Shown here: positions 1 through 64,000 of the stretch, in pieces
Layout of the letters: each line of letters opens with the position of its first letter
Numbering within the stretch: position 1 is the first letter of the stretch
Assembly: GCA_030418115.1 (NCBI GenBank)
Contig: JAUHQD010000012.1
Coordinates: 1 to 64,000 of the forward strand
Source: Alteromonadaceae bacterium BrNp21-10
GTDB taxonomy: Bacteria > Pseudomonadota > Gammaproteobacteria > Enterobacterales > Alteromonadaceae
Direction: 5' to 3'
Length of the DNA stretch: 64,000 nt
Notes under the pieces: generated by a model
What the model saw: only the letters and a program-made list of their open reading frames with translations
Database searches by the model: none
What the model was told of the DNA's origin: nothing
Translations under genes and position numbers: made by a program

Positions 1-126
1 AAACTTCCGCTACTCTATAACTCGCTTATTGACCAGTTGGGATTTTACCAGCTACCACCACGTAGGGAGGAAAGAGCTTACCCAAGATGGATAAAGCCCA
101 AAGCAAGTCGATACCCCCACAAATAG
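1..126 (+). CDS. IS4-family transposase, C-terminal end (cut by window edge)
   Basis: An open frame enters from the left edge and stops at TAG 124-126, giving 41 residues. The end is rich in Arg, Pro and Tyr and contains RREERAYPRWIKPK, which resembles the basic tail seen at the C-terminus of IS4-type DDE transposases. No catalytic residue is inside the window, so the assignment rests on this tail alone. It runs towards bolA and would mark an insertion sequence just left of the window. No terminal inverted repeat could be identified before bolA. Whether the element is intact cannot be judged. Confidence 0.55.
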   Translation, partial: KLPLLYNSLIDQLGFYQLPPRREERAYPRWIKPKASRYPHK

Positions 127-158
127 AAAAATGCCAGTCAGCTTAACTGACTGGCATT
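121..158 (-). terminator. Rho-independent terminator of bolA
   Basis: A perfect 12-bp stem (130-141 with 147-158) closes a 5-nt loop. On the minus strand it is followed directly by a T-rich run (complement of 121-129). It lies 47 nt after the bolA stop and touches the transposase stop codon on the other strand. Confidence 0.75.
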
Positions 159-204
159 AGGCTACTCGCCCCTTTTTATTGATTCTTCTCTATTGTGCCA
201 AACC

Positions 205-528
205 TTAAGATACTTTTCGCTTACTACCGCCGCGACAGGCAGGAGACGAAGGTGCCCCGCCGTACAAACCTTCCCACTCAATATCAGTGTAGGTATGTAA
301 TGCCAATGCATGAATTTGTTCTGCTAGCTCCTCTTTAAGAACAGCATTAACGGCTCTGTGACGATTAATTAGACGCTTTCCATCAAACTTTGGAGTAACC
401 AGCACGACTTTAAAATGGGTTTCAGCTCCAGCGGGAACGTTATGTTGAAAACTCTCATTGATGACTTCCAAGTGCGCAGGATCGAAATGTTCTATTAATT
501 TACTTTCTATATTGATTTGAATATTCAT
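205..528 (-). CDS. bolA: BolA family protein
   Basis: BolA proteins are small stress-linked factors that bind monothiol glutaredoxins through a shared Fe-S cluster and can affect morphology genes. The 107 residues match the usual length of about 105. The helix-turn-helix-like core carries the family motif with RHR at 56-58 (His57) and the following VNAVLKEEL helix. The C-terminus ends SSPACRGG with Cys98, as in E. coli BolA. It is transcribed alone, away from a 220-nt AT-rich gap, and ends at a strong terminator. I see no glutaredoxin gene nearby. Confidence 0.9.
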   Translation of the reverse strand: MNIQINIESKLIEHFDPAHLEVINESFQHNVPAGAETHFKVVLVTPKFDGKRLINRHRAVNAVLKEELAEQIHALALHTYTDIEWEGLYGGAPSSPACRGGSKRKVS

Positions 529-751
529 GCGCTATATCTCCATTTAACTACCGATACGGATTGACCATTAATATTCGATTTCACCGTGTTATTAATATCT
601 CCTTTAGAAGATGACGAGAATAAATCACAACCATTCAATCAAGGCTAATCCGTACTACATCTTCATTCTAAATCTAGCGCCTATCTCTGTTTTAGACACG
701 CATTTTTTTGTATAAATTTGTAATTCCAAGGTAAATCGTTGACCGCTCTCA

Positions 752-1396
752 TTATATTTTTTTACGGCCTTTTTGGCCATCGTTATAACTCAAGTCCACC
801 ACTCGAAACGTCAAATTTATGCGCGGCTCAATGATGCTGCGGTGTTTAGCAATTTGATGCTGCCAGTTTTTTTGAGTAGTACCTTTCATCACTAGCAAAC
901 TGCCATGCTCTAACAAAATTTTGGCTTTTTGCTTGGTAGCATTATGGCGCATTTCGAATTCTCGAGCACAGCCTAAACTGATAGAAGCAATAACCGGCTC
1001 TGGTCCTAATTCAGGTTCGTCATCAGCATGCCATCCCACGCTATCACTGCCATCACGGTATAAATTGGCCAATACCGAATTGAAGTTTTCACCGCAGTAA
1101 TCAGCACATTTATTACGTAATGATTGCAACTGTTTTGTCCAAGGCAAGGGAATCAATTGAATACCCGAGTACTGATATTGTGCATTCGCAGCGCCATACC
1201 ATGCTTGCAAACGTGGTATTAATACCCGCTTACCGGCAATTTTGATATGATCCTGCGTCCAGTTCAGCGAAGATGAAAAATGCTCAAATAATTGCGTCGC
1301 CTCGTTATGACCAATAAAATTCTGTTCATAACGCAGCTGCGCATTCGGAAGCTCAAGTTCGTTAGGCTGTTCAAAGTTAAACTGAAACTGACTCAA
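752..1396 (-). CDS. AlkB-like 2-oxoglutarate/Fe(II) dioxygenase
   Basis: This 214-residue protein belongs to the AlkB family of dioxygenases that remove alkyl groups from damaged nucleic-acid bases. The iron triad is visible as H123-x-D125 in WHADDE and H180 in NWQHQI. The 2-oxoglutarate and substrate arginines sit in PRINLTFR (R192, R198). The N-terminal PRLQAWYG (61-68) is the pattern of the ABH2/ABH3-like short subgroup rather than classical E. coli AlkB. It is divergent from rlmG with about 20 nt between the starts, so the two share a promoter region. DNA repair is the likely role; an RNA substrate cannot be excluded. Confidence 0.88.
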   Translation of the reverse strand: MSQFQFNFEQPNELELPNAQLRYEQNFIGHNEATQLFEHFSSSLNWTQDHIKIAGKRVLIPRLQAWYGAANAQYQYSGIQLIPLPWTKQLQSLRNKCADYCGENFNSVLANLYRDGSDSVGWHADDEPELGPEPVIASISLGCAREFEMRHNATKQKAKILLEHGSLLVMKGTTQKNWQHQIAKHRSIIEPRINLTFRVVDLSYNDGQKGRKKI

Positions 1397-1417
1397 ATAG
1401 ATTTAACCTAGGTAAAA

Positions 1418-2569
1418 ATGACTCAACATTCTCAAATTAATTGCAGTTTAACGCTTTTTGACAAAACCCTTAAACTGTATCGCTACCCCAAGCGGTCTCA
1501 ACACAAAAATTTACAAGCTTGGGATGCTGCGGATGAATTACTTATTCAGTATATCCATAATGAACTTGAACCGGCACAATTAACTAACCTGCTTATTTTC
1601 AATGATGACTTCGGTGCCTTGGGTTGTTGGTTACAGCCCTATTCCCCTTATTGGTACTCCGATTCTTATGTGAGCCTCAAAGCCTTACAGATGAATTTAA
1701 CCGCCAACGACTTAGCGGCAGAAACCTTACAAATCCACGACTCGCTCACTCCACCTGTTACGGCGCAAACCATTGTGATCAAGTTACCTAAATCATTGGC
1801 ATTGTTAGAACAGCAGCTTATCGATCTGCAAGCGGTGGTCAGTAAAGATACCCAAGTCATCGCCGCAGCCAAAGTCACGGGCATCAGTAAAACCACCTTG
1901 GAACTGTTTGAAAAATATTTAGGGCCGACCACCACCTCACTTGCACAAAAAAAGGCGCGATTGATCTTTTGTTCACCCACCGCTGATAAAAACCATATAT
2001 CGCCCTACCCCACGATTTGGCCACTGCCTAATACCGCTTTTACTATTAGTAATCTCGCCAATGTTTTTTCACGCCAGAGTATTGATATTGGTGGGCGCTT
2101 TCTGATTGAAAATTTACCGGATTGCAGTGCCAAGACGGTCATTGATTTAGGTTGTGGTAACGGTATCGTCGGCTTAAGCGTGTTAAAGAAACACCCCGAT
2201 GCCAAGATAATTTTTGTGGATGAATCCGTAATGGCAGTAGCTTCGGCCAAAATGAATATTGAAAACAACATGCCTGAGCGACTGCAACAGTGTGAGTTTG
2301 TGGTCAGTAATTGCTTGGACGAATTAATCCATCACCAAGCCAATATTGTGTTGTGTAATCCCCCTTTCCATCAAAAAAATACCATTACCGACCATATTGC
2401 GTGGCAAATGTTTAAAGACAGCCAAACATGTTTGTACCCCCATGGTGAATTGCGGGTGGTCGGCAATCGCCATTTGGACTATCAACAAAAATTAAAACGC
2501 CTTTTCCGAGGTTGTCAGGTGGTTGCATCTAATCAAAAATTCAGTATTTTATCCGTTCGAAAAGCTTAA
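1418..2569 (+). CDS. rlmG: 23S rRNA (guanine-N2) methyltransferase RlmG
   Basis: The 383-residue protein has the two-domain RlmG/RsmC layout: a degenerate N-terminal methyltransferase-like half and a C-terminal catalytic half. The SAM-binding motif VIDLGCGNGIVGLS lies near residues 241-254 and the N2-guanine methylase motif NPPF near 314-317. The N-terminus (LQAWDAADELL) and the length fit RlmG, which makes m2G1835 in 23S rRNA, better than RsmC at about 340 residues. A cyclophilin gene follows after 12 nt on the same strand. Confidence 0.87.
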   Translation: MTQHSQINCSLTLFDKTLKLYRYPKRSQHKNLQAWDAADELLIQYIHNELEPAQLTNLLIFNDDFGALGCWLQPYSPYWYSDSYVSLKALQMNLTANDLAAETLQIHDSLTPPVTAQTIVIKLPKSLALLEQQLIDLQAVVSKDTQVIAAAKVTGISKTTLELFEKYLGPTTTSLAQKKARLIFCSPTADKNHISPYPTIWPLPNTAFTISNLANVFSRQSIDIGGRFLIENLPDCSAKTVIDLGCGNGIVGLSVLKKHPDAKIIFVDESVMAVASAKMNIENNMPERLQQCEFVVSNCLDELIHHQANIVLCNPPFHQKNTITDHIAWQMFKDSQTCLYPHGELRVVGNRHLDYQQKLKRLFRGCQVVASNQKFSILSVRKA

Positions 2570-2581
2570 GAGAGATTTATA

Positions 2582-3187
2582 ATGAAAACAGTGATAGTAG
2601 CCCTACTGGTTTGTTGTATTAGCACCTTCTCCATGGCCAAAGCGCCGGCAAACGACGGCTCGCAACTGCAAGCAGACAACCTCTACCCCAAAGTGAAGCT
2701 AGAAACCACCATGGGCGATATTGTTATCGAACTCGATCGCTACAAAGCCCCCATTACCGCCAACAACTTCTTGCGTTATGTGGACAAACGCAGTTTTGAA
2801 AATACCATTTTTCACCGTATTGTCCCCGAATTTGTAGTACAAGGTGGCGGCTACAATACAGATTTTATTGAGCAACCTAAGTTTGGCGAAATTTTTAACG
2901 AATCCGGAAATGGCAATAAAAATGATGCCTACACGGTTGCGATGGCCAGACAAAGTGGTGCGCATACGGCAAATCGCCAATTTTTCTTTAATTTAAAAGA
3001 CAATGAGAGTCTTAATCCTGGCCGAGATTGGGGCTACACGGTATTTGCTACTGTCAGTAGCGGTCATGATGTCATTGATGCGATGTCTGAAGTTGAAACC
3101 AAATTTGATGCCGAACTCGGCTGGAACGATGTGCCGGTTGAGCCCATTTTATTAATTAAGGCAACACTGTTACCGCAGACTTTTTAA
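2582..3187 (+). CDS. ppiA: Periplasmic cyclophilin-type peptidyl-prolyl isomerase
   Basis: Cyclophilins speed cis-trans isomerisation at prolines; this one is exported. Residues 1-19 form a signal peptide (cleavage after SMA). The catalytic motif FHRIVPEFVVQGGG spans 77-90, with Arg79 and Gln87. QFFFN at 133-137 is the second conserved block. At 201 residues it is close to PpiA with a short N-terminal linker. It follows rlmG closely and may be cotranscribed. Calling it PpiA rather than another periplasmic cyclophilin is inference. Confidence 0.85.
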   Translation: MKTVIVALLVCCISTFSMAKAPANDGSQLQADNLYPKVKLETTMGDIVIELDRYKAPITANNFLRYVDKRSFENTIFHRIVPEFVVQGGGYNTDFIEQPKFGEIFNESGNGNKNDAYTVAMARQSGAHTANRQFFFNLKDNESLNPGRDWGYTVFATVSSGHDVIDAMSEVETKFDAELGWNDVPVEPILLIKATLLPQTF

Positions 3188-3221
3188 TTACTGCCTTAAC
3201 GTGAATTAATCTGAAATTAGC

Positions 3222-4079
3222 TCAACTTTTTTCCTTTTTAATCAGCTCATAAGCCGCTTGGATATCTTGTGCCTTAGCCTTGGCAATTTCCATGGCTTGT
3301 TTTGGCAAACCCTTGGATACCAGTTTATCGGGATGATGTTCACTCATCAGTTTACGGTATTGTTTTTTGATATCCACCAACGACTGGCTTTGCTGCACAC
3401 CTAAAATGCGATAAGCATCGGCCAAGGATTGAGTACTGGAATAAGCCTGTTGTTGCCTTTGATTTGATGATTGCTGTCGTTGGCCAGTGCGAGAACGCCC
3501 CTGCCCAGATCTAAATCGTTGTTCCGCCTCATACACCGACAATAAATACAGCAGCTCATTCTGCCTAAAGCCTAATATTTTAGCAGCAGTTTCTAACACC
3601 ACTTGTTCGGCGGCATCTAATTTTCCATCAGCGTAGGCAGCCTGAATAAGGATTTCTAAAAATACCTGCATAATGTCACGACGACCATGACAAGACTGGT
3701 TAAATTCCTGCAATATTTCTCTTATCGGAAAATCAGCCGCTTTACCTTCGTTAAACGCCTGTTGCGCTTCACGGCGAATATCCCCTTGCAAGTTCATTTG
3801 ATCCATTAACGCTGCCGCCATGCGGATCTCATCAGCGGTAACACGGCCACTGGCTTTAGCCACATGACCAATTAATGAAAACAAGGCATGAAAAAAAATC
3901 GCTTGTTTCTTTAAATCTTTACTGCTGGTAAAAAAGCGACTGAAACCGCCCATCTGATCGAAATCTTGACTGTAGCCCTTATCGAACATATGGCCGACAA
4001 TCGCACCTAAGATAGCACCAGGGATCCGTCCAAACATAAAACCAAATAGAGCACCGAGAACCTTTCCCCAAATTTTCAC
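3222..4079 (-). CDS. djlA: DjlA, membrane-anchored DnaJ-like co-chaperone
   Basis: DjlA is an inner-membrane J-domain protein that stimulates DnaK. The N-terminal 30 residues carry the Gly-rich membrane segment (GALFGFMFGRIPGAILGAIVG). A TerB-like helical domain follows at about 55-190, then a Gln/Ser-rich linker, then a C-terminal J domain from about 218 with HPD at 249-251. The order and the 285-residue length are those of DjlA. It ends convergently with the cyclophilin gene and lies 10 nt downstream of murU on the same strand. Confidence 0.93.
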   Translation of the reverse strand: MKIWGKVLGALFGFMFGRIPGAILGAIVGHMFDKGYSQDFDQMGGFSRFFTSSKDLKKQAIFFHALFSLIGHVAKASGRVTADEIRMAAALMDQMNLQGDIRREAQQAFNEGKAADFPIREILQEFNQSCHGRRDIMQVFLEILIQAAYADGKLDAAEQVVLETAAKILGFRQNELLYLLSVYEAEQRFRSGQGRSRTGQRQQSSNQRQQQAYSSTQSLADAYRILGVQQSQSLVDIKKQYRKLMSEHHPDKLVSKGLPKQAMEIAKAKAQDIQAAYELIKKEKS

Positions 4080-4089
4080 TACTGTTGTC

Positions 4090-4752
4090 CTACCCTTTAT
4101 TTAACTGTTGAAGTCGTTGTGGTGTGCCCACATCACACCATTGGCCTTGATAGTGCTCGCCGCTAACCACATGCTTATTCATCGCTTCGCGCAATAACGG
4201 CGCTAAGGGCGATAGCACACTTGGCTTAAGCCCTGAAAATAGCATTGGCGAATATACTGCAATGCCAGAAAATGTCAGCTTGTTAGGGCCACTTGCTTGC
4301 ACCTGTTGCTGTTGTAATACGAAATCACCCTGAAGATTATGTGACGGATTAGTCACCAGTACCAAATGTGCCAGTGTGCTATTGCTTAATGGAGCTAATT
4401 GGGCAAAATCGAAATCACTAAAAATATCGCCATTCACCACGGCAAAGGGGTCATTACCCAATAATGGCAACGCTTTAACGATACCGCCTGCAGTTTCTAA
4501 GGCGACTTTTTCTTCGCTAAAACACACCTTTAAATCCAAATCTAAATTGCCGACATAATCTTCAATCTGTTGGCCTAACCAGCAATGGTTGATCACTATA
4601 TGGCGAAATCCTGCTTGCTGTAACCGTTGTAAATGCCAACCCAGTAACGGCATTCCTCGCACCTCAAGTAATGGCTTGGGTGTCATGTCCGTTAGTGGGC
4701 GCATACGCTCACCGCGCCCTGCACACAAAATCATGGCGGTCGTCAAATTCAC
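4090..4752 (-). CDS. murU: N-acetylmuramate-1-phosphate uridylyltransferase MurU
   Basis: MurU converts MurNAc-alpha-1-phosphate to UDP-MurNAc in the cell-wall recycling shortcut known from Pseudomonas. The nucleotidyltransferase signature GRGERMRPLTDMTPKPLLEV starts at residue 12, and the metal-binding Asp is in VNGDIFSDFD. At 220 residues it matches MurU rather than longer GlmU or RmlA proteins. Its start overlaps the stop of the upstream kinase gene by 4 nt. That pairing with AmgK is the strongest reason for this name over a generic sugar-phosphate nucleotidyltransferase. Confidence 0.88.
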   Translation of the reverse strand: MNLTTAMILCAGRGERMRPLTDMTPKPLLEVRGMPLLGWHLQRLQQAGFRHIVINHCWLGQQIEDYVGNLDLDLKVCFSEEKVALETAGGIVKALPLLGNDPFAVVNGDIFSDFDFAQLAPLSNSTLAHLVLVTNPSHNLQGDFVLQQQQVQASGPNKLTFSGIAVYSPMLFSGLKPSVLSPLAPLLREAMNKHVVSGEHYQGQWCDVGTPQRLQQLNKG

Positions 4753-5759
4753 GGGCGTAATCCTTGGATGGGTAAACTCGACTCAACTGCTGGCAATACA
4801 CTAGCCTTTAACCACTGACTCAATTCCAGTAACTCTGGGTATTCGGCAGCAACGTCAATAACATAACCTAAGGTTCTTGGAATATCCTGCATATACACCG
4901 CTTTGTTATCTCGATGATACAACCGCGCAAATATACCTGCGGCCTTCAAATGCCGTTGTATTCCGGTCCAATCAAACCAACGTTTAAACTCTGGCCAAGA
5001 ATATTGCTTATAGTTATTCGACCAGACTATTTGCAATTGTTCTATTACCCAAGCATTCGGCCAACGTACATAACAATCGCGCAATAAAGACACCAAATCA
5101 TAAGTAATGGGGCCCATTAGCGTATCTTGAAAATCGATCACGCCTATTTGGTGATTATCTAAAATCATCAAATTACGCGAATGAAAATCACGATGCACGG
5201 CGACTTGTGGCTGAGTTAGAAAGTTTTTAGCCAGCATATTCTCAACGTTATTAAGCATCGCTATTTGCTTTTTGGATAACGTCAAATTCAAGTGAGTATT
5301 CACTAACCATTGACTAAATAAGCTGGCTTCCAGATCTAGTCGGGATTGATCATAGTTTGCAATAGGCCCCAATGAGGTATGAGTCAGCCCTTGAATGCCC
5401 GGCAACAATGCTAAAGCTTGTTGATAATAAAGCTCCGGATTATTTAACTGAATTTTTTGGGAAAACTGCTGATCACCGAAATCTTCAAGACACATAAATC
5501 CCTGTTGAAGATCCACCGCCAACACCTCAGGTACACAAATTTTCTGTTGCCGATAGGCCTTAGAAAATGCCACGAATGCCTGACAGTTTTCCTGAGGCGG
5601 TGGTGCATCGACTGCAATAAAAGATTGACCATTCTGGCTAAAGCGAAAATAACGCCTAAAACTAGCATCACCCGATACCATGGTTAACTGTTGTCCCAAA
5701 AACAATTGGCTGTGCTGCAACCACTTTATGAGTTCAATTTGTCGCTGATTATCTGACAC
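4749..5759 (-). CDS. amgK: N-acetylmuramate/N-acetylglucosamine kinase AmgK
   Basis: This is an aminoglycoside-phosphotransferase-fold kinase that phosphorylates the anomeric position of MurNAc and GlcNAc. The catalytic loop HRDFHSRN (189-196, Asp191) and the metal motif IDFQD (208-212) are intact. The 336-residue length fits AmgK. It overlaps murU by 4 nt, giving translational coupling of two consecutive steps that bypass de novo UDP-MurNAc synthesis and so can confer intrinsic fosfomycin tolerance in other species. It is divergent from lptD across 273 nt. Confidence 0.88.
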   Translation of the reverse strand: MSDNQRQIELIKWLQHSQLFLGQQLTMVSGDASFRRYFRFSQNGQSFIAVDAPPPQENCQAFVAFSKAYRQQKICVPEVLAVDLQQGFMCLEDFGDQQFSQKIQLNNPELYYQQALALLPGIQGLTHTSLGPIANYDQSRLDLEASLFSQWLVNTHLNLTLSKKQIAMLNNVENMLAKNFLTQPQVAVHRDFHSRNLMILDNHQIGVIDFQDTLMGPITYDLVSLLRDCYVRWPNAWVIEQLQIVWSNNYKQYSWPEFKRWFDWTGIQRHLKAAGIFARLYHRDNKAVYMQDIPRTLGYVIDVAAEYPELLELSQWLKASVLPAVESSLPIQGLRP

Positions 5760-6032
5760 AATAAAAATAACTTAAGATGAATACAGCCACTATAACCAAT
5801 AGATCCGCCAAGAGAAATGGCGAACTTTATTAAAATTAAAAATGACGTTAGTTGATGAATGTATACAGCCAATTTCAAAATTGCTATTTCTCTAACCATC
5901 CCCTGAGCATATACTTTGCTGTTTTTTGTCCTAGAAGACAGACTTTACTGGTAAATTTCCATGAAAACCTTAAAATCTAACGTCGCACTCGTCTTTTTCA
6001 GCCCTAACTGTGTAAGCTAATTTATTTCTTGT

Positions 6033-8243
6033 ATGAAAAGTAACCGTACATTACCATTCATTTTGTTCGTACTGAGCGCACCTGCGATAGCTCAAGTCAC
6101 CCAATGTCCGGCACCGGCTAACGCCGCTGAAATTAGATTAAGAGACAAATCCACCGGCATTGAAGTCAAAGCCAATCGCACCCAAATTGAACAAGATCAA
6201 GTGGCTGAATTTGCCGGCAAAGTGCAAATAATTAGTGATACTGCGCAAATAAATGCTCAACAAGCACGAATTGACAAAAACACCCAACAACTAACCGCCA
6301 GCGGCGAAATTCAGTATCGCGATCAACAAATCAACGTAAAAAGTGAAGATGTGCACCTGAGTTTTAAATCAGGACAGCTATCAATGGACAACACCGAGTA
6401 CCGGATGTTGGGTTTTGTTGGCCGAGGTCAAGCGCAGCGTATCGCATTAGACAAAGAGCAAGGTATAGAGTTACAAGATGTGACTTTTACCACTTGCCCA
6501 GAGGGCGATGAAGATTGGCAAATTAAAGCCAGTAGTATCAGTTTGTCCAAAAACAACATATGGGGCGAAGCAGAACATACCCGTTTCTACTTGATGGGCG
6601 TACCGGTTTTTTACCTCCCTTACTTTCGTTTCCCTGTCACCGAGCAACGCCAATCTGGGTTACTATTTCCCGTTGTTGGTAGCTCTGACAGTACCGGTTT
6701 AAGCTACGCTCAACCCTATTATTGGAATATTGCCGACAATTATGACGCCACCTTCACTCCAAGAGTGATGGTTAACCGCGGCGTACAATTACAAACTGAA
6801 TTCCGCTATTTAGGCGACTCACAAAGCGGCCAGTTGGATTTAGAATACCTTGACCATGACCGTCATACTGATGACAGTAAACCACGCTATTTTTATCGTA
6901 TTAATCATCAGGCTGCGCTGAGTGATAATTGGCAATCAAACATTAATATCAACGGTATTAGTGATGATAACTACATTGTTGATTTAGGTTCCGATTTTTA
7001 TAATCGTGCCGACACCCATTTGTATCGTTCAGCCGGCATCAATTATTTTAGCGACAACTTAAACTTTAGTGCCGAACTACAAGACTTTCAGATTATTGGT
7101 GACCACCCGGATAGCTATCGTGCCCTACCGGAGTTACGTCTACAGTATTCCCAACCTTGGGTTGCCGGGCTGGAGTTTAATTTAAACAGTGAACTAGCCT
7201 ATTTTGATAAAGGCACCGCCGATGCGCCAACAGCGACGCGTTTTCATATTGCGCCCAGTTTACGCCTACCTTTACATGCCACTTGGGGGGAATTTATTGC
7301 CGAAACTACCCTCTTGCAGACAAATTACATTCAACAAGATGCTGAGCGCTTTGGCTTAAAAGAAAACGTCAGCCGCACCATCGGCCGCGGACGTCTATAC
7401 GGTGCATTAGCTTTTGAACGTGAAACCCTGTTTTTTGGTAAAGGTAATACGCAAACGCTGGAGCCTAAAATTCAATATTTATACTCCAGTTATCAAGATC
7501 AAAGTAACATTGGCATCTACGACACCACGCGCTTGCAAAATGACTTTGCGGGCTTGTTCCGCGGCCAAGAGTTCACCGGTATTGACCGTATCAGTGACAC
7601 CAATCAGGTATCATTGGGTTTAACCACACGGATTTTAGATAATAACAATCAAGAACATTTACGTCTGAGCTTAGGGCAAATATTTTATCTGTCGAACAAC
7701 AAAGTATTAGAAGCCCATAAAGATAACGACCGTTCGGCGCTGGCCGCTGAGCTTGATTGGCGCCTAGGCAGTAAATGGTTTACCCATGCTGAATTACAGA
7801 TATCCACCGATACCAATAAAGTGGAGAAAAGCAGTTTATCCTTAGATTATCGTTTGGGTGACAATAAAATAGTGCAACTATCTCATCGCTTTGTACGTGA
7901 ACTTTCTGGTGAAGAAATTGACCAATTAGGCGTAACCACCAGTTGGCCCATTTCCGCAAACTGGCATTGGGTTGGCCGCTGGTATAAGGATATTGATCGT
8001 AATCGTACCATTGAGAGTTATGCTGGCGTACAATATGAATCCTGTTGTTGGGCATTACAAATTGTATCTCAGCGCTATTTAACCAATCGATTCGATGTCT
8101 TAGGTGGCCAAAGCACTGAAGATTATGAGTCGGGAATAATACTAAAATTTGTTTTTAAAGGCATGGGCGGTAAGAATAGCTCCCGTGCATTACTCAATGA
8201 CGGCCTTTTTGGGTACCGTCAGCCCTATTTTCTTAATGAATAG
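6033..8243 (+). CDS. lptD: LPS-assembly outer-membrane protein LptD
   Basis: LptD is the outer-membrane barrel that inserts lipopolysaccharide at the cell surface. A signal peptide ends near residue 20 (APAIA-Q). An OstA/LptA-like jellyroll covers about 40-145 and a long beta-barrel fills the rest of the 736 residues. Cysteines at 25 (TQCPAP), near 154 (TTCPEG) and a vicinal pair near the end (ESCCWA) are the disulphide-forming set. It leads the run lptD-surA-pdxA-rsmA-apaG-apaH. SurA, the chaperone needed for LptD folding, follows after 11 nt. Confidence 0.96.
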   Translation: MKSNRTLPFILFVLSAPAIAQVTQCPAPANAAEIRLRDKSTGIEVKANRTQIEQDQVAEFAGKVQIISDTAQINAQQARIDKNTQQLTASGEIQYRDQQINVKSEDVHLSFKSGQLSMDNTEYRMLGFVGRGQAQRIALDKEQGIELQDVTFTTCPEGDEDWQIKASSISLSKNNIWGEAEHTRFYLMGVPVFYLPYFRFPVTEQRQSGLLFPVVGSSDSTGLSYAQPYYWNIADNYDATFTPRVMVNRGVQLQTEFRYLGDSQSGQLDLEYLDHDRHTDDSKPRYFYRINHQAALSDNWQSNININGISDDNYIVDLGSDFYNRADTHLYRSAGINYFSDNLNFSAELQDFQIIGDHPDSYRALPELRLQYSQPWVAGLEFNLNSELAYFDKGTADAPTATRFHIAPSLRLPLHATWGEFIAETTLLQTNYIQQDAERFGLKENVSRTIGRGRLYGALAFERETLFFGKGNTQTLEPKIQYLYSSYQDQSNIGIYDTTRLQNDFAGLFRGQEFTGIDRISDTNQVSLGLTTRILDNNNQEHLRLSLGQIFYLSNNKVLEAHKDNDRSALAAELDWRLGSKWFTHAELQISTDTNKVEKSSLSLDYRLGDNKIVQLSHRFVRELSGEEIDQLGVTTSWPISANWHWVGRWYKDIDRNRTIESYAGVQYESCCWALQIVSQRYLTNRFDVLGGQSTEDYESGIILKFVFKGMGGKNSSRALLNDGLFGYRQPYFLNE

Positions 8244-8254
8244 ACCATAAAAAT

Positions 8255-9538
8255 ATGAAATTAATTTTAAAATGTTTAGCTTGTGTGTTGTGTATTTCTT
8301 TTAATGTGCAGGCAAAACCTGTTGTATTAGACAAAGTTGCGGTCATTGTTGACCAAGGCGTTATTTTAGAAAGTGAAATTGAACAATTATTAAATACGGT
8401 GAAGCGCAACGCTCTGCGCAATGATCAACAACTCCCCTCAGACAAAGTACTGCGTACCCAATCCATCGAGCGTCTTATTGTCAATAATTTACAAATGCAA
8501 ATGGCCGAACGCATGGGGATCCAAGTCAGCGATCCGCAACTAGAACAAACCATTGCTAATATGGCGCAATCTGACGGTTTAAGTATTGAAGACTTGCGTG
8601 CCAGTTTGGCCTCAGAAAACGTGAGTTATGATACCTATCGTGAAGAAGTTCGCCGCGAAATTATTCATGGTGAAGTTCGCCGTGCCAATGTCCGTCGCCG
8701 TATTTATATTACCCCACAAGAAGTTGACAGTCTGACTAAGCTGATGGATGAACAAGGGGCGGATCAAGTCGAATATCAATTAGGTCACATTCTTATCGGT
8801 TTGCCATCACAACCGTCACAAGAAGATATTGAACGTGAGCGTAACCGTGCCGATAAGGTAATTGAAGTACTGAATAACGGTTCGGATTTTTCCAAGATTG
8901 CCATTGCCTCTTCTGCAGGTGCTAAAGCCCTAGAAGGCGGTGACTTAGGCTGGTTAAATGTTAACGCAATGCCAACCCTTTTTGCTGAAGCGGTTCAAGG
9001 TAAAGTTAAAGACCAACTTATCGGTCCTATTCGTAGTGGTGCCGGTTTCCACATACTGAAAATTTTGGACATTCGCGGCCAGCAAAAAGTCGAAGTCACC
9101 CAAGTTAATGCTCGCCATATTCTGATCAAATCATCGGTTATTTTAAGTGAGAAAAAAGCCGAAAGTATGCTCAAGGACTTTCGTGCCAAGCTGATCGCCG
9201 GTGAAGCCGATTTTGCTGCCTTAGCCAAAGAGTATTCTGCGGATCCCGGTTCAGCTATCAAAGGTGGTGAGTTAGGTTTTGCTGACCCAGAGCTATATGT
9301 ACCAGAATTTAAAAGTGTCTTAGCGGCATTAGAAAAAGATGAATATTCACAACCGTTTCGTTCGTCTCATGGTTGGCATTTAGTACAATTGCTTGACCGT
9401 CGCGTCGAAGATGCCAGCGAAAAACTTAAGCAAGATAAGGCCTATCAACTGCTTTATAATCGTAAATTTGCTGAAGAAAGTGATGCTTGGACACGTGAAA
9501 TGCGTGATGCAGCATATATTGAAGTGGTAAGTGAATAA
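8255..9538 (+). CDS. surA: Periplasmic chaperone/PPIase SurA
   Basis: SurA escorts outer-membrane proteins through the periplasm. A signal peptide ends near residue 20 (FNVQA-K). The N-terminal chaperone domain covers about 25-165, followed by two parvulin domains at about 170-271 and 282-380, recognisable from paired GGDLGW and GGELGF motifs, and a C-terminal helix. The 427-residue length is typical. It lies 11 nt after lptD and 3 nt before the first possible pdxA start, so it is certainly in the operon. Confidence 0.96.
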   Translation: MKLILKCLACVLCISFNVQAKPVVLDKVAVIVDQGVILESEIEQLLNTVKRNALRNDQQLPSDKVLRTQSIERLIVNNLQMQMAERMGIQVSDPQLEQTIANMAQSDGLSIEDLRASLASENVSYDTYREEVRREIIHGEVRRANVRRRIYITPQEVDSLTKLMDEQGADQVEYQLGHILIGLPSQPSQEDIERERNRADKVIEVLNNGSDFSKIAIASSAGAKALEGGDLGWLNVNAMPTLFAEAVQGKVKDQLIGPIRSGAGFHILKILDIRGQQKVEVTQVNARHILIKSSVILSEKKAESMLKDFRAKLIAGEADFAALAKEYSADPGSAIKGGELGFADPELYVPEFKSVLAALEKDEYSQPFRSSHGWHLVQLLDRRVEDASEKLKQDKAYQLLYNRKFAEESDAWTREMRDAAYIEVVSE

Positions 9539-9541
9539 ACC

Positions 9542-10525
9542 TTGAAGCAACCAATGAAAATAGCGATTACCCCGGGCGAACCCGCTGGAGTTGGCCCCGA
9601 TCTCACCATTGCATTGGCGCAACAACAATGGCCAGTACAACTGGTTATTTTCGCTAATAAGCAGATGATGCTAGATCGAGCAAAATTGCTCGGTCTGCCG
9701 CTCGCACTCATTGATTACCAAGGGCAAACAAACACTCAAAATGCCGCAGAATTGTTTGTTGTTGATATACCTCTAGGTTCAGAAGTAATCGCAGGCGAAC
9801 TTAACAGTGATAACGGTCATTACGTGGTTGAAACCCTACGTCAAGCTTGTGACCAGAATATCAATGGCCATTTTGATGCTGTGGTTACCGGCCCCGTACA
9901 CAAAGGTATTATCAATAAAGCCGGTATTTCCTTTAGTGGCCACACTGAGTACTTTGCCTTACAGGCCAACATTCCCGATGTGGTCATGATGCTCGCCACT
10001 GAAGGCTTACGGGTGGTATTGGCTACCACCCATATTCCGTTAGCCTATGTTTCTAAAGCCATTACCGAAGAACGTTTGCAACGGGTAATTACCATTGTTA
10101 ATAATGAACTTCAGCACAAATTTGGCATTCAGCAACCACATATTTATGTTTGTGGCCTCAACCCCCACGCCGGTGAAGACGGGCATATGGGGCGCGAGGA
10201 AATTGATGTCATCATCCCGACCCTAGATAAACTTCGTGAACAAGGCATCCATTTAACGGGGCCGCTACCCGCTGATAGTTTGTTTCAGCCCAAGTATTTG
10301 CAACAAGCCGATGCCGTGTTAGCCATGTATCACGACCAAGGCTTGCCTGTACTCAAATACAAAGGCTTTGGCGCATCTGTCAATATCACCCTTGGCTTAC
10401 CCTTTGTTAGAACCTCTGTGGACCATGGTACTGCGTTAGATTTGGCAGGTACGGGAAATGCCGATGCCGGTAGTTTCATTTATGCGTTGCAACAAGCCAT
10501 TTTACTGGCAGGAGAGAAAGCGTGA
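9542..10525 (+). CDS. pdxA: 4-hydroxythreonine-4-phosphate dehydrogenase PdxA
   Basis: PdxA is a metal- and NAD-dependent enzyme of pyridoxal-phosphate synthesis. The N-terminal [13 protein letters not shown] block, SGHTEYFA and MYHDQGLP are family signatures supplying metal and substrate ligands. Two starts are possible: TTG 9542 (327 residues) and ATG 9554 (323 residues); neither has a strong ribosome-binding site. The longer form aligns better with the E. coli N-terminus. Its stop overlaps the GTG start of rsmA by 4 nt. Confidence 0.93.
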
Positions 10526-11319
10526 GCAAAACACATCTTGGCCACACGGCCAGAAAACGCTTTGGCCAGAATTTTTTACACGACGAGTACGTTATTGGAC
10601 AAATTGTCTCGGCGATTAATCCACAAGCCAATCAAACCTTAATTGAAATTGGTCCCGGTTTGGGCGCTTTGACCGAGCCTGTATGTGAATTGGTGGATAA
10701 ATTAAATGTAGTCGAACTGGATCGCGACCTCGCAGCCCGTTTACGCTCGCACCCTTTTATTGCTAGTAAATTAAATGTGATTGAGGCAGATGCCCTGAAA
10801 TTTGATTTTTCACAGCTGATGACAGACCAACAGCCACTGCGGGTGTTTGGCAATTTGCCTTACAATATTTCCACACCACTGATGTTTCATTTATTCAGCT
10901 TTGCCGATAAAGTCTTTGATATGCACTTTATGCTGCAAAAAGAAGTGGTAAACCGTTTAGCAGCAAAACCCGGCAATAAAAACTACGGACGTTTATCCGT
11001 AATGGCTCAATATCATTGCAAGGTCCAACCGGTACTAGAAGTACCACCCAGCGCGTTTAAACCAGCGCCTAAAGTGGATTCCGCCGTGGTGCGTATCGTT
11101 CCCCATGTGACTAAACCTTATCCGGTTAAAGATTTAAGCGTGTTAAATGAGGTTTGTACTGCGGCTTTCAATCAACGCCGCAAAACACTACGTAACAGTC
11201 TGAAAAATCACTTAACCGAACAGCAAATGATTGACCTTAGTATTAATCCTGAACTGCGTGCCGAAAATTTGTCACTGAACGACTATGTGACAATGGCTAA
11301 CTTTTTAATCGAAGGGTGA
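10522..11319 (+). CDS. rsmA: 16S rRNA dimethyladenosine transferase RsmA (KsgA)
   Basis: RsmA dimethylates A1518 and A1519 in the 3'-terminal helix of 16S rRNA, a late ribosome assembly step. The opening [11 protein letters not shown], the SAM motif [11 protein letters not shown] and the catalytic NLPYNIS (about 112-118) are intact over 265 residues. The start is GTG, overlapping the pdxA stop (GTGA), with GGAG a few bases upstream inside pdxA as ribosome-binding site. Confidence 0.96.
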
Positions 11320-11323
11320 TCTC

Positions 11324-11707
11324 ATGCTTGCCGCTGTAGCCGATCAAATCAAAATCTCTGTAAGCACTAAATTTATTGCGGATCACCCCATTTCCGCGGA
11401 AGAAAAATTTGCCTTCGCTTATTTTATCACCATCAAAAATAACGGTGACAAGCCAGTACAGCTACTCAATCGTTATTGGTTGATCACCGATGGCAATGGC
11501 AAAATATCCGAAGTACAAGGTGCCGGTGTCGTCGGTCAACAACCATTAATTAAACCGACTGAAAGTTATCAATATAATAGCGGGGCTATCTTGGATACCC
11601 CGGTGGGTACTATGCAAGGTCACTATGAGTTTCAAAGCGACGACAAAGTATTATTCAATGCGCCAATACCCGTTTTCAGCCTGCGTGTACCTAATTTGGT
11701 GAATTAA
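11324..11707 (+). CDS. apaG: ApaG protein
   Basis: ApaG is a small immunoglobulin-like beta-sandwich protein of uncertain role, linked genetically to divalent-cation efflux in Salmonella. The 127 residues contain the family blocks FAYFITIKN, LLNRYWLITDGNG and VVGQQPLIKP. It starts 4 nt after rsmA. Its stop TAA overlaps the apaH start as TAATG, so the two are translationally coupled. Confidence 0.94.
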   Translation: MLAAVADQIKISVSTKFIADHPISAEEKFAFAYFITIKNNGDKPVQLLNRYWLITDGNGKISEVQGAGVVGQQPLIKPTESYQYNSGAILDTPVGTMQGHYEFQSDDKVLFNAPIPVFSLRVPNLVN

Positions 11708-12519
11708 TGGCAGATTATATTGTTGGTGACATACAAGCTTGCTACCAATCCTTACGTCATTTATTGAAAGAAGTTAACTTCAACAGCGATAAAGATAAAT
11801 TGTGGGCAGTGGGCGACTTAATAGGCCGCGGCCCCGAAGCATTAAAAACCCTTAATTTTTTAATGGACTTAGAAGATAATTTTGACTGCGTTCTAGGCAA
11901 CCACGACTTGCACTTCCTCGCCATTAGTCAGGGCATAAAGCCAGATAAACTCAGCAATCGTTTCAGCGCCATTTTAAATGCCAGACACCTTGATAGCATC
12001 GTTGACTGGCTGCGCCACAAGCCACTAGCGCACAAAATTAAAAAGGGATTATTGATTAGCCATGCTGGTCTTTATCCCGGGTGGAGTATCAAAAAAGCCT
12101 TAACATTAAGTGACGAAGTCACTCAACAACTGCAGTCGGGTCACTGGCATCAGCTGCTGCAAAATATGTACGCTAACCACCCGACTTCTTGGTCAGACGA
12201 TCTCACCGGTATGGATCGTACTCGTTTTATCATCAACGCTATGACACGGATGCGCTTTATTGCTGAAAATAAGCAACTCGACCTACAGGTTAAATCACCG
12301 GTTGAGATGGCTCCAAAAAATCTAACTCCTTGGTTTTTGCACCCAGCACTGAAACTCAAAGCCCATCAACAAATCTTTTTTGGCCATTGGGCAGCGCTAA
12401 GAGGAATAGCCGATCATCCGCAGGTTCACGCACTGGATACTGGCTGTGTTTACGGAAATCATCTGACACTTATAAAACTGAGTAATTTGAAGCGCTATTC
12501 AGTAAAAGGTAAAGAATGA
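11707..12519 (+). CDS. apaH: Symmetrical diadenosine tetraphosphatase ApaH
   Basis: ApaH cleaves Ap4A to two ADP and removes Np4 caps from RNA. The metallophosphatase motifs are in order: GDIQ near residue 7, GDLIGRGP near 37, GNHDLH near 64, and a late histidine in FFGHWA. The 270-residue length is standard. It is the last gene of the lptD operon. No clear terminator follows, but an 8-bp inverted repeat lies 54 nt downstream (12573-12612). Confidence 0.95.
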   Translation: MADYIVGDIQACYQSLRHLLKEVNFNSDKDKLWAVGDLIGRGPEALKTLNFLMDLEDNFDCVLGNHDLHFLAISQGIKPDKLSNRFSAILNARHLDSIVDWLRHKPLAHKIKKGLLISHAGLYPGWSIKKALTLSDEVTQQLQSGHWHQLLQNMYANHPTSWSDDLTGMDRTRFIINAMTRMRFIAENKQLDLQVKSPVEMAPKNLTPWFLHPALKLKAHQQIFFGHWAALRGIADHPQVHALDTGCVYGNHLTLIKLSNLKRYSVKGKE

Positions 12520-12642
12520 AAATAGTCTGCCGATACAAACAGTTACAGACTTCCGTTCGGAACTAATTAGCTTGCCTATTGAAATGATATTAAATCAAAC
12601 GTCTAATAGGCAGAATAATAATAAAAATTTCCTGGAGAAATA

Positions 12643-14667
12643 ATGAAAATAACTGTCGCAATGCGTGTTTTTGGTGGTTTCTTAATAATAACACTACTGT
12701 TGTTTTTAATTAGTATTTCCTCATTGATCAATCTCAGTGATATTGAAACAGCCACTGATGAAGTTAACTCTTTAGCCCTTCCTACGTTATCAGGTAGTAA
12801 TCAATTAAAAGTCAGCTTTTTATCTATGAGTAAACTGACCTTTGAAGGCTACTACGAGCAAAACAGTGCAGAACTTAAAACGAAGGTAAGTAAATTTGGT
12901 GACAGCCAAGATAAATTTGAACAAGAACTTAACGAATTAAAAAGCATCGTCGCTAAACAAGCTGCACTTAAAAACACCTTGCAGCAGATTGAAGATGTTT
13001 ATCAAAATTATAGAGCCAATGTCGCCACGCTATTTGATAATCGTACTAGCGATTTGAATTTACACAGTCACATACGTGATTTACTCGATAACATTGAAGA
13101 AAGCACCGATGATACCTCGACCTTGCTGCTGGATTTTTCTGATTCAGATGCTACTCAATCGAATGCTAGCTTACGTGAAGCTTCAAAAATAGGTGCCGAT
13201 TTAGAGACTGCGCTGATGTCGTTAATGGCTGTCAGTAACAGCTATGCAGGCACTCAAAGCCTTACTAGAGCGGAAACGGTCGGTAATGAATTATCGCTAC
13301 TGGTTAATCGCGTTAAAGAAAATCACGACAAAGTAATTACCACGGCTGACAGTAATGATGACAGTGGTATGCTCGATGAAGTCAGTGAAATGATTGGCTC
13401 TTTGGAGCAATTATTCAATGGTGCTGATGGATTAGTGCAAAGTCACGTCAAACGTCTGAATGCTCAACTTACCGCGCAAAAAACCCTTAACGACTCGGAA
13501 AATAATATTGTTTCCGCCATTGCCGATCTTGACAAGTTGTTAGGCCTAGCAACTAAAACCTCTGATCATAGCAGAGAGGATGTGGCCAGTTCAGTTAGCA
13601 GTGGTACTTATGTTACTTATATTGCCATGATCATCTCGGCAGTTGTTGCGGTTGGTATTTCAATGGTATCGGTCCGTGCGATTACAGTACCGCTAAATAA
13701 AGTCAATGAGATGCTTAAAACGGTCGCTGGTGGCGATTTAACTCAGCGTCTGGATGATTCCTCAGATGACGAGTTTGGCACCTTAGCCAGCAACTGTAAT
13801 AACCTAATCAATAACCTGAAAACCTTAATTGCCGGCATTAGCAGTCGTGCAGCGCAATTGGCAGCCGCGTCCGAAGAAACATCAGCCGTTACGGCTGAAA
13901 CCACTAATTCTATTCAAGAGCAGAAATCACAGGTGGCACAAGTAGCCACCGCCACAGCTGAAATGAATAGTACATCTGAATTGGTCGCACAAAATGCACA
14001 AGATACACTGAATCAAATTCGCCATGCTGACGATGAAGCCGAGCGTGTCAAAGTGTTATCAATTGAAAACAAAAATACCATTCTTGATTTGGCTAAAGAG
14101 GTAGAATCAGCAGCAGCCGTTATTAACAAACTTCACGAAGATAGCGCCAGTATTGGTGGCATATTAGATGTTATTCGCGGTGTTGCCGATCAGACTAACT
14201 TATTAGCACTTAACGCAGCAATCGAAGCAGCCCGTGCTGGTGAGCAAGGTCGTGGCTTTGCTGTAGTGGCCGATGAGGTACGTACCCTTGCCAGCCGTAC
14301 ACAACAATCAACTCAAGAAATTCATGCCATGATAGAGATGCTGCAGGCCGGCGCTGAGAAAGCGGTAGCAGTGATGCAACAAGGTCGTAAGCAAACGGAA
14401 CTCTGTGTTAGCCAAACCGAAAAATCAACATTGGCATTAGATTCGATTACCGATGCAGTACACAAGGCCTATGATGTGAGTGCGCAAATAGAACAATCAG
14501 CTCGTGAACAAAATCAGGTATCCCAAGAAATTAGCGAGAAACTAGAAAATATTGTATCCATCGCTGAGGATACAGTGAAAGGTGCTGAACAAACCTCTGA
14601 CTCTAGCCATGAAGTAGCGAAACTGGCGGAAGAATTACAAAGCTCGATACAGCAGTTTAAAGTGTAA
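12643..14667 (+). CDS. Methyl-accepting chemotaxis protein
   Basis: This 674-residue transmembrane receptor feeds the CheA/CheW pathway. One membrane helix is at about 9-31, a helical periplasmic sensor of nearly 290 residues follows (four-helix-bundle type, Asp/Ser-rich), then a second helix at about 320-342, a HAMP domain to about 395 and the cytoplasmic coiled coil. The hairpin tip with [20 protein letters not shown] (from about 518) is intact. The ligand cannot be read from sequence. A ribosome-binding site (CTGGAGAAA) precedes the ATG. It has its own upstream region and ends at a strong bidirectional terminator. Confidence 0.93.
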
Positions 14668-14687
14668 TTACTCCAGCTTCAGACAAT

Positions 14688-14718
14688 AAAAAAGGGATTC
14701 AATGAAATCCCTTTTTTT
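14688..14718. terminator. Bidirectional terminator between chemoreceptor and folA
   Basis: A 12-bp stem (14688-14699 with 14706-14717) has six A on one side and a T run on the other. It can stop transcription of the plus-strand chemoreceptor gene and the minus-strand folA. Confidence 0.85.
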
Positions 14719-14751
14719 ATTGGTTAATAATTAGCTATTGATTACCTAGCG

Positions 14752-15243
14752 TTAGCCGACTTTTTGCAACGTCTCAAACCAATAATCATAATGGTTGTTA
14801 TCATCGGCACTACAATGCTGTTCATCAATACACTGCCAATTCGCTTGTGAAGCGTAATCTGGGAAACAAGTGTCGCCTTCGACTTGTAAATCGATGTGGG
14901 TTAAATACAGACGTTGGCAATGTGCTAGAAAATGCTGATAGATACTGCCGCCGCCAATAATCATCACTTCTTCTACGACGCCCACTGCTTCTATAGCCGC
15001 GGCGGGACTAGCCACTACCAACGCATCATCCAGCGTAAAATTATCGTCACGGCTAATAACCACATTCAAACGCCCTGGTAAGGCTTTGCCAATGGAGGCG
15101 TAAGTCTTGCGCCCCATAATCACGGGCTTACCCATCGTTATAGCTTTAAAATGCTTTAAATCGGCGGGTAAGTGCCAGGGCATGTCATTATCAGCACCAA
15201 TGACACGGTTGTTTGCCATCGCGGCAATCATAGAAATTAACAT
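14752..15243 (-). CDS. folA: Dihydrofolate reductase
   Basis: FolA reduces dihydrofolate with NADPH. The 163 residues show the chromosomal DHFR motifs: MIAAMANNRVIG at the start, the DMPWHLPADLKHFK active-site region with the substrate-binding Asp, GRKTYASIGKALPGR, and IIGGGSIY. It follows obgE by 26 nt on the same strand, an arrangement I recognise from other Alteromonadales-like genomes. Confidence 0.95.
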   Translation of the reverse strand: MLISMIAAMANNRVIGADNDMPWHLPADLKHFKAITMGKPVIMGRKTYASIGKALPGRLNVVISRDDNFTLDDALVVASPAAAIEAVGVVEEVMIIGGGSIYQHFLAHCQRLYLTHIDLQVEGDTCFPDYASQANWQCIDEQHCSADDNNHYDYWFETLQKVG

Positions 15244-15269
15244 AACCCTTTTAACCTCAACTACCCTAG

Positions 15270-16454
<1,185 letters not shown>

Positions 16455-16626
16455 TTACAAATTGGGGTGTCTAAAGTGACCACTATAGCTGTATCTAAAT
16501 GCAGATTAGCATTCCTAAACAAACTCAGCTAAAGCCAACATCACATAGGAATAATAATAAAAATAGTTAAGCCTGTCTAAGCTTAGTGCTATCCGTCAAT
16601 AATGCGTTAACTTCGACGTTAGCAAT

Positions 16627-16654
16627 AAAAAACCCCGCTTAAGCGGGGTTTTAA
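16627..16654 (-). terminator. Terminator of rplU-rpmA
   Basis: A GC-rich palindrome (16629-16640 with 16641-16652) is flanked by A and T runs, forming a hairpin followed by U in minus-strand RNA. It lies about 20 nt after the rpmA stop and separates the ribosomal pair from obgE. Confidence 0.85.
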
Positions 16655-16674
16655 AAACAGTTTGAAAGCGTTAC

Positions 16675-16932
16675 TTATTCAGCAACAATGCTCACAAATT
16701 TACGGTTTTTAGGACCTTTCACTTCAAATTGTACTTTACCTTCAGATAAAGCAAACAAAGTATGGTCTCTACCTAAACCGACATTGTCACCAGGGTGGAA
16801 TCGAGTGCCACGCTGACGAACTAAAATATTGCCTGCTAAAACTGATTCACCACCGTAACGTTTAACACCTAAACGTTTACTTTCTGAATCACGACCGTTC
16901 CGAGTACTACCACCCGCCTTTTTATGTGCCAT
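16675..16932 (-). CDS. rpmA: 50S ribosomal protein L27
   Basis: L27 is a small basic protein near the peptidyl-transferase centre. The 85 residues start [20 protein letters not shown], the classic N-terminus that reaches the tRNA ends, with no N-terminal cleavage extension of the firmicute type. It follows rplU after a 13-nt gap and ends at a strong terminator. Confidence 0.97.
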
Positions 16933-16945
16933 CTTCGTACTCCTA

Positions 16946-17257
16946 CTAAGCGTTAATGCCGGTAATTTTCACTTCAGTGAACCATTGACGATGGCCCATC
17001 TGTTTGCGTGAATGCTTCCGACGACGAAACTTAACTATATTTACTTTATCACCGCGACCGTGGGTTACCACTTCTGCAGTTACTTTACCGCCGTCAACAT
17101 AAGGTGTACCGATTTTAATATCGTCACCATTGCTCACCATCAAGATATTATCGAATTCAACAGACTCACCTGGTGCAATTTCGATCTTTTCGAGACGAAC
17201 GGTTTGGCCTTCAGCCACACGGTGTTGTTTACCACCACTTTGGAAAACCGCGTACAT
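16946..17257 (-). CDS. rplU: 50S ribosomal protein L21
   Basis: L21 binds 23S rRNA next to L20. I place the start at the ATG at 17257, giving [14 protein letters not shown] and 103 residues, the normal length. The frame stays open upstream to 17344, but those 29 residues have no L21 similarity and cover the leader. [16 protein letters not shown] is the RNA-binding region near the C-terminus. It leads the rplU-rpmA pair and is divergent from ispB. Confidence 0.96.
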
Positions 17258-17496
17258 ATTTAACTCCGCTCTTTTCTTTGCGTCATCAGACGCTATATTC
17301 AAATACAGGGCGCGAATTGTACGCGAACCACTACAGCGCCGCAAGCCTAAATTCTGATTTATTTTTAACCGCGTTAAACCGCCGAAATTAGCCGATATTG
17401 CAACTGGATACCGCGCTACTTTTCTGTAAAAATCGCGGCTCCAATATTGACATTATGTCTTTGTAGTCATAAACCAACTGTATAAAAAGAGCACAA

Positions 17497-18468
17497 ATGA
17501 AATTTGAGCAAATTCAACAACTCGCCGCCGCGGATATGCAATCCGTGAATGACCTTATTCAGCAGCAACTTAGCTCAGATGTCGCGCTTATCAATCAGTT
17601 GGGTTTTTATATAGTCAATAGTGGCGGTAAACGTCTACGGCCATTGCTTACCGTATTGGCCGCTCGCGCACTCAACATCGACAACAATCAGCATCATACT
17701 CTAGCCACTATTATAGAGTTTATTCATACCGCAACGCTACTCCATGATGATGTGGTAGATGAATCTACTATGCGCCGGGGTAAAGAAACTGCCAATGCAG
17801 TTTTTGGTAATCAAGCCAGCGTATTGGTTGGTGACTTTCTTTATACCCGCTCTTTCCAGTTAATGGTCAACTTAGAGCGCATGCGTGTCATGCAGATTTT
17901 GTCTGACTCGACGAACGTGATAGCCGAAGGTGAAGTCTTACAGCTGATGAATTGCAACGATCCTGACACGACCGAAGAGCGTTATATGCAAGTCATTTAC
18001 AGCAAAACCGCTCGCCTGTTTGAAGCGGCAACACAATTAGTGGCGATACTCACTGATCAACCTACTGCAATCGAACAAGCCATGCAAAATTACGGTAAGT
18101 ATTTAGGTACCGCTTTTCAATTGGTCGATGACATTTTGGATTATGTTGCCGACGCCGATGAAATGGGTAAAAACGTAGGCGATGATTTATCTGAAGGTAA
18201 GCCAACATTACCGCTGCTATATGCCATGTGGCATGGTAATGACAAACAGCAACAGATTATTAAAGATGCCATTGAAAACAATAATGGCATGCAGCACTTA
18301 GATGAAATCCTACATGCAATGCAGGAAACTAACGCCCTAACCTACACCAAAAATAAATCCTTAGAAGCGTCACAACAGGCTATTGATGCATTGGCACCAA
18401 TAGCTGACTCAGAATATAAGCAAGCGCTGATTACACTAGCTAAAATAGCGGTAGAACGCGCGGCTTGA
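17497..18468 (+). CDS. ispB: Octaprenyl diphosphate synthase
   Basis: IspB builds the C40 side chain of ubiquinone and menaquinone from farnesyl diphosphate and IPP. Both Asp-rich magnesium motifs are present: DDVVDE near residue 83 and DDILD near 209, with GGKRLRP at the start of the fold. At 323 residues it is standard. The position divergent from rplU is widely conserved in gammaproteobacteria. The downstream minus-strand gene converges on it after 18 nt. Confidence 0.95.
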   Translation: MKFEQIQQLAAADMQSVNDLIQQQLSSDVALINQLGFYIVNSGGKRLRPLLTVLAARALNIDNNQHHTLATIIEFIHTATLLHDDVVDESTMRRGKETANAVFGNQASVLVGDFLYTRSFQLMVNLERMRVMQILSDSTNVIAEGEVLQLMNCNDPDTTEERYMQVIYSKTARLFEAATQLVAILTDQPTAIEQAMQNYGKYLGTAFQLVDDILDYVADADEMGKNVGDDLSEGKPTLPLLYAMWHGNDKQQQIIKDAIENNNGMQHLDEILHAMQETNALTYTKNKSLEASQQAIDALAPIADSEYKQALITLAKIAVERAA

Positions 18469-18486
18469 GTGTTCTACCGCGGAATA

Positions 18487-19398
18487 TTACATAGACCAAG
18501 GTTCGGCATGTTGATCTAAAGAATCCGACCATTGCTGATGTAATGCGGTGATTTTCTTGAGGATTTTGTCGTCAATAAGAGTCGGCGCTTGTGCGGCATT
18601 AACCAAAGCATCAATGTTTTCACGTCGGGCGCTGGAGCCTACGGTCGCTTGTACTTGGGAATGTGCTAAAGCATAACCCACACAAAAATCAGCCCAATTT
18701 TTGATACCCGAACTTTCAAATAAAGGAGCTATATCTACCGCTCGCTGCTGAATATATTCTTTCCATGCAGCTCCCGGCACATCACGTAATGCTTGTGGAG
18801 TATTGCCACATACCGTACGCATCGCAATAACCGCTTTATCTTTCTGTTGGATAAGATCCCACAAGGGATTCAATGCAAAGCGCTGTAGTGGATTTAAGTA
18901 AAATATATAACCATCAACTAATTGCTCATCGTGACCTGCTTTAAGTGCCTGATAGGTTACCTCTGAGCTCCAAGGGAACACCTCTTTAACAAATTGCTTA
19001 ATCACCCCTTCACTACGCAATTGCTCAATATCTTGGTAGCACGCACCACTTTGTGCATATTGCTCAGCCAACTCTCCTCGTAAGCACAATTGGCCAATAT
19101 CCATATGCTTGACACCTAGAGGTTCAATATTACGCTGAATAACGTCTCGCAGCTCCTCAATGCTTTCCCCTTCAACTTTAAAAATCATTTTAGGAATGGC
19201 ATCGGGCTTTTGCTTAAACGCCTCAGCCAATACGGAAATCGCGCTGCCATATTGATCACTCACATGAAACCAACTACAGGACTCCATGGCGTAATGGGCT
19301 ATTTTTACACGTTCATCAAAATCGATGCTGTCATCACCTAATCGGGTAGTACCATAAATAAACTTTGGAAGCTGGGTTAACCCAGAAGCATTTTGCAT
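18487..19398 (-). CDS. Aldo/keto-reductase-fold protein with altered active site
   Basis: The 303-residue protein has the overall outline of an aldo/keto reductase: an opening GTTRLG strand, a WFHVSDQYG segment, periodic alpha/beta units and a late AHSQVQATVGSS cofactor-like region. Of the usual Asp-Tyr-Lys-His tetrad only Tyr50 and Lys74 are evident. The Asp position reads His45, and the catalytic His of the LIHW-type motif is replaced in GQLCLRG (about Cys105). It may be a reductase with unusual chemistry or a non-catalytic relative. It stands alone between ispB and mdh. Confidence 0.7.
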   Translation of the reverse strand: MQNASGLTQLPKFIYGTTRLGDDSIDFDERVKIAHYAMESCSWFHVSDQYGSAISVLAEAFKQKPDAIPKMIFKVEGESIEELRDVIQRNIEPLGVKHMDIGQLCLRGELAEQYAQSGACYQDIEQLRSEGVIKQFVKEVFPWSSEVTYQALKAGHDEQLVDGYIFYLNPLQRFALNPLWDLIQQKDKAVIAMRTVCGNTPQALRDVPGAAWKEYIQQRAVDIAPLFESSGIKNWADFCVGYALAHSQVQATVGSSARRENIDALVNAAQAPTLIDDKILKKITALHQQWSDSLDQHAEPWSM

Positions 19399-19605
19399 TG
19401 CAGTCGTGACCTTTAAAAAATAAGAAGAATATTGAAGCGCTAGTGTAATTACCTACAACTGTATTTCTATAACAAAACGTTTGAAACTTGGTTTAAACAA
19501 CTTAGTTTGAAATTAGAAAGAAAATATTAACGGTGGCTAACACTCAACTATAAAACAACATTAATATGACAGTACCAAGAGAACAATAAAGCCACTTTAC
19601 CATAT

Positions 19606-19636
19606 ACAAAAAGACCAGCATAAAAGCTGGCCTTTA
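19606..19636 (-). terminator. Terminator of mdh
   Basis: In the mdh direction the hairpin reads GGCCAGCTTTTATGCTGGTC followed by five T. One mismatch interrupts the stem. It lies about 30 nt after the mdh stop. Confidence 0.75.
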
Positions 19637-19663
19637 GAATATAATTTATATAGAGATCATTAA

Positions 19664-20599
19664 TTAGCCGTTAACAAATTCAACGCCAATTTTAATATCA
19701 CCGCGTAAACCTTCTAGCATGTCTTCTTTGGCTTTTTGTTCAAAAGCACTTAGCTCACCATATGGTAAAATTTCTTCAACGCCGTTTACGCCTAGACGTA
19801 CAGGGTGCGCGAAGAATGCAGCATCATCACTATCCACTTGTACATAAGTGTATTCAACCACATTGTCACCTTTCATCGCTGAAACTAATGACAAACAGAA
19901 ACGTGCAGCGGCATGACCCATTGATAAGGTCGCAGATCCGCCACCGGCTTTCGCTTCAACCACTTCAGTACCTGCATTTTGAATACGCGTAGTAAGGCTA
20001 GCAACTTGCTCATCAGTAAAGCTTACGCCTTCAACTTGAGACAACAAGGGTAAAATAGTGGTACCAGAGTGACCGCCAATAACAGGCACATGCACGTTAG
20101 CCGCATTTAATCCGTGTAGTTCAGCCACAAAGGTTTCAGAACGAATAACATCCAGTGTAGTCACACCAAATAGTTTGTTCTTGTTATAAACACCTTTGGC
20201 TTTCAATGCTTCGGCAGCAATAGCAACGGTAGTGTTCACTGGGTTAGTAATAATACAAGTACAAGCATCTGGGCAATTGTCAGCAATAGCATCAACCAAG
20301 TTCTTAACGATACCGGCATTAATATTGAACAAGTCAGAGCGATCCATACCCGGCTTTCTTGGTACACCGGCAGGAATCAATACAATATCAGCACCGGTTA
20401 AAGCAGTAGCAAGGTCATCTTTACCGAAACCTTTTACTTTTACATCAGTGGGGATATGACTTAAATCAACAGCTACGCCAGGAACAACAGGAGCGACATC
20501 GTATAACGACAGCTCGGTACCTGCTGGTAATTGGGTTTTTAATAACAATGATAACGCCTGACCAATACCGCCGGCTGCGCCTAATACGACTACTTTCAT
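19664..20599 (-). CDS. mdh: Malate dehydrogenase
   Basis: Mdh interconverts malate and oxaloacetate with NAD in the TCA cycle. The 311 residues include the nucleotide-binding [14 protein letters not shown], the substrate loop [23 protein letters not shown], and the catalytic His in [13 protein letters not shown]. It is the gammaproteobacterial form close to E. coli Mdh. It is divergent from argR over 211 nt, a conserved arrangement. A good GGAG ribosome-binding site precedes the ATG. Confidence 0.97.
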
Positions 20600-20810
20600 T
20601 ATAATCTCCTGTGATGTGTTTTTTTCGGGCGCAACACTACTATAGAGTGGCCCTAAACTGAATACGCAACAACAAATATAGTTGCTTAAAACCCCAACTA
20701 AACTATTAATTATGCATTAATGCTAAATATTTAGTCGATAATGTGTGGTCGAATTGCTAAAAATCAACTCTTTGTGCAGAATAGATTGATCACTAGGAGC
20801 AAAATTATTC

Positions 20811-21272
20811 ATGTCCAACAATAAAGACGAATTGATTAAAGCGTTTAAAGAAATTTTAAAAGCAGAAAAATTTGGTTCTCAGGGAGAGATAGCCGCCGCC
20901 CTTCAAGAACTTGGTTATGACAATGTCAGCCAATCAAAAATTTCTCGGCTACTTAGCAAATACGGTGCTGTGCGTACTCGCAATGCCAAAGGCCAAATGG
21001 TTTATTGTTTACCGCCAGAACTGGGCATGCCCACCGCTAAAAGTTCACTTAAGCAGCTTGTACTCGATGTGGTGCATAACAATGTAATGGTGATTATTCG
21101 CACCAGCCCTGGTGCTGCACAGCTTATTGCACGACTACTGGATTCATTAAGTCCGGAAGATGGTGTGCTTGGCACTATTGCTGGAGACGATACCATTTTC
21201 ATCGCTCCTGCAGATGTCAGCAATATTGACGCGACGTTAAAACTAGTGGAAGACCTATTCGAAAATGTTTAG
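20811..21272 (+). CDS. argR: Arginine repressor ArgR
   Basis: ArgR is a hexameric regulator of arginine synthesis and catabolism that needs L-arginine. The N-terminal winged helix covers about 1-70 ([19 protein letters not shown]), and the C-terminal hexamer/arginine domain contains [11 protein letters not shown] with its two ligand-contacting Asp. Length is 153 residues. A GGAGC ribosome-binding site precedes the start. An 8-bp hairpin (21268-21288) overlaps the stop codon but lacks a T run. I found no convincing ARG box upstream. Confidence 0.96.
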
Positions 21273-21314
21273 GCCTATGCGGCCTAAATCATCAAATTCA
21301 GATCCTTACTCCCT

Positions 21315-22484
21315 TCAATTTAACGTTATATCCATCCACACCAAACGGTGATCGGATGAACTGTTACGCTCCTCAATCAAACGGTACAGAGGATCATCGT
21401 TAACAGGCCAGAACACGCCAGCCTGAGCGACTTTTATCCCCAGAGTTGATGGCAGCACATAATCAGCGCGCATACGCCAACCTGCAGTATGGATTGCCCC
21501 TAGATGGTTATCTGGTGAATGTGCTTTGCCGCCATCACTTTTGGGAATAACGTTGCCCTGTACTTTTGTATGAGTCAGTAAATCTACAATTGCTTGTTTG
21601 TGGGAATCGCCTTCACCCATAGACGAGTTTAAATCTCCCATCACAATAAAGCGTTTACCGCTTAATCCACCAGCGCGGCCATTATCATCATAGATATAAG
21701 ATGCTTGCGGTTTGCCACTGATGTAATCCACCCAAAAACGCACTTCATCATGGTTACGTTTACCATTGCGATCTTCTGGACCGTCGAAAACCGGCGGCGT
21801 TGGATGACTGGCCAATATATGCACAACTTTGCCATCAATATTAATCGGCACATCCCAATGAGATTTTGAGGATAAGCGTAAATCTTGCTGAGCGGCTGGG
21901 GAATACCATTGCTGACCGTTTTCACCAATAATATCCGTCAGCTTATTATTTGGCATGTCTTGCCATTTAAACATTTGAAAAGTACGCACTGCTGCTTTAT
22001 CAATGGGGAAACGACTAAGCAAGATCATACCGTAATGGCCGGGGTATAAACCAAAACCAAAAGCATCGCCTTTGGTACCTGATGCAACACCATCTTTATC
22101 AAGATCGTGACCACTATCCACACCAGTATTTACTGGCGCCACATAATAATAAGGGTATTCAATAACTTGTTCGCCATTTTGCGATTTCGACAAATAATGT
22201 TGCGTAAAAGCTAAAACTCCGTCGTTATCATCCGCGGTATAATCAAATTCATTCAGCAACACAATATCGGGACGCACACGTTGCAGTATTTCCGCGATAT
22301 TCTTAATTTGCGGATGTTCACCCGTAGCCAAGCGCTCAAACAATTCATTGCCTGTTATCGGCTGTCCGCGCTCAACATAATTGGTGGCATCCATACTGAC
22401 GTTAAAGGTCGCAACCCGCAAAGACTCCACTGCCATTACCTGAGACATTACTGTCACCGTTAACCAGATTAAAATTCGTAACAC
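21315..22484 (-). CDS. Secreted endonuclease/exonuclease/phosphatase-family enzyme
   Basis: This EEP-fold protein (DNase I-like metal hydrolase) has LRVATFNV at the start of the domain, LLNEFD with the metal-binding Glu, MGDLNSSMG, and the closing SSDHRLVWMD. The frame is open from 22577, but that start would place the gene inside the terminator of the TonB receptor. I prefer GTG at 22484, giving a clean signal peptide (VLRILIWLTVTVMSQVMA) and 389 residues. Substrate (nucleic acid or phosphoester) is unknown. The Pho box ahead of the upstream receptor suggests a role in phosphate release outside the cytoplasm. Confidence 0.82.
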   Translation of the reverse strand: MLRILIWLTVTVMSQVMAVESLRVATFNVSMDATNYVERGQPITGNELFERLATGEHPQIKNIAEILQRVRPDIVLLNEFDYTADDNDGVLAFTQHYLSKSQNGEQVIEYPYYYVAPVNTGVDSGHDLDKDGVASGTKGDAFGFGLYPGHYGMILLSRFPIDKAAVRTFQMFKWQDMPNNKLTDIIGENGQQWYSPAAQQDLRLSSKSHWDVPINIDGKVVHILASHPTPPVFDGPEDRNGKRNHDEVRFWVDYISGKPQASYIYDDNGRAGGLSGKRFIVMGDLNSSMGEGDSHKQAIVDLLTHTKVQGNVIPKSDGGKAHSPDNHLGAIHTAGWRMRADYVLPSTLGIKVAQAGVFWPVNDDPLYRLIEERNSSSDHRLVWMDITLN

Positions 22485-22534
22485 ACTATAAACCCTACAC
22501 TTTAGTTCACTTAAGAATGCTAGAAGTCTGCCAT

Positions 22535-22564
22535 AAAAAAGCCAGCATAAATGCTGGCTTTTTA
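22535..22564 (-). terminator. Terminator between TonB receptor and EEP gene
   Basis: In the gene direction the hairpin reads AGCCAGCATTTATGCTGGCT followed by a run of T; stem arms are 22536-22548 and 22551-22563. It lies 15 nt after the receptor stop. The EEP gene starts about 50 nt further on, so it depends on read-through or a promoter in the short gap. Confidence 0.85.
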
Positions 22565-22578
22565 CTTCAAAGTTCATC

Positions 22579-25500
22579 TTAAAACTTATAATTAACGCCT
22601 ACACGTATTTCATATAAAGAAGCATCCCCAACACGTGATTCAGGGTCAGAAGCATCTGTCACTGTATTAGGGAAGTCTACTTGATACAGTACACCCCAAT
22701 CATCATTAAGCAAGTTACTTAAATTATCGACAACCAAAAATGCAGATGCTGAATGACCTTCAGCAAAACCTGGCAGTTCTTGAGATATGCGCAAATCCAA
22801 TTTTCCCCATGAAGAGCCTGTATGAGCATTACGTGCTTCGCCAGGAAGTAAGACTGCATCCTGACCATCTAAGTAAGGTGTGCTGATAGGTGAATTGCTA
22901 CTATCATAAGTAAGACTATATGGTTGACCAGAATTAAGTGACCCAAATAAAGTCACACGTGTTTCATAATCACCAATCAAGTTCGTTTTCCAATTCAATA
23001 AGCCTGTTAAGCGGTGTTCAATATTATAATTAGAAGTCGATGATACTTGCTCTTCAGGATCAAAAAATGCTCGTAAAGTGTAATTTGAAATCGCCACCGA
23101 GCTGGTCATAGGTTGTATATCTTCAGCATCACTATATGCATAGCCAATTAGCCAGTCCAAGCCATTATCATAGGATTTTGAAATTGAACCAGATATAGAC
23201 ACTGAAGTACTTGATGTATCACTATTAGTAAGAACAAATGTTCCTTCCCGGACACTGTCATAAATGGGGTAACCATTTTCATCAGCACCAATTTTTTCTA
23301 TATCACCGTGTAACACGATGGCGGCATCCTGAGTGGATGTCACTAATAAGTCCGCATTCAACACATAATCTTGAGGTAGTATATATGTCATACCTAATGC
23401 ATATTTCCACTCAGAAGGTAATTTGAAGTCTGGGTCTAAATAATTAATTTCAAAATTATCCCCATCTCCACCGGCAACCGCATTATATAGTTCTGACGGA
23501 ATGCCATAACCAGGACCCGCCGGTACCCCTTCTTCCAAACCTACGTAGACTACATCGGCATCAAACAATGAACGCGACCCATTGGTATAACCAAACGAAC
23601 GACCTCGTTGGCCAAACTGTAATACGTTGTTAGCTGAAAAATTATTAGATAACCACACATTTGGATTACCCCCAGAATAAAGCCCAACCCCACCACGCAT
23701 AGTAATGTCATCACTCAAGTTATAAGTAAAACCGATACGAGGTTGAAATAATCCCTCACCATCTAAGTTCGTTGAGTTAGAAAAACCATAATCAGCAACA
23801 AAAACAGGATTCTCTTCAGGTTTATCGCTACTTGTATACCAGTCATAACGTACACCGGCAATAACCGTTAAATCGTCAGTCAATGAGAACTCATCCTGGA
23901 TATATGCAGTATTTAACGCATATCCCCAGTCAGCCGCCGCATCTTCAGGGTTATTGGAAGGCGCATTATTGTAATAAATAGCCCCGGCAAGTCCGTCACG
24001 GAAACTATCAATGCCACCATAAAAACGGATTTCCGTTTCGGTATGCTGCACAAACAAGTTGAATACATCCAATGACTCTCGTTCAAGGCCAAAAGATAAA
24101 TTATGACCATTGTCCATGTAATACTGACCTTTGAAGGTGAAGTTCGTCAGATCATAATTAAGTTCATTTGATTGGCGACTATCATCCCCACCCAGATAAA
24201 CGGTGACGTCATCCAAACTAATCTGAATTTCACCAAAATCGGTTCCCCCAACTGAGCGTTGGCGATTTTCCAAATCCAAATAACCAATACGTAATTCAGT
24301 TGAAAACTTATCAGTCCAGTCAGAGTAAAGCGCTAATACATAGGAGTTTAATTCCGCACCGCGTTCATACAGGTGATTGCTAAATTCAAATTCATCACGA
24401 TCACCATCGGATTCAGTAAAATTATTACCATCATTGTAGTTGTAGGTAAACGACATACGGTGTTCATCAGAAATGTTCCAATCCAATTTCACCAATAATT
24501 TTTCATCTTCATTGGGCATGCTAGAAGGAATGCCGCCCGGATCATATTGATATAAAGTTTTAGAAATGTTAACTATTTCGTCAAGCTCAGCTTGGGTCAC
24601 GGCAACTTCGTTAACGGCACCAGAACCTATAGCACCACGATCAAATAAATTGGCACCTTCCAGTTTTTCGTAGGCGGCAAAAAAATACAATTTATCTTCA
24701 ATTAGGGAACCGCCTAAATTAAACCCCATACGCTTTTCACTGAATTTACCTAAACGGACATCATCACCTTCAAGGGAGTCACCTTTTAAGCTATCACTGG
24801 TGTAATCATAAAAAAATGAGCCATGAATTTCGTTTGAGCCAGACTTTGTAACAGCGTTAATATTACAAGCTGTAAAACCACCGTACTGCACATCAAAGGG
24901 AGCTAATTCAACAGCAACCTGCTCAATCGCGTCATAGGAAAACGGCATACGCTCAGTTGGATAGCCATTTGAGTTCAAACCAAATGAATCATTCATTCTA
25001 ACGCCATCAACAGTCAAGCTATTGAAGCGAGGGTTCTTACCCGCACACTGTATTGAATTAATATCACCACGTGATTCATCAACATAAATTCGAGCATCAA
25101 TACGCACAACATCAGAAATGTTACGGTTGATCGCTGGCGCAGATTCTAATTGCTCCAAGCTAAAATTGACAGACGGACCTTTTTCACCGAACGACACATT
25201 ACTAACCTGTGAAGCAGTGACGACAATGTTTTCCATCGTCTGTTCTGGTTCAAGCGCCAAATCAAGGTTATAAGTTTCACCCAAAGATAAAAATACATCA
25301 TTTACGGTTTTATCTTCGAAGGTACTTGAGTCAACCTCTACTTTATAAGGACCACCTACTCTCAATCCGCGAGCGTTAAACTGGCCATTATCTCCAACAA
25401 TAACTTGCTTGGTCGTTCCTGAAGGCGTGTGAGTAACAGTAATGGTAGTACCTGCGGCAGGGTTGCCCTGAGGCCCCATAATCTTACCACTAATACTGGA

Positions 25501-25590
25501 TGAGGTTTCTTGAGCCAAAACTGGTCCCGCTAACCCAACGGAAATCGCAACAGCAGTCGCGACGCGAGTCAGCATCGATTTGTGTCCCAT
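22579..25590 (-). CDS. TonB-dependent receptor, Oar-like, with carboxypeptidase-regulatory N-domain
   Basis: This 1003-residue outer-membrane transporter has a signal peptide ending near residue 26 (GPVLA-Q), a carboxypeptidase-regulatory-like domain (about 30-105, SISGKIMGPQGNPAAGTTIT), a plug (about 120-240), and a large beta-barrel ending in an aromatic residue (VGVNYKF). The layout is that of Oar-like receptors of marine bacteria. The ligand is not readable. A Pho box with a well-placed -10 lies about 125 nt upstream, and a secreted phosphoesterase-fold gene follows, so uptake of a phosphorus-containing compound or nucleic-acid product is my inference. Confidence 0.9.
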   Translation of the reverse strand: MGHKSMLTRVATAVAISVGLAGPVLAQETSSSISGKIMGPQGNPAAGTTITVTHTPSGTTKQVIVGDNGQFNARGLRVGGPYKVEVDSSTFEDKTVNDVFLSLGETYNLDLALEPEQTMENIVVTASQVSNVSFGEKGPSVNFSLEQLESAPAINRNISDVVRIDARIYVDESRGDINSIQCAGKNPRFNSLTVDGVRMNDSFGLNSNGYPTERMPFSYDAIEQVAVELAPFDVQYGGFTACNINAVTKSGSNEIHGSFFYDYTSDSLKGDSLEGDDVRLGKFSEKRMGFNLGGSLIEDKLYFFAAYEKLEGANLFDRGAIGSGAVNEVAVTQAELDEIVNISKTLYQYDPGGIPSSMPNEDEKLLVKLDWNISDEHRMSFTYNYNDGNNFTESDGDRDEFEFSNHLYERGAELNSYVLALYSDWTDKFSTELRIGYLDLENRQRSVGGTDFGEIQISLDDVTVYLGGDDSRQSNELNYDLTNFTFKGQYYMDNGHNLSFGLERESLDVFNLFVQHTETEIRFYGGIDSFRDGLAGAIYYNNAPSNNPEDAAADWGYALNTAYIQDEFSLTDDLTVIAGVRYDWYTSSDKPEENPVFVADYGFSNSTNLDGEGLFQPRIGFTYNLSDDITMRGGVGLYSGGNPNVWLSNNFSANNVLQFGQRGRSFGYTNGSRSLFDADVVYVGLEEGVPAGPGYGIPSELYNAVAGGDGDNFEINYLDPDFKLPSEWKYALGMTYILPQDYVLNADLLVTSTQDAAIVLHGDIEKIGADENGYPIYDSVREGTFVLTNSDTSSTSVSISGSISKSYDNGLDWLIGYAYSDAEDIQPMTSSVAISNYTLRAFFDPEEQVSSTSNYNIEHRLTGLLNWKTNLIGDYETRVTLFGSLNSGQPYSLTYDSSNSPISTPYLDGQDAVLLPGEARNAHTGSSWGKLDLRISQELPGFAEGHSASAFLVVDNLSNLLNDDWGVLYQVDFPNTVTDASDPESRVGDASLYEIRVGVNYKF

Positions 25591-26093
25591 GTGTATTCCT
25601 TAATTTTGTATAGTTGTGTTCGAAGCACTCAGTAAAGCTCGATTGATTTCGGCAATAGTTACTCAGCGTTTAAAATATGTTGTCTTTCAACGTGGTAATT
25701 CTAAGTTCTAGTGTATGACAAATTTGTGACAAGAGACAAAAATTAACACAAGCTTCATGGAACTTTTTCAAATAGCTGTAACAGCTAAAAAATATGAACA
25801 GGAAATAGCGCTGAACGCTACATAATACCTCGCCTTTTAACAAAAATGATTATAGCTAATCTAGACAACTACCTAATAAAATGAGTCATCCGCTTAGTTA
25901 TTAATAAAATAACAGCATATATACATTAAAGTATTAATTTACATGAAGTTACGCATTAATTATGTAAGTTAAATAGTCAATTATTTGTATTTATGTGCAA
26001 ACAAAGGTTTGCAGTACTAATTTACTTTTTTATTGTTAGCGACTCGTAAAGGTTGGTAACCTACACCTTGTTTAGGACATTACGAACAAAACT
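25591..26093. other. AT-rich intergenic region between TonB receptor and udk
   Basis: This 503-bp gap separates divergent genes. It holds the receptor leader, the Pho box (25715-25732) and a 15-bp near-perfect palindrome TAGCTGTAACAGCTA at 25773-25787. The remainder is AT-rich without a credible open frame or RNA fold that I could recognise. The udk promoter should lie in the right-hand part, but no clear -35/-10 pair stands out. Confidence 0.6.
25698..25732 (-). promoter_or_regulatory. Putative Pho box and -10 of the TonB receptor
   Basis: On the minus strand 25732-25715 reads TTGTCACAAATTTGTCAT, matching 15 of 18 positions of the E. coli Pho box CTGTCATAAATCTGTCAT, with two TGTCA repeats at an 11-nt period. 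A TAGAAT hexamer (25703-25698) follows 11 nt later, where a -10 element sits in PhoB-activated promoters lacking a good -35. The resulting 5' leader would be about 100 nt. Confidence 0.75.
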
Positions 26094-26720
26094 ATGACAA
26101 CTCCCCATATCATTGCTATTTCCGGAGCATCAGGCTCCGGTAAATCTTTATTTACGCAAACCTTATGTAATGAACTTAACTCATTAAATACAGATATAAC
26201 CATACTATGTGAGGATCATTACTACCGAGATCAGTCACATATGACGATAAGTGATCGTGAACAAACCAACTATGATCACCCCGATGCGTTTGAACATGAC
26301 TTGTTGGCACATCACCTTCAACAGTTAGTCAAAGGTGAAACCATTGACTACCCTAGCTATTGTTTTAAAACCCACACCCGCGAGAAAAACACCCAAACGT
26401 TGTCGACTAATAAAATTATCTTGGTCGAAGGTATAATGCTCTTAGCCTGTAAGCCATTAAACAAACTGTTTGATTTAAAGGTCTATATTGATACTCCTTT
26501 GGACATTTGTTTATTACGTCGAATTAAGCGTGATTTAGTAGAACGTGGTCGCAGCATTGAATCCATATCCAAACAATATGAACAAACCGTAAAACCCATG
26601 TATCATCAATTTATTCAGCCCTGTCGTCATAAAGCCGACATAGTCGTCACTCAGGGGGGCAAAAACAGGCCCGCCATCGAAGTTGTTAAAGCCCATATTC
26701 AAAAAGCCGCTAACGCCTAA
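26094..26720 (+). CDS. udk: Uridine/cytidine kinase
   Basis: Udk phosphorylates uridine and cytidine in pyrimidine salvage. The P-loop GASGSGKS is at residues 11-18, with EDHYYRDQ, the NYDHPDAFEHD substrate region and LVEGIMLL downstream. The 208 residues match the bacterial family. A nucleoside transporter gene follows after 18 nt on the same strand, so import and trapping of nucleosides are encoded together. Confidence 0.93.
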   Translation: MTTPHIIAISGASGSGKSLFTQTLCNELNSLNTDITILCEDHYYRDQSHMTISDREQTNYDHPDAFEHDLLAHHLQQLVKGETIDYPSYCFKTHTREKNTQTLSTNKIILVEGIMLLACKPLNKLFDLKVYIDTPLDICLLRRIKRDLVERGRSIESISKQYEQTVKPMYHQFIQPCRHKADIVVTQGGKNRPAIEVVKAHIQKAANA

Positions 26721-26738
26721 CCTTTACAAGGAAGACAC

Positions 26739-27947
26739 ATGACTAGTTTAATCGGCATAGGGTTCATTTTTGTCCTCGCAATTTTATTGTCCAGTAATCG
26801 ACGAGCGATTAACTGGCGCACTGTGGGCGGGGCTTTTGCCATTCAAGCCCTAGTCGGCGCTTTTGTGTTGTATTTTCCTCCGGGGATTGAAATGTTACTG
26901 AGCCTATCCAAGGTCGTAGAAGCGATTATTGGTTACAGTGATAAAGGCATCGAATTTATGTTTGGTGCCGTGGGCGATAAGTCTATCGGCTTTATGTTTG
27001 CGTTTAATGTATTACCCGTCATCGTATTCTTTTCATCTTTGATCAGTGTGCTGTATTACCTCGGTGTTATGTCGTGGATTATTCGTGTTATCGGTGGTTT
27101 CCTGCAATGGGTATTAAAAACCAGCCGTCCTGAATCCATGTCAGCGGCAGCCAATATTTTTGTAGGTCAAACAGAGGCACCATTAGTAGTTAAGCCCTTT
27201 ATTCCAACCATGACGCGCTCCGAGCTGTTTGCGATTATGGTCGGTGGCCTAGCGTCTATTGCCGGTTCAGTAATGGCCGGCTACGCGGGTTTGGGGATTG
27301 AAATAAAATACTTACTGGCAGCCAGTTTTATGGCGGCACCAGCCGGTTTATTGATGGCTAAAATTATCCTTCCCGAAACCGAGACACCTAAAAATGACCT
27401 TGCTGAGCTCGACAACGACAGCGAAAAATATACTAATATTTTTGATGCAGCAGCCAGTGGCGCATCAGCGGGAATGCAATTAGCTCTGAATGTAGGTGCT
27501 ATGTTGTTAGCTTTTGTGGCATTAATTGCCCTACTCAATGGTTTAATCGGCTGGACCGGCGGGCTATTCGGGGTAGATGACCTTACTTTCCAAAGCATTC
27601 TTGGTTATATATTCCAGCCATTGGCTTGGACCCTAGGGGTACCATGGCACGAAGCGAATATTGCTGGCAGCTTTATTGGTCAAAAATTAGTAGTAAATGA
27701 ATTTGTAGCCTATTTGGACTTCATTGAACACAAAGAAGCATTATCAGCACAAACTCAGGCCATCATTACTTTTGCCCTGTGTGGTTTTGCCAACTTTTCT
27801 TCCATTGCCATATTAATGGGCGGATTAGGAGCACTAGCACCTAATCGTCGTAAAGATATAGCAGAGCTTGGCCTACGTGCCGTAGCCGCCGCAACATTGG
27901 CAAATTTAATGAGCGCCGCCATTGCCGCCACATTTTTATATTTGTAA
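26739..27947 (+). CDS. Concentrative nucleoside transporter (NupC/CNT family)
   Basis: The 402-residue membrane protein has the CNT layout: N-terminal helices, the [13 protein letters not shown] signature (VGQTEAPL) in the transport core, and a C-terminal [18 protein letters not shown] repeat element. CNT proteins take up nucleosides with sodium or protons. An AAGGAAG ribosome-binding site precedes the ATG. It follows udk and is likely cotranscribed. Whether it prefers pyrimidine or purine nucleosides cannot be read here; the kinase partner favours uridine or cytidine. Confidence 0.92.
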
Positions 27948-28015
27948 CATAAACCAATACCGACGATAAAAGAGTCAACTACGCTAACTATAGAGTTCAA
28001 TTTCAGGAAATTATT

Positions 28016-28855
28016 ATGAAACTTGTTGCCGTCGATTATCAGGCAGAGAATGCGGCCGAAGAGTTTGTCGAATCGCTGCGCACCACGGGCTTTGGTGTGT
28101 TAAAAAACCACCCAATACAACAACAGTGTGTTGAAGATATCTATGCCGCATGGCAAGATTTTTTTAATGGGCACGATAAAGATCAATATCGCTATCATGT
28201 GGCCACTCAAGATGGTTTCTTTCCTGCCAGTATTTCAGAGGTGGCCAAAGGTCATCAAATCAAAGATATCAAAGAGTATTTTCATTACTATCCATGGGGA
28301 CAATGCCCGCTGTTATTGAAACAACAATTAGCCGACTACTACGAGCAGGCCAATAACCTAGCAGCAACGCTGCTAGGTTGGGTGGAACAATTATCACCCG
28401 AGACCGTATCGGTCAATTATTCACAGCCCTTATCCAGCATGATCAAAGACAGTAAAAAAACCTTACTTAGGATTTTACATTACCCGCCGTTGCGCGGTGA
28501 TGAAGAAGCAGGAGCCATACGTGCAGCTGCTCATGAAGATATTAATTTACTGACCATTTTACCCGCCGCTAATGAACCCGGCTTACAGGTGAAAAATACG
28601 GATGGCGGTTGGCTGGATGTGCCTTGCGATTTTGGCAATTTAATCGTTAATATTGGTGATATGTTACAAGAGGCCTCAGCAGGTTATTTTCCATCAACCA
28701 CCCATAGAGTCATTAATCCACAAGGTGCGGATCAAAGCAAATCACGGATCTCATTACCGCTGTTTTTACATCCTAATCCTGAAGTGGTGTTATCCGAACG
28801 ACACACCGCCGACAGTTATCTGAATGAACGCCTAGCCGAACTAGGTGTGCTTTAA
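28016..28855 (+). CDS. Isopenicillin-N-synthase-like 2OG/Fe(II) oxygenase
   Basis: The 279-residue protein belongs to the IPNS-like dioxygenase superfamily. The iron ligands are H-x-D in AAHEDINLLTIL and the later His in STTHRVINP, and the 2-oxoglutarate motif R-x-S is in SRISLPLFLHPN. The N-terminal block resembles the DIOX_N domain (TTGFGVLKNHPI). It lies 68 nt after the nucleoside transporter on the same strand. Its substrate is unknown; a link to nucleoside or pyrimidine oxidation is possible only by neighbourhood. An AGGAAATT ribosome-binding site precedes the ATG. Confidence 0.85.
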   Translation: MKLVAVDYQAENAAEEFVESLRTTGFGVLKNHPIQQQCVEDIYAAWQDFFNGHDKDQYRYHVATQDGFFPASISEVAKGHQIKDIKEYFHYYPWGQCPLLLKQQLADYYEQANNLAATLLGWVEQLSPETVSVNYSQPLSSMIKDSKKTLLRILHYPPLRGDEEAGAIRAAAHEDINLLTILPAANEPGLQVKNTDGGWLDVPCDFGNLIVNIGDMLQEASAGYFPSTTHRVINPQGADQSKSRISLPLFLHPNPEVVLSERHTADSYLNERLAELGVL

Positions 28856-28926
28856 GCTTAATTAAACGGTTAAGGCAGTGGCTTAATTCAAGCCTCTGCC
28901 CACTCGCTTTCGATCAGTACAGAGTC

Positions 28927-30117
28927 TTATAACGACTCAGCTACCGCCTCAACCTGCTTCCATACTCGTAAGATATTACCACTGAGGATTTTAATGATTT
29001 CGTCTTCAGTGTAACCACGGTCCAACAGCCCTTGTACAAAGTGCGGGTAATAGGACACATCTTTTAAGTCTTTGGGTAAAGAGTCACCCACACCATCAAA
29101 ATCAGAACCAATACCAACATGGTCAATACCCACTAAGGCTTTTACATGATCAACATGGTCTAGCACGTTGTCTAAGCTAGCAAAGGGAAATGGATTATCG
29201 CTGATATACTTGGTTTTAAAGGCTTCTTCCTCTTGAGGCTTATCCGTTAAATCCAACTCCTTCATTTTAGCGCTACGCTGGGTGTACCAATTTTGTGCGA
29301 TAGAATTAACAAAGCTGGAGCCAAAATTAATTTGCATGACGCCACCATTTTTAGCTAACGCCTTGAGCATGTCGTCATCCATATTGCGCTCGAATCCGGG
29401 GGTAAACTTACGCAACGAAGAATGTGATGCAATCACCGGAGCCTTGGAAATTGCAATGGCCTGATAAAATGCAGCATCTGACACATGAGAAATATCCACC
29501 ATCATGCCAATTTTATTCATTTCGACGACCAGCTCTTTACCAAAAGGACTCAGTCCTTTCCATTGGCGGCGCAAATCATAAGAAGAATCGGCAATATGAT
29601 TGCTTAAAGAATGTGCCAAAGTAATGTAGCGAATACCGCGCTGATAGAAGTGTTGTAAATTCTCAATACTGCCATCAATAGGCGTACCGTTTTCCATGCC
29701 CATGGGCATAGCAATACGGTTATTAGCAAAGGCCTTGGCAACGTCATCAGTACTATAAGCTAATTGAAACTTATCCGGTGCACGTCCGGCAATCGCTTCA
29801 ACGCTATCAATCAATTGATTAGCTAATAACCCGCCGCCACCAGATTTTTCGTAACTGGCTGGAATATATATAGACATAAACAAGGCATTTAATCCTCCCT
29901 GCACAGCTCGCGGATAATCAAAATCTCCACCTTCTGTAGCTTGGGTCACATCATCCCATTTTTCTTGTAATCGATAGGGCACGTCGATATGAGTATCTAT
30001 AATGGGGTTATCTTGAGCGATACGAATGGCGTTTTCACTGGGAGTGATGGCCAATACCCCAGCAGAAAGCGAAGTACATAAGGCAAGTAGTAGGGCTTTT
30101 TTCATTGTTTTATTCAT
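28927..30117 (-). CDS. Membrane dipeptidase (peptidase family M19)
   Basis: M19 dipeptidases are zinc enzymes that cleave dipeptides, including those with a D-residue. A signal peptide is evident (KKALLLALCTSLSAGVLA). The metal set is intact: TH-x-D in IIDTHIDVPYR, Glu in MGMENGTPI, His in VDISHVSD, His in IASHSS, and Asp in GIGSDFDGVG. The frame is open from a TTG at 30132, but the ATG at 30117 (or 30105) is the more likely start. The export signal places it in the periplasm. It is convergent with the oxygenase gene. Confidence 0.92.
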   Translation of the reverse strand: MNKTMKKALLLALCTSLSAGVLAITPSENAIRIAQDNPIIDTHIDVPYRLQEKWDDVTQATEGGDFDYPRAVQGGLNALFMSIYIPASYEKSGGGGLLANQLIDSVEAIAGRAPDKFQLAYSTDDVAKAFANNRIAMPMGMENGTPIDGSIENLQHFYQRGIRYITLAHSLSNHIADSSYDLRRQWKGLSPFGKELVVEMNKIGMMVDISHVSDAAFYQAIAISKAPVIASHSSLRKFTPGFERNMDDDMLKALAKNGGVMQINFGSSFVNSIAQNWYTQRSAKMKELDLTDKPQEEEAFKTKYISDNPFPFASLDNVLDHVDHVKALVGIDHVGIGSDFDGVGDSLPKDLKDVSYYPHFVQGLLDRGYTEDEIIKILSGNILRVWKQVEAVAESL

Positions 30118-30185
30118 GATGAGTATGTCCAATTAATGTGAAGGTATGGGGTATCAGTTAACTTATCCCACATCATCAAATAGGG

Positions 30186-31106
30186 TTACTTAGCGTGTTG
30201 TTTAATAAAATTAATGGATGGTGCAAAAAAAGCGGCGCCGGTTTCTGGGGTGGTATAGTCCAAAAATTTGTCATACACACCATCATCATCAGCCACAATC
30301 ATACTCTGCAGCATTTTAGTAAAGGGTTGTGGGCTGTGGGCACAGGAAATAAAATACAACCCCTGCACTTTCATATCGCCATAAGGCATGCTTTGGCGTA
30401 AAATTTCCATGGATGAACCATCGGCATTTTTTAGACCTGTTCGTTTGGTGTGTGAAAACGCAGGCCTATCATCACTATCAAACTCAATATTTTCATCTTT
30501 ACTACGACCAATAATGTTTTCCTGCTCGAGCACGGCCAGCTTATTCCACTTTTCCATATTGTGCTGATAACGCTGTACATGAATATAACTGCCACCGGCA
30601 AAATCCGGATCGTTATCACCGACTATTGCCACTTCAAACTTTTTCATACCTTTGGGATTTTCTGTGCCATTCACAAAACCAGTAAGATCACGGCCATCCA
30701 AAAAGCGGAAGCCTTTTACTTGCTCAACCAGCTCAACATTCCCATCCAATAAATCACAGACTTCAATACCTATGGCATGGCAAATGTCCGCTCGGTCAGC
30801 TCTTATTTGAATAAATAAATCAAAAGGTACCACCGGCGCACTGCGATCATGCTCGGAAAAATCAGGAAACGGCGCAAGATCATTAGGTAACAACCCTGGA
30901 TACAGCTCCATCCAATAATTAGTACCCACCGCAACAACCCCTGACACCATCGCTTCGTAATGCTCTTCATCGTAGTGTTCAAAAATATCGAGTACTTTAG
31001 CGAGCTTGTGGCGAATAATATTTTCACCGTCCTCCATCACATTAAACATTAGAAATAACGCGTGAAGATTGGCTTCGGCACAAATGCCTTTTTGTGGTTG
31101 CGACAT
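30186..31106 (-). CDS. DyP-type (YfeX-like) heme peroxidase with Asn in the GxxDG motif
   Basis: The 306-residue protein matches the P-class dye-decolorising peroxidases in length and in the blocks VSGVVAVGTNYW, DGRDLTGF, GGSYIHVQRYQHN, and FSHTKR, whose His219 is the likely heme ligand. The distal motif normally GFVDGTENP reads GFVNGTENP, so the catalytic Asp is Asn146; the codon is AAT. Such a change usually weakens peroxide chemistry but may leave another heme function. No signal peptide is seen, so a cytoplasmic location is likely. The dipeptidase starts about 70 nt downstream on the same strand. Confidence 0.9.
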   Translation of the reverse strand: MSQPQKGICAEANLHALFLMFNVMEDGENIIRHKLAKVLDIFEHYDEEHYEAMVSGVVAVGTNYWMELYPGLLPNDLAPFPDFSEHDRSAPVVPFDLFIQIRADRADICHAIGIEVCDLLDGNVELVEQVKGFRFLDGRDLTGFVNGTENPKGMKKFEVAIVGDNDPDFAGGSYIHVQRYQHNMEKWNKLAVLEQENIIGRSKDENIEFDSDDRPAFSHTKRTGLKNADGSSMEILRQSMPYGDMKVQGLYFISCAHSPQPFTKMLQSMIVADDDGVYDKFLDYTTPETGAAFFAPSINFIKQHAK

Positions 31107-31336
31107 AATTGAATTAGCTCATTTAGATCGTGGTTGAATGGGTATTAATTAGCACCGCTATGCCTTGTAAGTATACCAATATTGGTTTTTCGACGTTAGC
31201 ATAAAACAGCTCATAAAATCGACACCCACCTCACCATTTTAAATGTTGTCTAGCCGAATGACTAACGTGGGTTGTTGTTAGTTTTTAATTAGCGTGGTTC
31301 AAGACACAACTTGCAAACAGCTGACAGCCACAGCAG

Positions 31337-31368
31337 TTCAGCCGCAATATCAATACAATACGGCTGAA
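31337..31368. repeat. 8-bp inverted repeat after the HDOD gene
   Basis: TTCAGCCG (31337-31344) and CGGCTGAA (31361-31368) are exact inverted copies with a 16-nt loop, placed 11 nt beyond the HDOD stop. No T run follows, so it is at best a weak or factor-dependent terminator. Confidence 0.5.
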
Positions 31369-31378
31369 TTTAGGGGGG

Positions 31379-32218
31379 TTATTTAAAGATGGCCTTAGCG
31401 TCTAACACTAGTGCTTTAAATTCTTCAGAATGTAAAATATTAACGTCTTCAAGAATGCCCTTTTTCTGGCAAATATTCAGAATGGTGTCTTTATAGCTAC
31501 TGATTGAACCAGATAACACCGCACCTAAGCGCACAAAATCCATATAGGAAACAGCATCTGTTTGAACTTTCAAGCTCCGCCAGTTTTCAGTAATTTGTAC
31601 CATTTCATCACTAAAGCCCCATTCACGCATAATAGTTCCACCTAAACGGCCAGCCAGCTTTTGAATAGCAACGTTTAAAAAAGTGGGATTGGCGAACACA
31701 TCTTCATGACGTTCTGCTTCACTTAAAATTGGCAACACCCCAATGTTGTGTACCAATACCGATAACGTCAACGCATCAGAATTAATCTTTTTATTAGCTT
31801 TAGGGGATCGTGAATACAATTTATAGGCGGCCATCGCATTGGCGGTGACGTCAACGGTCCGATCCCATAATTTGTTCAAAAAATCTTTAACAATTTCATT
31901 TTTTGAAACAAACAGTTGCTCCATAGCCAAGGCCGTGGAAATATTTTTAATTTGGCGTAAACCAATACGGGTTACCGCTTGCTGTAAACTTTCTACTTTT
32001 ACCGTGCGCCCCAAATACGCACTATTGGCGATTTTAATCATACGGGCACTTAAAGCGGGATCCTGACCAATAACATCAGCCATCATATTTAAGTTTGCGT
32101 CTGGATCGTCTGCAGCTTCTCTGACTTTTAACGCGATGGCGGGTAACGTGGGTAACACCAACGTGTCATTGTTAATTTTTTCTACCAAAATGGTTAACAA
32201 CGCATTTTCTGTAGACAT
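31379..32218 (-). CDS. HDOD domain protein
   Basis: HDOD domains are degenerate HD phosphohydrolase relatives that act as regulatory modules in signalling. The 279 residues begin with the typical LPTLPAIALKVREAADDPDANL, continue with VIGQDPALSARMIKIANSAYLG and RIGLRQIKNISTALA, and fill the whole protein with no attached output domain. The HD residues are not present as a functional pair. It stands alone, with 500 nt of noncoding sequence upstream. Its partner cannot be inferred. Confidence 0.87.
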   Translation of the reverse strand: MSTENALLTILVEKINNDTLVLPTLPAIALKVREAADDPDANLNMMADVIGQDPALSARMIKIANSAYLGRTVKVESLQQAVTRIGLRQIKNISTALAMEQLFVSKNEIVKDFLNKLWDRTVDVTANAMAAYKLYSRSPKANKKINSDALTLSVLVHNIGVLPILSEAERHEDVFANPTFLNVAIQKLAGRLGGTIMREWGFSDEMVQITENWRSLKVQTDAVSYMDFVRLGAVLSGSISSYKDTILNICQKKGILEDVNILHSEEFKALVLDAKAIFK

Positions 32219-32719
32219 ATTTCCATTCTCCGTACAAATATCGTTAATGCTGAGTAAATTTGATAATAGGATCTTAGAATAGAATACTACGACCTAACCA
32301 CTGCACAATCCCTATCCATTGGACTACTCCAATATTATGAACTCGCAAGCTTGTTATAAAAGACCTATAGATGCAAACTAATTCTATTCCCTAACGAGGA
32401 TAACTATAGCGTGTGATTTTAAGTTTGTGCAGTCGATAACAGCTTAACCTACTTTGCCTGTTTATTTTATAACCAAACATATGATATTTATAAAGAAATC
32501 TGCTAGTTCACATCATTAGATCAAATAATTATAGTAATAAATTGAGGCATTTTTGTTGTGAAAATTAGGGTTCCGGACCAACAAAATGGCTTAAGACACA
32601 AATGTTCATATTTATTCACAATACACAACATTTGAGCGTTCACTTAATATGGGTAAACACTAGGAGCGCAATGATATTTTGCTAAACTGGCTGCACAACA
32701 TCACATAAAAGAGACCAAC
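32219..32719. other. Noncoding gap with two 8-bp inverted repeats
   Basis: This 501-bp gap lies between divergent genes. It has no credible open frame. Two perfect 8-bp inverted repeats, each with a 20-nt spacer, sit in its right part: TTTTGTTG/CAACAAAA (32551-32586) and CAAATGTT/AACATTTG (32599-32634). They could be regulator sites or RNA structure ahead of the lipoprotein gene. The rest shows nothing I recognise. Confidence 0.5.
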
Positions 32720-34390
32720 ATGCAGCTCATTAAATCTACTGTGGCATTGTCCATCATCGCCTTAAGTGCTTGTAATCCAGCTTCGCAAAACACCAACAAT
32801 AGCCAACATGCAAACGCCGAATCTCCGCAAATACTTCAAAGCGCGCAAAACAGACTCGACATTTACCAACCGGTGGAGCTAAAAGTCGATTTATCAGCCT
32901 ATAGCGATAATCAAAAACAGATGTTGGCGTTATTAATCGACGCATCAATAATTATGGACAATTTATTTTGGCGCCAAGCCTTTGGCCAAAATAAACAGCA
33001 ATTTTTAAACAGCATTGACGATCCTAAAGTCCGTCAATTTGCCGACATCAATTATGGCCCTTGGGATAGATTAGCCGGCGATGCGCCCTTTTTAAGCCTG
33101 ACAAAGGATAAACCTTTAGGGGCTGAATTTTACCCTGCAGATATGACCAAAACAGAATTTGAACAAGCCGATGTAGCCGACAAGCGCAGTTTATATTCCG
33201 TCATAAAACGCAATCAACAAGGTCAACTAGTGAGCGTGCCCTACTCTCATTATTATCAACAAGAATTGGCGAGCGCCGCCAAGCTATTACGCCAAGCTGC
33301 ACCTTTAGCGGAAAACAGTGAATTTGCCAATTACTTGAACTTACGTGCAGACGCATTAGAAACCGACGACTATCAACCATCCGATTTTGCTTGGATGGAA
33401 ATGAAAACCAATCCCATCGAGCTAGTAATAGGTCCTATTGAATCCTATGAAGACCAGTTATTTGGCTATCGAGCCGCCTTTGAATCTTACGTACTGTTAA
33501 AGGATTTAGCTTGGAGCGAAAAACTAGCGAAATATGCGGCGTTTTTGCCTGAACTCCAAAAAGGGCTGCCCGTAGATGACCAATACAAACAAGAAATGCC
33601 CGGAGCCAACGCCGACTTGAATGCCTATGACGTAATTTATTATGCAGGTCATTCCAATGCGGGTAGTAAAACCATCGCCATTAACCTACCCAATGATGAA
33701 GAAGTACAACTACAAAAAGGCACTCGCCGTTTACAGCTTAAAAATGCCATGCAAGCCAAGTTTGAACAAATTATGGTGCCTATCGCCGAACAGTTAATCG
33801 TACCCGAACAACGCCAGCACATTACCTTTGACGCATTCTTCGCCAACACTATGTTCCACGAAGTGGCTCATGGTCTAGGCATTAAAAATACACTAGATGG
33901 TAGCAATACCGTACGTGGTGCACTCAAAGAACATGCTTCGGCACTAGAAGAAGGAAAAGCCGATATTCTAGGTTTATATATGATTAGCCAATTACTCGAA
34001 AAAGGCGCCATCGATAGCGGCACATTGGAAGATTATTACACCACCTTTATGGCAGGTATTTTTCGCTCAGTGCGATTTGGTGCCTCCAGCGCTCATGGTA
34101 AAGCCAATATGATCCGCTTTAATTTTTTCAAAGAGCATGGTGCCTTTAGCCGTGATGAAAATGGCCTATACAGCGTGAACATGGACAAAATGACCACTGC
34201 TATCGATGCACTTTCGGCATTAATCCTAACCTTACAGGGTGATGGTGATTACCAAGGTGTGAGTCAGCTAGTGGCTGATAAAGGTATTATTCAAGCGCAA
34301 TTAGCACAAGACTTAGCACGCTTAACCAAGGCACGTATACCGGTAGATATTACCTTTATTCAAGGTAAGTCGGTGTTAGGTCTGGAATAA
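32720..34390 (+). CDS. Zinc peptidase-like lipoprotein related to M49 (dipeptidyl peptidase III)
   Basis: The protein begins with a lipoprotein signal (lipobox LSAC, Cys at residue 18). A zinc motif HEVAH starts at residue 380 and is followed about 30 residues later by EEGKAD, the two metal-binding blocks of the M49 fold. Classical M49 enzymes have HEXXGH with a wider gap, so this is a divergent group often described as DPP III-like. The 556 residues are shorter than animal DPP III at about 740. It would act on peptides at the envelope. It stands alone between its own upstream gap and a strong terminator. Confidence 0.78.
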   Translation: MQLIKSTVALSIIALSACNPASQNTNNSQHANAESPQILQSAQNRLDIYQPVELKVDLSAYSDNQKQMLALLIDASIIMDNLFWRQAFGQNKQQFLNSIDDPKVRQFADINYGPWDRLAGDAPFLSLTKDKPLGAEFYPADMTKTEFEQADVADKRSLYSVIKRNQQGQLVSVPYSHYYQQELASAAKLLRQAAPLAENSEFANYLNLRADALETDDYQPSDFAWMEMKTNPIELVIGPIESYEDQLFGYRAAFESYVLLKDLAWSEKLAKYAAFLPELQKGLPVDDQYKQEMPGANADLNAYDVIYYAGHSNAGSKTIAINLPNDEEVQLQKGTRRLQLKNAMQAKFEQIMVPIAEQLIVPEQRQHITFDAFFANTMFHEVAHGLGIKNTLDGSNTVRGALKEHASALEEGKADILGLYMISQLLEKGAIDSGTLEDYYTTFMAGIFRSVRFGASSAHGKANMIRFNFFKEHGAFSRDENGLYSVNMDKMTTAIDALSALILTLQGDGDYQGVSQLVADKGIIQAQLAQDLARLTKARIPVDITFIQGKSVLGLE

Positions 34391-34406
34391 CGTTTCCCTA
34401 AGAAAT

Positions 34407-34436
34407 AAAAATCCCGACTTTAGTCGGGTTTTTTTA
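34407..34436 (+). terminator. Terminator of the M49-like gene
   Basis: CCCGACT (34413-34419) pairs with AGTCGGG (34422-34428), preceded by A and followed by seven or more T. The gene stop is 24 nt upstream. The A run also allows function towards hinT's opposite strand. Confidence 0.85.
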
Positions 34437-34465
34437 TCAATTACTTTTAGCGGATTACTCTATTA

Positions 34466-34834
34466 TCAGGCTCTTTTAATGCGTTCCTGATAAGGCGGCC
34501 AGCCCAATGGTTTACCGGCTAATAGATGTAGGTGCAAGTGATACACCGTTTGTCCGCCATCGTCGTTGCAGTTCATTACCACTCGGTAGCCATCAGCAGC
34601 AAAGCCTTTATCGGCGGCAATTTTTGCTGCTACGGTAAATAAATGGCCCACCACTTTTTCATCTTCTGGGGTGATGTCATTAACAGTAGCAATCGGCTTT
34701 TTAGGAATAATAAGCAAATGCACTGGCGCTTGCGGATTCACGTCACTAAAGGCCAACACGTCGTCATCTTCATAAACGATATCAGCAGGAATTTCTCGGT
34801 CGATAATTTTGCTAAAAATAGTGGGCTGGTTCAT
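34466..34834 (-). CDS. hinT: HIT-family nucleotide hydrolase (HinT)
   Basis: HinT proteins hydrolyse nucleoside phosphoramidates such as aminoacyl-AMP. The histidine triad H99-L-H101-L-H103 is intact, preceded by the Asn-rich [13 protein letters not shown] block. The 122 residues match bacterial HinT. It begins 14 nt after uppP on the same strand and may be the last gene of the folB-folK-uppP run. Confidence 0.93.
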
Positions 34835-34848
34835 TTATGTATTCCTTC

Positions 34849-35646
34849 TTATAAAAAGACAAACGCTAATAAAATAACACCTAGGATCAAACGGTAGATA
34901 ACAAAGGGCAGCATGCCAATTTTAGAAATCCAACTTAAAAATAGCGTGATACAGATATAAGCACTAATAAAAGACAACAACATGCCAATGAGCATTGCCT
35001 GCCAATCTACAGGGTCACTGCTGCTAACTAAATCTAGCGACAACAGCAAGCCTGCACCCAATATGGTTGGAATAGATAATAAAAATGAAAAGCGGGCGGC
35101 GCTTTCTCTATCGAGCCCAGCCATCAATCCAGCGGTCATGGTAATGCCTGAACGGGAAGTGCCGGGGATCAATGCCCATACCTGCATCAAGCCAACAAAA
35201 ATGGCACTTTTCCATGTCAGTTGGTAAATGTTTTTATTTTGCTTAGCGCGATAATCGGCATACCACAACAACAAACCAAAACCGATAGTAGTGCAAGCAA
35301 TCACTAACGCTGAGCGGGCATACTCCACCACTAATGCTTTACCTAAAAAGCCAGCAATAACAGCGGGTATAGTGGCAATAATCACCCACCAAGCAAGTTT
35401 ACTCTGTTCGGTAACACGCCCGCCTAAACTGCTAAACCATGCCACCGTGAGCTTTTGAATATCAGCCCGAAAATAAATTAGCACGGCCAACAAACTGCCG
35501 ACATGCACCGCCACATCAAAGGCTAAGCCTTGATTGTCCCAACCGAATAATGCCGATGGCAAAATCAGGTGGCCAGAGCTAGAAATCGGCAGAAACTCGG
35601 TTATGCCCTGAATAATGGCCAATATAATGACTTCTAGGGTACTCAT
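34849..35646 (-). CDS. uppP: Undecaprenyl-diphosphatase UppP (BacA)
   Basis: UppP dephosphorylates undecaprenyl diphosphate to recycle the lipid carrier for peptidoglycan and other polymers. The polytopic 265-residue protein has the two family motifs: GITEFLPISSSGHL (14-27) with the catalytic Glu, and PGTSRSGIT (about 161-169). Its start overlaps the folK stop by 4 nt (ATGA). Confidence 0.96.
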   Translation of the reverse strand: MSTLEVIILAIIQGITEFLPISSSGHLILPSALFGWDNQGLAFDVAVHVGSLLAVLIYFRADIQKLTVAWFSSLGGRVTEQSKLAWWVIIATIPAVIAGFLGKALVVEYARSALVIACTTIGFGLLLWYADYRAKQNKNIYQLTWKSAIFVGLMQVWALIPGTSRSGITMTAGLMAGLDRESAARFSFLLSIPTILGAGLLLSLDLVSSSDPVDWQAMLIGMLLSFISAYICITLFLSWISKIGMLPFVIYRLILGVILLAFVFL

Positions 35647-36143
35647 AGTAAGGCATCCTCCCAGACAAAGTTAACCGGCCACAATTGCTGGGACGATTTA
35701 TCAAATTGCGCCCATAAAGTGTCATAACTCAGTTTTGCTAGTGGATGCAGCACGTCGCCAGCTAATTCTGATAGTGGCCATAACACAAAAGCATTATGCA
35801 ATATTTCACCACGGGGAAGTTCAACAGGCTGTTGGCACACAACATCATCATAAAGTAACAAATCGAGATCTAAGGTTCTTGGAGCAAACTTTTTATCACC
35901 ACGAATTCGCCCATTCACATCTTCAATTTTTTTCAGATGCTGGATCACCGCTTCAATGCTCATATCGGTTTGTGCTCTGGCGACCAAATTATAAAAATCA
36001 CTGCCTTCAAAGCCCACCGATTCACTTTCATATACCCGTGAAATAGCCAGCTCATCAAATGCGGCTTTTAATGCACTTAAACCCGCATTGATATGTTGTT
36101 GTCTATCGATATTACTACCGAGACTAATAAAAATAACTGCCAC
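35643..36143 (-). CDS. folK: HPPK, folate synthesis pyrophosphokinase FolK
   Basis: FolK transfers pyrophosphate from ATP to 6-hydroxymethyl-7,8-dihydropterin. The N-terminal FISLGSNI, the YESESVGFEGSDFYN substrate segment and the RTLDLDLLLYDD metal motif are intact in 166 residues. The start is GTG, sharing one base with the folB stop (TAGTG). It lies directly after folB, which makes its substrate, so two consecutive folate steps are coupled. Confidence 0.93.
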   Translation of the reverse strand: MAVIFISLGSNIDRQQHINAGLSALKAAFDELAISRVYESESVGFEGSDFYNLVARAQTDMSIEAVIQHLKKIEDVNGRIRGDKKFAPRTLDLDLLLYDDVVCQQPVELPRGEILHNAFVLWPLSELAGDVLHPLAKLSYDTLWAQFDKSSQQLWPVNFVWEDALL

Positions 36144-36496
36144 TAGGAAGCTGTCCTTGTTAATTGAATGGCCACATTACTGGCATCCGCTAAAATATTG
36201 GGCTTGCTTAAGGTTAATTGAATTTTATGACAATTAAATTGTGCAAATAGTGCAGCTATCATCGCGGCCGCTAAGGCCTCTAATAACTGAAAAGTGCTTT
36301 GCTTGGCCGTCAGCTGTAATAACTCAGCCACTTTGGCGTAATCTAAGGTATCAGCCACATCATCAGAATCACCTGCAGGCGCTAAATCAACGTCTATCTC
36401 AATATCTACCAACAGTGCTGTTTGACTAGTACGCTCCCAGTCGTACACGCCAATCAATGAGCTGACTTGCAGTCCTTGAATAAGAATCTTGTCCAA
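36143..36496 (-). CDS. folB: Dihydroneopterin aldolase FolB
   Basis: FolB cleaves dihydroneopterin to hydroxymethyldihydropterin. The 117 residues include IGVYDWERTSQTALLVDI with the conserved Glu and Tyr, DTLDYAKVAELL, and the C-terminal KPNIL motif. It is divergent from plsY across 118 nt, an order common in gammaproteobacteria, and leads folB-folK-uppP. Confidence 0.94.
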   Translation of the reverse strand: MDKILIQGLQVSSLIGVYDWERTSQTALLVDIEIDVDLAPAGDSDDVADTLDYAKVAELLQLTAKQSTFQLLEALAAAMIAALFAQFNCHKIQLTLSKPNILADASNVAIQLTRTAS

Positions 36497-36614
36497 TGTG
36501 CTTTAACCCTCGAAAATAGAATGGTGGAATGGGCTGAGATTTTTTTAAATTTCAGGTATGTTATCGCCCTAATGCCAATCCGCGCAGTGTAACCTTTTTT
36601 AACGACTGGATAAA

Positions 36615-37217
36615 ATGGCCACTCTCTTTATCTTAATGTTAGCAATAGCTTATCTCACTGGTTCTATTTCCAGTGCGGTACTGATCTGTAAAATTTTTAA
36701 GTTACCCGACCCTCGCCAATACGGCTCAGGCAATCCCGGCACTACTAATGTCTATCGTCTTGGCGGCCGTATTCCGGCAATACTAACCCTGGTATTTGAT
36801 GTACTCAAAGGTACGGTACCGGTGTGGGCGGGTTATTTTTTAAAAATCGATGCGATCTTACTCGGTTTTATTGGGATTGCGTCCTGTCTTGGGCATATTT
36901 ATCCGTTGTATTTTGGCTTTAAGGGCGGCAAAGCGGTCGCCACCGCCTTAGGTGCCATGTTACCTATCGGCTTAGATTTGTCAGGATTACTGATTGGTAG
37001 CTGGATAGTGACTGTTTTTATTAGCGGCTATTCTTCGTTGGCAGCGATCATTACGGTGTCACTGGCGCCGGTGTTTACTTGGTTTATTAAGCCGCTGTAT
37101 ACCATACCGGTTGCCATGCTTTCGCTACTGATTATCTTACGTCACAAAGACAATATTAAACGCCTATACCATGGTCGGGAAAGCCGCATCTGGGATAAAG
37201 GCAAAACCAACGAATAG
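36615..37217 (+). CDS. plsY: Glycerol-3-phosphate acyltransferase PlsY
   Basis: PlsY transfers an acyl group from acyl-phosphate to glycerol-3-phosphate, the first step of phospholipid synthesis. The 200-residue polytopic protein shows motif 1 near [13 protein letters not shown], motif 2 [15 protein letters not shown], and [10 protein letters not shown]. It converges on tsaD. Confidence 0.95.
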
Positions 37218-37236
37218 TACGAATAAAAAGCCGCGA

Positions 37237-38253
37237 TTAACTCACCGCGGGTAATTCTTCCAACGACCAACGGGGCTTAGCTTTCGCTCCTAGTTCAATA
37301 GTTTGCCCGGCTTTGAGGCGTTGTAATCCTGCATAAGCAATCATTGCCCCATTATCAGTACAAAATTCCTGCCGTGGATAAAACACCTGCCCACCCATTT
37401 TCGCCATCATTGCTGCCAGTTTTTGCTGTAATTGAATATTGGCACTGACACCACCAGCAATTACTAAGCGCTTCAAACCAGTTTGTTGCATCGCTCGTTT
37501 ACATTTTATCGCTAGGGTATCCACTACCGCTTCTTGAAATGCTAGAGCAATATTGGCCTTTGTTTGAGGAGTTAATTCTTGAGCGCGAATGGTATTAGCT
37601 GCAAAAGTCTTTAAACCACTGAAACTAAAATCCAATCCGGGCCTATCGGTCATAGGTCGTGGAAATTTATATATTCCACTTTCGCCTTGCTCGGCTAATT
37701 TAGCTAATAATGGCCCACCGGGATAATCAAGACCAAGTAATTTAGCGGTTTTATCAAAAGCTTCACCGGCAGCATCGTCAACGGATTCACCCAACACCAA
37801 ATATTGACCAATGCCGTTAACTTCAACCAACATGGTATGTCCGCCGGACACCAATAACGCCACAAAAGGAAATTCTGGTGGATTATCTTCCAGCATGGGC
37901 GCTAATAAATGTCCTTCCATATGATGCACCCCCACTGCGGGGCACCCCCAAGCATAGGCTAAACTACGCCCTACTGATGACCCGACTAATAACGCTCCTA
38001 CCAATCCGGGCCCTTGAGTAAAAGCAATGCCATCAATATCGCTTTGTGTAGAATCTGCCTCAAGTAACGCCTGCTTGATTAACGGCACAATTTTACGCAC
38101 ATGGTCACGGGAAGCTAATTCGGGTACTACACCGCCGTAATCTGCATGTAACTTTACTTGGCTATAGAGTTGGTGTGATAATAAGCCTTGTGTGTCGTCG
38201 TAAACCGCAATGCCGGTTTCGTCACAAGAGGTTTCTATTCCTAATACTCGCAT
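37237..38253 (-). CDS. tsaD: tRNA threonylcarbamoyladenosine transferase subunit TsaD
   Basis: TsaD transfers the threonylcarbamoyl group to A37 of ANN-decoding tRNAs. I start it at the ATG at 38253 ([20 protein letters not shown]), giving 338 residues. The longer frame to 38373 adds 40 residues without family similarity that cross the promoter region shared with rpsU. The metal-binding HMEGH is at 111-115, and [15 protein letters not shown] and a late Asp in CTDNGAM are intact. It is divergent from rpsU, the classic arrangement. Confidence 0.96.
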
Positions 38254-38446
38254 GTTTTTTCTACTGATTGTGCTCGATTTACTGGGCATTCTACCTGTCA
38301 GCAGAGTATTTCTCCATATTTCCCTTAGTTGGGGTTTACAAACACGGCCGATATGATTAGAATTCCGCACCATTTTTAACCACGTCGCCTAAGCTAAGGC
38401 GTCTGGCACAATTACAGTATATGTACATTTTTGAGGTGAGATTTTA

Positions 38447-38662
38447 ATGCCAATCGTTAAAGTAAGAGAAAACGAACCATTTGACGTAGCCCTGCGTCGT
38501 TTCAAACGTTCATGTGAAAAAGCGGGCGTTCTTTCAGAAGTTCGTCGTCGCGAATTTTTTGAAAAGCCAACTTGGGAACGTAAGCGTAAGAAAGCAGCGG
38601 CTAAAAAGCGTCATTTGAAGAAGTTAGCTCGCGAGAACGCACGTCGTATCAAATTATATTAA
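38447..38662 (+). CDS. rpsU: 30S ribosomal protein S21
   Basis: The 71-residue very basic protein ([20 protein letters not shown] and a Lys/Arg-rich tail) is S21. A strong GAGGTGA ribosome-binding site precedes the ATG. It starts the macromolecular-synthesis cluster rpsU-yqeY-dnaG-rpoD. A hairpin with T run follows its stop. Confidence 0.97.
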
Positions 38663-38671
38663 TCTCACTCT

Positions 38672-38700
38672 GGGATCCTGATTTCTTGCGGATCCCTTTT
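38672..38700 (+). terminator. Partial terminator after rpsU
   Basis: GGGATCC (38672-38678) pairs with GGATCCC (38690-38696), followed by TTTT. As in E. coli, where a terminator between rpsU and dnaG limits downstream expression, it probably lowers read-through from the abundant rpsU transcript into yqeY. Confidence 0.65.
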
Positions 38701-38717
38701 GAGTTTCTGGTTACCCC

Positions 38718-39164
38718 ATGAGTTTAATTTTACAGTTAAAAGACGCCCAAATAGCGGCTATGCGTGCAAAAGATAAATTGCGCCTTGGCACTATTCGTAT
38801 GGCGATGGCTCAAGTCAAACAGATTGAGATCGACGAACGTCGTGAACTATCTGAAAGTGACGTACTCAGCCTGTTAACCAAAATGGTTAAGCAGCGTAAA
38901 GACGCAGCATCACAATTTACCGAAGCCGGTCGTGATGATTTAGCCAGTACTGAGTTAGCTGAAATAGAAATATTAAACTCGTTTTTACCGCAAGCACTAA
39001 CCGCAGATGAAGTAAAAAACTTAATCGAACAAGCGGTAAGTGAAACCGGTGCGGCAGGTATGCAAGACATGGGTAAACTCATGGCTTGGTTAAAGCCTAA
39101 AGCGGCTGGTCGCGCGGATATGGGTAAAATCAGCGGTCTTATAAAAGCCCGATTAACCGCTTAG
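38718..39164 (+). CDS. yqeY: GatB/YqeY-domain protein
   Basis: The 148-residue protein is a free-standing relative of the tRNA-binding tail domain of GatB. It contains RLGTIRMAMAQVKQIEIDER and the C-terminal GAAGMQDMGKLMAWLKPK block typical of YqeY. Its own function is not established. The place between rpsU and dnaG is a known variant of the cluster in many gammaproteobacteria. A strong terminator follows. Confidence 0.92.
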   Translation: MSLILQLKDAQIAAMRAKDKLRLGTIRMAMAQVKQIEIDERRELSESDVLSLLTKMVKQRKDAASQFTEAGRDDLASTELAEIEILNSFLPQALTADEVKNLIEQAVSETGAAGMQDMGKLMAWLKPKAAGRADMGKISGLIKARLTA

Positions 39165-39191
39165 TTCCAGAAAACGTATTCAGCAATTGCG

Positions 39192-39233
39192 CAAGCCGTA
39201 TCTTCGTGAGAAGGTACGGCTTGTTTTGTTTTT
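39192..39233 (+). terminator. Terminator between yqeY and dnaG
   Basis: CAAGCCGTA (39192-39200) pairs with TACGGCTTG (39215-39223), with a smaller inner stem and a TTTTGTTTTTT tail. It splits the cluster, so dnaG must use read-through or a promoter near 39234-39281. Confidence 0.85.
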
Positions 39234-39281
39234 TCCGTTTATTTTTCCGAATTAATATTTTTGAGACAGTTTTAAGCAGCT

Positions 39282-41066
39282 ATGGCCGGACGTATTCCTC
39301 GTGATTTCATTGATGATTTAATAGCCCGTTCTGACGTGGTCGAAATTGTTGATAGCCGGGTAAAACTAAAGAAAGCCGGTAAGAATTATCAGGCTTGCTG
39401 CCCCTTTCACAGCGAAAAAAGCCCTTCATTTACCGTCAGTCAAGATAAACAGTTTTATCACTGTTTTGGCTGCGGTGCTCATGGCAACGTTATTTCCTTC
39501 TTGATGGAATACGACCGCCTAGAGTTCCCTGAGGCAGTGGAAGAACTAGCGCGCTACCATAGTATTGATGTCCCTAGAGAAAAAGACAGTGGTCCAAGTT
39601 TTTCTCCTGCACAAAAGCAACAACGAGAAGACGATTACGAACTGTTAGAGAAAGTCGCGCGTTTTTTTGCTCACCAATTAAAACACCATCCAAAAAGCGC
39701 CAATGCCATTGAGTATTTAAAAAATCGCGGACTTAGTGGTGATGTCGTCAAAAATTTTGGTATTGGTTTTGCTCCGCCAGAATGGGATGGCGCCCTTAAA
39801 CAATTTTCTAAAGACAGTGACTCACAACAGCAGTTGTTGGATCTGAAAATTATTACCGAAAATGACAACGGTAAACGTTTCGATTTTTTCCGTGATCGTA
39901 TTATGTTCCCCATTCGCGATAAGCGCGGCCGAGTCATAGGCTTTGGTGGACGCGTGCTAGAAAATAGCGATGGCCCAAAATACCTTAACTCACCAGAGAC
40001 ACGAGTGTTCCACAAAGGTAACGAGCTGTATGGTTTTTACCAAGCTAAACAAGCCAACCGCACTTTACACCGCACCCTCATTGTTGAAGGTTATATGGAT
40101 GTGGTGGCATTAGCCCAATTCGACATCAATTACGCTGTGGCTTCATTGGGTACTGCCACCACCGCCGAACATATTCAAACGCTATTTCGCGCTGCACCGC
40201 AAATTATTTGCTGTTATGACGGCGATCGCGCTGGCCGCGATGCCGCTTGGCGTGCATTAAACAATGCCCTGCCCTATCTTAAAGATGGTGTAGAAATGAA
40301 GTTCTTATTTTTGCCCGATGGTGAAGATCCTGATACCTTGGTTCGGCAAATTGGCAAAGAAGCTTTCGAAGAAAAACTCAATACCGATGCGGTTCCGTTA
40401 TCTCAGTTTTTATTCGACACCTTGTTAAAAACCCATCATGTGGGTAGTGACGAAGGTAAAGCGGCCCTAAGAACTGAGATTGACCCCTTATTAGCACAGA
40501 TCCCTGGTGAAAACCAAAAGGAACTGCTTGAGCTGAAAGCCACAAAACTAACCGGCATAAGTCGATCTCAGGCACAAGTTAAACAAACTAAAGTAGACAA
40601 CTCACAAGAGTTTTCACAACCTAATAAGCATAAGCAGACACACATTCAAACTATGTTGCGGTTACTATTAGAGCAACCCATGTTGGCCAGTCAATGTCCT
40701 GAAGTTGTACCGAGTTTGTTGGACTCACGACTCTTCCCAGGATTAAGCTTTTTACAAGAAGTCCACGAATACTGTTTATTAAAATCGAATCGCACCAGCG
40801 GACAAATTATTGAGCACTTCCGTGAACACCAAAATTATAAAGCGCTAGCCAAATTAGCGATCCATGATTTGTCTAATAATAGCGACGACTTAAACGAGTT
40901 TATTAATGCCAACAAAATTACTGAATTTAAAGACACTTTCACTAGAATGGTGGACAAGCAAATTGCTAGTCGCATTGATGAATTACAAACAAAATCTGCC
41001 TTCAACAAATTGTCAGAACAAGAACTCCAAGAATTTATGCTACTTCTTAAAGAGCGTGACGTTTAA
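39282..41066 (+). CDS. dnaG: DNA primase
   Basis: DnaG makes RNA primers at the replication fork. The CHC2 zinc ribbon ligands are C40, H43, C61 and C64. The TOPRIM core is recognisable from LIVEGYMDVVAL and the acidic CYDGDRAGRDAAWR. The C-terminal region, from about residue 440, is the DnaB-helicase-binding domain. Length 594 is close to the E. coli 581. Confidence 0.97.
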   Translation: MAGRIPRDFIDDLIARSDVVEIVDSRVKLKKAGKNYQACCPFHSEKSPSFTVSQDKQFYHCFGCGAHGNVISFLMEYDRLEFPEAVEELARYHSIDVPREKDSGPSFSPAQKQQREDDYELLEKVARFFAHQLKHHPKSANAIEYLKNRGLSGDVVKNFGIGFAPPEWDGALKQFSKDSDSQQQLLDLKIITENDNGKRFDFFRDRIMFPIRDKRGRVIGFGGRVLENSDGPKYLNSPETRVFHKGNELYGFYQAKQANRTLHRTLIVEGYMDVVALAQFDINYAVASLGTATTAEHIQTLFRAAPQIICCYDGDRAGRDAAWRALNNALPYLKDGVEMKFLFLPDGEDPDTLVRQIGKEAFEEKLNTDAVPLSQFLFDTLLKTHHVGSDEGKAALRTEIDPLLAQIPGENQKELLELKATKLTGISRSQAQVKQTKVDNSQEFSQPNKHKQTHIQTMLRLLLEQPMLASQCPEVVPSLLDSRLFPGLSFLQEVHEYCLLKSNRTSGQIIEHFREHQNYKALAKLAIHDLSNNSDDLNEFINANKITEFKDTFTRMVDKQIASRIDELQTKSAFNKLSEQELQEFMLLLKERDV

Positions 41067-41170
41067 ATCAGATAAATAGTCCCCATATCAGGCTATAGTG
41101 AAAGTAAGCATTAAATACTTTTTAATATGAACAAAATTAGCCCTAATTGTAGATGACCTATACCGGTATC

Positions 41171-41179
41171 TGCTATACT
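41171..41179 (+). promoter_or_regulatory. Extended -10 promoter ahead of rpoD
   Basis: TGCTATACT at 41171-41179 is an extended -10 (TGn plus TATACT) about 55 nt before the rpoD ATG. No good -35 is seen, which extended -10 promoters tolerate. It would give rpoD its own transcript besides read-through from dnaG. Confidence 0.5.
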
Positions 41180-41234
41180 GGCGAATTCGCTCCGTGTCGA
41201 AAACAATCCTAATTATTAACTAGTGGAAGTCTCT

Positions 41235-43061
41235 ATGTTGTCAAACAAGCAGTCTCAGATAAAACTCCTGATCGCCAAAGGTAAAGAGCAAGGCTATTTA
41301 ACTTTTGCCGAAGTTAATGATCACTTGCCACAGGATATTGTCGATTCTGATCAAATTGAAGACATCGTAAGTATGATCAACGACATGGGTATCAAGGTAT
41401 TTGAGAATGCCCCCGATGCCGATGAACTGTTGATGCAAGAAAGTAATACCGATGAGGACGCCGCTGAAGCTGCGGCTCAAGCGCTTGCCACTGTAGAAAG
41501 TGAGATTGGACGCACCACTGACCCAGTACGTATGTATATGCGTGAAATGGGTACCGTTGAGCTACTAACCCGTGAAGGCGAAATTGTTATCGCTAAGCGT
41601 ATTGAAGAAGGCATCAATGAAGTACAGCGTTCTGTGGCGGAATATCCAGAAGCCATTACTTATTTGCTTGACCAATGGGATTTGTTCGAAGCAGAAGAAA
41701 TTCGCTTAAGCGACATTGTTATTGGTTTTATCGACCCTGACGCGGTAGATGATATTGCGCCAACTGCGACTCACATTGGTTCAGAACTTTCTAAAGAAGA
41801 ATTAAAAGACGAAGACGGGGATGAAGATGAGGAAGAAGAAGATACTGGCCTCGATCCGGAATTAGCCCGTGAAAAATTCGATGGTTTAAGAAAGCAATAT
41901 AATCTTGCTCGCGATGCCATCGCTAGTAAAGGTCGTGCTCACAAAGACGCTAAAAAGCAAATTCATGAGCTCAGTGAAGTCTTTAAGGAATTCCGTTTAG
42001 TTCCTAAGCAATTTGATCGCATGGTAAAAAATATGCGTGGCATGATGGATAGAGTGCGTGTGCAAGAGCGCCTAGTACTTAAGCATTGTGTGATACAGGC
42101 TAAAATGCCTAAGAAAGAGTTTTTACTCGCCTTTGCCGGCAATGAAACTAGCACTGACTGGATAGTAGATATTTTCGCCAGTGACAAGCCCTATGTTGAA
42201 GCATTAGCGGAATACCGTGAAGAACTAGAGCGTAGTGTCAGTAAACTGAATAGCATTCAAGATGAAACCGGACTTAACATTGTTGATATCAAAGATATTA
42301 ACCGTCGTATGTCCATTGGTGAAGCTAAAGCACGTCGCGCCAAAAAAGAAATGGTGGAAGCCAACTTACGTTTGGTTATTTCAATTGCTAAAAAATACAC
42401 CAACCGTGGCTTACAGTTCTTGGATCTCATCCAAGAAGGTAATATCGGTTTGATGAAAGCAGTTGATAAATTTGAATACCGTCGTGGTTATAAGTTCTCA
42501 ACCTATGCGACTTGGTGGATCCGCCAGGCAATTACTCGTTCGATTGCTGATCAGGCGCGTACGATTCGTATTCCGGTACATATGATTGAGACTATCAACA
42601 AACTTAATCGTATTTCTCGCCAGATGTTGCAAGAAATGGGGCGTGAGCCAACGCCAGAAGAATTGTCAGAACGCATGATCATGCCGGAAGATAAAATTCG
42701 TAAGGTACTGAAAATAGCCAAAGAGCCGATCTCCATGGAAACACCCATTGGTGATGATGAAGATTCACACTTAGGTGACTTTATTCAGGACGATACTATT
42801 GTTCAACCTTTGGATTCTGCGACTTCGGGTAACCTTAAAGGCGCAACTCAAGAAGTACTAGCCGGGCTTACAGCTCGTGAAGCTAAAGTCCTTAGAATGC
42901 GCTTCGGTATTGATATGAATACTGACCATACGCTTGAAGAAGTCGGTAAGCAGTTCGACGTAACCCGTGAGCGTATACGTCAAATCGAAGCCAAAGCATT
43001 ACGTAAATTACGTCACCCAAGTCGCTCTGAGCAACTACGTAGTTTCTTAGACGACCAATAA
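41235..43061 (+). CDS. rpoD: RNA polymerase sigma factor RpoD (sigma-70)
   Basis: The housekeeping sigma factor. I start it at ATG 41235 ([12 protein letters not shown]) behind a GTGGAAG ribosome-binding site; the frame is open from a GTG at 41223. Region 1.1 is at the N-terminus, with a long acidic insert ([12 protein letters not shown]) in the non-conserved part. Region 2 has [20 protein letters not shown] and region 4.2 has [20 protein letters not shown]. Length is 608 residues. It ends at a strong bidirectional terminator. Confidence 0.97.
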
Positions 43062-43075
43062 TATTTAAAGATACT

Positions 43076-43115
43076 AAAAAGCCCCGCTATAGTGCTCTAT
43101 ATGCGGGGCTTTTTA
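43076..43115. terminator. Bidirectional terminator between rpoD and the porin-like gene
   Basis: A 12-bp stem AAAAAGCCCCGC (43076-43087) with GCGGGGCTTTTT (43103-43114) closes a 15-nt loop. The A and T flanks allow termination from both converging genes. Confidence 0.9.
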
Positions 43116-43144
43116 TTGCCTTAAACAAGGCTAAAAGCAGTCGT

Positions 43145-44407
43145 TCACAACCGATACTGCAACAACAGCATTAACTGCTTTTGCTTATTCTTCGCAGTCC
43201 ACTTAGGCCACAAAGTACGATTTTCATTATCACTATCTACCATTAACCATTCAGCACCGACATTCCAATGTTTATTCAGATTATGGCGCCACGCTGCAGT
43301 TATTGAATGGCCATTGCTGTCGTTAGGATCCATCGGGTTATTATCGATATCGGTCACATCAAAATGGTCGTAGCGTAATGAAAATCGATGATTCTGCCAT
43401 TTATAACTGCCTAACAAATACCAAGAATTATACTCTGCAAAAGTGCCGTTATTGATATCCCCCATATAAGTCACACCATCAAGCCACTGCGCTAACACTC
43501 TAAAACTAGAGGTAAATTTGTGCTGGATTGCCACTGAGGTAAAACGCGTGTCCCAGCCATATTGCATGTTCGTTTCTATTGATAACGGGTCCGCATTGTT
43601 ATCGTAATAATAAGCGCGCACATCGGTGGATTTTAAATAGCGCCACTGTACACCAAGGTAATATCCCCAACGACCATCGGTTTCCTCAATAGGTTTCAAA
43701 TAGTCTGGAAATACCACTGGGCGATTTTGAAACTGAAAATAATCGGCAAAATATACATTTTCGTTCAGTGTGGTTTGTCGATTATGCAACGCCCAACCAC
43801 GCCAACTGAGTAATGTACCAACAGGGTCATTGGCTCGATATAGGGACGCTACAGCGGTAAAACTATGAGGGCTATGATGGGCGCGACCACTACGAGTGAT
43901 AGACCATTCAGCGCCAACGGTACGCAACTCTTCAGCTATCCAAGAGTTAATTGCCGAAAAGCTGTAAGTAAAGGGGCTGGTCCAGCCAATATCGACATTT
44001 TCTAATGACATTTTCGGATAGAACATACCAACACGCACTTGATGCTTTAGGCCCGCACTTAGCGGGGCATAGGTCAAATACGCTTCTGTAAAACCTAAAT
44101 GTGAATCACCATCTGGATAATAAGCGGCAACGGCATCAAAGCTAATATCGGCAAGAACATCGGCAGACACCTGCATTATCCCTTGAGTCACTTTAAAGCG
44201 ATCATCACGATTAAATCGTAATACGCCTACCCCGCCTTCCATCCAACTGTTGAGCCAAGATTTATCATAGCTGGCATTAACATAGCCACCTTCGAGCATA
44301 GCTTCAACTTTGATATTACTCGCCGCCGTTGGAGCATAAATGGCCCCTAAAAGCCCCACTGCATAAACGATACTACGCATAAAAACACTGATAGTTTTAT
44401 TAGCCAT
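43145..44407 (-). CDS. Porin-like outer-membrane beta-barrel protein
   Basis: The 420-residue protein has a signal peptide (ending near PTAAS, with Met10 an alternative start) and alternating aromatic strands throughout, ending in LLLQYRL. Blocks such as HQVRVGMFYPKMSLENVDIGW and SWIAEELRTVGAEWSI resemble a conserved but uncharacterised porin group. Substrate is unknown. It starts 9 nt after a cupredoxin gene, so the two probably form an operon with a shared envelope role, for example copper or small-molecule handling; that is inference. Confidence 0.72.
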   Translation of the reverse strand: MANKTISVFMRSIVYAVGLLGAIYAPTAASNIKVEAMLEGGYVNASYDKSWLNSWMEGGVGVLRFNRDDRFKVTQGIMQVSADVLADISFDAVAAYYPDGDSHLGFTEAYLTYAPLSAGLKHQVRVGMFYPKMSLENVDIGWTSPFTYSFSAINSWIAEELRTVGAEWSITRSGRAHHSPHSFTAVASLYRANDPVGTLLSWRGWALHNRQTTLNENVYFADYFQFQNRPVVFPDYLKPIEETDGRWGYYLGVQWRYLKSTDVRAYYYDNNADPLSIETNMQYGWDTRFTSVAIQHKFTSSFRVLAQWLDGVTYMGDINNGTFAEYNSWYLLGSYKWQNHRFSLRYDHFDVTDIDNNPMDPNDSNGHSITAAWRHNLNKHWNVGAEWLMVDSDNENRTLWPKWTAKNKQKQLMLLLQYRL

Positions 44408-44416
44408 TATTCACTC

Positions 44417-45136
44417 TTAATAATCATCTAATTCGTCTGAATTTTCATAATCACTAAGCGCCGGTAACAACGGCGATTGTAATTGCAGATTGTGAGTCGT
44501 TGAGCCGCTAACACTAATATCTTGCGAAAAATCTTTGTCGCGTCCCTGTAATAAAGGACTCCATATCTTTAATTCATAATCTCCAGAGGGTAGTTCTATG
44601 GACACTTCCCCATTTTTGGCAGTTTTTGCAAACCATGGGCTGTCCACCACAAAAATATAACCTAGCATCCAATCATGGATATTACAGCCTAACGCCACTT
44701 CGCCTTGCTGACTAAATTGTAGGGGCTGCGCCGTACCGCCATCATAAAGCTTTAATTGAAAAGGTTTCGCTGGGGAAAAAGAATACACATGGTGTTTGAT
44801 AGAATCGGAGTTGGGAAAATTCACCCAAGTATCTTGCTGAACCACCAAAATATGCGGCACAAATTGACTATTAAGTTGATCCATCACCGCTAACCTTTGC
44901 ATCTCCTCTAGTGGCTGTGGTGTAGAATCTGATGACGTTGGCTGCACCAGTAAACTGGTATCATTGGGATTTTTGCTTTGAGCAAATACCACAATATTTG
45001 CTGCCGGTTGTTGATCACTACTCAGGATCTTGACCTTTAATTCATCCGCCCCTGCGGCTATTGAGTAGCAATAAGTCAGCACTAAAACACTAAACCAAGA
45101 TTGATGAACCCATTTTGAGATCGGGGATGAAGGCAT
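44417..45136 (-). CDS. Exported cupredoxin (methylamine-utilisation-protein-like)
   Basis: The 239-residue protein has an N-terminal signal segment (WFSVLVLTYCYSIAAGA) and a cupredoxin domain at about 110-170. The type-1 copper set is visible: His in SIKHHVYSF, then Cys, His and Met in LGCNIHDWMLGY. The last 60 residues form a carboxypeptidase-regulatory-like beta domain (GEVSIELPSGDYELKIWSP). Such proteins are often annotated as methylamine utilisation proteins by name only; no amine dehydrogenase is here. It precedes the porin-like gene by 9 nt. Its redox partner is unknown. Confidence 0.8.
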   Translation of the reverse strand: MPSSPISKWVHQSWFSVLVLTYCYSIAAGADELKVKILSSDQQPAANIVVFAQSKNPNDTSLLVQPTSSDSTPQPLEEMQRLAVMDQLNSQFVPHILVVQQDTWVNFPNSDSIKHHVYSFSPAKPFQLKLYDGGTAQPLQFSQQGEVALGCNIHDWMLGYIFVVDSPWFAKTAKNGEVSIELPSGDYELKIWSPLLQGRDKDFSQDISVSGSTTHNLQLQSPLLPALSDYENSDELDDY

Positions 45137-45229
45137 ATTTATTTACTATCCTTACGTCAACTTTGAATATTAAGAAAACTATATAACCTACATAATTTCA
45201 ACGCTTTTATGAAATATCTCTAGATATAA

Positions 45230-45260
45230 AAAAGCGGAAGATAACTAATCTTCCGCTTTC
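45230..45260 (-). terminator. Terminator of the RND efflux operon
   Basis: AAAGCGGAAGAT (45231-45242) pairs with ATCTTCCGCTTT (45248-45259), and in the minus direction a T run follows. It lies about 45 nt after the permease stop and separates it from the cupredoxin gene. Confidence 0.85.
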
Positions 45261-45305
45261 ATCATTCATTCCTTTACGCTGAGCTTACTCTGTTAAGCCG
45301 CTATT

Positions 45306-48300
45306 TCAACTCTTCGCGGCTTTAGCTGCTTCAGCTTGCTGGCTTTGCTCCTCCAGCACTTCCAATTCCCGCTCAAGCTTCTTCGGTGAGCCAGTATGCC
45401 TTGCTAACCAAAAATAAGCGGTAGGGATAACGAACAAGGTCATAAATGTGGATAACAACACCCCAGCAAAAATCACCATGCCTATTACCATACGGCTTTC
45501 CGATCCGGGGCCACTCGCGAGTACTAAAGGCAAAGAACTAAATACCGTGGTGAAGCCTGTCATCACAATGGGGCGTAAACGTTGTGCTGATGCTTGGCGT
45601 AATGCCTGTTCAAATTCAATACCGGCATCACGCAGCTGATTAGTAAACTCGACTATCAAAATACCGTTTTTGGCCGCTAAGCCAATTAACATCACTAACC
45701 CAATTTGACTGTAAATATTCAACGTCATATCGGCAAAATATAAACCAATAAACGCCCCTAATAGCGCCAAAGGCACGGTGAGCATGATTACCAATGGATG
45801 CACAAAGCTCTCAAATTGTGCAGCTAACACCAAAAAGGTTATCGCCATGGCTAAGGCGAATATAAATATCACCGAATTACCAGACTCCTGATACAACTGC
45901 GATTCGCCTTTATAGTCAACCGATACCTTCTCGGGTAATTCCGTATCCACAATATTATTCAAATAAGCCAAGGCTTCACCTAAGGTATAGCCTTGGGCAA
46001 GGTTGGCGCTGATAGTAATACTACGCATGCGGTTATAGCGGTTAAGTTGTGAAGACGTTGCCCGCTCTTCGAAGGTAAGTAGATTATCCAATGGAATAAG
46101 TTCTTGAGTACGCTGTGAACGCACATATAAATTGTTGATACTTTGCGGGCTACGATAATCCGCATCAACACCTTCCATAATCACATTATATTCTTGGCCA
46201 CGATCTAAATAGGTCGATACCCGGCGACTACCGAGCATAGTTTCTAAGGTGCGGCCAATATCACCGATAGATACCCCTAAATCAGCGGCACGGTCTCGAT
46301 TAATATTTACCATTAACTGCGGCAAGGTTTCTTTGTAATCGGAATCCAAACGCTGCAAATTAGGATTCTCACCCGCTTTCTCTAACAGAATATCCCGCCA
46401 TTGAGTCAACTCTTCATAGGTATCGCCTTGCAACACAAATTGCACGGGTCGCCCACCGCCACCACCTAAAGCACTACGCACGAAAGCAAAAGCACGTACA
46501 TCGGGAATTTGTGCCAACTTAGCGCTGACTTCATCCATCAGTTCAAAAGTAGAACGTTTACGTAACTTCCAATCAACGGCCCCTACAATGGCCATACCGG
46601 CACTACCGCCAAATCCCGGTGTACGAACCAATACCCGCCGCATTTCGCCATTATCAAGATAGGGCAGCAAAATATCTTCTACCTTTTTCATATTACGAGC
46701 ATTACTGACAAAACTGGCACCTTCCGCACTTTGCATTTGCACAAAGAAATCGCCCCTGTCTTCTCGAGGCACAAATTCACTGGGGATCCGCTCCGCCAGT
46801 GCCATTAACGCCACAATACTGAAAATAATAAGTAATAATGTCGCAACCGGCTGACGGATAGAGCTGCCCAAAATATTAAAGTAACGTTCTTCAAATGCTT
46901 TGAAGCGCGTGTCCATAAAGTTACCAAAGCGGCTAGAACGCTCACTTTTCTTGAGTAAACGCGAGCACATCATCGGTGATAATGACAACGCGGTAAAACT
47001 AGAGAAAGCCACCGCCGCGGCAATCGCTACGGCAAACTCAGTAAATAACCGGCCTATGTTTCCTTGTAAGAAAATCAACGGTATAAACACCGAAATTAGC
47101 ACTAAGGTAGTGGCAATAACCGCAAAGCCTACTTCACGCGCTCCTCGGTAAGCAGCCAATAACGGCGGCTCCCCCATTTCGATACGTCGGTGAATGTTTT
47201 CTAGAACCACGATGGCATCATCGACCACTAAACCAATGGCCAACACCAACGCCAGTAAGGTCAGTAGGTTAATGGAATAGCCTAACGCGTACATCACAAT
47301 AAACGCGCCTATTAAGGATACCGGCACCGTAACCGCAGGGATCAAGGTGGCTCGTACATTGCCTAAAAATAAAAATATCACAATGATTACCATAGCCACG
47401 GCAATGGCTAAGGTTTCGTACACTTCGTTAATAGAGCCTTCAATAAATACCGACGAATCGTAACTGGGAACAATAAAAATATTTTCCGGCAGGCCCGCTT
47501 CAATTACCTTCATGGCCTTACGCACTTCTTGGGCTACCGATAAGGTATTGGCTTTGGATTGCTTGACTATGCCTAAGCCAATCATATTGACACCGTCACC
47601 ACGGAATTCGGTTTCATCATCTTCGGCAGCTAATTCCACCGTAGCCACTTCACCTAACTTAACCAAATAACCATCGTCACCTTCTTTAATGGTTAATTTG
47701 CCAAAATCGCTTGGCGTTAAGAAGGTACGTGCAACTCGAACTTCAAAATCTCGATCATTGGATTCCACTTCCCCAGCGGGTAACTCGACGTTTTCAGAGC
47801 GGATAACACTTTCGATATCACTAACGGTAATGCCGCGAGCAGCCATAGCATTGCGATCTAGCCATATTTTCATGGCATATTCACGACCACCACCCAAACG
47901 TACTCGGGCCACACCATCGACAACTGACAAACGGTCGGCAATAAAACGGTCAGCGTAATCGGTTAATTCCATTACCGACATATTGTCCGAACGTAGGTTG
48001 TACCAAACAATAACCTGCTCATCGGAGTCAGACTTGAACACTTCTGGCGGATCAGCTTGTTCCGGCAAATTATTTAGCGCACGACTTACTCGCTCACGTA
48101 CGTCATTCGATGCTGAATCAATATCTCTGCTTAAATCAAATTCAATGGAGATACTCGAGCGACCATTACGACTACTGGAATTAATGTTTTTAATCCCCGC
48201 AATACCACTGATGCGATCTTCCAGTAGCTGGGTAATTCTCGACTCAACAATATTGGCTGAGGCACCGGGATAATTGGTGTTAATGGATACAATGGGTGGA

Positions 48301-48422
48301 TCGATATCCGGATATTCTCGCAACGACAAAGAAGCAATAGAGACAACGCCGAAGACCACCAACATCAAGTTTACAACAATGGCGAATACCGGCCGTTTTA
48401 CAGATAAGTCTGATAGCAACAT
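45306..48422 (-). CDS. RND efflux permease (HAE1 family)
   Basis: The 1038-residue inner-membrane pump has the AcrB-type layout: TM1 at 13-30, a large periplasmic loop, a TM cluster with VDDAIVVLENIHRR and GREVGFA-type motifs, a second periplasmic loop, and a second TM cluster with LAAKNGILIVEF. The Asp pair in the LAIGLVVDDAIV helix carries the proton relay. The substrate is not readable; multidrug or solvent export is typical. It follows the adaptor gene by 3 nt. No outer-membrane factor gene is present, so it probably uses a TolC encoded elsewhere. Confidence 0.94.
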   Translation of the reverse strand: MLLSDLSVKRPVFAIVVNLMLVVFGVVSIASLSLREYPDIDPPIVSINTNYPGASANIVESRITQLLEDRISGIAGIKNINSSSRNGRSSISIEFDLSRDIDSASNDVRERVSRALNNLPEQADPPEVFKSDSDEQVIVWYNLRSDNMSVMELTDYADRFIADRLSVVDGVARVRLGGGREYAMKIWLDRNAMAARGITVSDIESVIRSENVELPAGEVESNDRDFEVRVARTFLTPSDFGKLTIKEGDDGYLVKLGEVATVELAAEDDETEFRGDGVNMIGLGIVKQSKANTLSVAQEVRKAMKVIEAGLPENIFIVPSYDSSVFIEGSINEVYETLAIAVAMVIIVIFLFLGNVRATLIPAVTVPVSLIGAFIVMYALGYSINLLTLLALVLAIGLVVDDAIVVLENIHRRIEMGEPPLLAAYRGAREVGFAVIATTLVLISVFIPLIFLQGNIGRLFTEFAVAIAAAVAFSSFTALSLSPMMCSRLLKKSERSSRFGNFMDTRFKAFEERYFNILGSSIRQPVATLLLIIFSIVALMALAERIPSEFVPREDRGDFFVQMQSAEGASFVSNARNMKKVEDILLPYLDNGEMRRVLVRTPGFGGSAGMAIVGAVDWKLRKRSTFELMDEVSAKLAQIPDVRAFAFVRSALGGGGGRPVQFVLQGDTYEELTQWRDILLEKAGENPNLQRLDSDYKETLPQLMVNINRDRAADLGVSIGDIGRTLETMLGSRRVSTYLDRGQEYNVIMEGVDADYRSPQSINNLYVRSQRTQELIPLDNLLTFEERATSSQLNRYNRMRSITISANLAQGYTLGEALAYLNNIVDTELPEKVSVDYKGESQLYQESGNSVIFIFALAMAITFLVLAAQFESFVHPLVIMLTVPLALLGAFIGLYFADMTLNIYSQIGLVMLIGLAAKNGILIVEFTNQLRDAGIEFEQALRQASAQRLRPIVMTGFTTVFSSLPLVLASGPGSESRMVIGMVIFAGVLLSTFMTLFVIPTAYFWLARHTGSPKKLERELEVLEEQSQQAEAAKAAKS

Positions 48423-48425
48423 GGG

Positions 48426-49484
48426 TTATTCCTCCACGCTCAATACGGACACTTGACCACCATTTTTTAAACGCAAGCCCCCTTCTTTCACCACCCTTTC
48501 ACCGGCAGTTAATCCACTGATAATTTGTACCTGTCCAGGAATACGATGACCCGTTATCACTTCACGACGTTCGGAAATATTGTCTGCAGACACCACAAAC
48601 ACGAATTGTTTTTCTTGAATGGGGATCAACGCTGACTCTGGCACCACTAGGGTTTGTAATACTTGTTTTTGCAAGTCAATTTGTAACAACATACCAGGAC
48701 GTAATTTATAATCTGGATTATCAATGACGGCGCGGACTTTTATGGCGCGGGTGATGGGGTCCATTCTCGAATCAATACTTTTAACACGCCCCTTAAACAA
48801 TTCATCAGGCCAAGCGATGGATTTAGCTGCAATGGACTGTTCTAAGCTAATGCTGGATAAATGCGCCTCTGAGATACTGAAATCCACCTTTACCTGATGC
48901 AAATCATCTAGTGTGGTAATGCTCATCCCCGGAGTGACCAATGCACCTAAACTAATTTGACGAATACCCAATTTACCAGCGAATGGCGCACGTACTTCCA
49001 ACTCGGCCAGTTTAGTATTAGCTATTTCTCGTTGTGCTTTTAAGGCTTTTACTTTGGCTTCTTGTTCATCCAACAGTTGCGCCGATGCCATATTTTCTTT
49101 GGCTAGATTTTTTAGCCGTTTATACTGTCTGTGTGCTTCAGCAAGATTGATTTCTAATTCATTCACCCGTGCGCGTTCTTCACGGCTATTTAGAGTGAGT
49201 AATACTTGCCCGGCTTCCACAATCTGACCATCGTCAAACAGAATTTGATCAACCACATCACTGCTTTGCGCAGTAATATTGACCGCCTCATTAGCGATAG
49301 TAGTACCCAACGCCTCAACCAATACCCTAAATTCAGTTTCATTGACCTTATGCAAAACTACTGGCGTAGATTGCGATTGCCTGACTTCTTCAGCCTGATC
49401 CACCGGCATATACAAATAAGCTACCAATGCAGCGATTAATATAACGGCAAAAAGGATGGGAGTAATTTTTGTTCGCGTAGACAT
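48426..49484 (-). CDS. RND efflux periplasmic adaptor (membrane-fusion protein)
   Basis: The 352-residue protein has an N-terminal membrane anchor (ILFAVILIAALVAYLY), a lipoyl-like half (DVVDQILFDDGQIVEAGQVL), an alpha-hairpin with coiled-coil character (about 95-150), the second lipoyl half (RAPFAGKLGIRQISLGALV) and a beta-barrel. It is the adaptor of the tripartite pump encoded just downstream. The start at ATG 49484 has no lipobox. It is divergent from the Nudix gene. Confidence 0.93.
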   Translation of the reverse strand: MSTRTKITPILFAVILIAALVAYLYMPVDQAEEVRQSQSTPVVLHKVNETEFRVLVEALGTTIANEAVNITAQSSDVVDQILFDDGQIVEAGQVLLTLNSREERARVNELEINLAEAHRQYKRLKNLAKENMASAQLLDEQEAKVKALKAQREIANTKLAELEVRAPFAGKLGIRQISLGALVTPGMSITTLDDLHQVKVDFSISEAHLSSISLEQSIAAKSIAWPDELFKGRVKSIDSRMDPITRAIKVRAVIDNPDYKLRPGMLLQIDLQKQVLQTLVVPESALIPIQEKQFVFVVSADNISERREVITGHRIPGQVQIISGLTAGERVVKEGGLRLKNGGQVSVLSVEE

Positions 49485-49600
49485 GTAATAAGGCCTTTTT
49501 TATTAGAATTGTATTGATATTTCAGATTCTTCATTGCCGCCGCCAAGGTAATGCATTCTAATAGCGACAACTTTCTGAGCCCATTGTATTGGATAAATCA

Positions 49601-50113
49601 ATGATTGAGCGTGTCTATGCTAAACAATATTTTGTTTCAATATGTTTATTTCTAGTAATCTCCTGCTCTTCAGAGCAACCAGCGGATCCTATATGCCGTA
49701 TTGATGATCGCCATTTTGATACTCATTCTGGCAATGCTGGCTGTGTTATTCGCTTACAAAACCGCTTAATGAGCATTACTCATCGCTTATCCGGAAAGTA
49801 TGATATTCCCGGCGGCACCTCCGCAAGTCAGGAAACCGCACAATGCACCGCCCATCGTGAAACGTGGCAAGAAACCGGCTTTAATGTCGAAGTGGGTGAA
49901 TTATTAGGCGAGAAAGACAATGGTTTCCGTTTTTATCAGTGCACCTTATCCGGTAACTTTACCGGTGAAATCAGTCAGTTCCCAGTACCGGACTGGAGTC
50001 AATCGGAAGTAACCGCTATACAGCTGGTCGACCCCTTTGCTACCCCAGCCAAACAATGGCGCTACCCAGATGAATTGATCTTATTAAGAGACATGTTTAA
50101 TAAAGTGGATTGA
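49601..50113 (+). CDS. Lipoprotein-type Nudix hydrolase
   Basis: Nudix enzymes cleave nucleoside-diphosphate-linked compounds and are normally cytoplasmic. This one starts MIERVYAKQYFVSICLFLVI and shows a lipobox-like VISC, so it appears exported and lipidated. The Nudix box is G-x5-E-x7-R-E-x2-Q-E-x-T-G (GTSASQE to QETGF): the second Glu of the usual EE pair is kept but the first is Gln. I start at ATG 49601 behind GGATAA (170 residues); an upstream TTG at 49589 is possible. The substrate is unknown. Confidence 0.75.
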   Translation: MIERVYAKQYFVSICLFLVISCSSEQPADPICRIDDRHFDTHSGNAGCVIRLQNRLMSITHRLSGKYDIPGGTSASQETAQCTAHRETWQETGFNVEVGELLGEKDNGFRFYQCTLSGNFTGEISQFPVPDWSQSEVTAIQLVDPFATPAKQWRYPDELILLRDMFNKVD

Positions 50114-50313
50114 TCATAATTTATTACTTCAGCAGTATCAGTTAAATATTTTAGTACCAGTGGGCAGCCCATGATATGAAAGATAAACACCCACAAATAT
50201 AAAAAGATAATTTTTAGCCGCAACCACCCATGATATTTTTTATTCAATGTTAATAAGCTGTTACCACATTTAACTCGGTTATCAGCACTAAATTTGTCTA
50301 AAAGGTTTTCGTC

Positions 50314-52803
50314 ATGAGATTGAAAGTTGCTGTTGTATCGTCGTTGTTATTTTTCATTCCCTTCCTAAGTAGTGCCGACACCGCTTCAAAAGAGCCCGTC
50401 AAACTCAATGAACTAGATTATTTTGAACACCAAGGCGTGAATGTGTTGGTATTTAGTAACTGGTACAACGGCTTATTTAGTGATTCAAAAATGAGTGGCA
50501 TCGAACTCATTCATCACGGCGTACGTACCGCCACCAATGGCGATGTGCGCTTAAATGCCACACCAGAGCAGTGGGATGCCATCCCTGCGTTTAAAGAGCG
50601 CCGTGTCGATCGAGAAAACAACAGTATTGAGGCGTTTTTAACCTATAGTGATTATCAATTCGATTTTTCTATTAAAGCCCAAAGCGTAAAAGACGGCATC
50701 AAAATCTCGGTTAATTTACCGACACCTGTGCCTGCCGCACTAGCGGGTAAAGTAGGCTTTAATCTGGAATTTTTACCAGCCAGTTATTTCGAAAAAGCCT
50801 TTTTAATGGACAGTAGCAGCGGCCTATTCCCTTTATATCCAACTGGCCCGAAAGAGCAAAATGGCATTCAACAGCCAACGCCATTAGCAACAGGACAAGC
50901 ATTAGTACTAGCGCCCAATGATCCTTACAAGCGGGTTAATATCCAATCTGCCAGTGGTGAATTAGCGTTATTCGATGGTCGTAACAAAGCACAAAATGGC
51001 TGGTTTGTCGTGCGTGAGCTGTTACCCAGCAATCAAACCGGCGCTGTATTAGAGTGGACGTTAACCGCCAATGCCGTCGACGATTGGCTACGTCAGCCTG
51101 TGATTGGTCACTCTCAAGTGGGTTACCATCCTTTACAACAAAAACGCGCCATTATTGAATTGGATAAAAATGATCAACAACGTGGAAATGCCTCGTTACT
51201 TAAAGTAACCGCCAATGGCAAACGTCAATCCGTGCTCAGTGCCAAGGTTCAGGACTGGGGACAATACAAACGTTATAACTATGTCAGTTTTGATTTTAGT
51301 GATGTGCAAGAACCGGGGCTGTATGTCTTAGCCTATGGCGATACCGAAACCGTACCTTTTAGAATTGATAATGATGTTTATCAAAATGCATGGCACCCTA
51401 CCTTAGATGTTTATTTCCCGGTGCAAATGGATCATGTGTTGGTGAATGAGGCCTACCGCGTTTGGCACGGAGCGTCACACTTAGACGATGCCTTGCAAGC
51501 GCCAATTAATCACGAACATTTTGATTTATACGCACAAGGCCCAAGCACCGATACCGCCTTTCAACCCGGTGAGCATATTCCCGGATTAAATATCGGCGGC
51601 TGGTACGATGCTGGCGATTACGATATCCGTACCCAAACTCAATATCGTACGGTGAATAACTTAGTGAATGTGTGGGAGCAATTTAAACCCCTGCGGGATA
51701 CCACTCGTGTTAGCTACGACGAAAAATATGTGGATCTGCATGTTCCCGATGGTAAGCCTGATATTTTGCAGCAGATTGAGCATGGTACATTAGCGTTAAT
51801 TGCTCAGCATCACGCCGTAGGCCATGCCATCGCCGGTATCATCGTCCCTGACATCTCGCAATACACTCACTTAGGTGATGGCCTGACCATGACCGACAAC
51901 CTCATTTATGATGCCAATAAAACCGTACTTGAAGCCGATGGTGTACGCAGTGGCAAATTTGATGACCGCTGGGCCTTCACCAGTAAGTCTTCCGCATTAA
52001 ATTACGGATCCATTGCCGCATTAACCGCAGCAGGTCGAGCGCTCAGCGGTTACAACGATGTGCTTGCTAAAGAATGCCTCAGTACCGCGAAAAGGGTATG
52101 GGCAGAAGAACAAGCCAAATCACCGGATCTGTTTCGCCACGGGAATACCACGGGTGGGCCGTTAGAGGTAGAACGACTTAAAGCAGCGGTAGAATTATTG
52201 ATCAGCACCAGTGATAAGCAGTATGCGGATTACATTCAGAATAATATCAGCGACATTCAACAACGCTTTGGCCAATTAGCGGCGCTAACCGTACGTGCTA
52301 TACCCCATATGAACAAAGCCTTTTCACAAAAAATCCGCCAATGGGCGCTGGAGTATAAACAACAGCAAACAGAGCAAATGAGTGCTAATCCTTTTGGCGT
52401 TCAAATTACTGAAGGTGGTTGGGCTGGTAATGGCACTATTATTAATAACGCGGTAAATCATTATTACCTGCATCAGGCATTTCCAGACATCTTTGATGTG
52501 CAACCGGTATTTCAAGGGCTACATTATTTATATGGTACCCATCCCGATTCAGATATTTCTTTTGTATCCAGCGTTGGCACTCAATCCAAGCGTGTTGCTT
52601 ATGGGATGAACCGCGCTGACTATTCGTTTATTGCCGGCGGGATTGTACCGGGCGTACTTATACTTAAACCCGACTTCCCCGAGAATAAGGAAGACTGGCC
52701 ATTTTTGTGGGGCGAAAATGAATACGTGATTAATTTAGGTGCTAATTACATCTTCTTGGTTCATGCTGCAGATCGTTTATTACAAAAACAAGATGAAAAA
52801 TAG
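50314..52803 (+). CDS. Secreted glycoside hydrolase family 9 enzyme
   Basis: The 829-residue protein has a signal peptide (ending FLSSA-D), a long N-terminal beta region, an Ig-like cellulase N-domain (about 260-350, SQVGYHPLQQKRAIIEL) and a GH9 alpha/alpha barrel. GGWYDAGDYD (about 428-437) holds the catalytic Asp pair, and WGENEYVINLGANY places the probable acid Glu at 803. GH9 covers endoglucanases and exo-glucosaminidases; the absence of a carbohydrate-binding module and of other cellulase genes leaves the substrate open. The small Dabb gene follows after 8 nt. Confidence 0.86.
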   Translation: MRLKVAVVSSLLFFIPFLSSADTASKEPVKLNELDYFEHQGVNVLVFSNWYNGLFSDSKMSGIELIHHGVRTATNGDVRLNATPEQWDAIPAFKERRVDRENNSIEAFLTYSDYQFDFSIKAQSVKDGIKISVNLPTPVPAALAGKVGFNLEFLPASYFEKAFLMDSSSGLFPLYPTGPKEQNGIQQPTPLATGQALVLAPNDPYKRVNIQSASGELALFDGRNKAQNGWFVVRELLPSNQTGAVLEWTLTANAVDDWLRQPVIGHSQVGYHPLQQKRAIIELDKNDQQRGNASLLKVTANGKRQSVLSAKVQDWGQYKRYNYVSFDFSDVQEPGLYVLAYGDTETVPFRIDNDVYQNAWHPTLDVYFPVQMDHVLVNEAYRVWHGASHLDDALQAPINHEHFDLYAQGPSTDTAFQPGEHIPGLNIGGWYDAGDYDIRTQTQYRTVNNLVNVWEQFKPLRDTTRVSYDEKYVDLHVPDGKPDILQQIEHGTLALIAQHHAVGHAIAGIIVPDISQYTHLGDGLTMTDNLIYDANKTVLEADGVRSGKFDDRWAFTSKSSALNYGSIAALTAAGRALSGYNDVLAKECLSTAKRVWAEEQAKSPDLFRHGNTTGGPLEVERLKAAVELLISTSDKQYADYIQNNISDIQQRFGQLAALTVRAIPHMNKAFSQKIRQWALEYKQQQTEQMSANPFGVQITEGGWAGNGTIINNAVNHYYLHQAFPDIFDVQPVFQGLHYLYGTHPDSDISFVSSVGTQSKRVAYGMNRADYSFIAGGIVPGVLILKPDFPENKEDWPFLWGENEYVINLGANYIFLVHAADRLLQKQDEK

Positions 52804-52811
52804 GTTAAAGA

Positions 52812-53204
52812 ATGAAAAAATCACTTTTAATTTTAATCAGTTACCTGAGTATTTCTTTTATGGCTAATGCTGAACAACAAACTATTGAAGCTGGTGGCTT
52901 TGTCCACAGTGTGTATTTTTGGCTGAATAACCCCACCGATGCCGCTGATCGTGATGCCTTTGAACAGCATCTCAGCAAATTTATCAATGCCTCTGAATTT
53001 GTCAAAAGTAAGCACATCGGCACCAGAGCAACATCCGATCGCGATGTTGTCGATAGCAGTTACGATTACACTTTAGTGGTGACCTTTGATAGCAAAGCTG
53101 AGCAAGATAAATATCAAACAGAACCTGTACATTTGACCTTTGTAAAGGATGCCGCGCACCTATGGAAAAAAGTAGTGGTGTATGATTCACAAAGTATCTT
53201 GTAA
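52812..53204 (+). CDS. Exported Dabb-domain protein
   Basis: Dabb (dimeric alpha/beta barrel) domains are small folds known from stress-responsive and polyketide-cyclase proteins. The 130 residues carry a signal peptide (ending FMANA-E), unusual for this normally cytoplasmic fold, and FVHSVYFWLNNP plus DYTLVVTFDSKAEQDKYQ match the domain. It directly follows the GH9 gene and may be cotranscribed. Function is unknown. Confidence 0.75.
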   Translation: MKKSLLILISYLSISFMANAEQQTIEAGGFVHSVYFWLNNPTDAADRDAFEQHLSKFINASEFVKSKHIGTRATSDRDVVDSSYDYTLVVTFDSKAEQDKYQTEPVHLTFVKDAAHLWKKVVVYDSQSIL

Positions 53205-53259
53205 ATTCACAAAACTGTGCGAAGCTAGCGCCATTATTTGATGTGCTAAATTCCTCAAA

Positions 53260-53649
53260 ATGAAAACTTGGTTGTACCGGCTCGGGTCGCCACTGCGCTA
53301 CCTGAGCAGCAAAAGGCAAGGCGTAAAAGCGCAACTTAAGCAACAAATGCTACGCATAAAAGCCGCGTTACGTCAGGAAACGGCTGAAACCAAGATCATG
53401 CTCAAAACCTATCGAAAGTATACCCAAGGTACGGCCAGCTATGAAGAAATGCAGCTGGCTAACTTGCAATTTGTTGAACTGGTTAAGAGCCTTGGCATTG
53501 GTGTGGTGGCGGTACTGCCGTTTTCGCCTATCACCATTCCATTAGCGATTAAATTAGGTCGCTGGGTGGGTGTGGATATTTTGCCGAGTTCCCTCTCAAC
53601 GAGCAAAAAACCACCAGCCCCTGTAGACATCCCCCCCAACAACCCCTAA
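53260..53649 (+). CDS. Small LETM1-like protein
   Basis: The 129 residues have a basic, helical N-terminal half with QLKQQMLRIKAALRQETAETK and a hydrophobic segment (LGIGVVAVLPFSPITIPLAIKLG, about 90-112), then a Pro-rich tail. The FVELVKSLGIGVVAVLPFSP pattern is that of LETM1-like ribosome-binding or membrane proteins. No signal peptide is seen. It ends 14 nt before the stop of the convergent exporter gene. The name is tentative. Confidence 0.6.
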   Translation: MKTWLYRLGSPLRYLSSKRQGVKAQLKQQMLRIKAALRQETAETKIMLKTYRKYTQGTASYEEMQLANLQFVELVKSLGIGVVAVLPFSPITIPLAIKLGRWVGVDILPSSLSTSKKPPAPVDIPPNNP

Positions 53650-53663
53650 CGCTCTAGCGTGTT

Positions 53664-54611
53664 TTAACGAACATTAACCTCGATTGTCACGTGGGATAAA
53701 TGCGGCAGATGATTTAATAAAAGCTGTTTATAATCATCAACAGCGAGTGGCTTAGCTGAAACGACTGATAAGATAGCCGCATTATGGGAAGTGCCTAGCT
53801 TCCAGAAATGAATATCCTCAATGCTGGTATTATTGGCATTGTTGAAATCATCGACAATTTTGTCAATGGCGCCGCTATGCACGGTTTTATCTAATAACAC
53901 ATCACCCGACTCTTTAATCAATCCAATTGACCATTTAGCGATCACCACTGCACCAACGATCCCGACCACGGCATCCATCCAAATCCAACCAAAATACTTA
54001 CCCGCCAGCAAGGCGACTATGGCTAATAACGACGTTAAGGTATCGGCTAGCACATGAAAATAGGCCGCTTTCATATTATGATCCTGATGCCCATGTTTAT
54101 GATGCTCTGCATCATGTCCATTATCGTCATGCTCATGATGATGGTGGTGATGGTCGTCATGTAACACCAACACTGACACCACATTAACCACTAGGCCAAT
54201 AACGGCCACAGCTATGGCTTCATTAAAATGGATGGTTTGCGGCTCAATCAGTCTTTGTAGGGATTCCACTATCATCATCAACGCCACAATGGCTAATGCC
54301 ACAGCACTGGCGAATCCACCTAAATAATTAACCTTGCCAGTACCAAAACTAAAACCACGATTATGGGCATGTTTTTGCGCATAGGAATAAGCAAACAAGG
54401 TAATCAAGAATGCGGCAGAATGTGTCCCCATATGCCAACCATCGGCGAGTAAGGCCATGGATCCAGACCAAGTTCCGGCTGTAATTTCCAACAACATAAT
54501 GATGGTGGTTAACCAAAATACAATTTTAACTCGGCTGGCGCCCTGTTGATTATCCATACCGAAATCATGGGAATGTGCCCATTGAATACTGCTGTCTTTT
54601 TGCTTTTGCAT
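53664..54611 (-). CDS. dmeF: CDF-family metal exporter (DmeF-like)
   Basis: Cation diffusion facilitators export divalent metals by proton exchange. The protein has an N-terminal HSHDF motif, six membrane helices, and the metal site pairs HMGTH (helix 2) and HVLAD (helix 5), which place His/Asp ligands. A His-rich cytoplasmic loop lies between helices 4 and 5 (DDHHHHHHEHDDNGHDAEHH). This matches DmeF, the cobalt/nickel exporter. ATG 54611 is likely; GTG 54617 is also possible. It is divergent from the RcnR-type repressor gene, which is the known DmeR-DmeF arrangement. Confidence 0.87.
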   Translation of the reverse strand: MQKQKDSSIQWAHSHDFGMDNQQGASRVKIVFWLTTIIMLLEITAGTWSGSMALLADGWHMGTHSAAFLITLFAYSYAQKHAHNRGFSFGTGKVNYLGGFASAVALAIVALMMIVESLQRLIEPQTIHFNEAIAVAVIGLVVNVVSVLVLHDDHHHHHHEHDDNGHDAEHHKHGHQDHNMKAAYFHVLADTLTSLLAIVALLAGKYFGWIWMDAVVGIVGAVVIAKWSIGLIKESGDVLLDKTVHSGAIDKIVDDFNNANNTSIEDIHFWKLGTSHNAAILSVVSAKPLAVDDYKQLLLNHLPHLSHVTIEVNVR

Positions 54612-54675
54612 CTGCACTAATCTTTCCAAATCAAACTATTTATCTTACACAATGGCATAACTGCCGACTTACCAA

Positions 54676-54694
54676 TATACTATACCCCAGTATA
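54676..54694. promoter_or_regulatory. Operator for the RcnR/DmeR-type repressor
   Basis: TATACT (54676-54681) and AGTATA (54689-54694) flank ATACCCC, giving TATACT-ATACCCC-AGTATA. The core TACT...GGGG...AGTA on the other strand resembles the E. coli RcnR site TACT-G6-N-AGTA. It lies 24 nt before the repressor ATG and about 65 nt from the exporter start, so both genes can be controlled. Confidence 0.75.
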
Positions 54695-54718
54695 CTAAAT
54701 TACAAATAAGGAATGAGT

Positions 54719-54994
54719 ATGTCACATACAGCAGCCAGCAAGAAAAAGTTACTCTCGCGAGTACGACGTATTAAAGGACAATCAGTGGCACTGGAAAAAT
54801 CTTTAGAAGGTGAGCCCGATTGCATGGGCGTGTTACAGCAAATCGCCGCCATAAAAGGCGCCGTAAATGGTTTAATGAAAGAAGTGATCGAAGATCATTT
54901 ACGTGAGCATCTTGGCGCCGCTGAATTAACTCAAATACAGCGCCAAGAAGAAGTAGAGCAAGTTATTAGTGTTTTGAAAAGTTACCTAAAATAA
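54719..54994 (+). CDS. Metal-responsive repressor of the RcnR/DmeR (CsoR) family
   Basis: A 91-residue all-helical repressor. I start at ATG 54719 because AAGGA sits 6 nt upstream; an ATG at 54713 is too close. With this start the metal ligands fall exactly where RcnR has them: His3, Cys35, His60 and His64 (MSHT, DC, DHLREH). That set binds nickel or cobalt; the Cys/His set of copper-sensing CsoR is not matched. It is divergent from the DmeF-like exporter. A formaldehyde sensor (FrmR) is less likely because His3 is present. Confidence 0.88.
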   Translation: MSHTAASKKKLLSRVRRIKGQSVALEKSLEGEPDCMGVLQQIAAIKGAVNGLMKEVIEDHLREHLGAAELTQIQRQEEVEQVISVLKSYLK

Positions 54995-55045
54995 TGGCTG
55001 GCGAGACCTTAATTGGATTAATAGGGGGAACTCAACCACGCTGAA

Positions 55046-56263
55046 CTAACTGCGAATTTGCATGCCATCGTGCAAAGTCATGCGGTAAGCACGGATAGCC
55101 GGCACAAATCCCACAACGATAATCGCAACCAGCAGTAACCCCAATAACTGCCATTCAGCTAAGCTAAGCATGGAGATCATTAACGGCATGCCCAACGATT
55201 GTTGCACTAAGGGAGCTGCAACAACTTGTGCGGCGTAAAATAAGCCAACTCCCAAGGCGCAGCCTAAACAACCAAGCAACAGCATTTCGCCCATTAATAA
55301 AGTGAAAATATGCCGCGGTGCGGCGCCCAAGGCGCGCAAAATCGCAAGTTCACGATGCCGTTGATGTAAATTAGTCAGGATATTGGTAAGCAAACCGATC
55401 AAGCCGGTAACCACCACCAACACACTCAATACCATTAGCCCTTTCTCAACTACCGACATTAAATTCCACAACTGCTGCAACGCCACTTGCGGTAAAATCG
55501 CCGTTAGCGGTTCAGGGGTAAATTCATTCAAGTCGCGGAGTAAATTCAATAACGAAAACTTTGAAGTTGCCCCCATTAACAAGCCACTAATTTTATCCGG
55601 CTGCTGATGGGCATCATGATGCTCTGCCGTGGCATGCATTTCCTCAATAGCCTGTAAGTCCACAAACAACCGTTTATCTACTGGGGTGCCAGTCATCGCT
55701 AAAATGCCCACCACTTTTAGCGGGTGCTGACGATGCTGACTAAAACTGCGTGCCGCTAGACCATGACTTAACACCACTTGGTCGCCCAACTGATAACCAA
55801 GCTTTTGCGCTACCATAGCACCGAGCACAACACCTTCATCATCGGTAAAAGCGCGACCTTGTTGAAACGATAGCGACGTTTTATTGGCAAACTGGCGGTA
55901 GATAAAGTAACTCGGCAAGGTACCCACAACACGATAGCCCTCATGGGAATCTCCAAAGGATAACGGCACCACCCATTGCACATCCGGCATATTTTTAATT
56001 TGCTGATAACTCTGCCAACTCATGCCATGATTTTGCTCAGCTAAATCAAACACTGTGGAAAGTAATAAGGTCAGTGGACTGCTGCGGGGGCCAACGATTA
56101 AATCAGTAGCGGAAATGGTTTGGGCAAAACCACTTTTTATTTGTTGTTGTAAGCGCTCAACCCCCAGCAACATCATCACGCTCATAGCAACCGCCAACAA
56201 ACTTAAGCCTAAGGTATAACGACGATTTAACAGGCTTTTAGTGGCTAAAGAAAGTAAAGTCAT
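55046..56263 (-). CDS. ABC transporter permease (FtsX/MacB type) with His-cluster loop
   Basis: The 405-residue protein has an N-terminal membrane helix (about 17-36), a large periplasmic domain and three C-terminal helices, the FtsX/LolC/MacB plan. The periplasmic loop contains MHATAEHHDAHQ (209-220; His210, 215, 216, 219). This resembles metal-linked ABC systems such as Vibrio Zrg transporters, but no ZrgA-type binding protein is next to it. The start overlaps the ATPase stop by 4 nt. Function as exporter or mechanotransmission partner is open. Confidence 0.8.
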   Translation of the reverse strand: MTLLSLATKSLLNRRYTLGLSLLAVAMSVMMLLGVERLQQQIKSGFAQTISATDLIVGPRSSPLTLLLSTVFDLAEQNHGMSWQSYQQIKNMPDVQWVVPLSFGDSHEGYRVVGTLPSYFIYRQFANKTSLSFQQGRAFTDDEGVVLGAMVAQKLGYQLGDQVVLSHGLAARSFSQHRQHPLKVVGILAMTGTPVDKRLFVDLQAIEEMHATAEHHDAHQQPDKISGLLMGATSKFSLLNLLRDLNEFTPEPLTAILPQVALQQLWNLMSVVEKGLMVLSVLVVVTGLIGLLTNILTNLHQRHRELAILRALGAAPRHIFTLLMGEMLLLGCLGCALGVGLFYAAQVVAAPLVQQSLGMPLMISMLSLAEWQLLGLLLVAIIVVGFVPAIRAYRMTLHDGMQIRS

Positions 56264-56955
56264 GATGACAAATCCCCATCTGCCAATACTAGTACTTGTT
56301 CAAAATAGTCCCGCAGTGACGGATCATGGCTTACAAACACCAAGGTCGCCCCTAACTCTGCGCTAGAAGCTATTAAGGTTTGCATAAAATCATCACGGTT
56401 TTGTGCATCCAAAGCCGATGTCGGCTCATCGGCAATGATAATTTGCGGCTGTAAGAATAACGCTCGTGCAATGGCCACTCGTTGCTGTTGACCAATACTC
56501 AAATGGCTGACGGGCTGCGTGTACAAAGACTCAGCAATATTCAGCTGCTGTAACACGCTCTTGGCTCGTTGCAAGCTTGCATTATTCGACATTGAATGAA
56601 TGGCAAACATGCCCGCTATTTGCACATTTTCCAATACATTCAAATAGGGTAATAAATTTAACTGCTGAAAAATATAACCAATATGCTGAGCACGAAAACG
56701 ATCTCGGGCACTAGCGGACATCATTTTTAAGGATTGTCCCAATAAACGAATATCGCCCTGTTGAATAGGGTGAATACCAGCTAACAAACCTAACAAAGTT
56801 GATTTGCCACTACCGCTAGCCCCTTGAATAAACAAGCGACCGCCTTGGGCAACCGATAATGCATCAATGCTGAGTAATGGCTTAGTGGATTTATTCTGAG
56901 CTGCTGGCCAAGTAAACTTCAATTGTTCTACTTTCAGCGCAATGGGGGTTGGCAA
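56260..56955 (-). CDS. ABC transporter ATP-binding protein (LolD/MacB type)
   Basis: The 231-residue ATPase has Walker A GASGSGKST (45-53), signature LSIGQQQRVAIARAL (about 158-172), Walker B IIADEPTSALD and a switch His in FVSHDPSL. It is of the LolD/MacB type and pairs with the downstream permease, overlapping by 4 nt. The OsmC-like gene lies about 66 nt upstream on the same strand. Confidence 0.92.
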   Translation of the reverse strand: MPTPIALKVEQLKFTWPAAQNKSTKPLLSIDALSVAQGGRLFIQGASGSGKSTLLGLLAGIHPIQQGDIRLLGQSLKMMSASARDRFRAQHIGYIFQQLNLLPYLNVLENVQIAGMFAIHSMSNNASLQRAKSVLQQLNIAESLYTQPVSHLSIGQQQRVAIARALFLQPQIIIADEPTSALDAQNRDDFMQTLIASSAELGATLVFVSHDPSLRDYFEQVLVLADGDLSS

Positions 56956-57021
56956 ACCGACGTTCCTTAAATAAAAATATCACTACAGCATTTCTTCAAT
57001 GCGTTAATAAGGTTGTTTATA

Positions 57022-57420
57022 TCAAGTTACTAACGAATGCACCACTGTCGTTCCAACTGTCATCAACTTCTGAATTGGGCATTTATCGGCAATGCCTGCC
57101 AACAGCTGACGTTGCTCGTCAGTTAACTCACCATTAAGCTTAAGGGAAACATTAAGCACATATATCCCCTTAGCTTCTTGGCTATTGTCTCGTTCGATAT
57201 CAACGTCAACACTGGTGAGAGGAATGTCTTTGCGTTTGGCGAACATTAACAACGTGATGGCTTTGCAGGCGGCTAGTGAAGTGTCATACAGATCATGGGG
57301 GTCGGGTGCGCTATCTTCCCCGCCTAGCACCAAACCTACATCAGCAAAAACAGTATGCTGATGAATACGAATGGTTTGACGATAAGTGCCGGTTTCACTT
57401 TTTTGTAAACTGATGGGCAT
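57022..57420 (-). CDS. OsmC/Ohr-family protein
   Basis: OsmC-family proteins are small thiol peroxidases against organic hydroperoxides. The two conserved cysteines are in AACKA and DKCPIQK. With the start at ATG 57420 behind a GGGGG ribosome-binding site the protein has 132 residues; the frame extends to a TTG at 57438. It follows the pirin gene by about 50 nt on the same strand, suggesting a redox pair. Confidence 0.85.
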   Translation of the reverse strand: MPISLQKSETGTYRQTIRIHQHTVFADVGLVLGGEDSAPDPHDLYDTSLAACKAITLLMFAKRKDIPLTSVDVDIERDNSQEAKGIYVLNVSLKLNGELTDEQRQLLAGIADKCPIQKLMTVGTTVVHSLVT

Positions 57421-57469
57421 CGAGGAGCCCCCACTCAAGTTGTTTAAAGGGTTCTATCGACTTCGATTA

Positions 57470-58384
57470 TTATTGGGGAAGAGGAATATATTCTTCTTCA
57501 TCATCCACCACTTTTGGAAAATTCCCTACTAACCAGTCTTGTTTAGCCTGCTCTATGCGTTTTTTACGGCTTGAAATGAAGTTCCACTCAATATAGCGTT
57601 TAGTCATTTTTTCACCGCCGATCAGTACAACTCTAGTTTCAGCAGTGGCTTCAATTGTTACCCCCTCAGCCGCCGATAAAATGACCATGGAAAATTCCGG
57701 TATGACTCTGTCTTTAATTTTTAACCCACCCTTAGCAACATAAATTGCACGCTCTTCACAATTAGGCAGTTCTAGGATTTGTCCAGCTTGCATATGTGCT
57801 TCCACATACAAGGTTTCTGCATAGGTTAAAACCGGTGAGGTCAGTCCATAAGCGCTGCCCATTAGTACTTTAAGTGGCACCCCATTAATAGTGGCGTTCG
57901 GAATACTGGCTGCTGGATAATGATAAAAAGCAGGGTCTATTTCTTCGTCTTTCTCTGGTAACGCTAACCATAATTGTAAACCGTGCAAAATATGGTCGAC
58001 ATTTTTTACTTCCGGCCGTTCTCGCTCTGAATGGGTAATGCCCCGCCCTGCCACCATTAAATTAATATCACCCGGTGTTATTGCCGCATGACTACCAAGG
58101 GAATCTCGATGCAGAATTTCACCTTCAAACAAATAAGTAACCGTAGCTAGGTTAATGTGAGGATGGGGGCGTACATTTATTCCAGATCCTGCCGGAAAAT
58201 TAGCTGGCCCCATATGGTCAAAGAAAATCCACGGCCCAACCATTTTACGCTCGGTGGTCGGCAACGAGCGACGCACCGAAAATTCGCCCAAGTCTTTTTC
58301 TCGTGGCTGAATAATAAGTTCAATTGCACCACAGCCCTGACTCATATCACAATCCAATTCTGTATTAGTGGTTTCTATACTCAT
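57470..58384 (-). CDS. Pirin family protein
   Basis: Pirins are double cupin iron proteins, some with quercetinase activity. The iron ligands are in HPHIN (two His), the later His in THSERERPE, and the Glu that follows. I start at ATG 58384, giving 304 residues. The frame continues to 58450 with a hydrophobic stretch (YYLAGIVIGLTTALTWITV) that is not part of the family, so I treat it as leader sequence. RFG-like C-terminal cupin half is present. It leads pirin-OsmC. Confidence 0.87.
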   Translation of the reverse strand: MSIETTNTELDCDMSQGCGAIELIIQPREKDLGEFSVRRSLPTTERKMVGPWIFFDHMGPANFPAGSGINVRPHPHINLATVTYLFEGEILHRDSLGSHAAITPGDINLMVAGRGITHSERERPEVKNVDHILHGLQLWLALPEKDEEIDPAFYHYPAASIPNATINGVPLKVLMGSAYGLTSPVLTYAETLYVEAHMQAGQILELPNCEERAIYVAKGGLKIKDRVIPEFSMVILSAAEGVTIEATAETRVVLIGGEKMTKRYIEWNFISSRKKRIEQAKQDWLVGNFPKVVDDEEEYIPLPQ

Positions 58385-58712
58385 GACCGTTATCCATGTT
58401 AAGGCGGTTGTCAGACCTATCACTATGCCTGCCAGATAATATTGTGGCAAATAAGGAATACATATTTATCGCAAGCGGGTGTCATAAATCACTTCTAACT
58501 ATGTTTTATTTTACCCATACCAACCTAAGTTAATACGTATTATTTAACACATCAACCAATACGACCAATTAGGTATCGTTGACGAAAGAGAATAACCACC
58601 ACTGTAGAACTCAGTATTTTAAAATTTAATCAATATTATCATTGGCTTAATTTAATTCATTATGCGATGGTAGTAATAATTTGAGCAAAACTTAATCAGA
58701 TTTACTTTACTT
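58385..58712. other. Noncoding gap between pirin and the small-gene cluster
   Basis: This 328-bp AT-rich gap separates divergent genes and should contain both promoters. I see no strong -35/-10 pair and no hairpin with a T run. The reading frame of the longer pirin start extends into its first 66 bases. Confidence 0.5.
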
Positions 58713-58871
58713 ATGTCTTATTCTAATTTCCACAGCCCCAGTTCCCGAAACGGTGATATCAGAGCCTCAAGAAGTCAACTTAACCGCTCCATGCTCGCTG
58801 CTAGCTTTAAAACCCAAACCGCATTAACCCAAAGAATTATCGAAAATAACACGGGGATCAGCAATGACTGA
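58713..58871 (+). CDS. Small unknown protein, 52 residues
   Basis: An open frame from ATG 58713 to TGA 58871 overlaps the start of the next gene by 8 nt. The product is hydrophilic, Ser/Arg/Asn-rich (SYSNFHSPSSRNGDIRASRS), with no membrane segment and no family I recognise. The ribosome-binding site is weak. The overlap suggests coupled translation with the next gene, but it could also be a chance frame. Confidence 0.4.
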   Translation: MSYSNFHSPSSRNGDIRASRSQLNRSMLAASFKTQTALTQRIIENNTGISND

Positions 58872-59148
58872 AAAATCCACCGGCAATAATTGGCACCGAT
58901 TAATATACCTAGGAGTCATTCTTTACGGAATACATTGGTTGTTGGTATACGGTTTTTCAGAATTACTGTTTTCAGAATGTAAGGACAATAACCCCAAATT
59001 TAATGCAACTGTATGTAGCTGCAAAACTGACCAGCTCAGAAGCACCTTTATAGTAGAAAGCTTTCTTATTGATTCCCTAACAGATGAGCAACGTAACAGA
59101 AACACAAGGGTGAGTCAGCTAATCAAAATTAATAATCAATGTCGTTAA
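58864..59148 (+). CDS. Unknown small membrane protein
   Basis: The 94-residue product has one membrane helix (YLGVILYGIHWLLVYGFSELL, about 15-35) and a Cys-containing remainder (ECKDNN, VCSCKT, NNQCR). A GGGG ribosome-binding site is 9 nt upstream. It lies in the overlap with the 52-residue frame and 13 nt before the zinc-ribbon gene. No family is recognised. Four cysteines on the far side of the helix could form disulphides if it is periplasmic. Confidence 0.6.
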   Translation: MTEKSTGNNWHRLIYLGVILYGIHWLLVYGFSELLFSECKDNNPKFNATVCSCKTDQLRSTFIVESFLIDSLTDEQRNRNTRVSQLIKINNQCR

Positions 59149-59161
59149 CTGAGGGTCTATC

Positions 59162-59461
59162 ATGTCTCATTTAGTACGCTGCTATAAATGCAATAAATGT
59201 GGGTTCGTAAATCAAGCAGAACCCAGCAATGCAAACTGTTCGGCTTGGTTTGGTTGTGACTTTGAAAAAGGAAAATTCAGTACCGTTGATGTTCCTTTGC
59301 AGGCAATTCGTAAAGAGGAAAAACAGAAAGAGGATAAAGAAAACCAAGACGGCGCATTTGCCCTTCTCTGGATAGGGCATGCCATTGTGGTTGGACTTTC
59401 CAAAGGTGCTGCAAAAGGTTTTCTAGCCCTGCTATTCGGGCCATTTATGTGGTTTTTTTAA
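59162..59461 (+). CDS. Unknown small zinc-ribbon-like membrane protein
   Basis: The 99 residues begin with Cys-rich CYKCNKCGFVNQ, with Cys26 and Cys32 (NCSAWFGC) behind, a pattern like a small zinc ribbon. A Lys/Glu-rich hinge follows, then a hydrophobic C-terminus (ALLWIGHAIVVGL, GFLALLFGPFMWFF). GAGGG lies 8 nt before the ATG. A terminator follows the stop. I recognise no family. It is the last of three consecutive small genes. Confidence 0.6.
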   Translation: MSHLVRCYKCNKCGFVNQAEPSNANCSAWFGCDFEKGKFSTVDVPLQAIRKEEKQKEDKENQDGAFALLWIGHAIVVGLSKGAAKGFLALLFGPFMWFF

Positions 59462-59462
59462 A

Positions 59463-59494
59463 GTAGGCCAGCTTTATGCTGACCTACTCTTTTT
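59463..59494 (+). terminator. Terminator of the small-gene cluster
   Basis: GTAGGCCAGC (59463-59472) pairs with GCTGACCTAC (59478-59487) with one mismatch, followed by TCTTTTT. The stem shares the GCCAGC...GCTG sequence with the mdh and TonB-receptor terminators. Confidence 0.8.
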
Positions 59495-59521
59495 AATGCA
59501 GAATATACCCAAATACTATTT

Positions 59522-61414
59522 TTATAATTCCAAACTAACCATATTACCTTTGCTCTCTAACCATTCCTTGCGATCGGGTGAGCGTTTTTTCGAGAGCAAC
59601 ATATCCATAAGCTCCATCATTTGTACCGAATCATCGATGGTCAGTTGCACCAAACGCCGAGTGTTAGGATCCATGGTGGTTTCGCGCAATTGTAAGGGAT
59701 TCATTTCACCCAAGCCTTTGAAACGTTGAACGTTAACTTTGCCGCGTTTTTTCTCGGCCTCAATACGATCGAGAATACCCTGCCTTTCGCTTTCATCGAG
59801 CGCGTAATACACATCTTTACCTACATCGATACGGAACAATGGCGGCATGGCCACATACACATGGCCCTGATCGACTAAGGTGCGGAAGTGACGCACAAAC
59901 AAGGCACATAACAAGGTTGCTATATGCAACCCATCGGAGTCAGCATCTGCCAGAATACAGATTTTTCCGTAGCGTAAATCGGTTAAATCGGTGGAATCTG
60001 GATCTATACCCAAGGCCACTGAAATGTCATGAATTTCTTGTGATGCCAGCACTTGTGAAGAATCTACTTCCCAGCTATTTAGGATCTTACCTCGTAACGG
60101 CATAATGGCTTGGAATTCACGGTCGCGCGCTTGTTTGGCTGAACCACCGGCTGAATCCCCTTCCACTAAGAACAATTCTGAGCGGGTAATATCTTGGGTT
60201 GAACAATCGGTTAACTTACCGGGTAAGGCTGGGCCTTGAGTGACTTTTTTACGGGCGACTTTTTTGCTTTGACGCAAACGTTTTTGCGCATTGGCAATAC
60301 ACATTTCCGCTAATTGTTCGGCTAAATCAGTATGTTCGTTCAACCATAAACTAAAGGCATCTTTCACCACACCAGAAACAAAGGCTGCTGCTTGGCGCGC
60401 GGATAAACGCTCTTTAGTTTGACCGGCAAATTGCGGATCTTGCATCTTGGTTGAGAGCACGTAACAGCAGCGATCCCAAATATCCTCTGGGGTGAGCTTT
60501 ACCCCACGTGGTACTAAATTACGGTATTCACAAAATTCACGCATGGATTCCAATAACCCCTGACGCAGACCATTAACATGGGTTCCGCCTTGAGCAGTGG
60601 GAATCAGATTCACATAACTTTCGGTGATCATTTCACCACCTTCCGGTAGCCACATTACCGCCCAATCGGCAGCTTCGTTATTGGCTGAAAAAGCACCGAC
60701 GAAAGGTTCTTTTTCTGGTAAACATTCATACTCTTGCACGGCTTGGTATAGATAATCTTTTAAACCATCTTCAAAATACCATTCCTGCGTACCGCCATTC
60801 ACTTTATCGTCAAAACGAATGCGCAAACCCGGACATAACACCGCCTTGGCGCGCAATACGTGCAGTAATTTAGAAACCGAAAATTTTGCCGAGTCAAAGT
60901 ATTTAGGATCTGGCCAGAAGCGTACTCTAGTACCAGTATTGCGTTTACCGCAGGTATCAATAATAGCTAAGTCTTCAATTTTATCGCCATCACCAAAAGC
61001 AATTTGATAAACATTACCATCGCGACGAATAGTCACTTCAACGCGAGTAGACAGTGCATTTACCACTGAAATACCGACGCCATGCAGACCACCGGAAAAC
61101 TGATAATTATTGTTGGAGAATTTACCACCAGCATGCAATTTAACCATGATCAATTCAACACCGGATATGCCTTCCTCCGGATGAATATCCACCGGCATAC
61201 CACGACCATCATCAATAACTTCAATGGATTGATCGGCGTGCAGCACTACCTTAATATTGGTGGCGTGGCCAGCCAATGCTTCATCAACGCTGTTATCGAT
61301 GACTTCTTGGCTAAGATGGTTGGGTCTGGTGGTATCGGTGTACATGCCTGGACGGCGTTTTACCGGTTCTAGACCATTAAGAACTTCAATGGAGTCGGCG
61401 TTATATTGAGTCAT
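59522..61414 (-). CDS. parE: DNA topoisomerase IV subunit B
   Basis: ParE is the ATPase subunit of topoisomerase IV, which unlinks daughter chromosomes. The GHKL ATPase has IDDGRGMPVDIHPEEG and SGGLHGVGISVVNALS, and the TOPRIM domain has LFLVEGDSAGGSAKQARDR and LADADSDGLHI. The 630-residue length and the missing insert in the TOPRIM region distinguish it from GyrB. It is followed downstream by the converging small genes and preceded by yqiA. Confidence 0.97.
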   Translation of the reverse strand: MTQYNADSIEVLNGLEPVKRRPGMYTDTTRPNHLSQEVIDNSVDEALAGHATNIKVVLHADQSIEVIDDGRGMPVDIHPEEGISGVELIMVKLHAGGKFSNNNYQFSGGLHGVGISVVNALSTRVEVTIRRDGNVYQIAFGDGDKIEDLAIIDTCGKRNTGTRVRFWPDPKYFDSAKFSVSKLLHVLRAKAVLCPGLRIRFDDKVNGGTQEWYFEDGLKDYLYQAVQEYECLPEKEPFVGAFSANNEAADWAVMWLPEGGEMITESYVNLIPTAQGGTHVNGLRQGLLESMREFCEYRNLVPRGVKLTPEDIWDRCCYVLSTKMQDPQFAGQTKERLSARQAAAFVSGVVKDAFSLWLNEHTDLAEQLAEMCIANAQKRLRQSKKVARKKVTQGPALPGKLTDCSTQDITRSELFLVEGDSAGGSAKQARDREFQAIMPLRGKILNSWEVDSSQVLASQEIHDISVALGIDPDSTDLTDLRYGKICILADADSDGLHIATLLCALFVRHFRTLVDQGHVYVAMPPLFRIDVGKDVYYALDESERQGILDRIEAEKKRGKVNVQRFKGLGEMNPLQLRETTMDPNTRRLVQLTIDDSVQMMELMDMLLSKKRSPDRKEWLESKGNMVSLEL

Positions 61415-61530
61415 AGTGAGAGGGTCTGTTTACCATAATTGCTGCAAGAAAATTTACTCTACCGTTTTTACGCCAAATAGCCATCAGAAACAACCATCGC
61501 GCATTAAAACCTGATGAATAATCGTTAATG

Positions 61531-62115
61531 TTAACCATCATCCTTTAAAAGAAAATCAGCGATAGCCGGTAAATGATTTTTAAAGCCAACAAAGCTGTGG
61601 TCACCGCCCTGCTCAATGGTTAATTTAGCTTGGGCATATTTATCTGCGGCTTGTCGATAATCCAAGGTTTCGTCGCCAGTTTGCAGCATCGCCCAATAGC
61701 GTTTAGGTTGGGTAAATTCGAGAACCTCCAGCGCTTGCAGTTGTTGTATATGCTCAGCACTTAAAGTGAACTTTTCTCCGGTATAAGGTTGTACCAGCTC
61801 TTCAGAATAGTCTTCTAATAACTCGAAAGGCTTCACCGCTGGGTTAATCAGCACCGCCTTACCGCCAAATTTATTGGCTAAATAAGTGGATAAATAGCCC
61901 CCTAAAGAACTACCTATAAAACCAATTTTCCAATCCGGATATTGTGATACTAAGTGCTCTAATAACTTTACCGCAGCTAACGGATAACAAGGTATTTGTG
62001 GGGTGGCTAATCTAACTTCTGGATAATGCTCAGTAAAATACGCGCGGGTAAGTAGCGCTTTGGCTGATTGAGGGGAACTTTGAAAGCCGTGAATGTAAAC
62101 AATAAGTTGCTGCAT
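61531..62115 (-). CDS. yqiA: YqiA-like esterase
   Basis: YqiA is a small alpha/beta-hydrolase with esterase activity found upstream of parE. With start ATG 62115 (MQQLIVYIHGFQSSPQS) it has 194 residues; the open frame to 62184 has no similarity. The nucleophile is in IGSSLGGYLSTYL, and the late Asp (TGDETLDY) and His (GGDHSF) complete the triad. The yqiA-parE order is conserved. Confidence 0.93.
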   Translation of the reverse strand: MQQLIVYIHGFQSSPQSAKALLTRAYFTEHYPEVRLATPQIPCYPLAAVKLLEHLVSQYPDWKIGFIGSSLGGYLSTYLANKFGGKAVLINPAVKPFELLEDYSEELVQPYTGEKFTLSAEHIQQLQALEVLEFTQPKRYWAMLQTGDETLDYRQAADKYAQAKLTIEQGGDHSFVGFKNHLPAIADFLLKDDG

Positions 62116-62295
62116 AGGTAAGGAATCTAAACCTGTATTAACAATTAGAAAATGGATAACTGAACAATCTCGAATACTACACAATTAGCACTACACATTA
62201 AATACAGCTTCTAATATGATGAAGCTAAGAGCATCAGCTAATTAATATTTAACCCCTAATCAAATCAGCAGGTTAGTGGCAGCATGGAGACTGAA

Positions 62296-63204
62296 ATGGG
62301 TTACAAATTTTACACCGCCGACGTATTTACGACTAAACCTTTTAATGGTGCAAAGATACCTGTGTTTCCACAAGCGCAAGGGCTTAGTGATCATCAAATG
62401 AAACTCATCGCCAATGAAAACAATGCCTCTGATACCATCTTTGTTTTTGACGACGAAGAGCCTAACACTAAAGATTTACGCATTTTTTCCGCAACTAAGC
62501 GGGAAATAAAACCATCAATGCATACCTTGATTGCTGCAGCACAAGTATTAACGGCAACTAAAGCGTTACCCCTAGAGCCAAGTACACCACTGCATTTTAG
62601 AAACGGCAATGATACCTATACCGTGTTCGTAGATGAATATCAGGGCGCTCCAGGATTGATTACTCAGTCAATTTCCACCACAGCGCAAATTGATCGCTTC
62701 GTACCGACCACCGATGAATTGGCAAAAATGTTAACCTTGATCCCAGCCGATATTGGCTTTGACCGTCATCAACCATTAATTGTCAGCTGCGATACACCCT
62801 ATTTAATTATCCCAATTAAATCTTACAACGCAGTAAGAGCGGCGCGTTTTGATATTGAACAATGGAGCCACTCATCGGTTCCGGCTTCGGTGTCTCATGG
62901 TATTTTGTTGTTCTCAAATAACACCGACCATAACGAAGCAGACTTTCATGCACGACTATTAGGCCCCGATATCGCCAATTATGACGATCCACCGGTGGCG
63001 CCAGCAATGCCACACTTGGCTAACTTTTTGTGTCAAAACCCGAATATTCGTAACGGTACTCATGTATTTTCGGTGCAACGTGGCGCTAACGATCAACGTC
63101 AAAGTATTTTGCATTTGGAAATGGATAATAAAGGTGAAAAACAACTAACCGTGCGTATTGGTGGCTCAGCTGTATTGATGACCGAAGCCACGATGATGGT
63201 GTAA
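62296..63204 (+). CDS. PhzF-family isomerase-like protein with Asp in place of Glu
   Basis: PhzF proteins share a diaminopimelate-epimerase-like fold. The N-terminal YTADVFTTKPFNGA and later HTLIAAAQVL are family blocks. The catalytic Glu of the usual N-x-SET motif is Asp here (NNASDTIFV; Asp46 by this start). I start at ATG 62296, 6 nt after GGAG; ATG 62284 is possible. The gene lies on the opposite strand between yqiA and cpdA, whose order is otherwise conserved. Its reaction is unknown. Confidence 0.78.
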   Translation: MGYKFYTADVFTTKPFNGAKIPVFPQAQGLSDHQMKLIANENNASDTIFVFDDEEPNTKDLRIFSATKREIKPSMHTLIAAAQVLTATKALPLEPSTPLHFRNGNDTYTVFVDEYQGAPGLITQSISTTAQIDRFVPTTDELAKMLTLIPADIGFDRHQPLIVSCDTPYLIIPIKSYNAVRAARFDIEQWSHSSVPASVSHGILLFSNNTDHNEADFHARLLGPDIANYDDPPVAPAMPHLANFLCQNPNIRNGTHVFSVQRGANDQRQSILHLEMDNKGEKQLTVRIGGSAVLMTEATMMV

Positions 63205-63330
63205 CGAAATATGGTGTAAAAAAGCATTATGAAGTAAAACACGGGCGGCGCTATGGCAGCGCTGCGCGTTTTAACCATCGATAAGTTTATCAATAGATAA
63301 TGGCGTTCTTCATTTCAATAATGGTACTCC

Positions 63331-64000
63331 TCACCTCAATAACGACACTCTAATCACCTCGGTGGTAAGTCGACCATCCGCAAAACAATTTAGCAATCTA
63401 AAGCCCGGCCATTCCTCACTAAAAGCAAATTCAGCCTGTGTTGCCCACTGCCAGCAGCTTGATGGGCAACTAAAAATACTCACCTCATTTACTTGTTGTT
63501 CGATAGCGGTGTGAATATGACCATGGATCAGCGCCTTAACTGACGACAAATGACTCACCTGATTTAGAAACTCTTCAGCATTAATCAGTGGATATTTATC
63601 CATCCAGCCATGGCAAGGAATAGGATGATGATGTAGTGCTACTACATGATGTTGATGAAGATATTGCTGAATATAATCACAAGTCTGCGCTAATTGCTGC
63701 GCACTCACTTCACCAGATTTATTGTCAGTTTTGCTGGATAGGCAATGCAGATGCCAATTACCATAGGTTACCGGCCCCCTATGCCATAATTCTTTCGCAG
63801 AAAATACTGTCTGCATCGCAGCAATATCATCATGGTTGCCGGGTAACAAATGCAGAGGCGTGTGTCCTAAATATTCCGCGCACAGCTGTTGTAAATGCCA
63901 ATAACTCTGTTGACTATAATCGTTAGTGATATCGCCGCTAACCACCACACAATCGGGTTTATACTGGGCAAGCTGCTTAAGCACTGCAGACAAACTAAGA
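63331..64000 (-). CDS. cpdA: 3',5'-cyclic-AMP phosphodiesterase CpdA, N-terminus outside the window
   Basis: CpdA hydrolyses cAMP and so tunes CRP signalling. The visible 222 codons include VSGDITND, GNHDD, the His-rich ALHHHPIP and the closing HGHIHTA of the metallophosphatase fold. The opening LSDxH-type motif is missing because the frame runs off the right edge with no stop. The C-terminus is complete. The nearest usual neighbours, yqiA and parE, lie beyond the PhzF gene. Confidence 0.9.
   Translation of the reverse strand, partial: LSLSAVLKQLAQYKPDCVVVSGDITNDYSQQSYWHLQQLCAEYLGHTPLHLLPGNHDDIAAMQTVFSAKELWHRGPVTYGNWHLHCLSSKTDNKSGEVSAQQLAQTCDYIQQYLHQHHVVALHHHPIPCHGWMDKYPLINAEEFLNQVSHLSSVKALIHGHIHTAIEQQVNEVSIFSCPSSCWQWATQAEFAFSEEWPGFRLLNCFADGRLTTEVIRVSLLR

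Follow-up and report, generated by a model that had tools for sequence, protein, structure and literature searches.

A putative regulator stub, a rare small membrane protein and an orphan frame beside parE in an Alteromonadaceae genome

Closest described systems and layout of the run

Passages of a preprint (PMC13370339) present CZB domains as redox-linked zinc sensors, and the words "operon" and "small membrane" are absent from these passages. Chemoreceptors with CZB domains and CZB-linked diguanylate cyclases are among the systems closest to the locus considered here, a run of three small frames (P1, P2, and P3) in the window, the 64,000-nucleotide stretch analyzed as a whole. A CZB chemoreceptor gene and a gene for a GGDEF protein flank a homologue of P2 in Alteromonas facilis, but the triplet of the window includes no CZB or GGDEF gene and P2 has no CZB domain. 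P1 is like regulators of the HTH-membrane-TPR type in their first two helices, with an ungapped match over residues about 11 to 45, but is without the recognition helix, the membrane part, and the TPR part. P3 shares CxxC-type cysteine spacing near the N terminus with rubrerythrin-type zinc-ribbon proteins, from which it differs by a second half of the form C-x5-C and by a hydrophobic C terminus in place of an enzyme domain. The nearest relatives of P2 are two homologues that share its length, its one membrane helix, an IHW/LHW motif, EC(K/R), CxC, a final CR, and an overlap with the preceding gene; they differ from it in sequence (30 to 35% identity) and in their neighbors, which are others in each genome, and no P3 was seen beside them.

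A sequence-only reading had described three frames of 52, 94, and 99 codons lying in one run, with overlapping or short gaps and one terminator, and all of these features were confirmed on the plus strand of the window, which belongs to a genome of 4.2 Mb in 33 contigs. P1 (58713-58871; 52 aa) overlaps P2 (58864-59148; 94 aa) by 8 bases, and P2 is separated by a gap of 13 bases from P3 (59162-59461; 99 aa). The run is flanked on one side by a pirin gene (57470-58450, minus strand) and on the other by a gene (59522-61414, minus strand) that we take to be parE, with strong matches in all four relatives examined as support. Ahead of P1 lies an AT-rich leader (58451 to 58712, plus strand; 29% G+C) in which no sigma-70-like site was found on the plus strand. 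Directly after the stop codon of P3, a strong intrinsic-terminator-like hairpin with a T run is predicted (59462 to 59494, plus strand); the hairpin itself (59462-59488) is followed by CTTTTT and has an energy of -14.7 kcal/mol (z = -3.77), and none of 200 shuffles was equally stable. This hairpin was missing from the list returned by a pattern scan. Shine-Dalgarno-like sequences precede the starts of P2 (GGGGA) and P3 (GAGGG), and none was seen before the start of P1. No Rfam match was obtained for 58300-59700, the repeats or mobile-element ends around the run amounted to short two-copy matches and short inverted pairs, and the genome held no second copy of the region longer than 28 bases.

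The length of P1 is uninformative because plus-strand open reading frames of at least 52 codons occurred in 49% of 3000 shuffles of the region; frames of at least 94 codons occurred in 3.1%. Codon-use z values were 1.78 for P1, 0.50 for P2, and 3.19 for P3; identical scoring of seven further genes in the window gave 4.6 to 15. P3 had the best codon use of the six frames at its place; at the place of P2 another frame scored higher, and the codon adaptation index of P2 (0.58) fell under those of all 27 reference genes. Searches of Pfam, NCBIfam, PHROGs, and PADLOC returned no family of usable significance for any of the three frames, and the XRE-type Pfam models HTH_31 and HTH_3 gave weak matches only. 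The earlier statement that no family is recognized thus stood for these libraries but not for P1, which a dedicated profile placed as an HTH fragment. The three frames do not make up a single system with three genes of equal standing. Rather, in anatomy and origin, the run is probably a small remnant of accessory genes, located next to parE in an interval of variable content.

P1 and the HTH-membrane-TPR regulators

A class-wide search with P3 and P1 gave a weak P1 match (E = 0.009) in 1 of 369 genomes (G820), and the matched frame reads as an HTH domain and is a true member of the HTH family. Another weak match from this search, in genome G965, lay opposite a long cation-pump-like frame and was dropped. 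The same kind of HTH opens a 674-aa HTH-membrane-TPR protein of Aliiglaciecola lipolytica (L046, 3475-5496), whose gene directly adjoins the operon carrying the P2 homologue, and a search of 59 relatives with the A. lipolytica HTH added a 677-aa regulator from one of them (G022; L075, 7984-10014). When a profile was built from these two regulators alone, with the G820 sequence left out, P1 ranked first (24.4 bits; E = 2.1e-6; next segment, E = 7.9) among 1370 stop-to-stop segments drawn from the window plus a further 16 kb outside it, a count in which the first 10 kb of the window enter twice. P1 reached 25.1 bits versus at most 8.9 bits for its shuffles (5000 made, 4817 reported), and it stood directly behind the true members among 5448 segments of 77 loci, a set from which 6 copies of the window region were left out and in which some other loci overlap each other. 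Overall, P1 scored 24 to 25 bits against the N-terminal HTH profile, with E values of 2e-6 to 5e-6. The A. lipolytica regulator was spotted by eye among about 12 neighbors of the P2 homologue, after the G820 match; the E values obtained with it carry some selection, and a 100-fold correction still leaves 2e-4.

Judged from these profile matches, P1 corresponds to the N-terminal portion of an XRE-like HTH domain and is a regulator fragment. It ends at residue 52, before the recognition helix of the XRE fold, and with this domain content it would not be able to act as a DNA-binding protein. P1 is probably the remaining N terminus of an HTH-membrane-TPR transcription regulator that has lost its recognition helix, its membrane helix, and its TPR part. 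No match to the TPR part of the G022 regulator was found in the genome of the window (0 of 1), and an origin of P1 by frameshift was rejected, as there was no HTH continuation in the other frames. The A. lipolytica regulator is divergent from the P2 operon and P1 lies upstream of P2 on the same strand; therefore, a deletion alone does not account for this arrangement. Further members of the HTH family were absent from plasmids, phages, and viral contigs; 234 class genomes held just the one already known, and a PDB sequence search with the HTH alignment gave 4 weak matches (best E = 0.22).

A stub of this kind may have been kept as a translated leader, with ribosomes that end at its stop codon restarting on P2 and so setting the amounts of P2 and P3. 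The 8-base stop-start overlap is consistent with such a role, as are the 4-base overlaps between P2 homologues and the unrelated genes preceding them in two further genomes and the fact that P1 is open from its own ATG with positive, though weak, codon use; but P2 comes with a GGGGA site and no ribosome site is visible before P1, such that coupling may be needless. We consider this explanation possible but doubtful.

P2, a small membrane protein with four invariant cysteines

Homologues of P2 were found in 2 of 394 other family genomes, those of Alteromonas facilis P0213 (NZ_PEAY01000002.1) and Aliiglaciecola lipolytica E3 (NZ_BAEN01000023.1), with 31% and 29% identity and an E value of 7e-11; they are 99 and 92 aa long, compared to 94 aa for P2. 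Nineteen columns are invariant in all three members, including C39, C51, C53, and C93, which are the only four cysteines of P2. A single membrane helix (residues about 11 to 31) precedes a cysteine-containing helical domain, in agreement with the initial description of a single-helix protein with several cysteines. When the profile was derived solely from the two homologues, it recovered P2 at an E value of 1.9e-17, the next segment being at 0.62. The initial search of the family genomes matched 65 genomes at E values up to 1, and the 62 matches other than the own genome and the two homologues were weak, mostly broken frames, and taken as chance. In the family genomes the P2 profile returned the same three members only. 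Among 394 order genomes there was strong support for the window's own copy only. Six genomes were matched in that search, and the five weak matches (E values of 1.5e-4 to 0.009) were all dropped, the best of them running across the start of a LysR-like gene. Two further weak matches to the P2 profile (E values of 0.007 and 0.009) were left out, and viral contigs contained no P2 match. The traits of the family (one membrane helix, four invariant cysteines, and about 95 aa) are all present in P2; the family was defined here from its three members, so this agreement describes P2 as much as it tests it.

P2 is taken as a gene because of this homology and not because of the coding statistics, and on that basis it is a real, intact gene. 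The suggestion of recent gene decay is supported for P1 only, as the stub of an HTH regulator. It could still be argued that the entire run is decaying, P2 and P3 being intact only because loss is recent and none of the frames having a present function; P1 is a stub, the codon use of P2 is poor, and P2 and P3 are both absent from the one genus mate examined. Yet P2 is full length and has kept all invariant residues, ribosome-site-like sequences stand at P2 and P3, and a strong hairpin closes the run, all of which makes decay of the whole a reading that we hold to be rather unlikely.

The best AlphaFold model of P2 showed a long first helix followed by further helices (pLDDT of 71.8; other four models, 54 to 60). 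The structure-based homology search that had been proposed gave nothing useful for this model, either in a fold search of the PDB (best E = 3.7) or in a second fold comparison (best Z = 4.0; 53 residues aligned; rmsd, 3.0), and a PDB sequence search with the P2 alignment returned 0 matches. CrgA was rejected as a candidate family for P2, with scores of 13.3 bits (cutoff, 24.8) and 15.4 bits (cutoff, 102), both confined to the region of the membrane helix. P2 would span the inner membrane once, with the short positive N terminus facing the cytoplasm and the helical domain lying outside, where the four conserved cysteines would hold the domain together, probably as two disulfides. Its translation may be helped by the overlapping upstream frame. 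The start of P2 or its homologue overlaps the preceding frame in all three loci, by 8 bases in the window, by 4 bases with the CZB chemoreceptor gene in A. facilis, and by 4 bases with a 266-aa gene without assigned function in A. lipolytica.

In A. facilis the TPR-GGDEF protein is encoded downstream, such that the P2 homologue is embedded by overlap between it and the CZB chemoreceptor (L045, 7731-10998); no further Pfam sensor domain was present in this chemoreceptor. The operon-like run of A. lipolytica (L046, 5699-10471), which diverges from the HTH-membrane-TPR regulator, comprises genes for a DUF676 hydrolase, a 438-aa lipoprotein-like protein, the 266-aa protein, the P2 homologue, a 238-aa protein, and a 217-aa lipoprotein-like protein. 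In G022, the HTH-TPR regulator is divergent from a gene for a CsgG-like lipoprotein and a DUF900 hydrolase gene (L075, 4762-10017), and a hydrolase gene and a lipoprotein-like gene next to an HTH-TPR regulator thus recur in A. lipolytica and G022.

The neighbors of P2 differ in all three loci, so the link of P2 to signaling rests on one locus. Since CZB domains are described as zinc sensors with a link to redox (PMC13370339), a redox or zinc input is the role favored for P2 from that locus. Within envelope signaling, P2 would most likely serve as a small component, either accessory or redox-sensitive, although we put forward a signaling or redox role only tentatively. The proposal of a small membrane-linked system received weak support: P2 is conserved and is a membrane protein, but it has other partners in each genome, and P3 has no relative. 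A broader reading, which we think quite unlikely as a whole, is that P2 would found a new family of small membrane components that carry four cysteines on the outer side and serve as a shared redox input; that, through stop-start overlaps, such components would be fitted into sensing operons of different kinds (one with a zinc-linked chemoreceptor and a diguanylate cyclase, one with lipoprotein genes and an HTH-TPR regulator, and here one with a zinc-ribbon membrane protein); and that the truncated regulator P1 would have been retained as the coupling leader of P2.

P3 and the variable interval beside parE

P3 has cysteines at C7, C10, C13, C26, and C32, which form an N-terminal CxxCxxC...C(5)C pattern, followed by a charged linker and a hydrophobic C terminus. 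Its description as a zinc-ribbon-like membrane protein was upheld for the cysteine pattern but less so for the remainder, as the hydrophobic stretch is marginal (Kyte-Doolittle value of 1.64) and broken by SKGAAKG, and no match to a known zinc-ribbon family passed its cutoff; the best, to a rubrerythrin ribbon (NCBIfam NF045767; E = 0.21), was not significant and was rejected. The zinc ribbon of P3 is, as far as its residues tell, a cysteine pattern only. P3 may be made from the same message as P2 and may be a zinc-ribbon protein held on the inner membrane face by its hydrophobic end.

No homologue of P3 was found in 59 relatives, 395 family genomes, or 369 class genomes (the own genome being counted in each), nor in plasmids (two matches, E values of 5 to 7) or phages. 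Scans of genome_contigs and of viral contigs, which seek exact short peptides first and reach close relatives only, gave none either. A PDB sequence search with P3 returned 0 matches, and the single-sequence model was poor (pLDDT of 59.5). With no homologue in any of these sets and with such a model, P3 might be a chance open frame and P2 the sole real gene of the run; but the codon use of P3 is the best of its six frames, and the frame has a GAGGG site, ribbon-like cysteine spacing, and a terminator directly after its stop codon. On balance, we regard a chance origin of P3 as unlikely. Conservation of the triplet in related genomes, which the sequence-only reading had wished to see checked, was not observed: the genomes searched held no other copy of the triplet, but P2 is conserved as a protein.

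The triplet sits at the parE end of the interval between a glycosyl hydrolase 9 gene and parE (52804-59521), and the genes downstream of parE differed from those of the window in all four relatives examined (G001, G002, G146, and G222). In the genus mate G001, a gene related to this hydrolase gene (68% across 358 aa) lies about 4.8 kb from parE, compared to about 6.7 kb here, and P2 and P3 are absent from this genome; distances and contents differ, and thus the cargo of the interval differs between the two genomes. The counterpart interval (L041, 1111-5876) carries a DUF2975 gene and a pirin-like gene, together with genes that we take to be a TSUP-like transporter, a DoxX-like gene, a LysR-like gene, and a small XRE-type gene. 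Near the variable site of the window, a cation-efflux gene with a His-rich loop is divergent from a gene for a CsoR-type metal-sensitive repressor (53664-54994).

The variable site beside parE, the small size of P2 and P3, and the hydrophobic end of P3 would also suit a small toxin-antitoxin or defense pair. PADLOC, which covers known defense systems, gave 0 matches for P1, P2, P3, and both P2 homologues, PHROGs gave no significant match, and the homologues of P2 lie among signaling and lipoprotein-like genes, not defense genes; we consider such a pair very improbable.

The find is modest overall, comprising one truncated regulator, one rare membrane family, and one orphan. A "gene of unknown function," P1, has been resolved into a regulator fragment, and a rare family of small membrane proteins with a clear conserved core, present in none of the four family libraries scanned, has been defined around P2. 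Should P2 prove to be a portable redox component, its association in A. facilis with a CZB chemoreceptor and a diguanylate cyclase would offer a direct setting for testing how outside signals reach such systems; otherwise, the run would add another example of the turnover of accessory genes next to a core gene.
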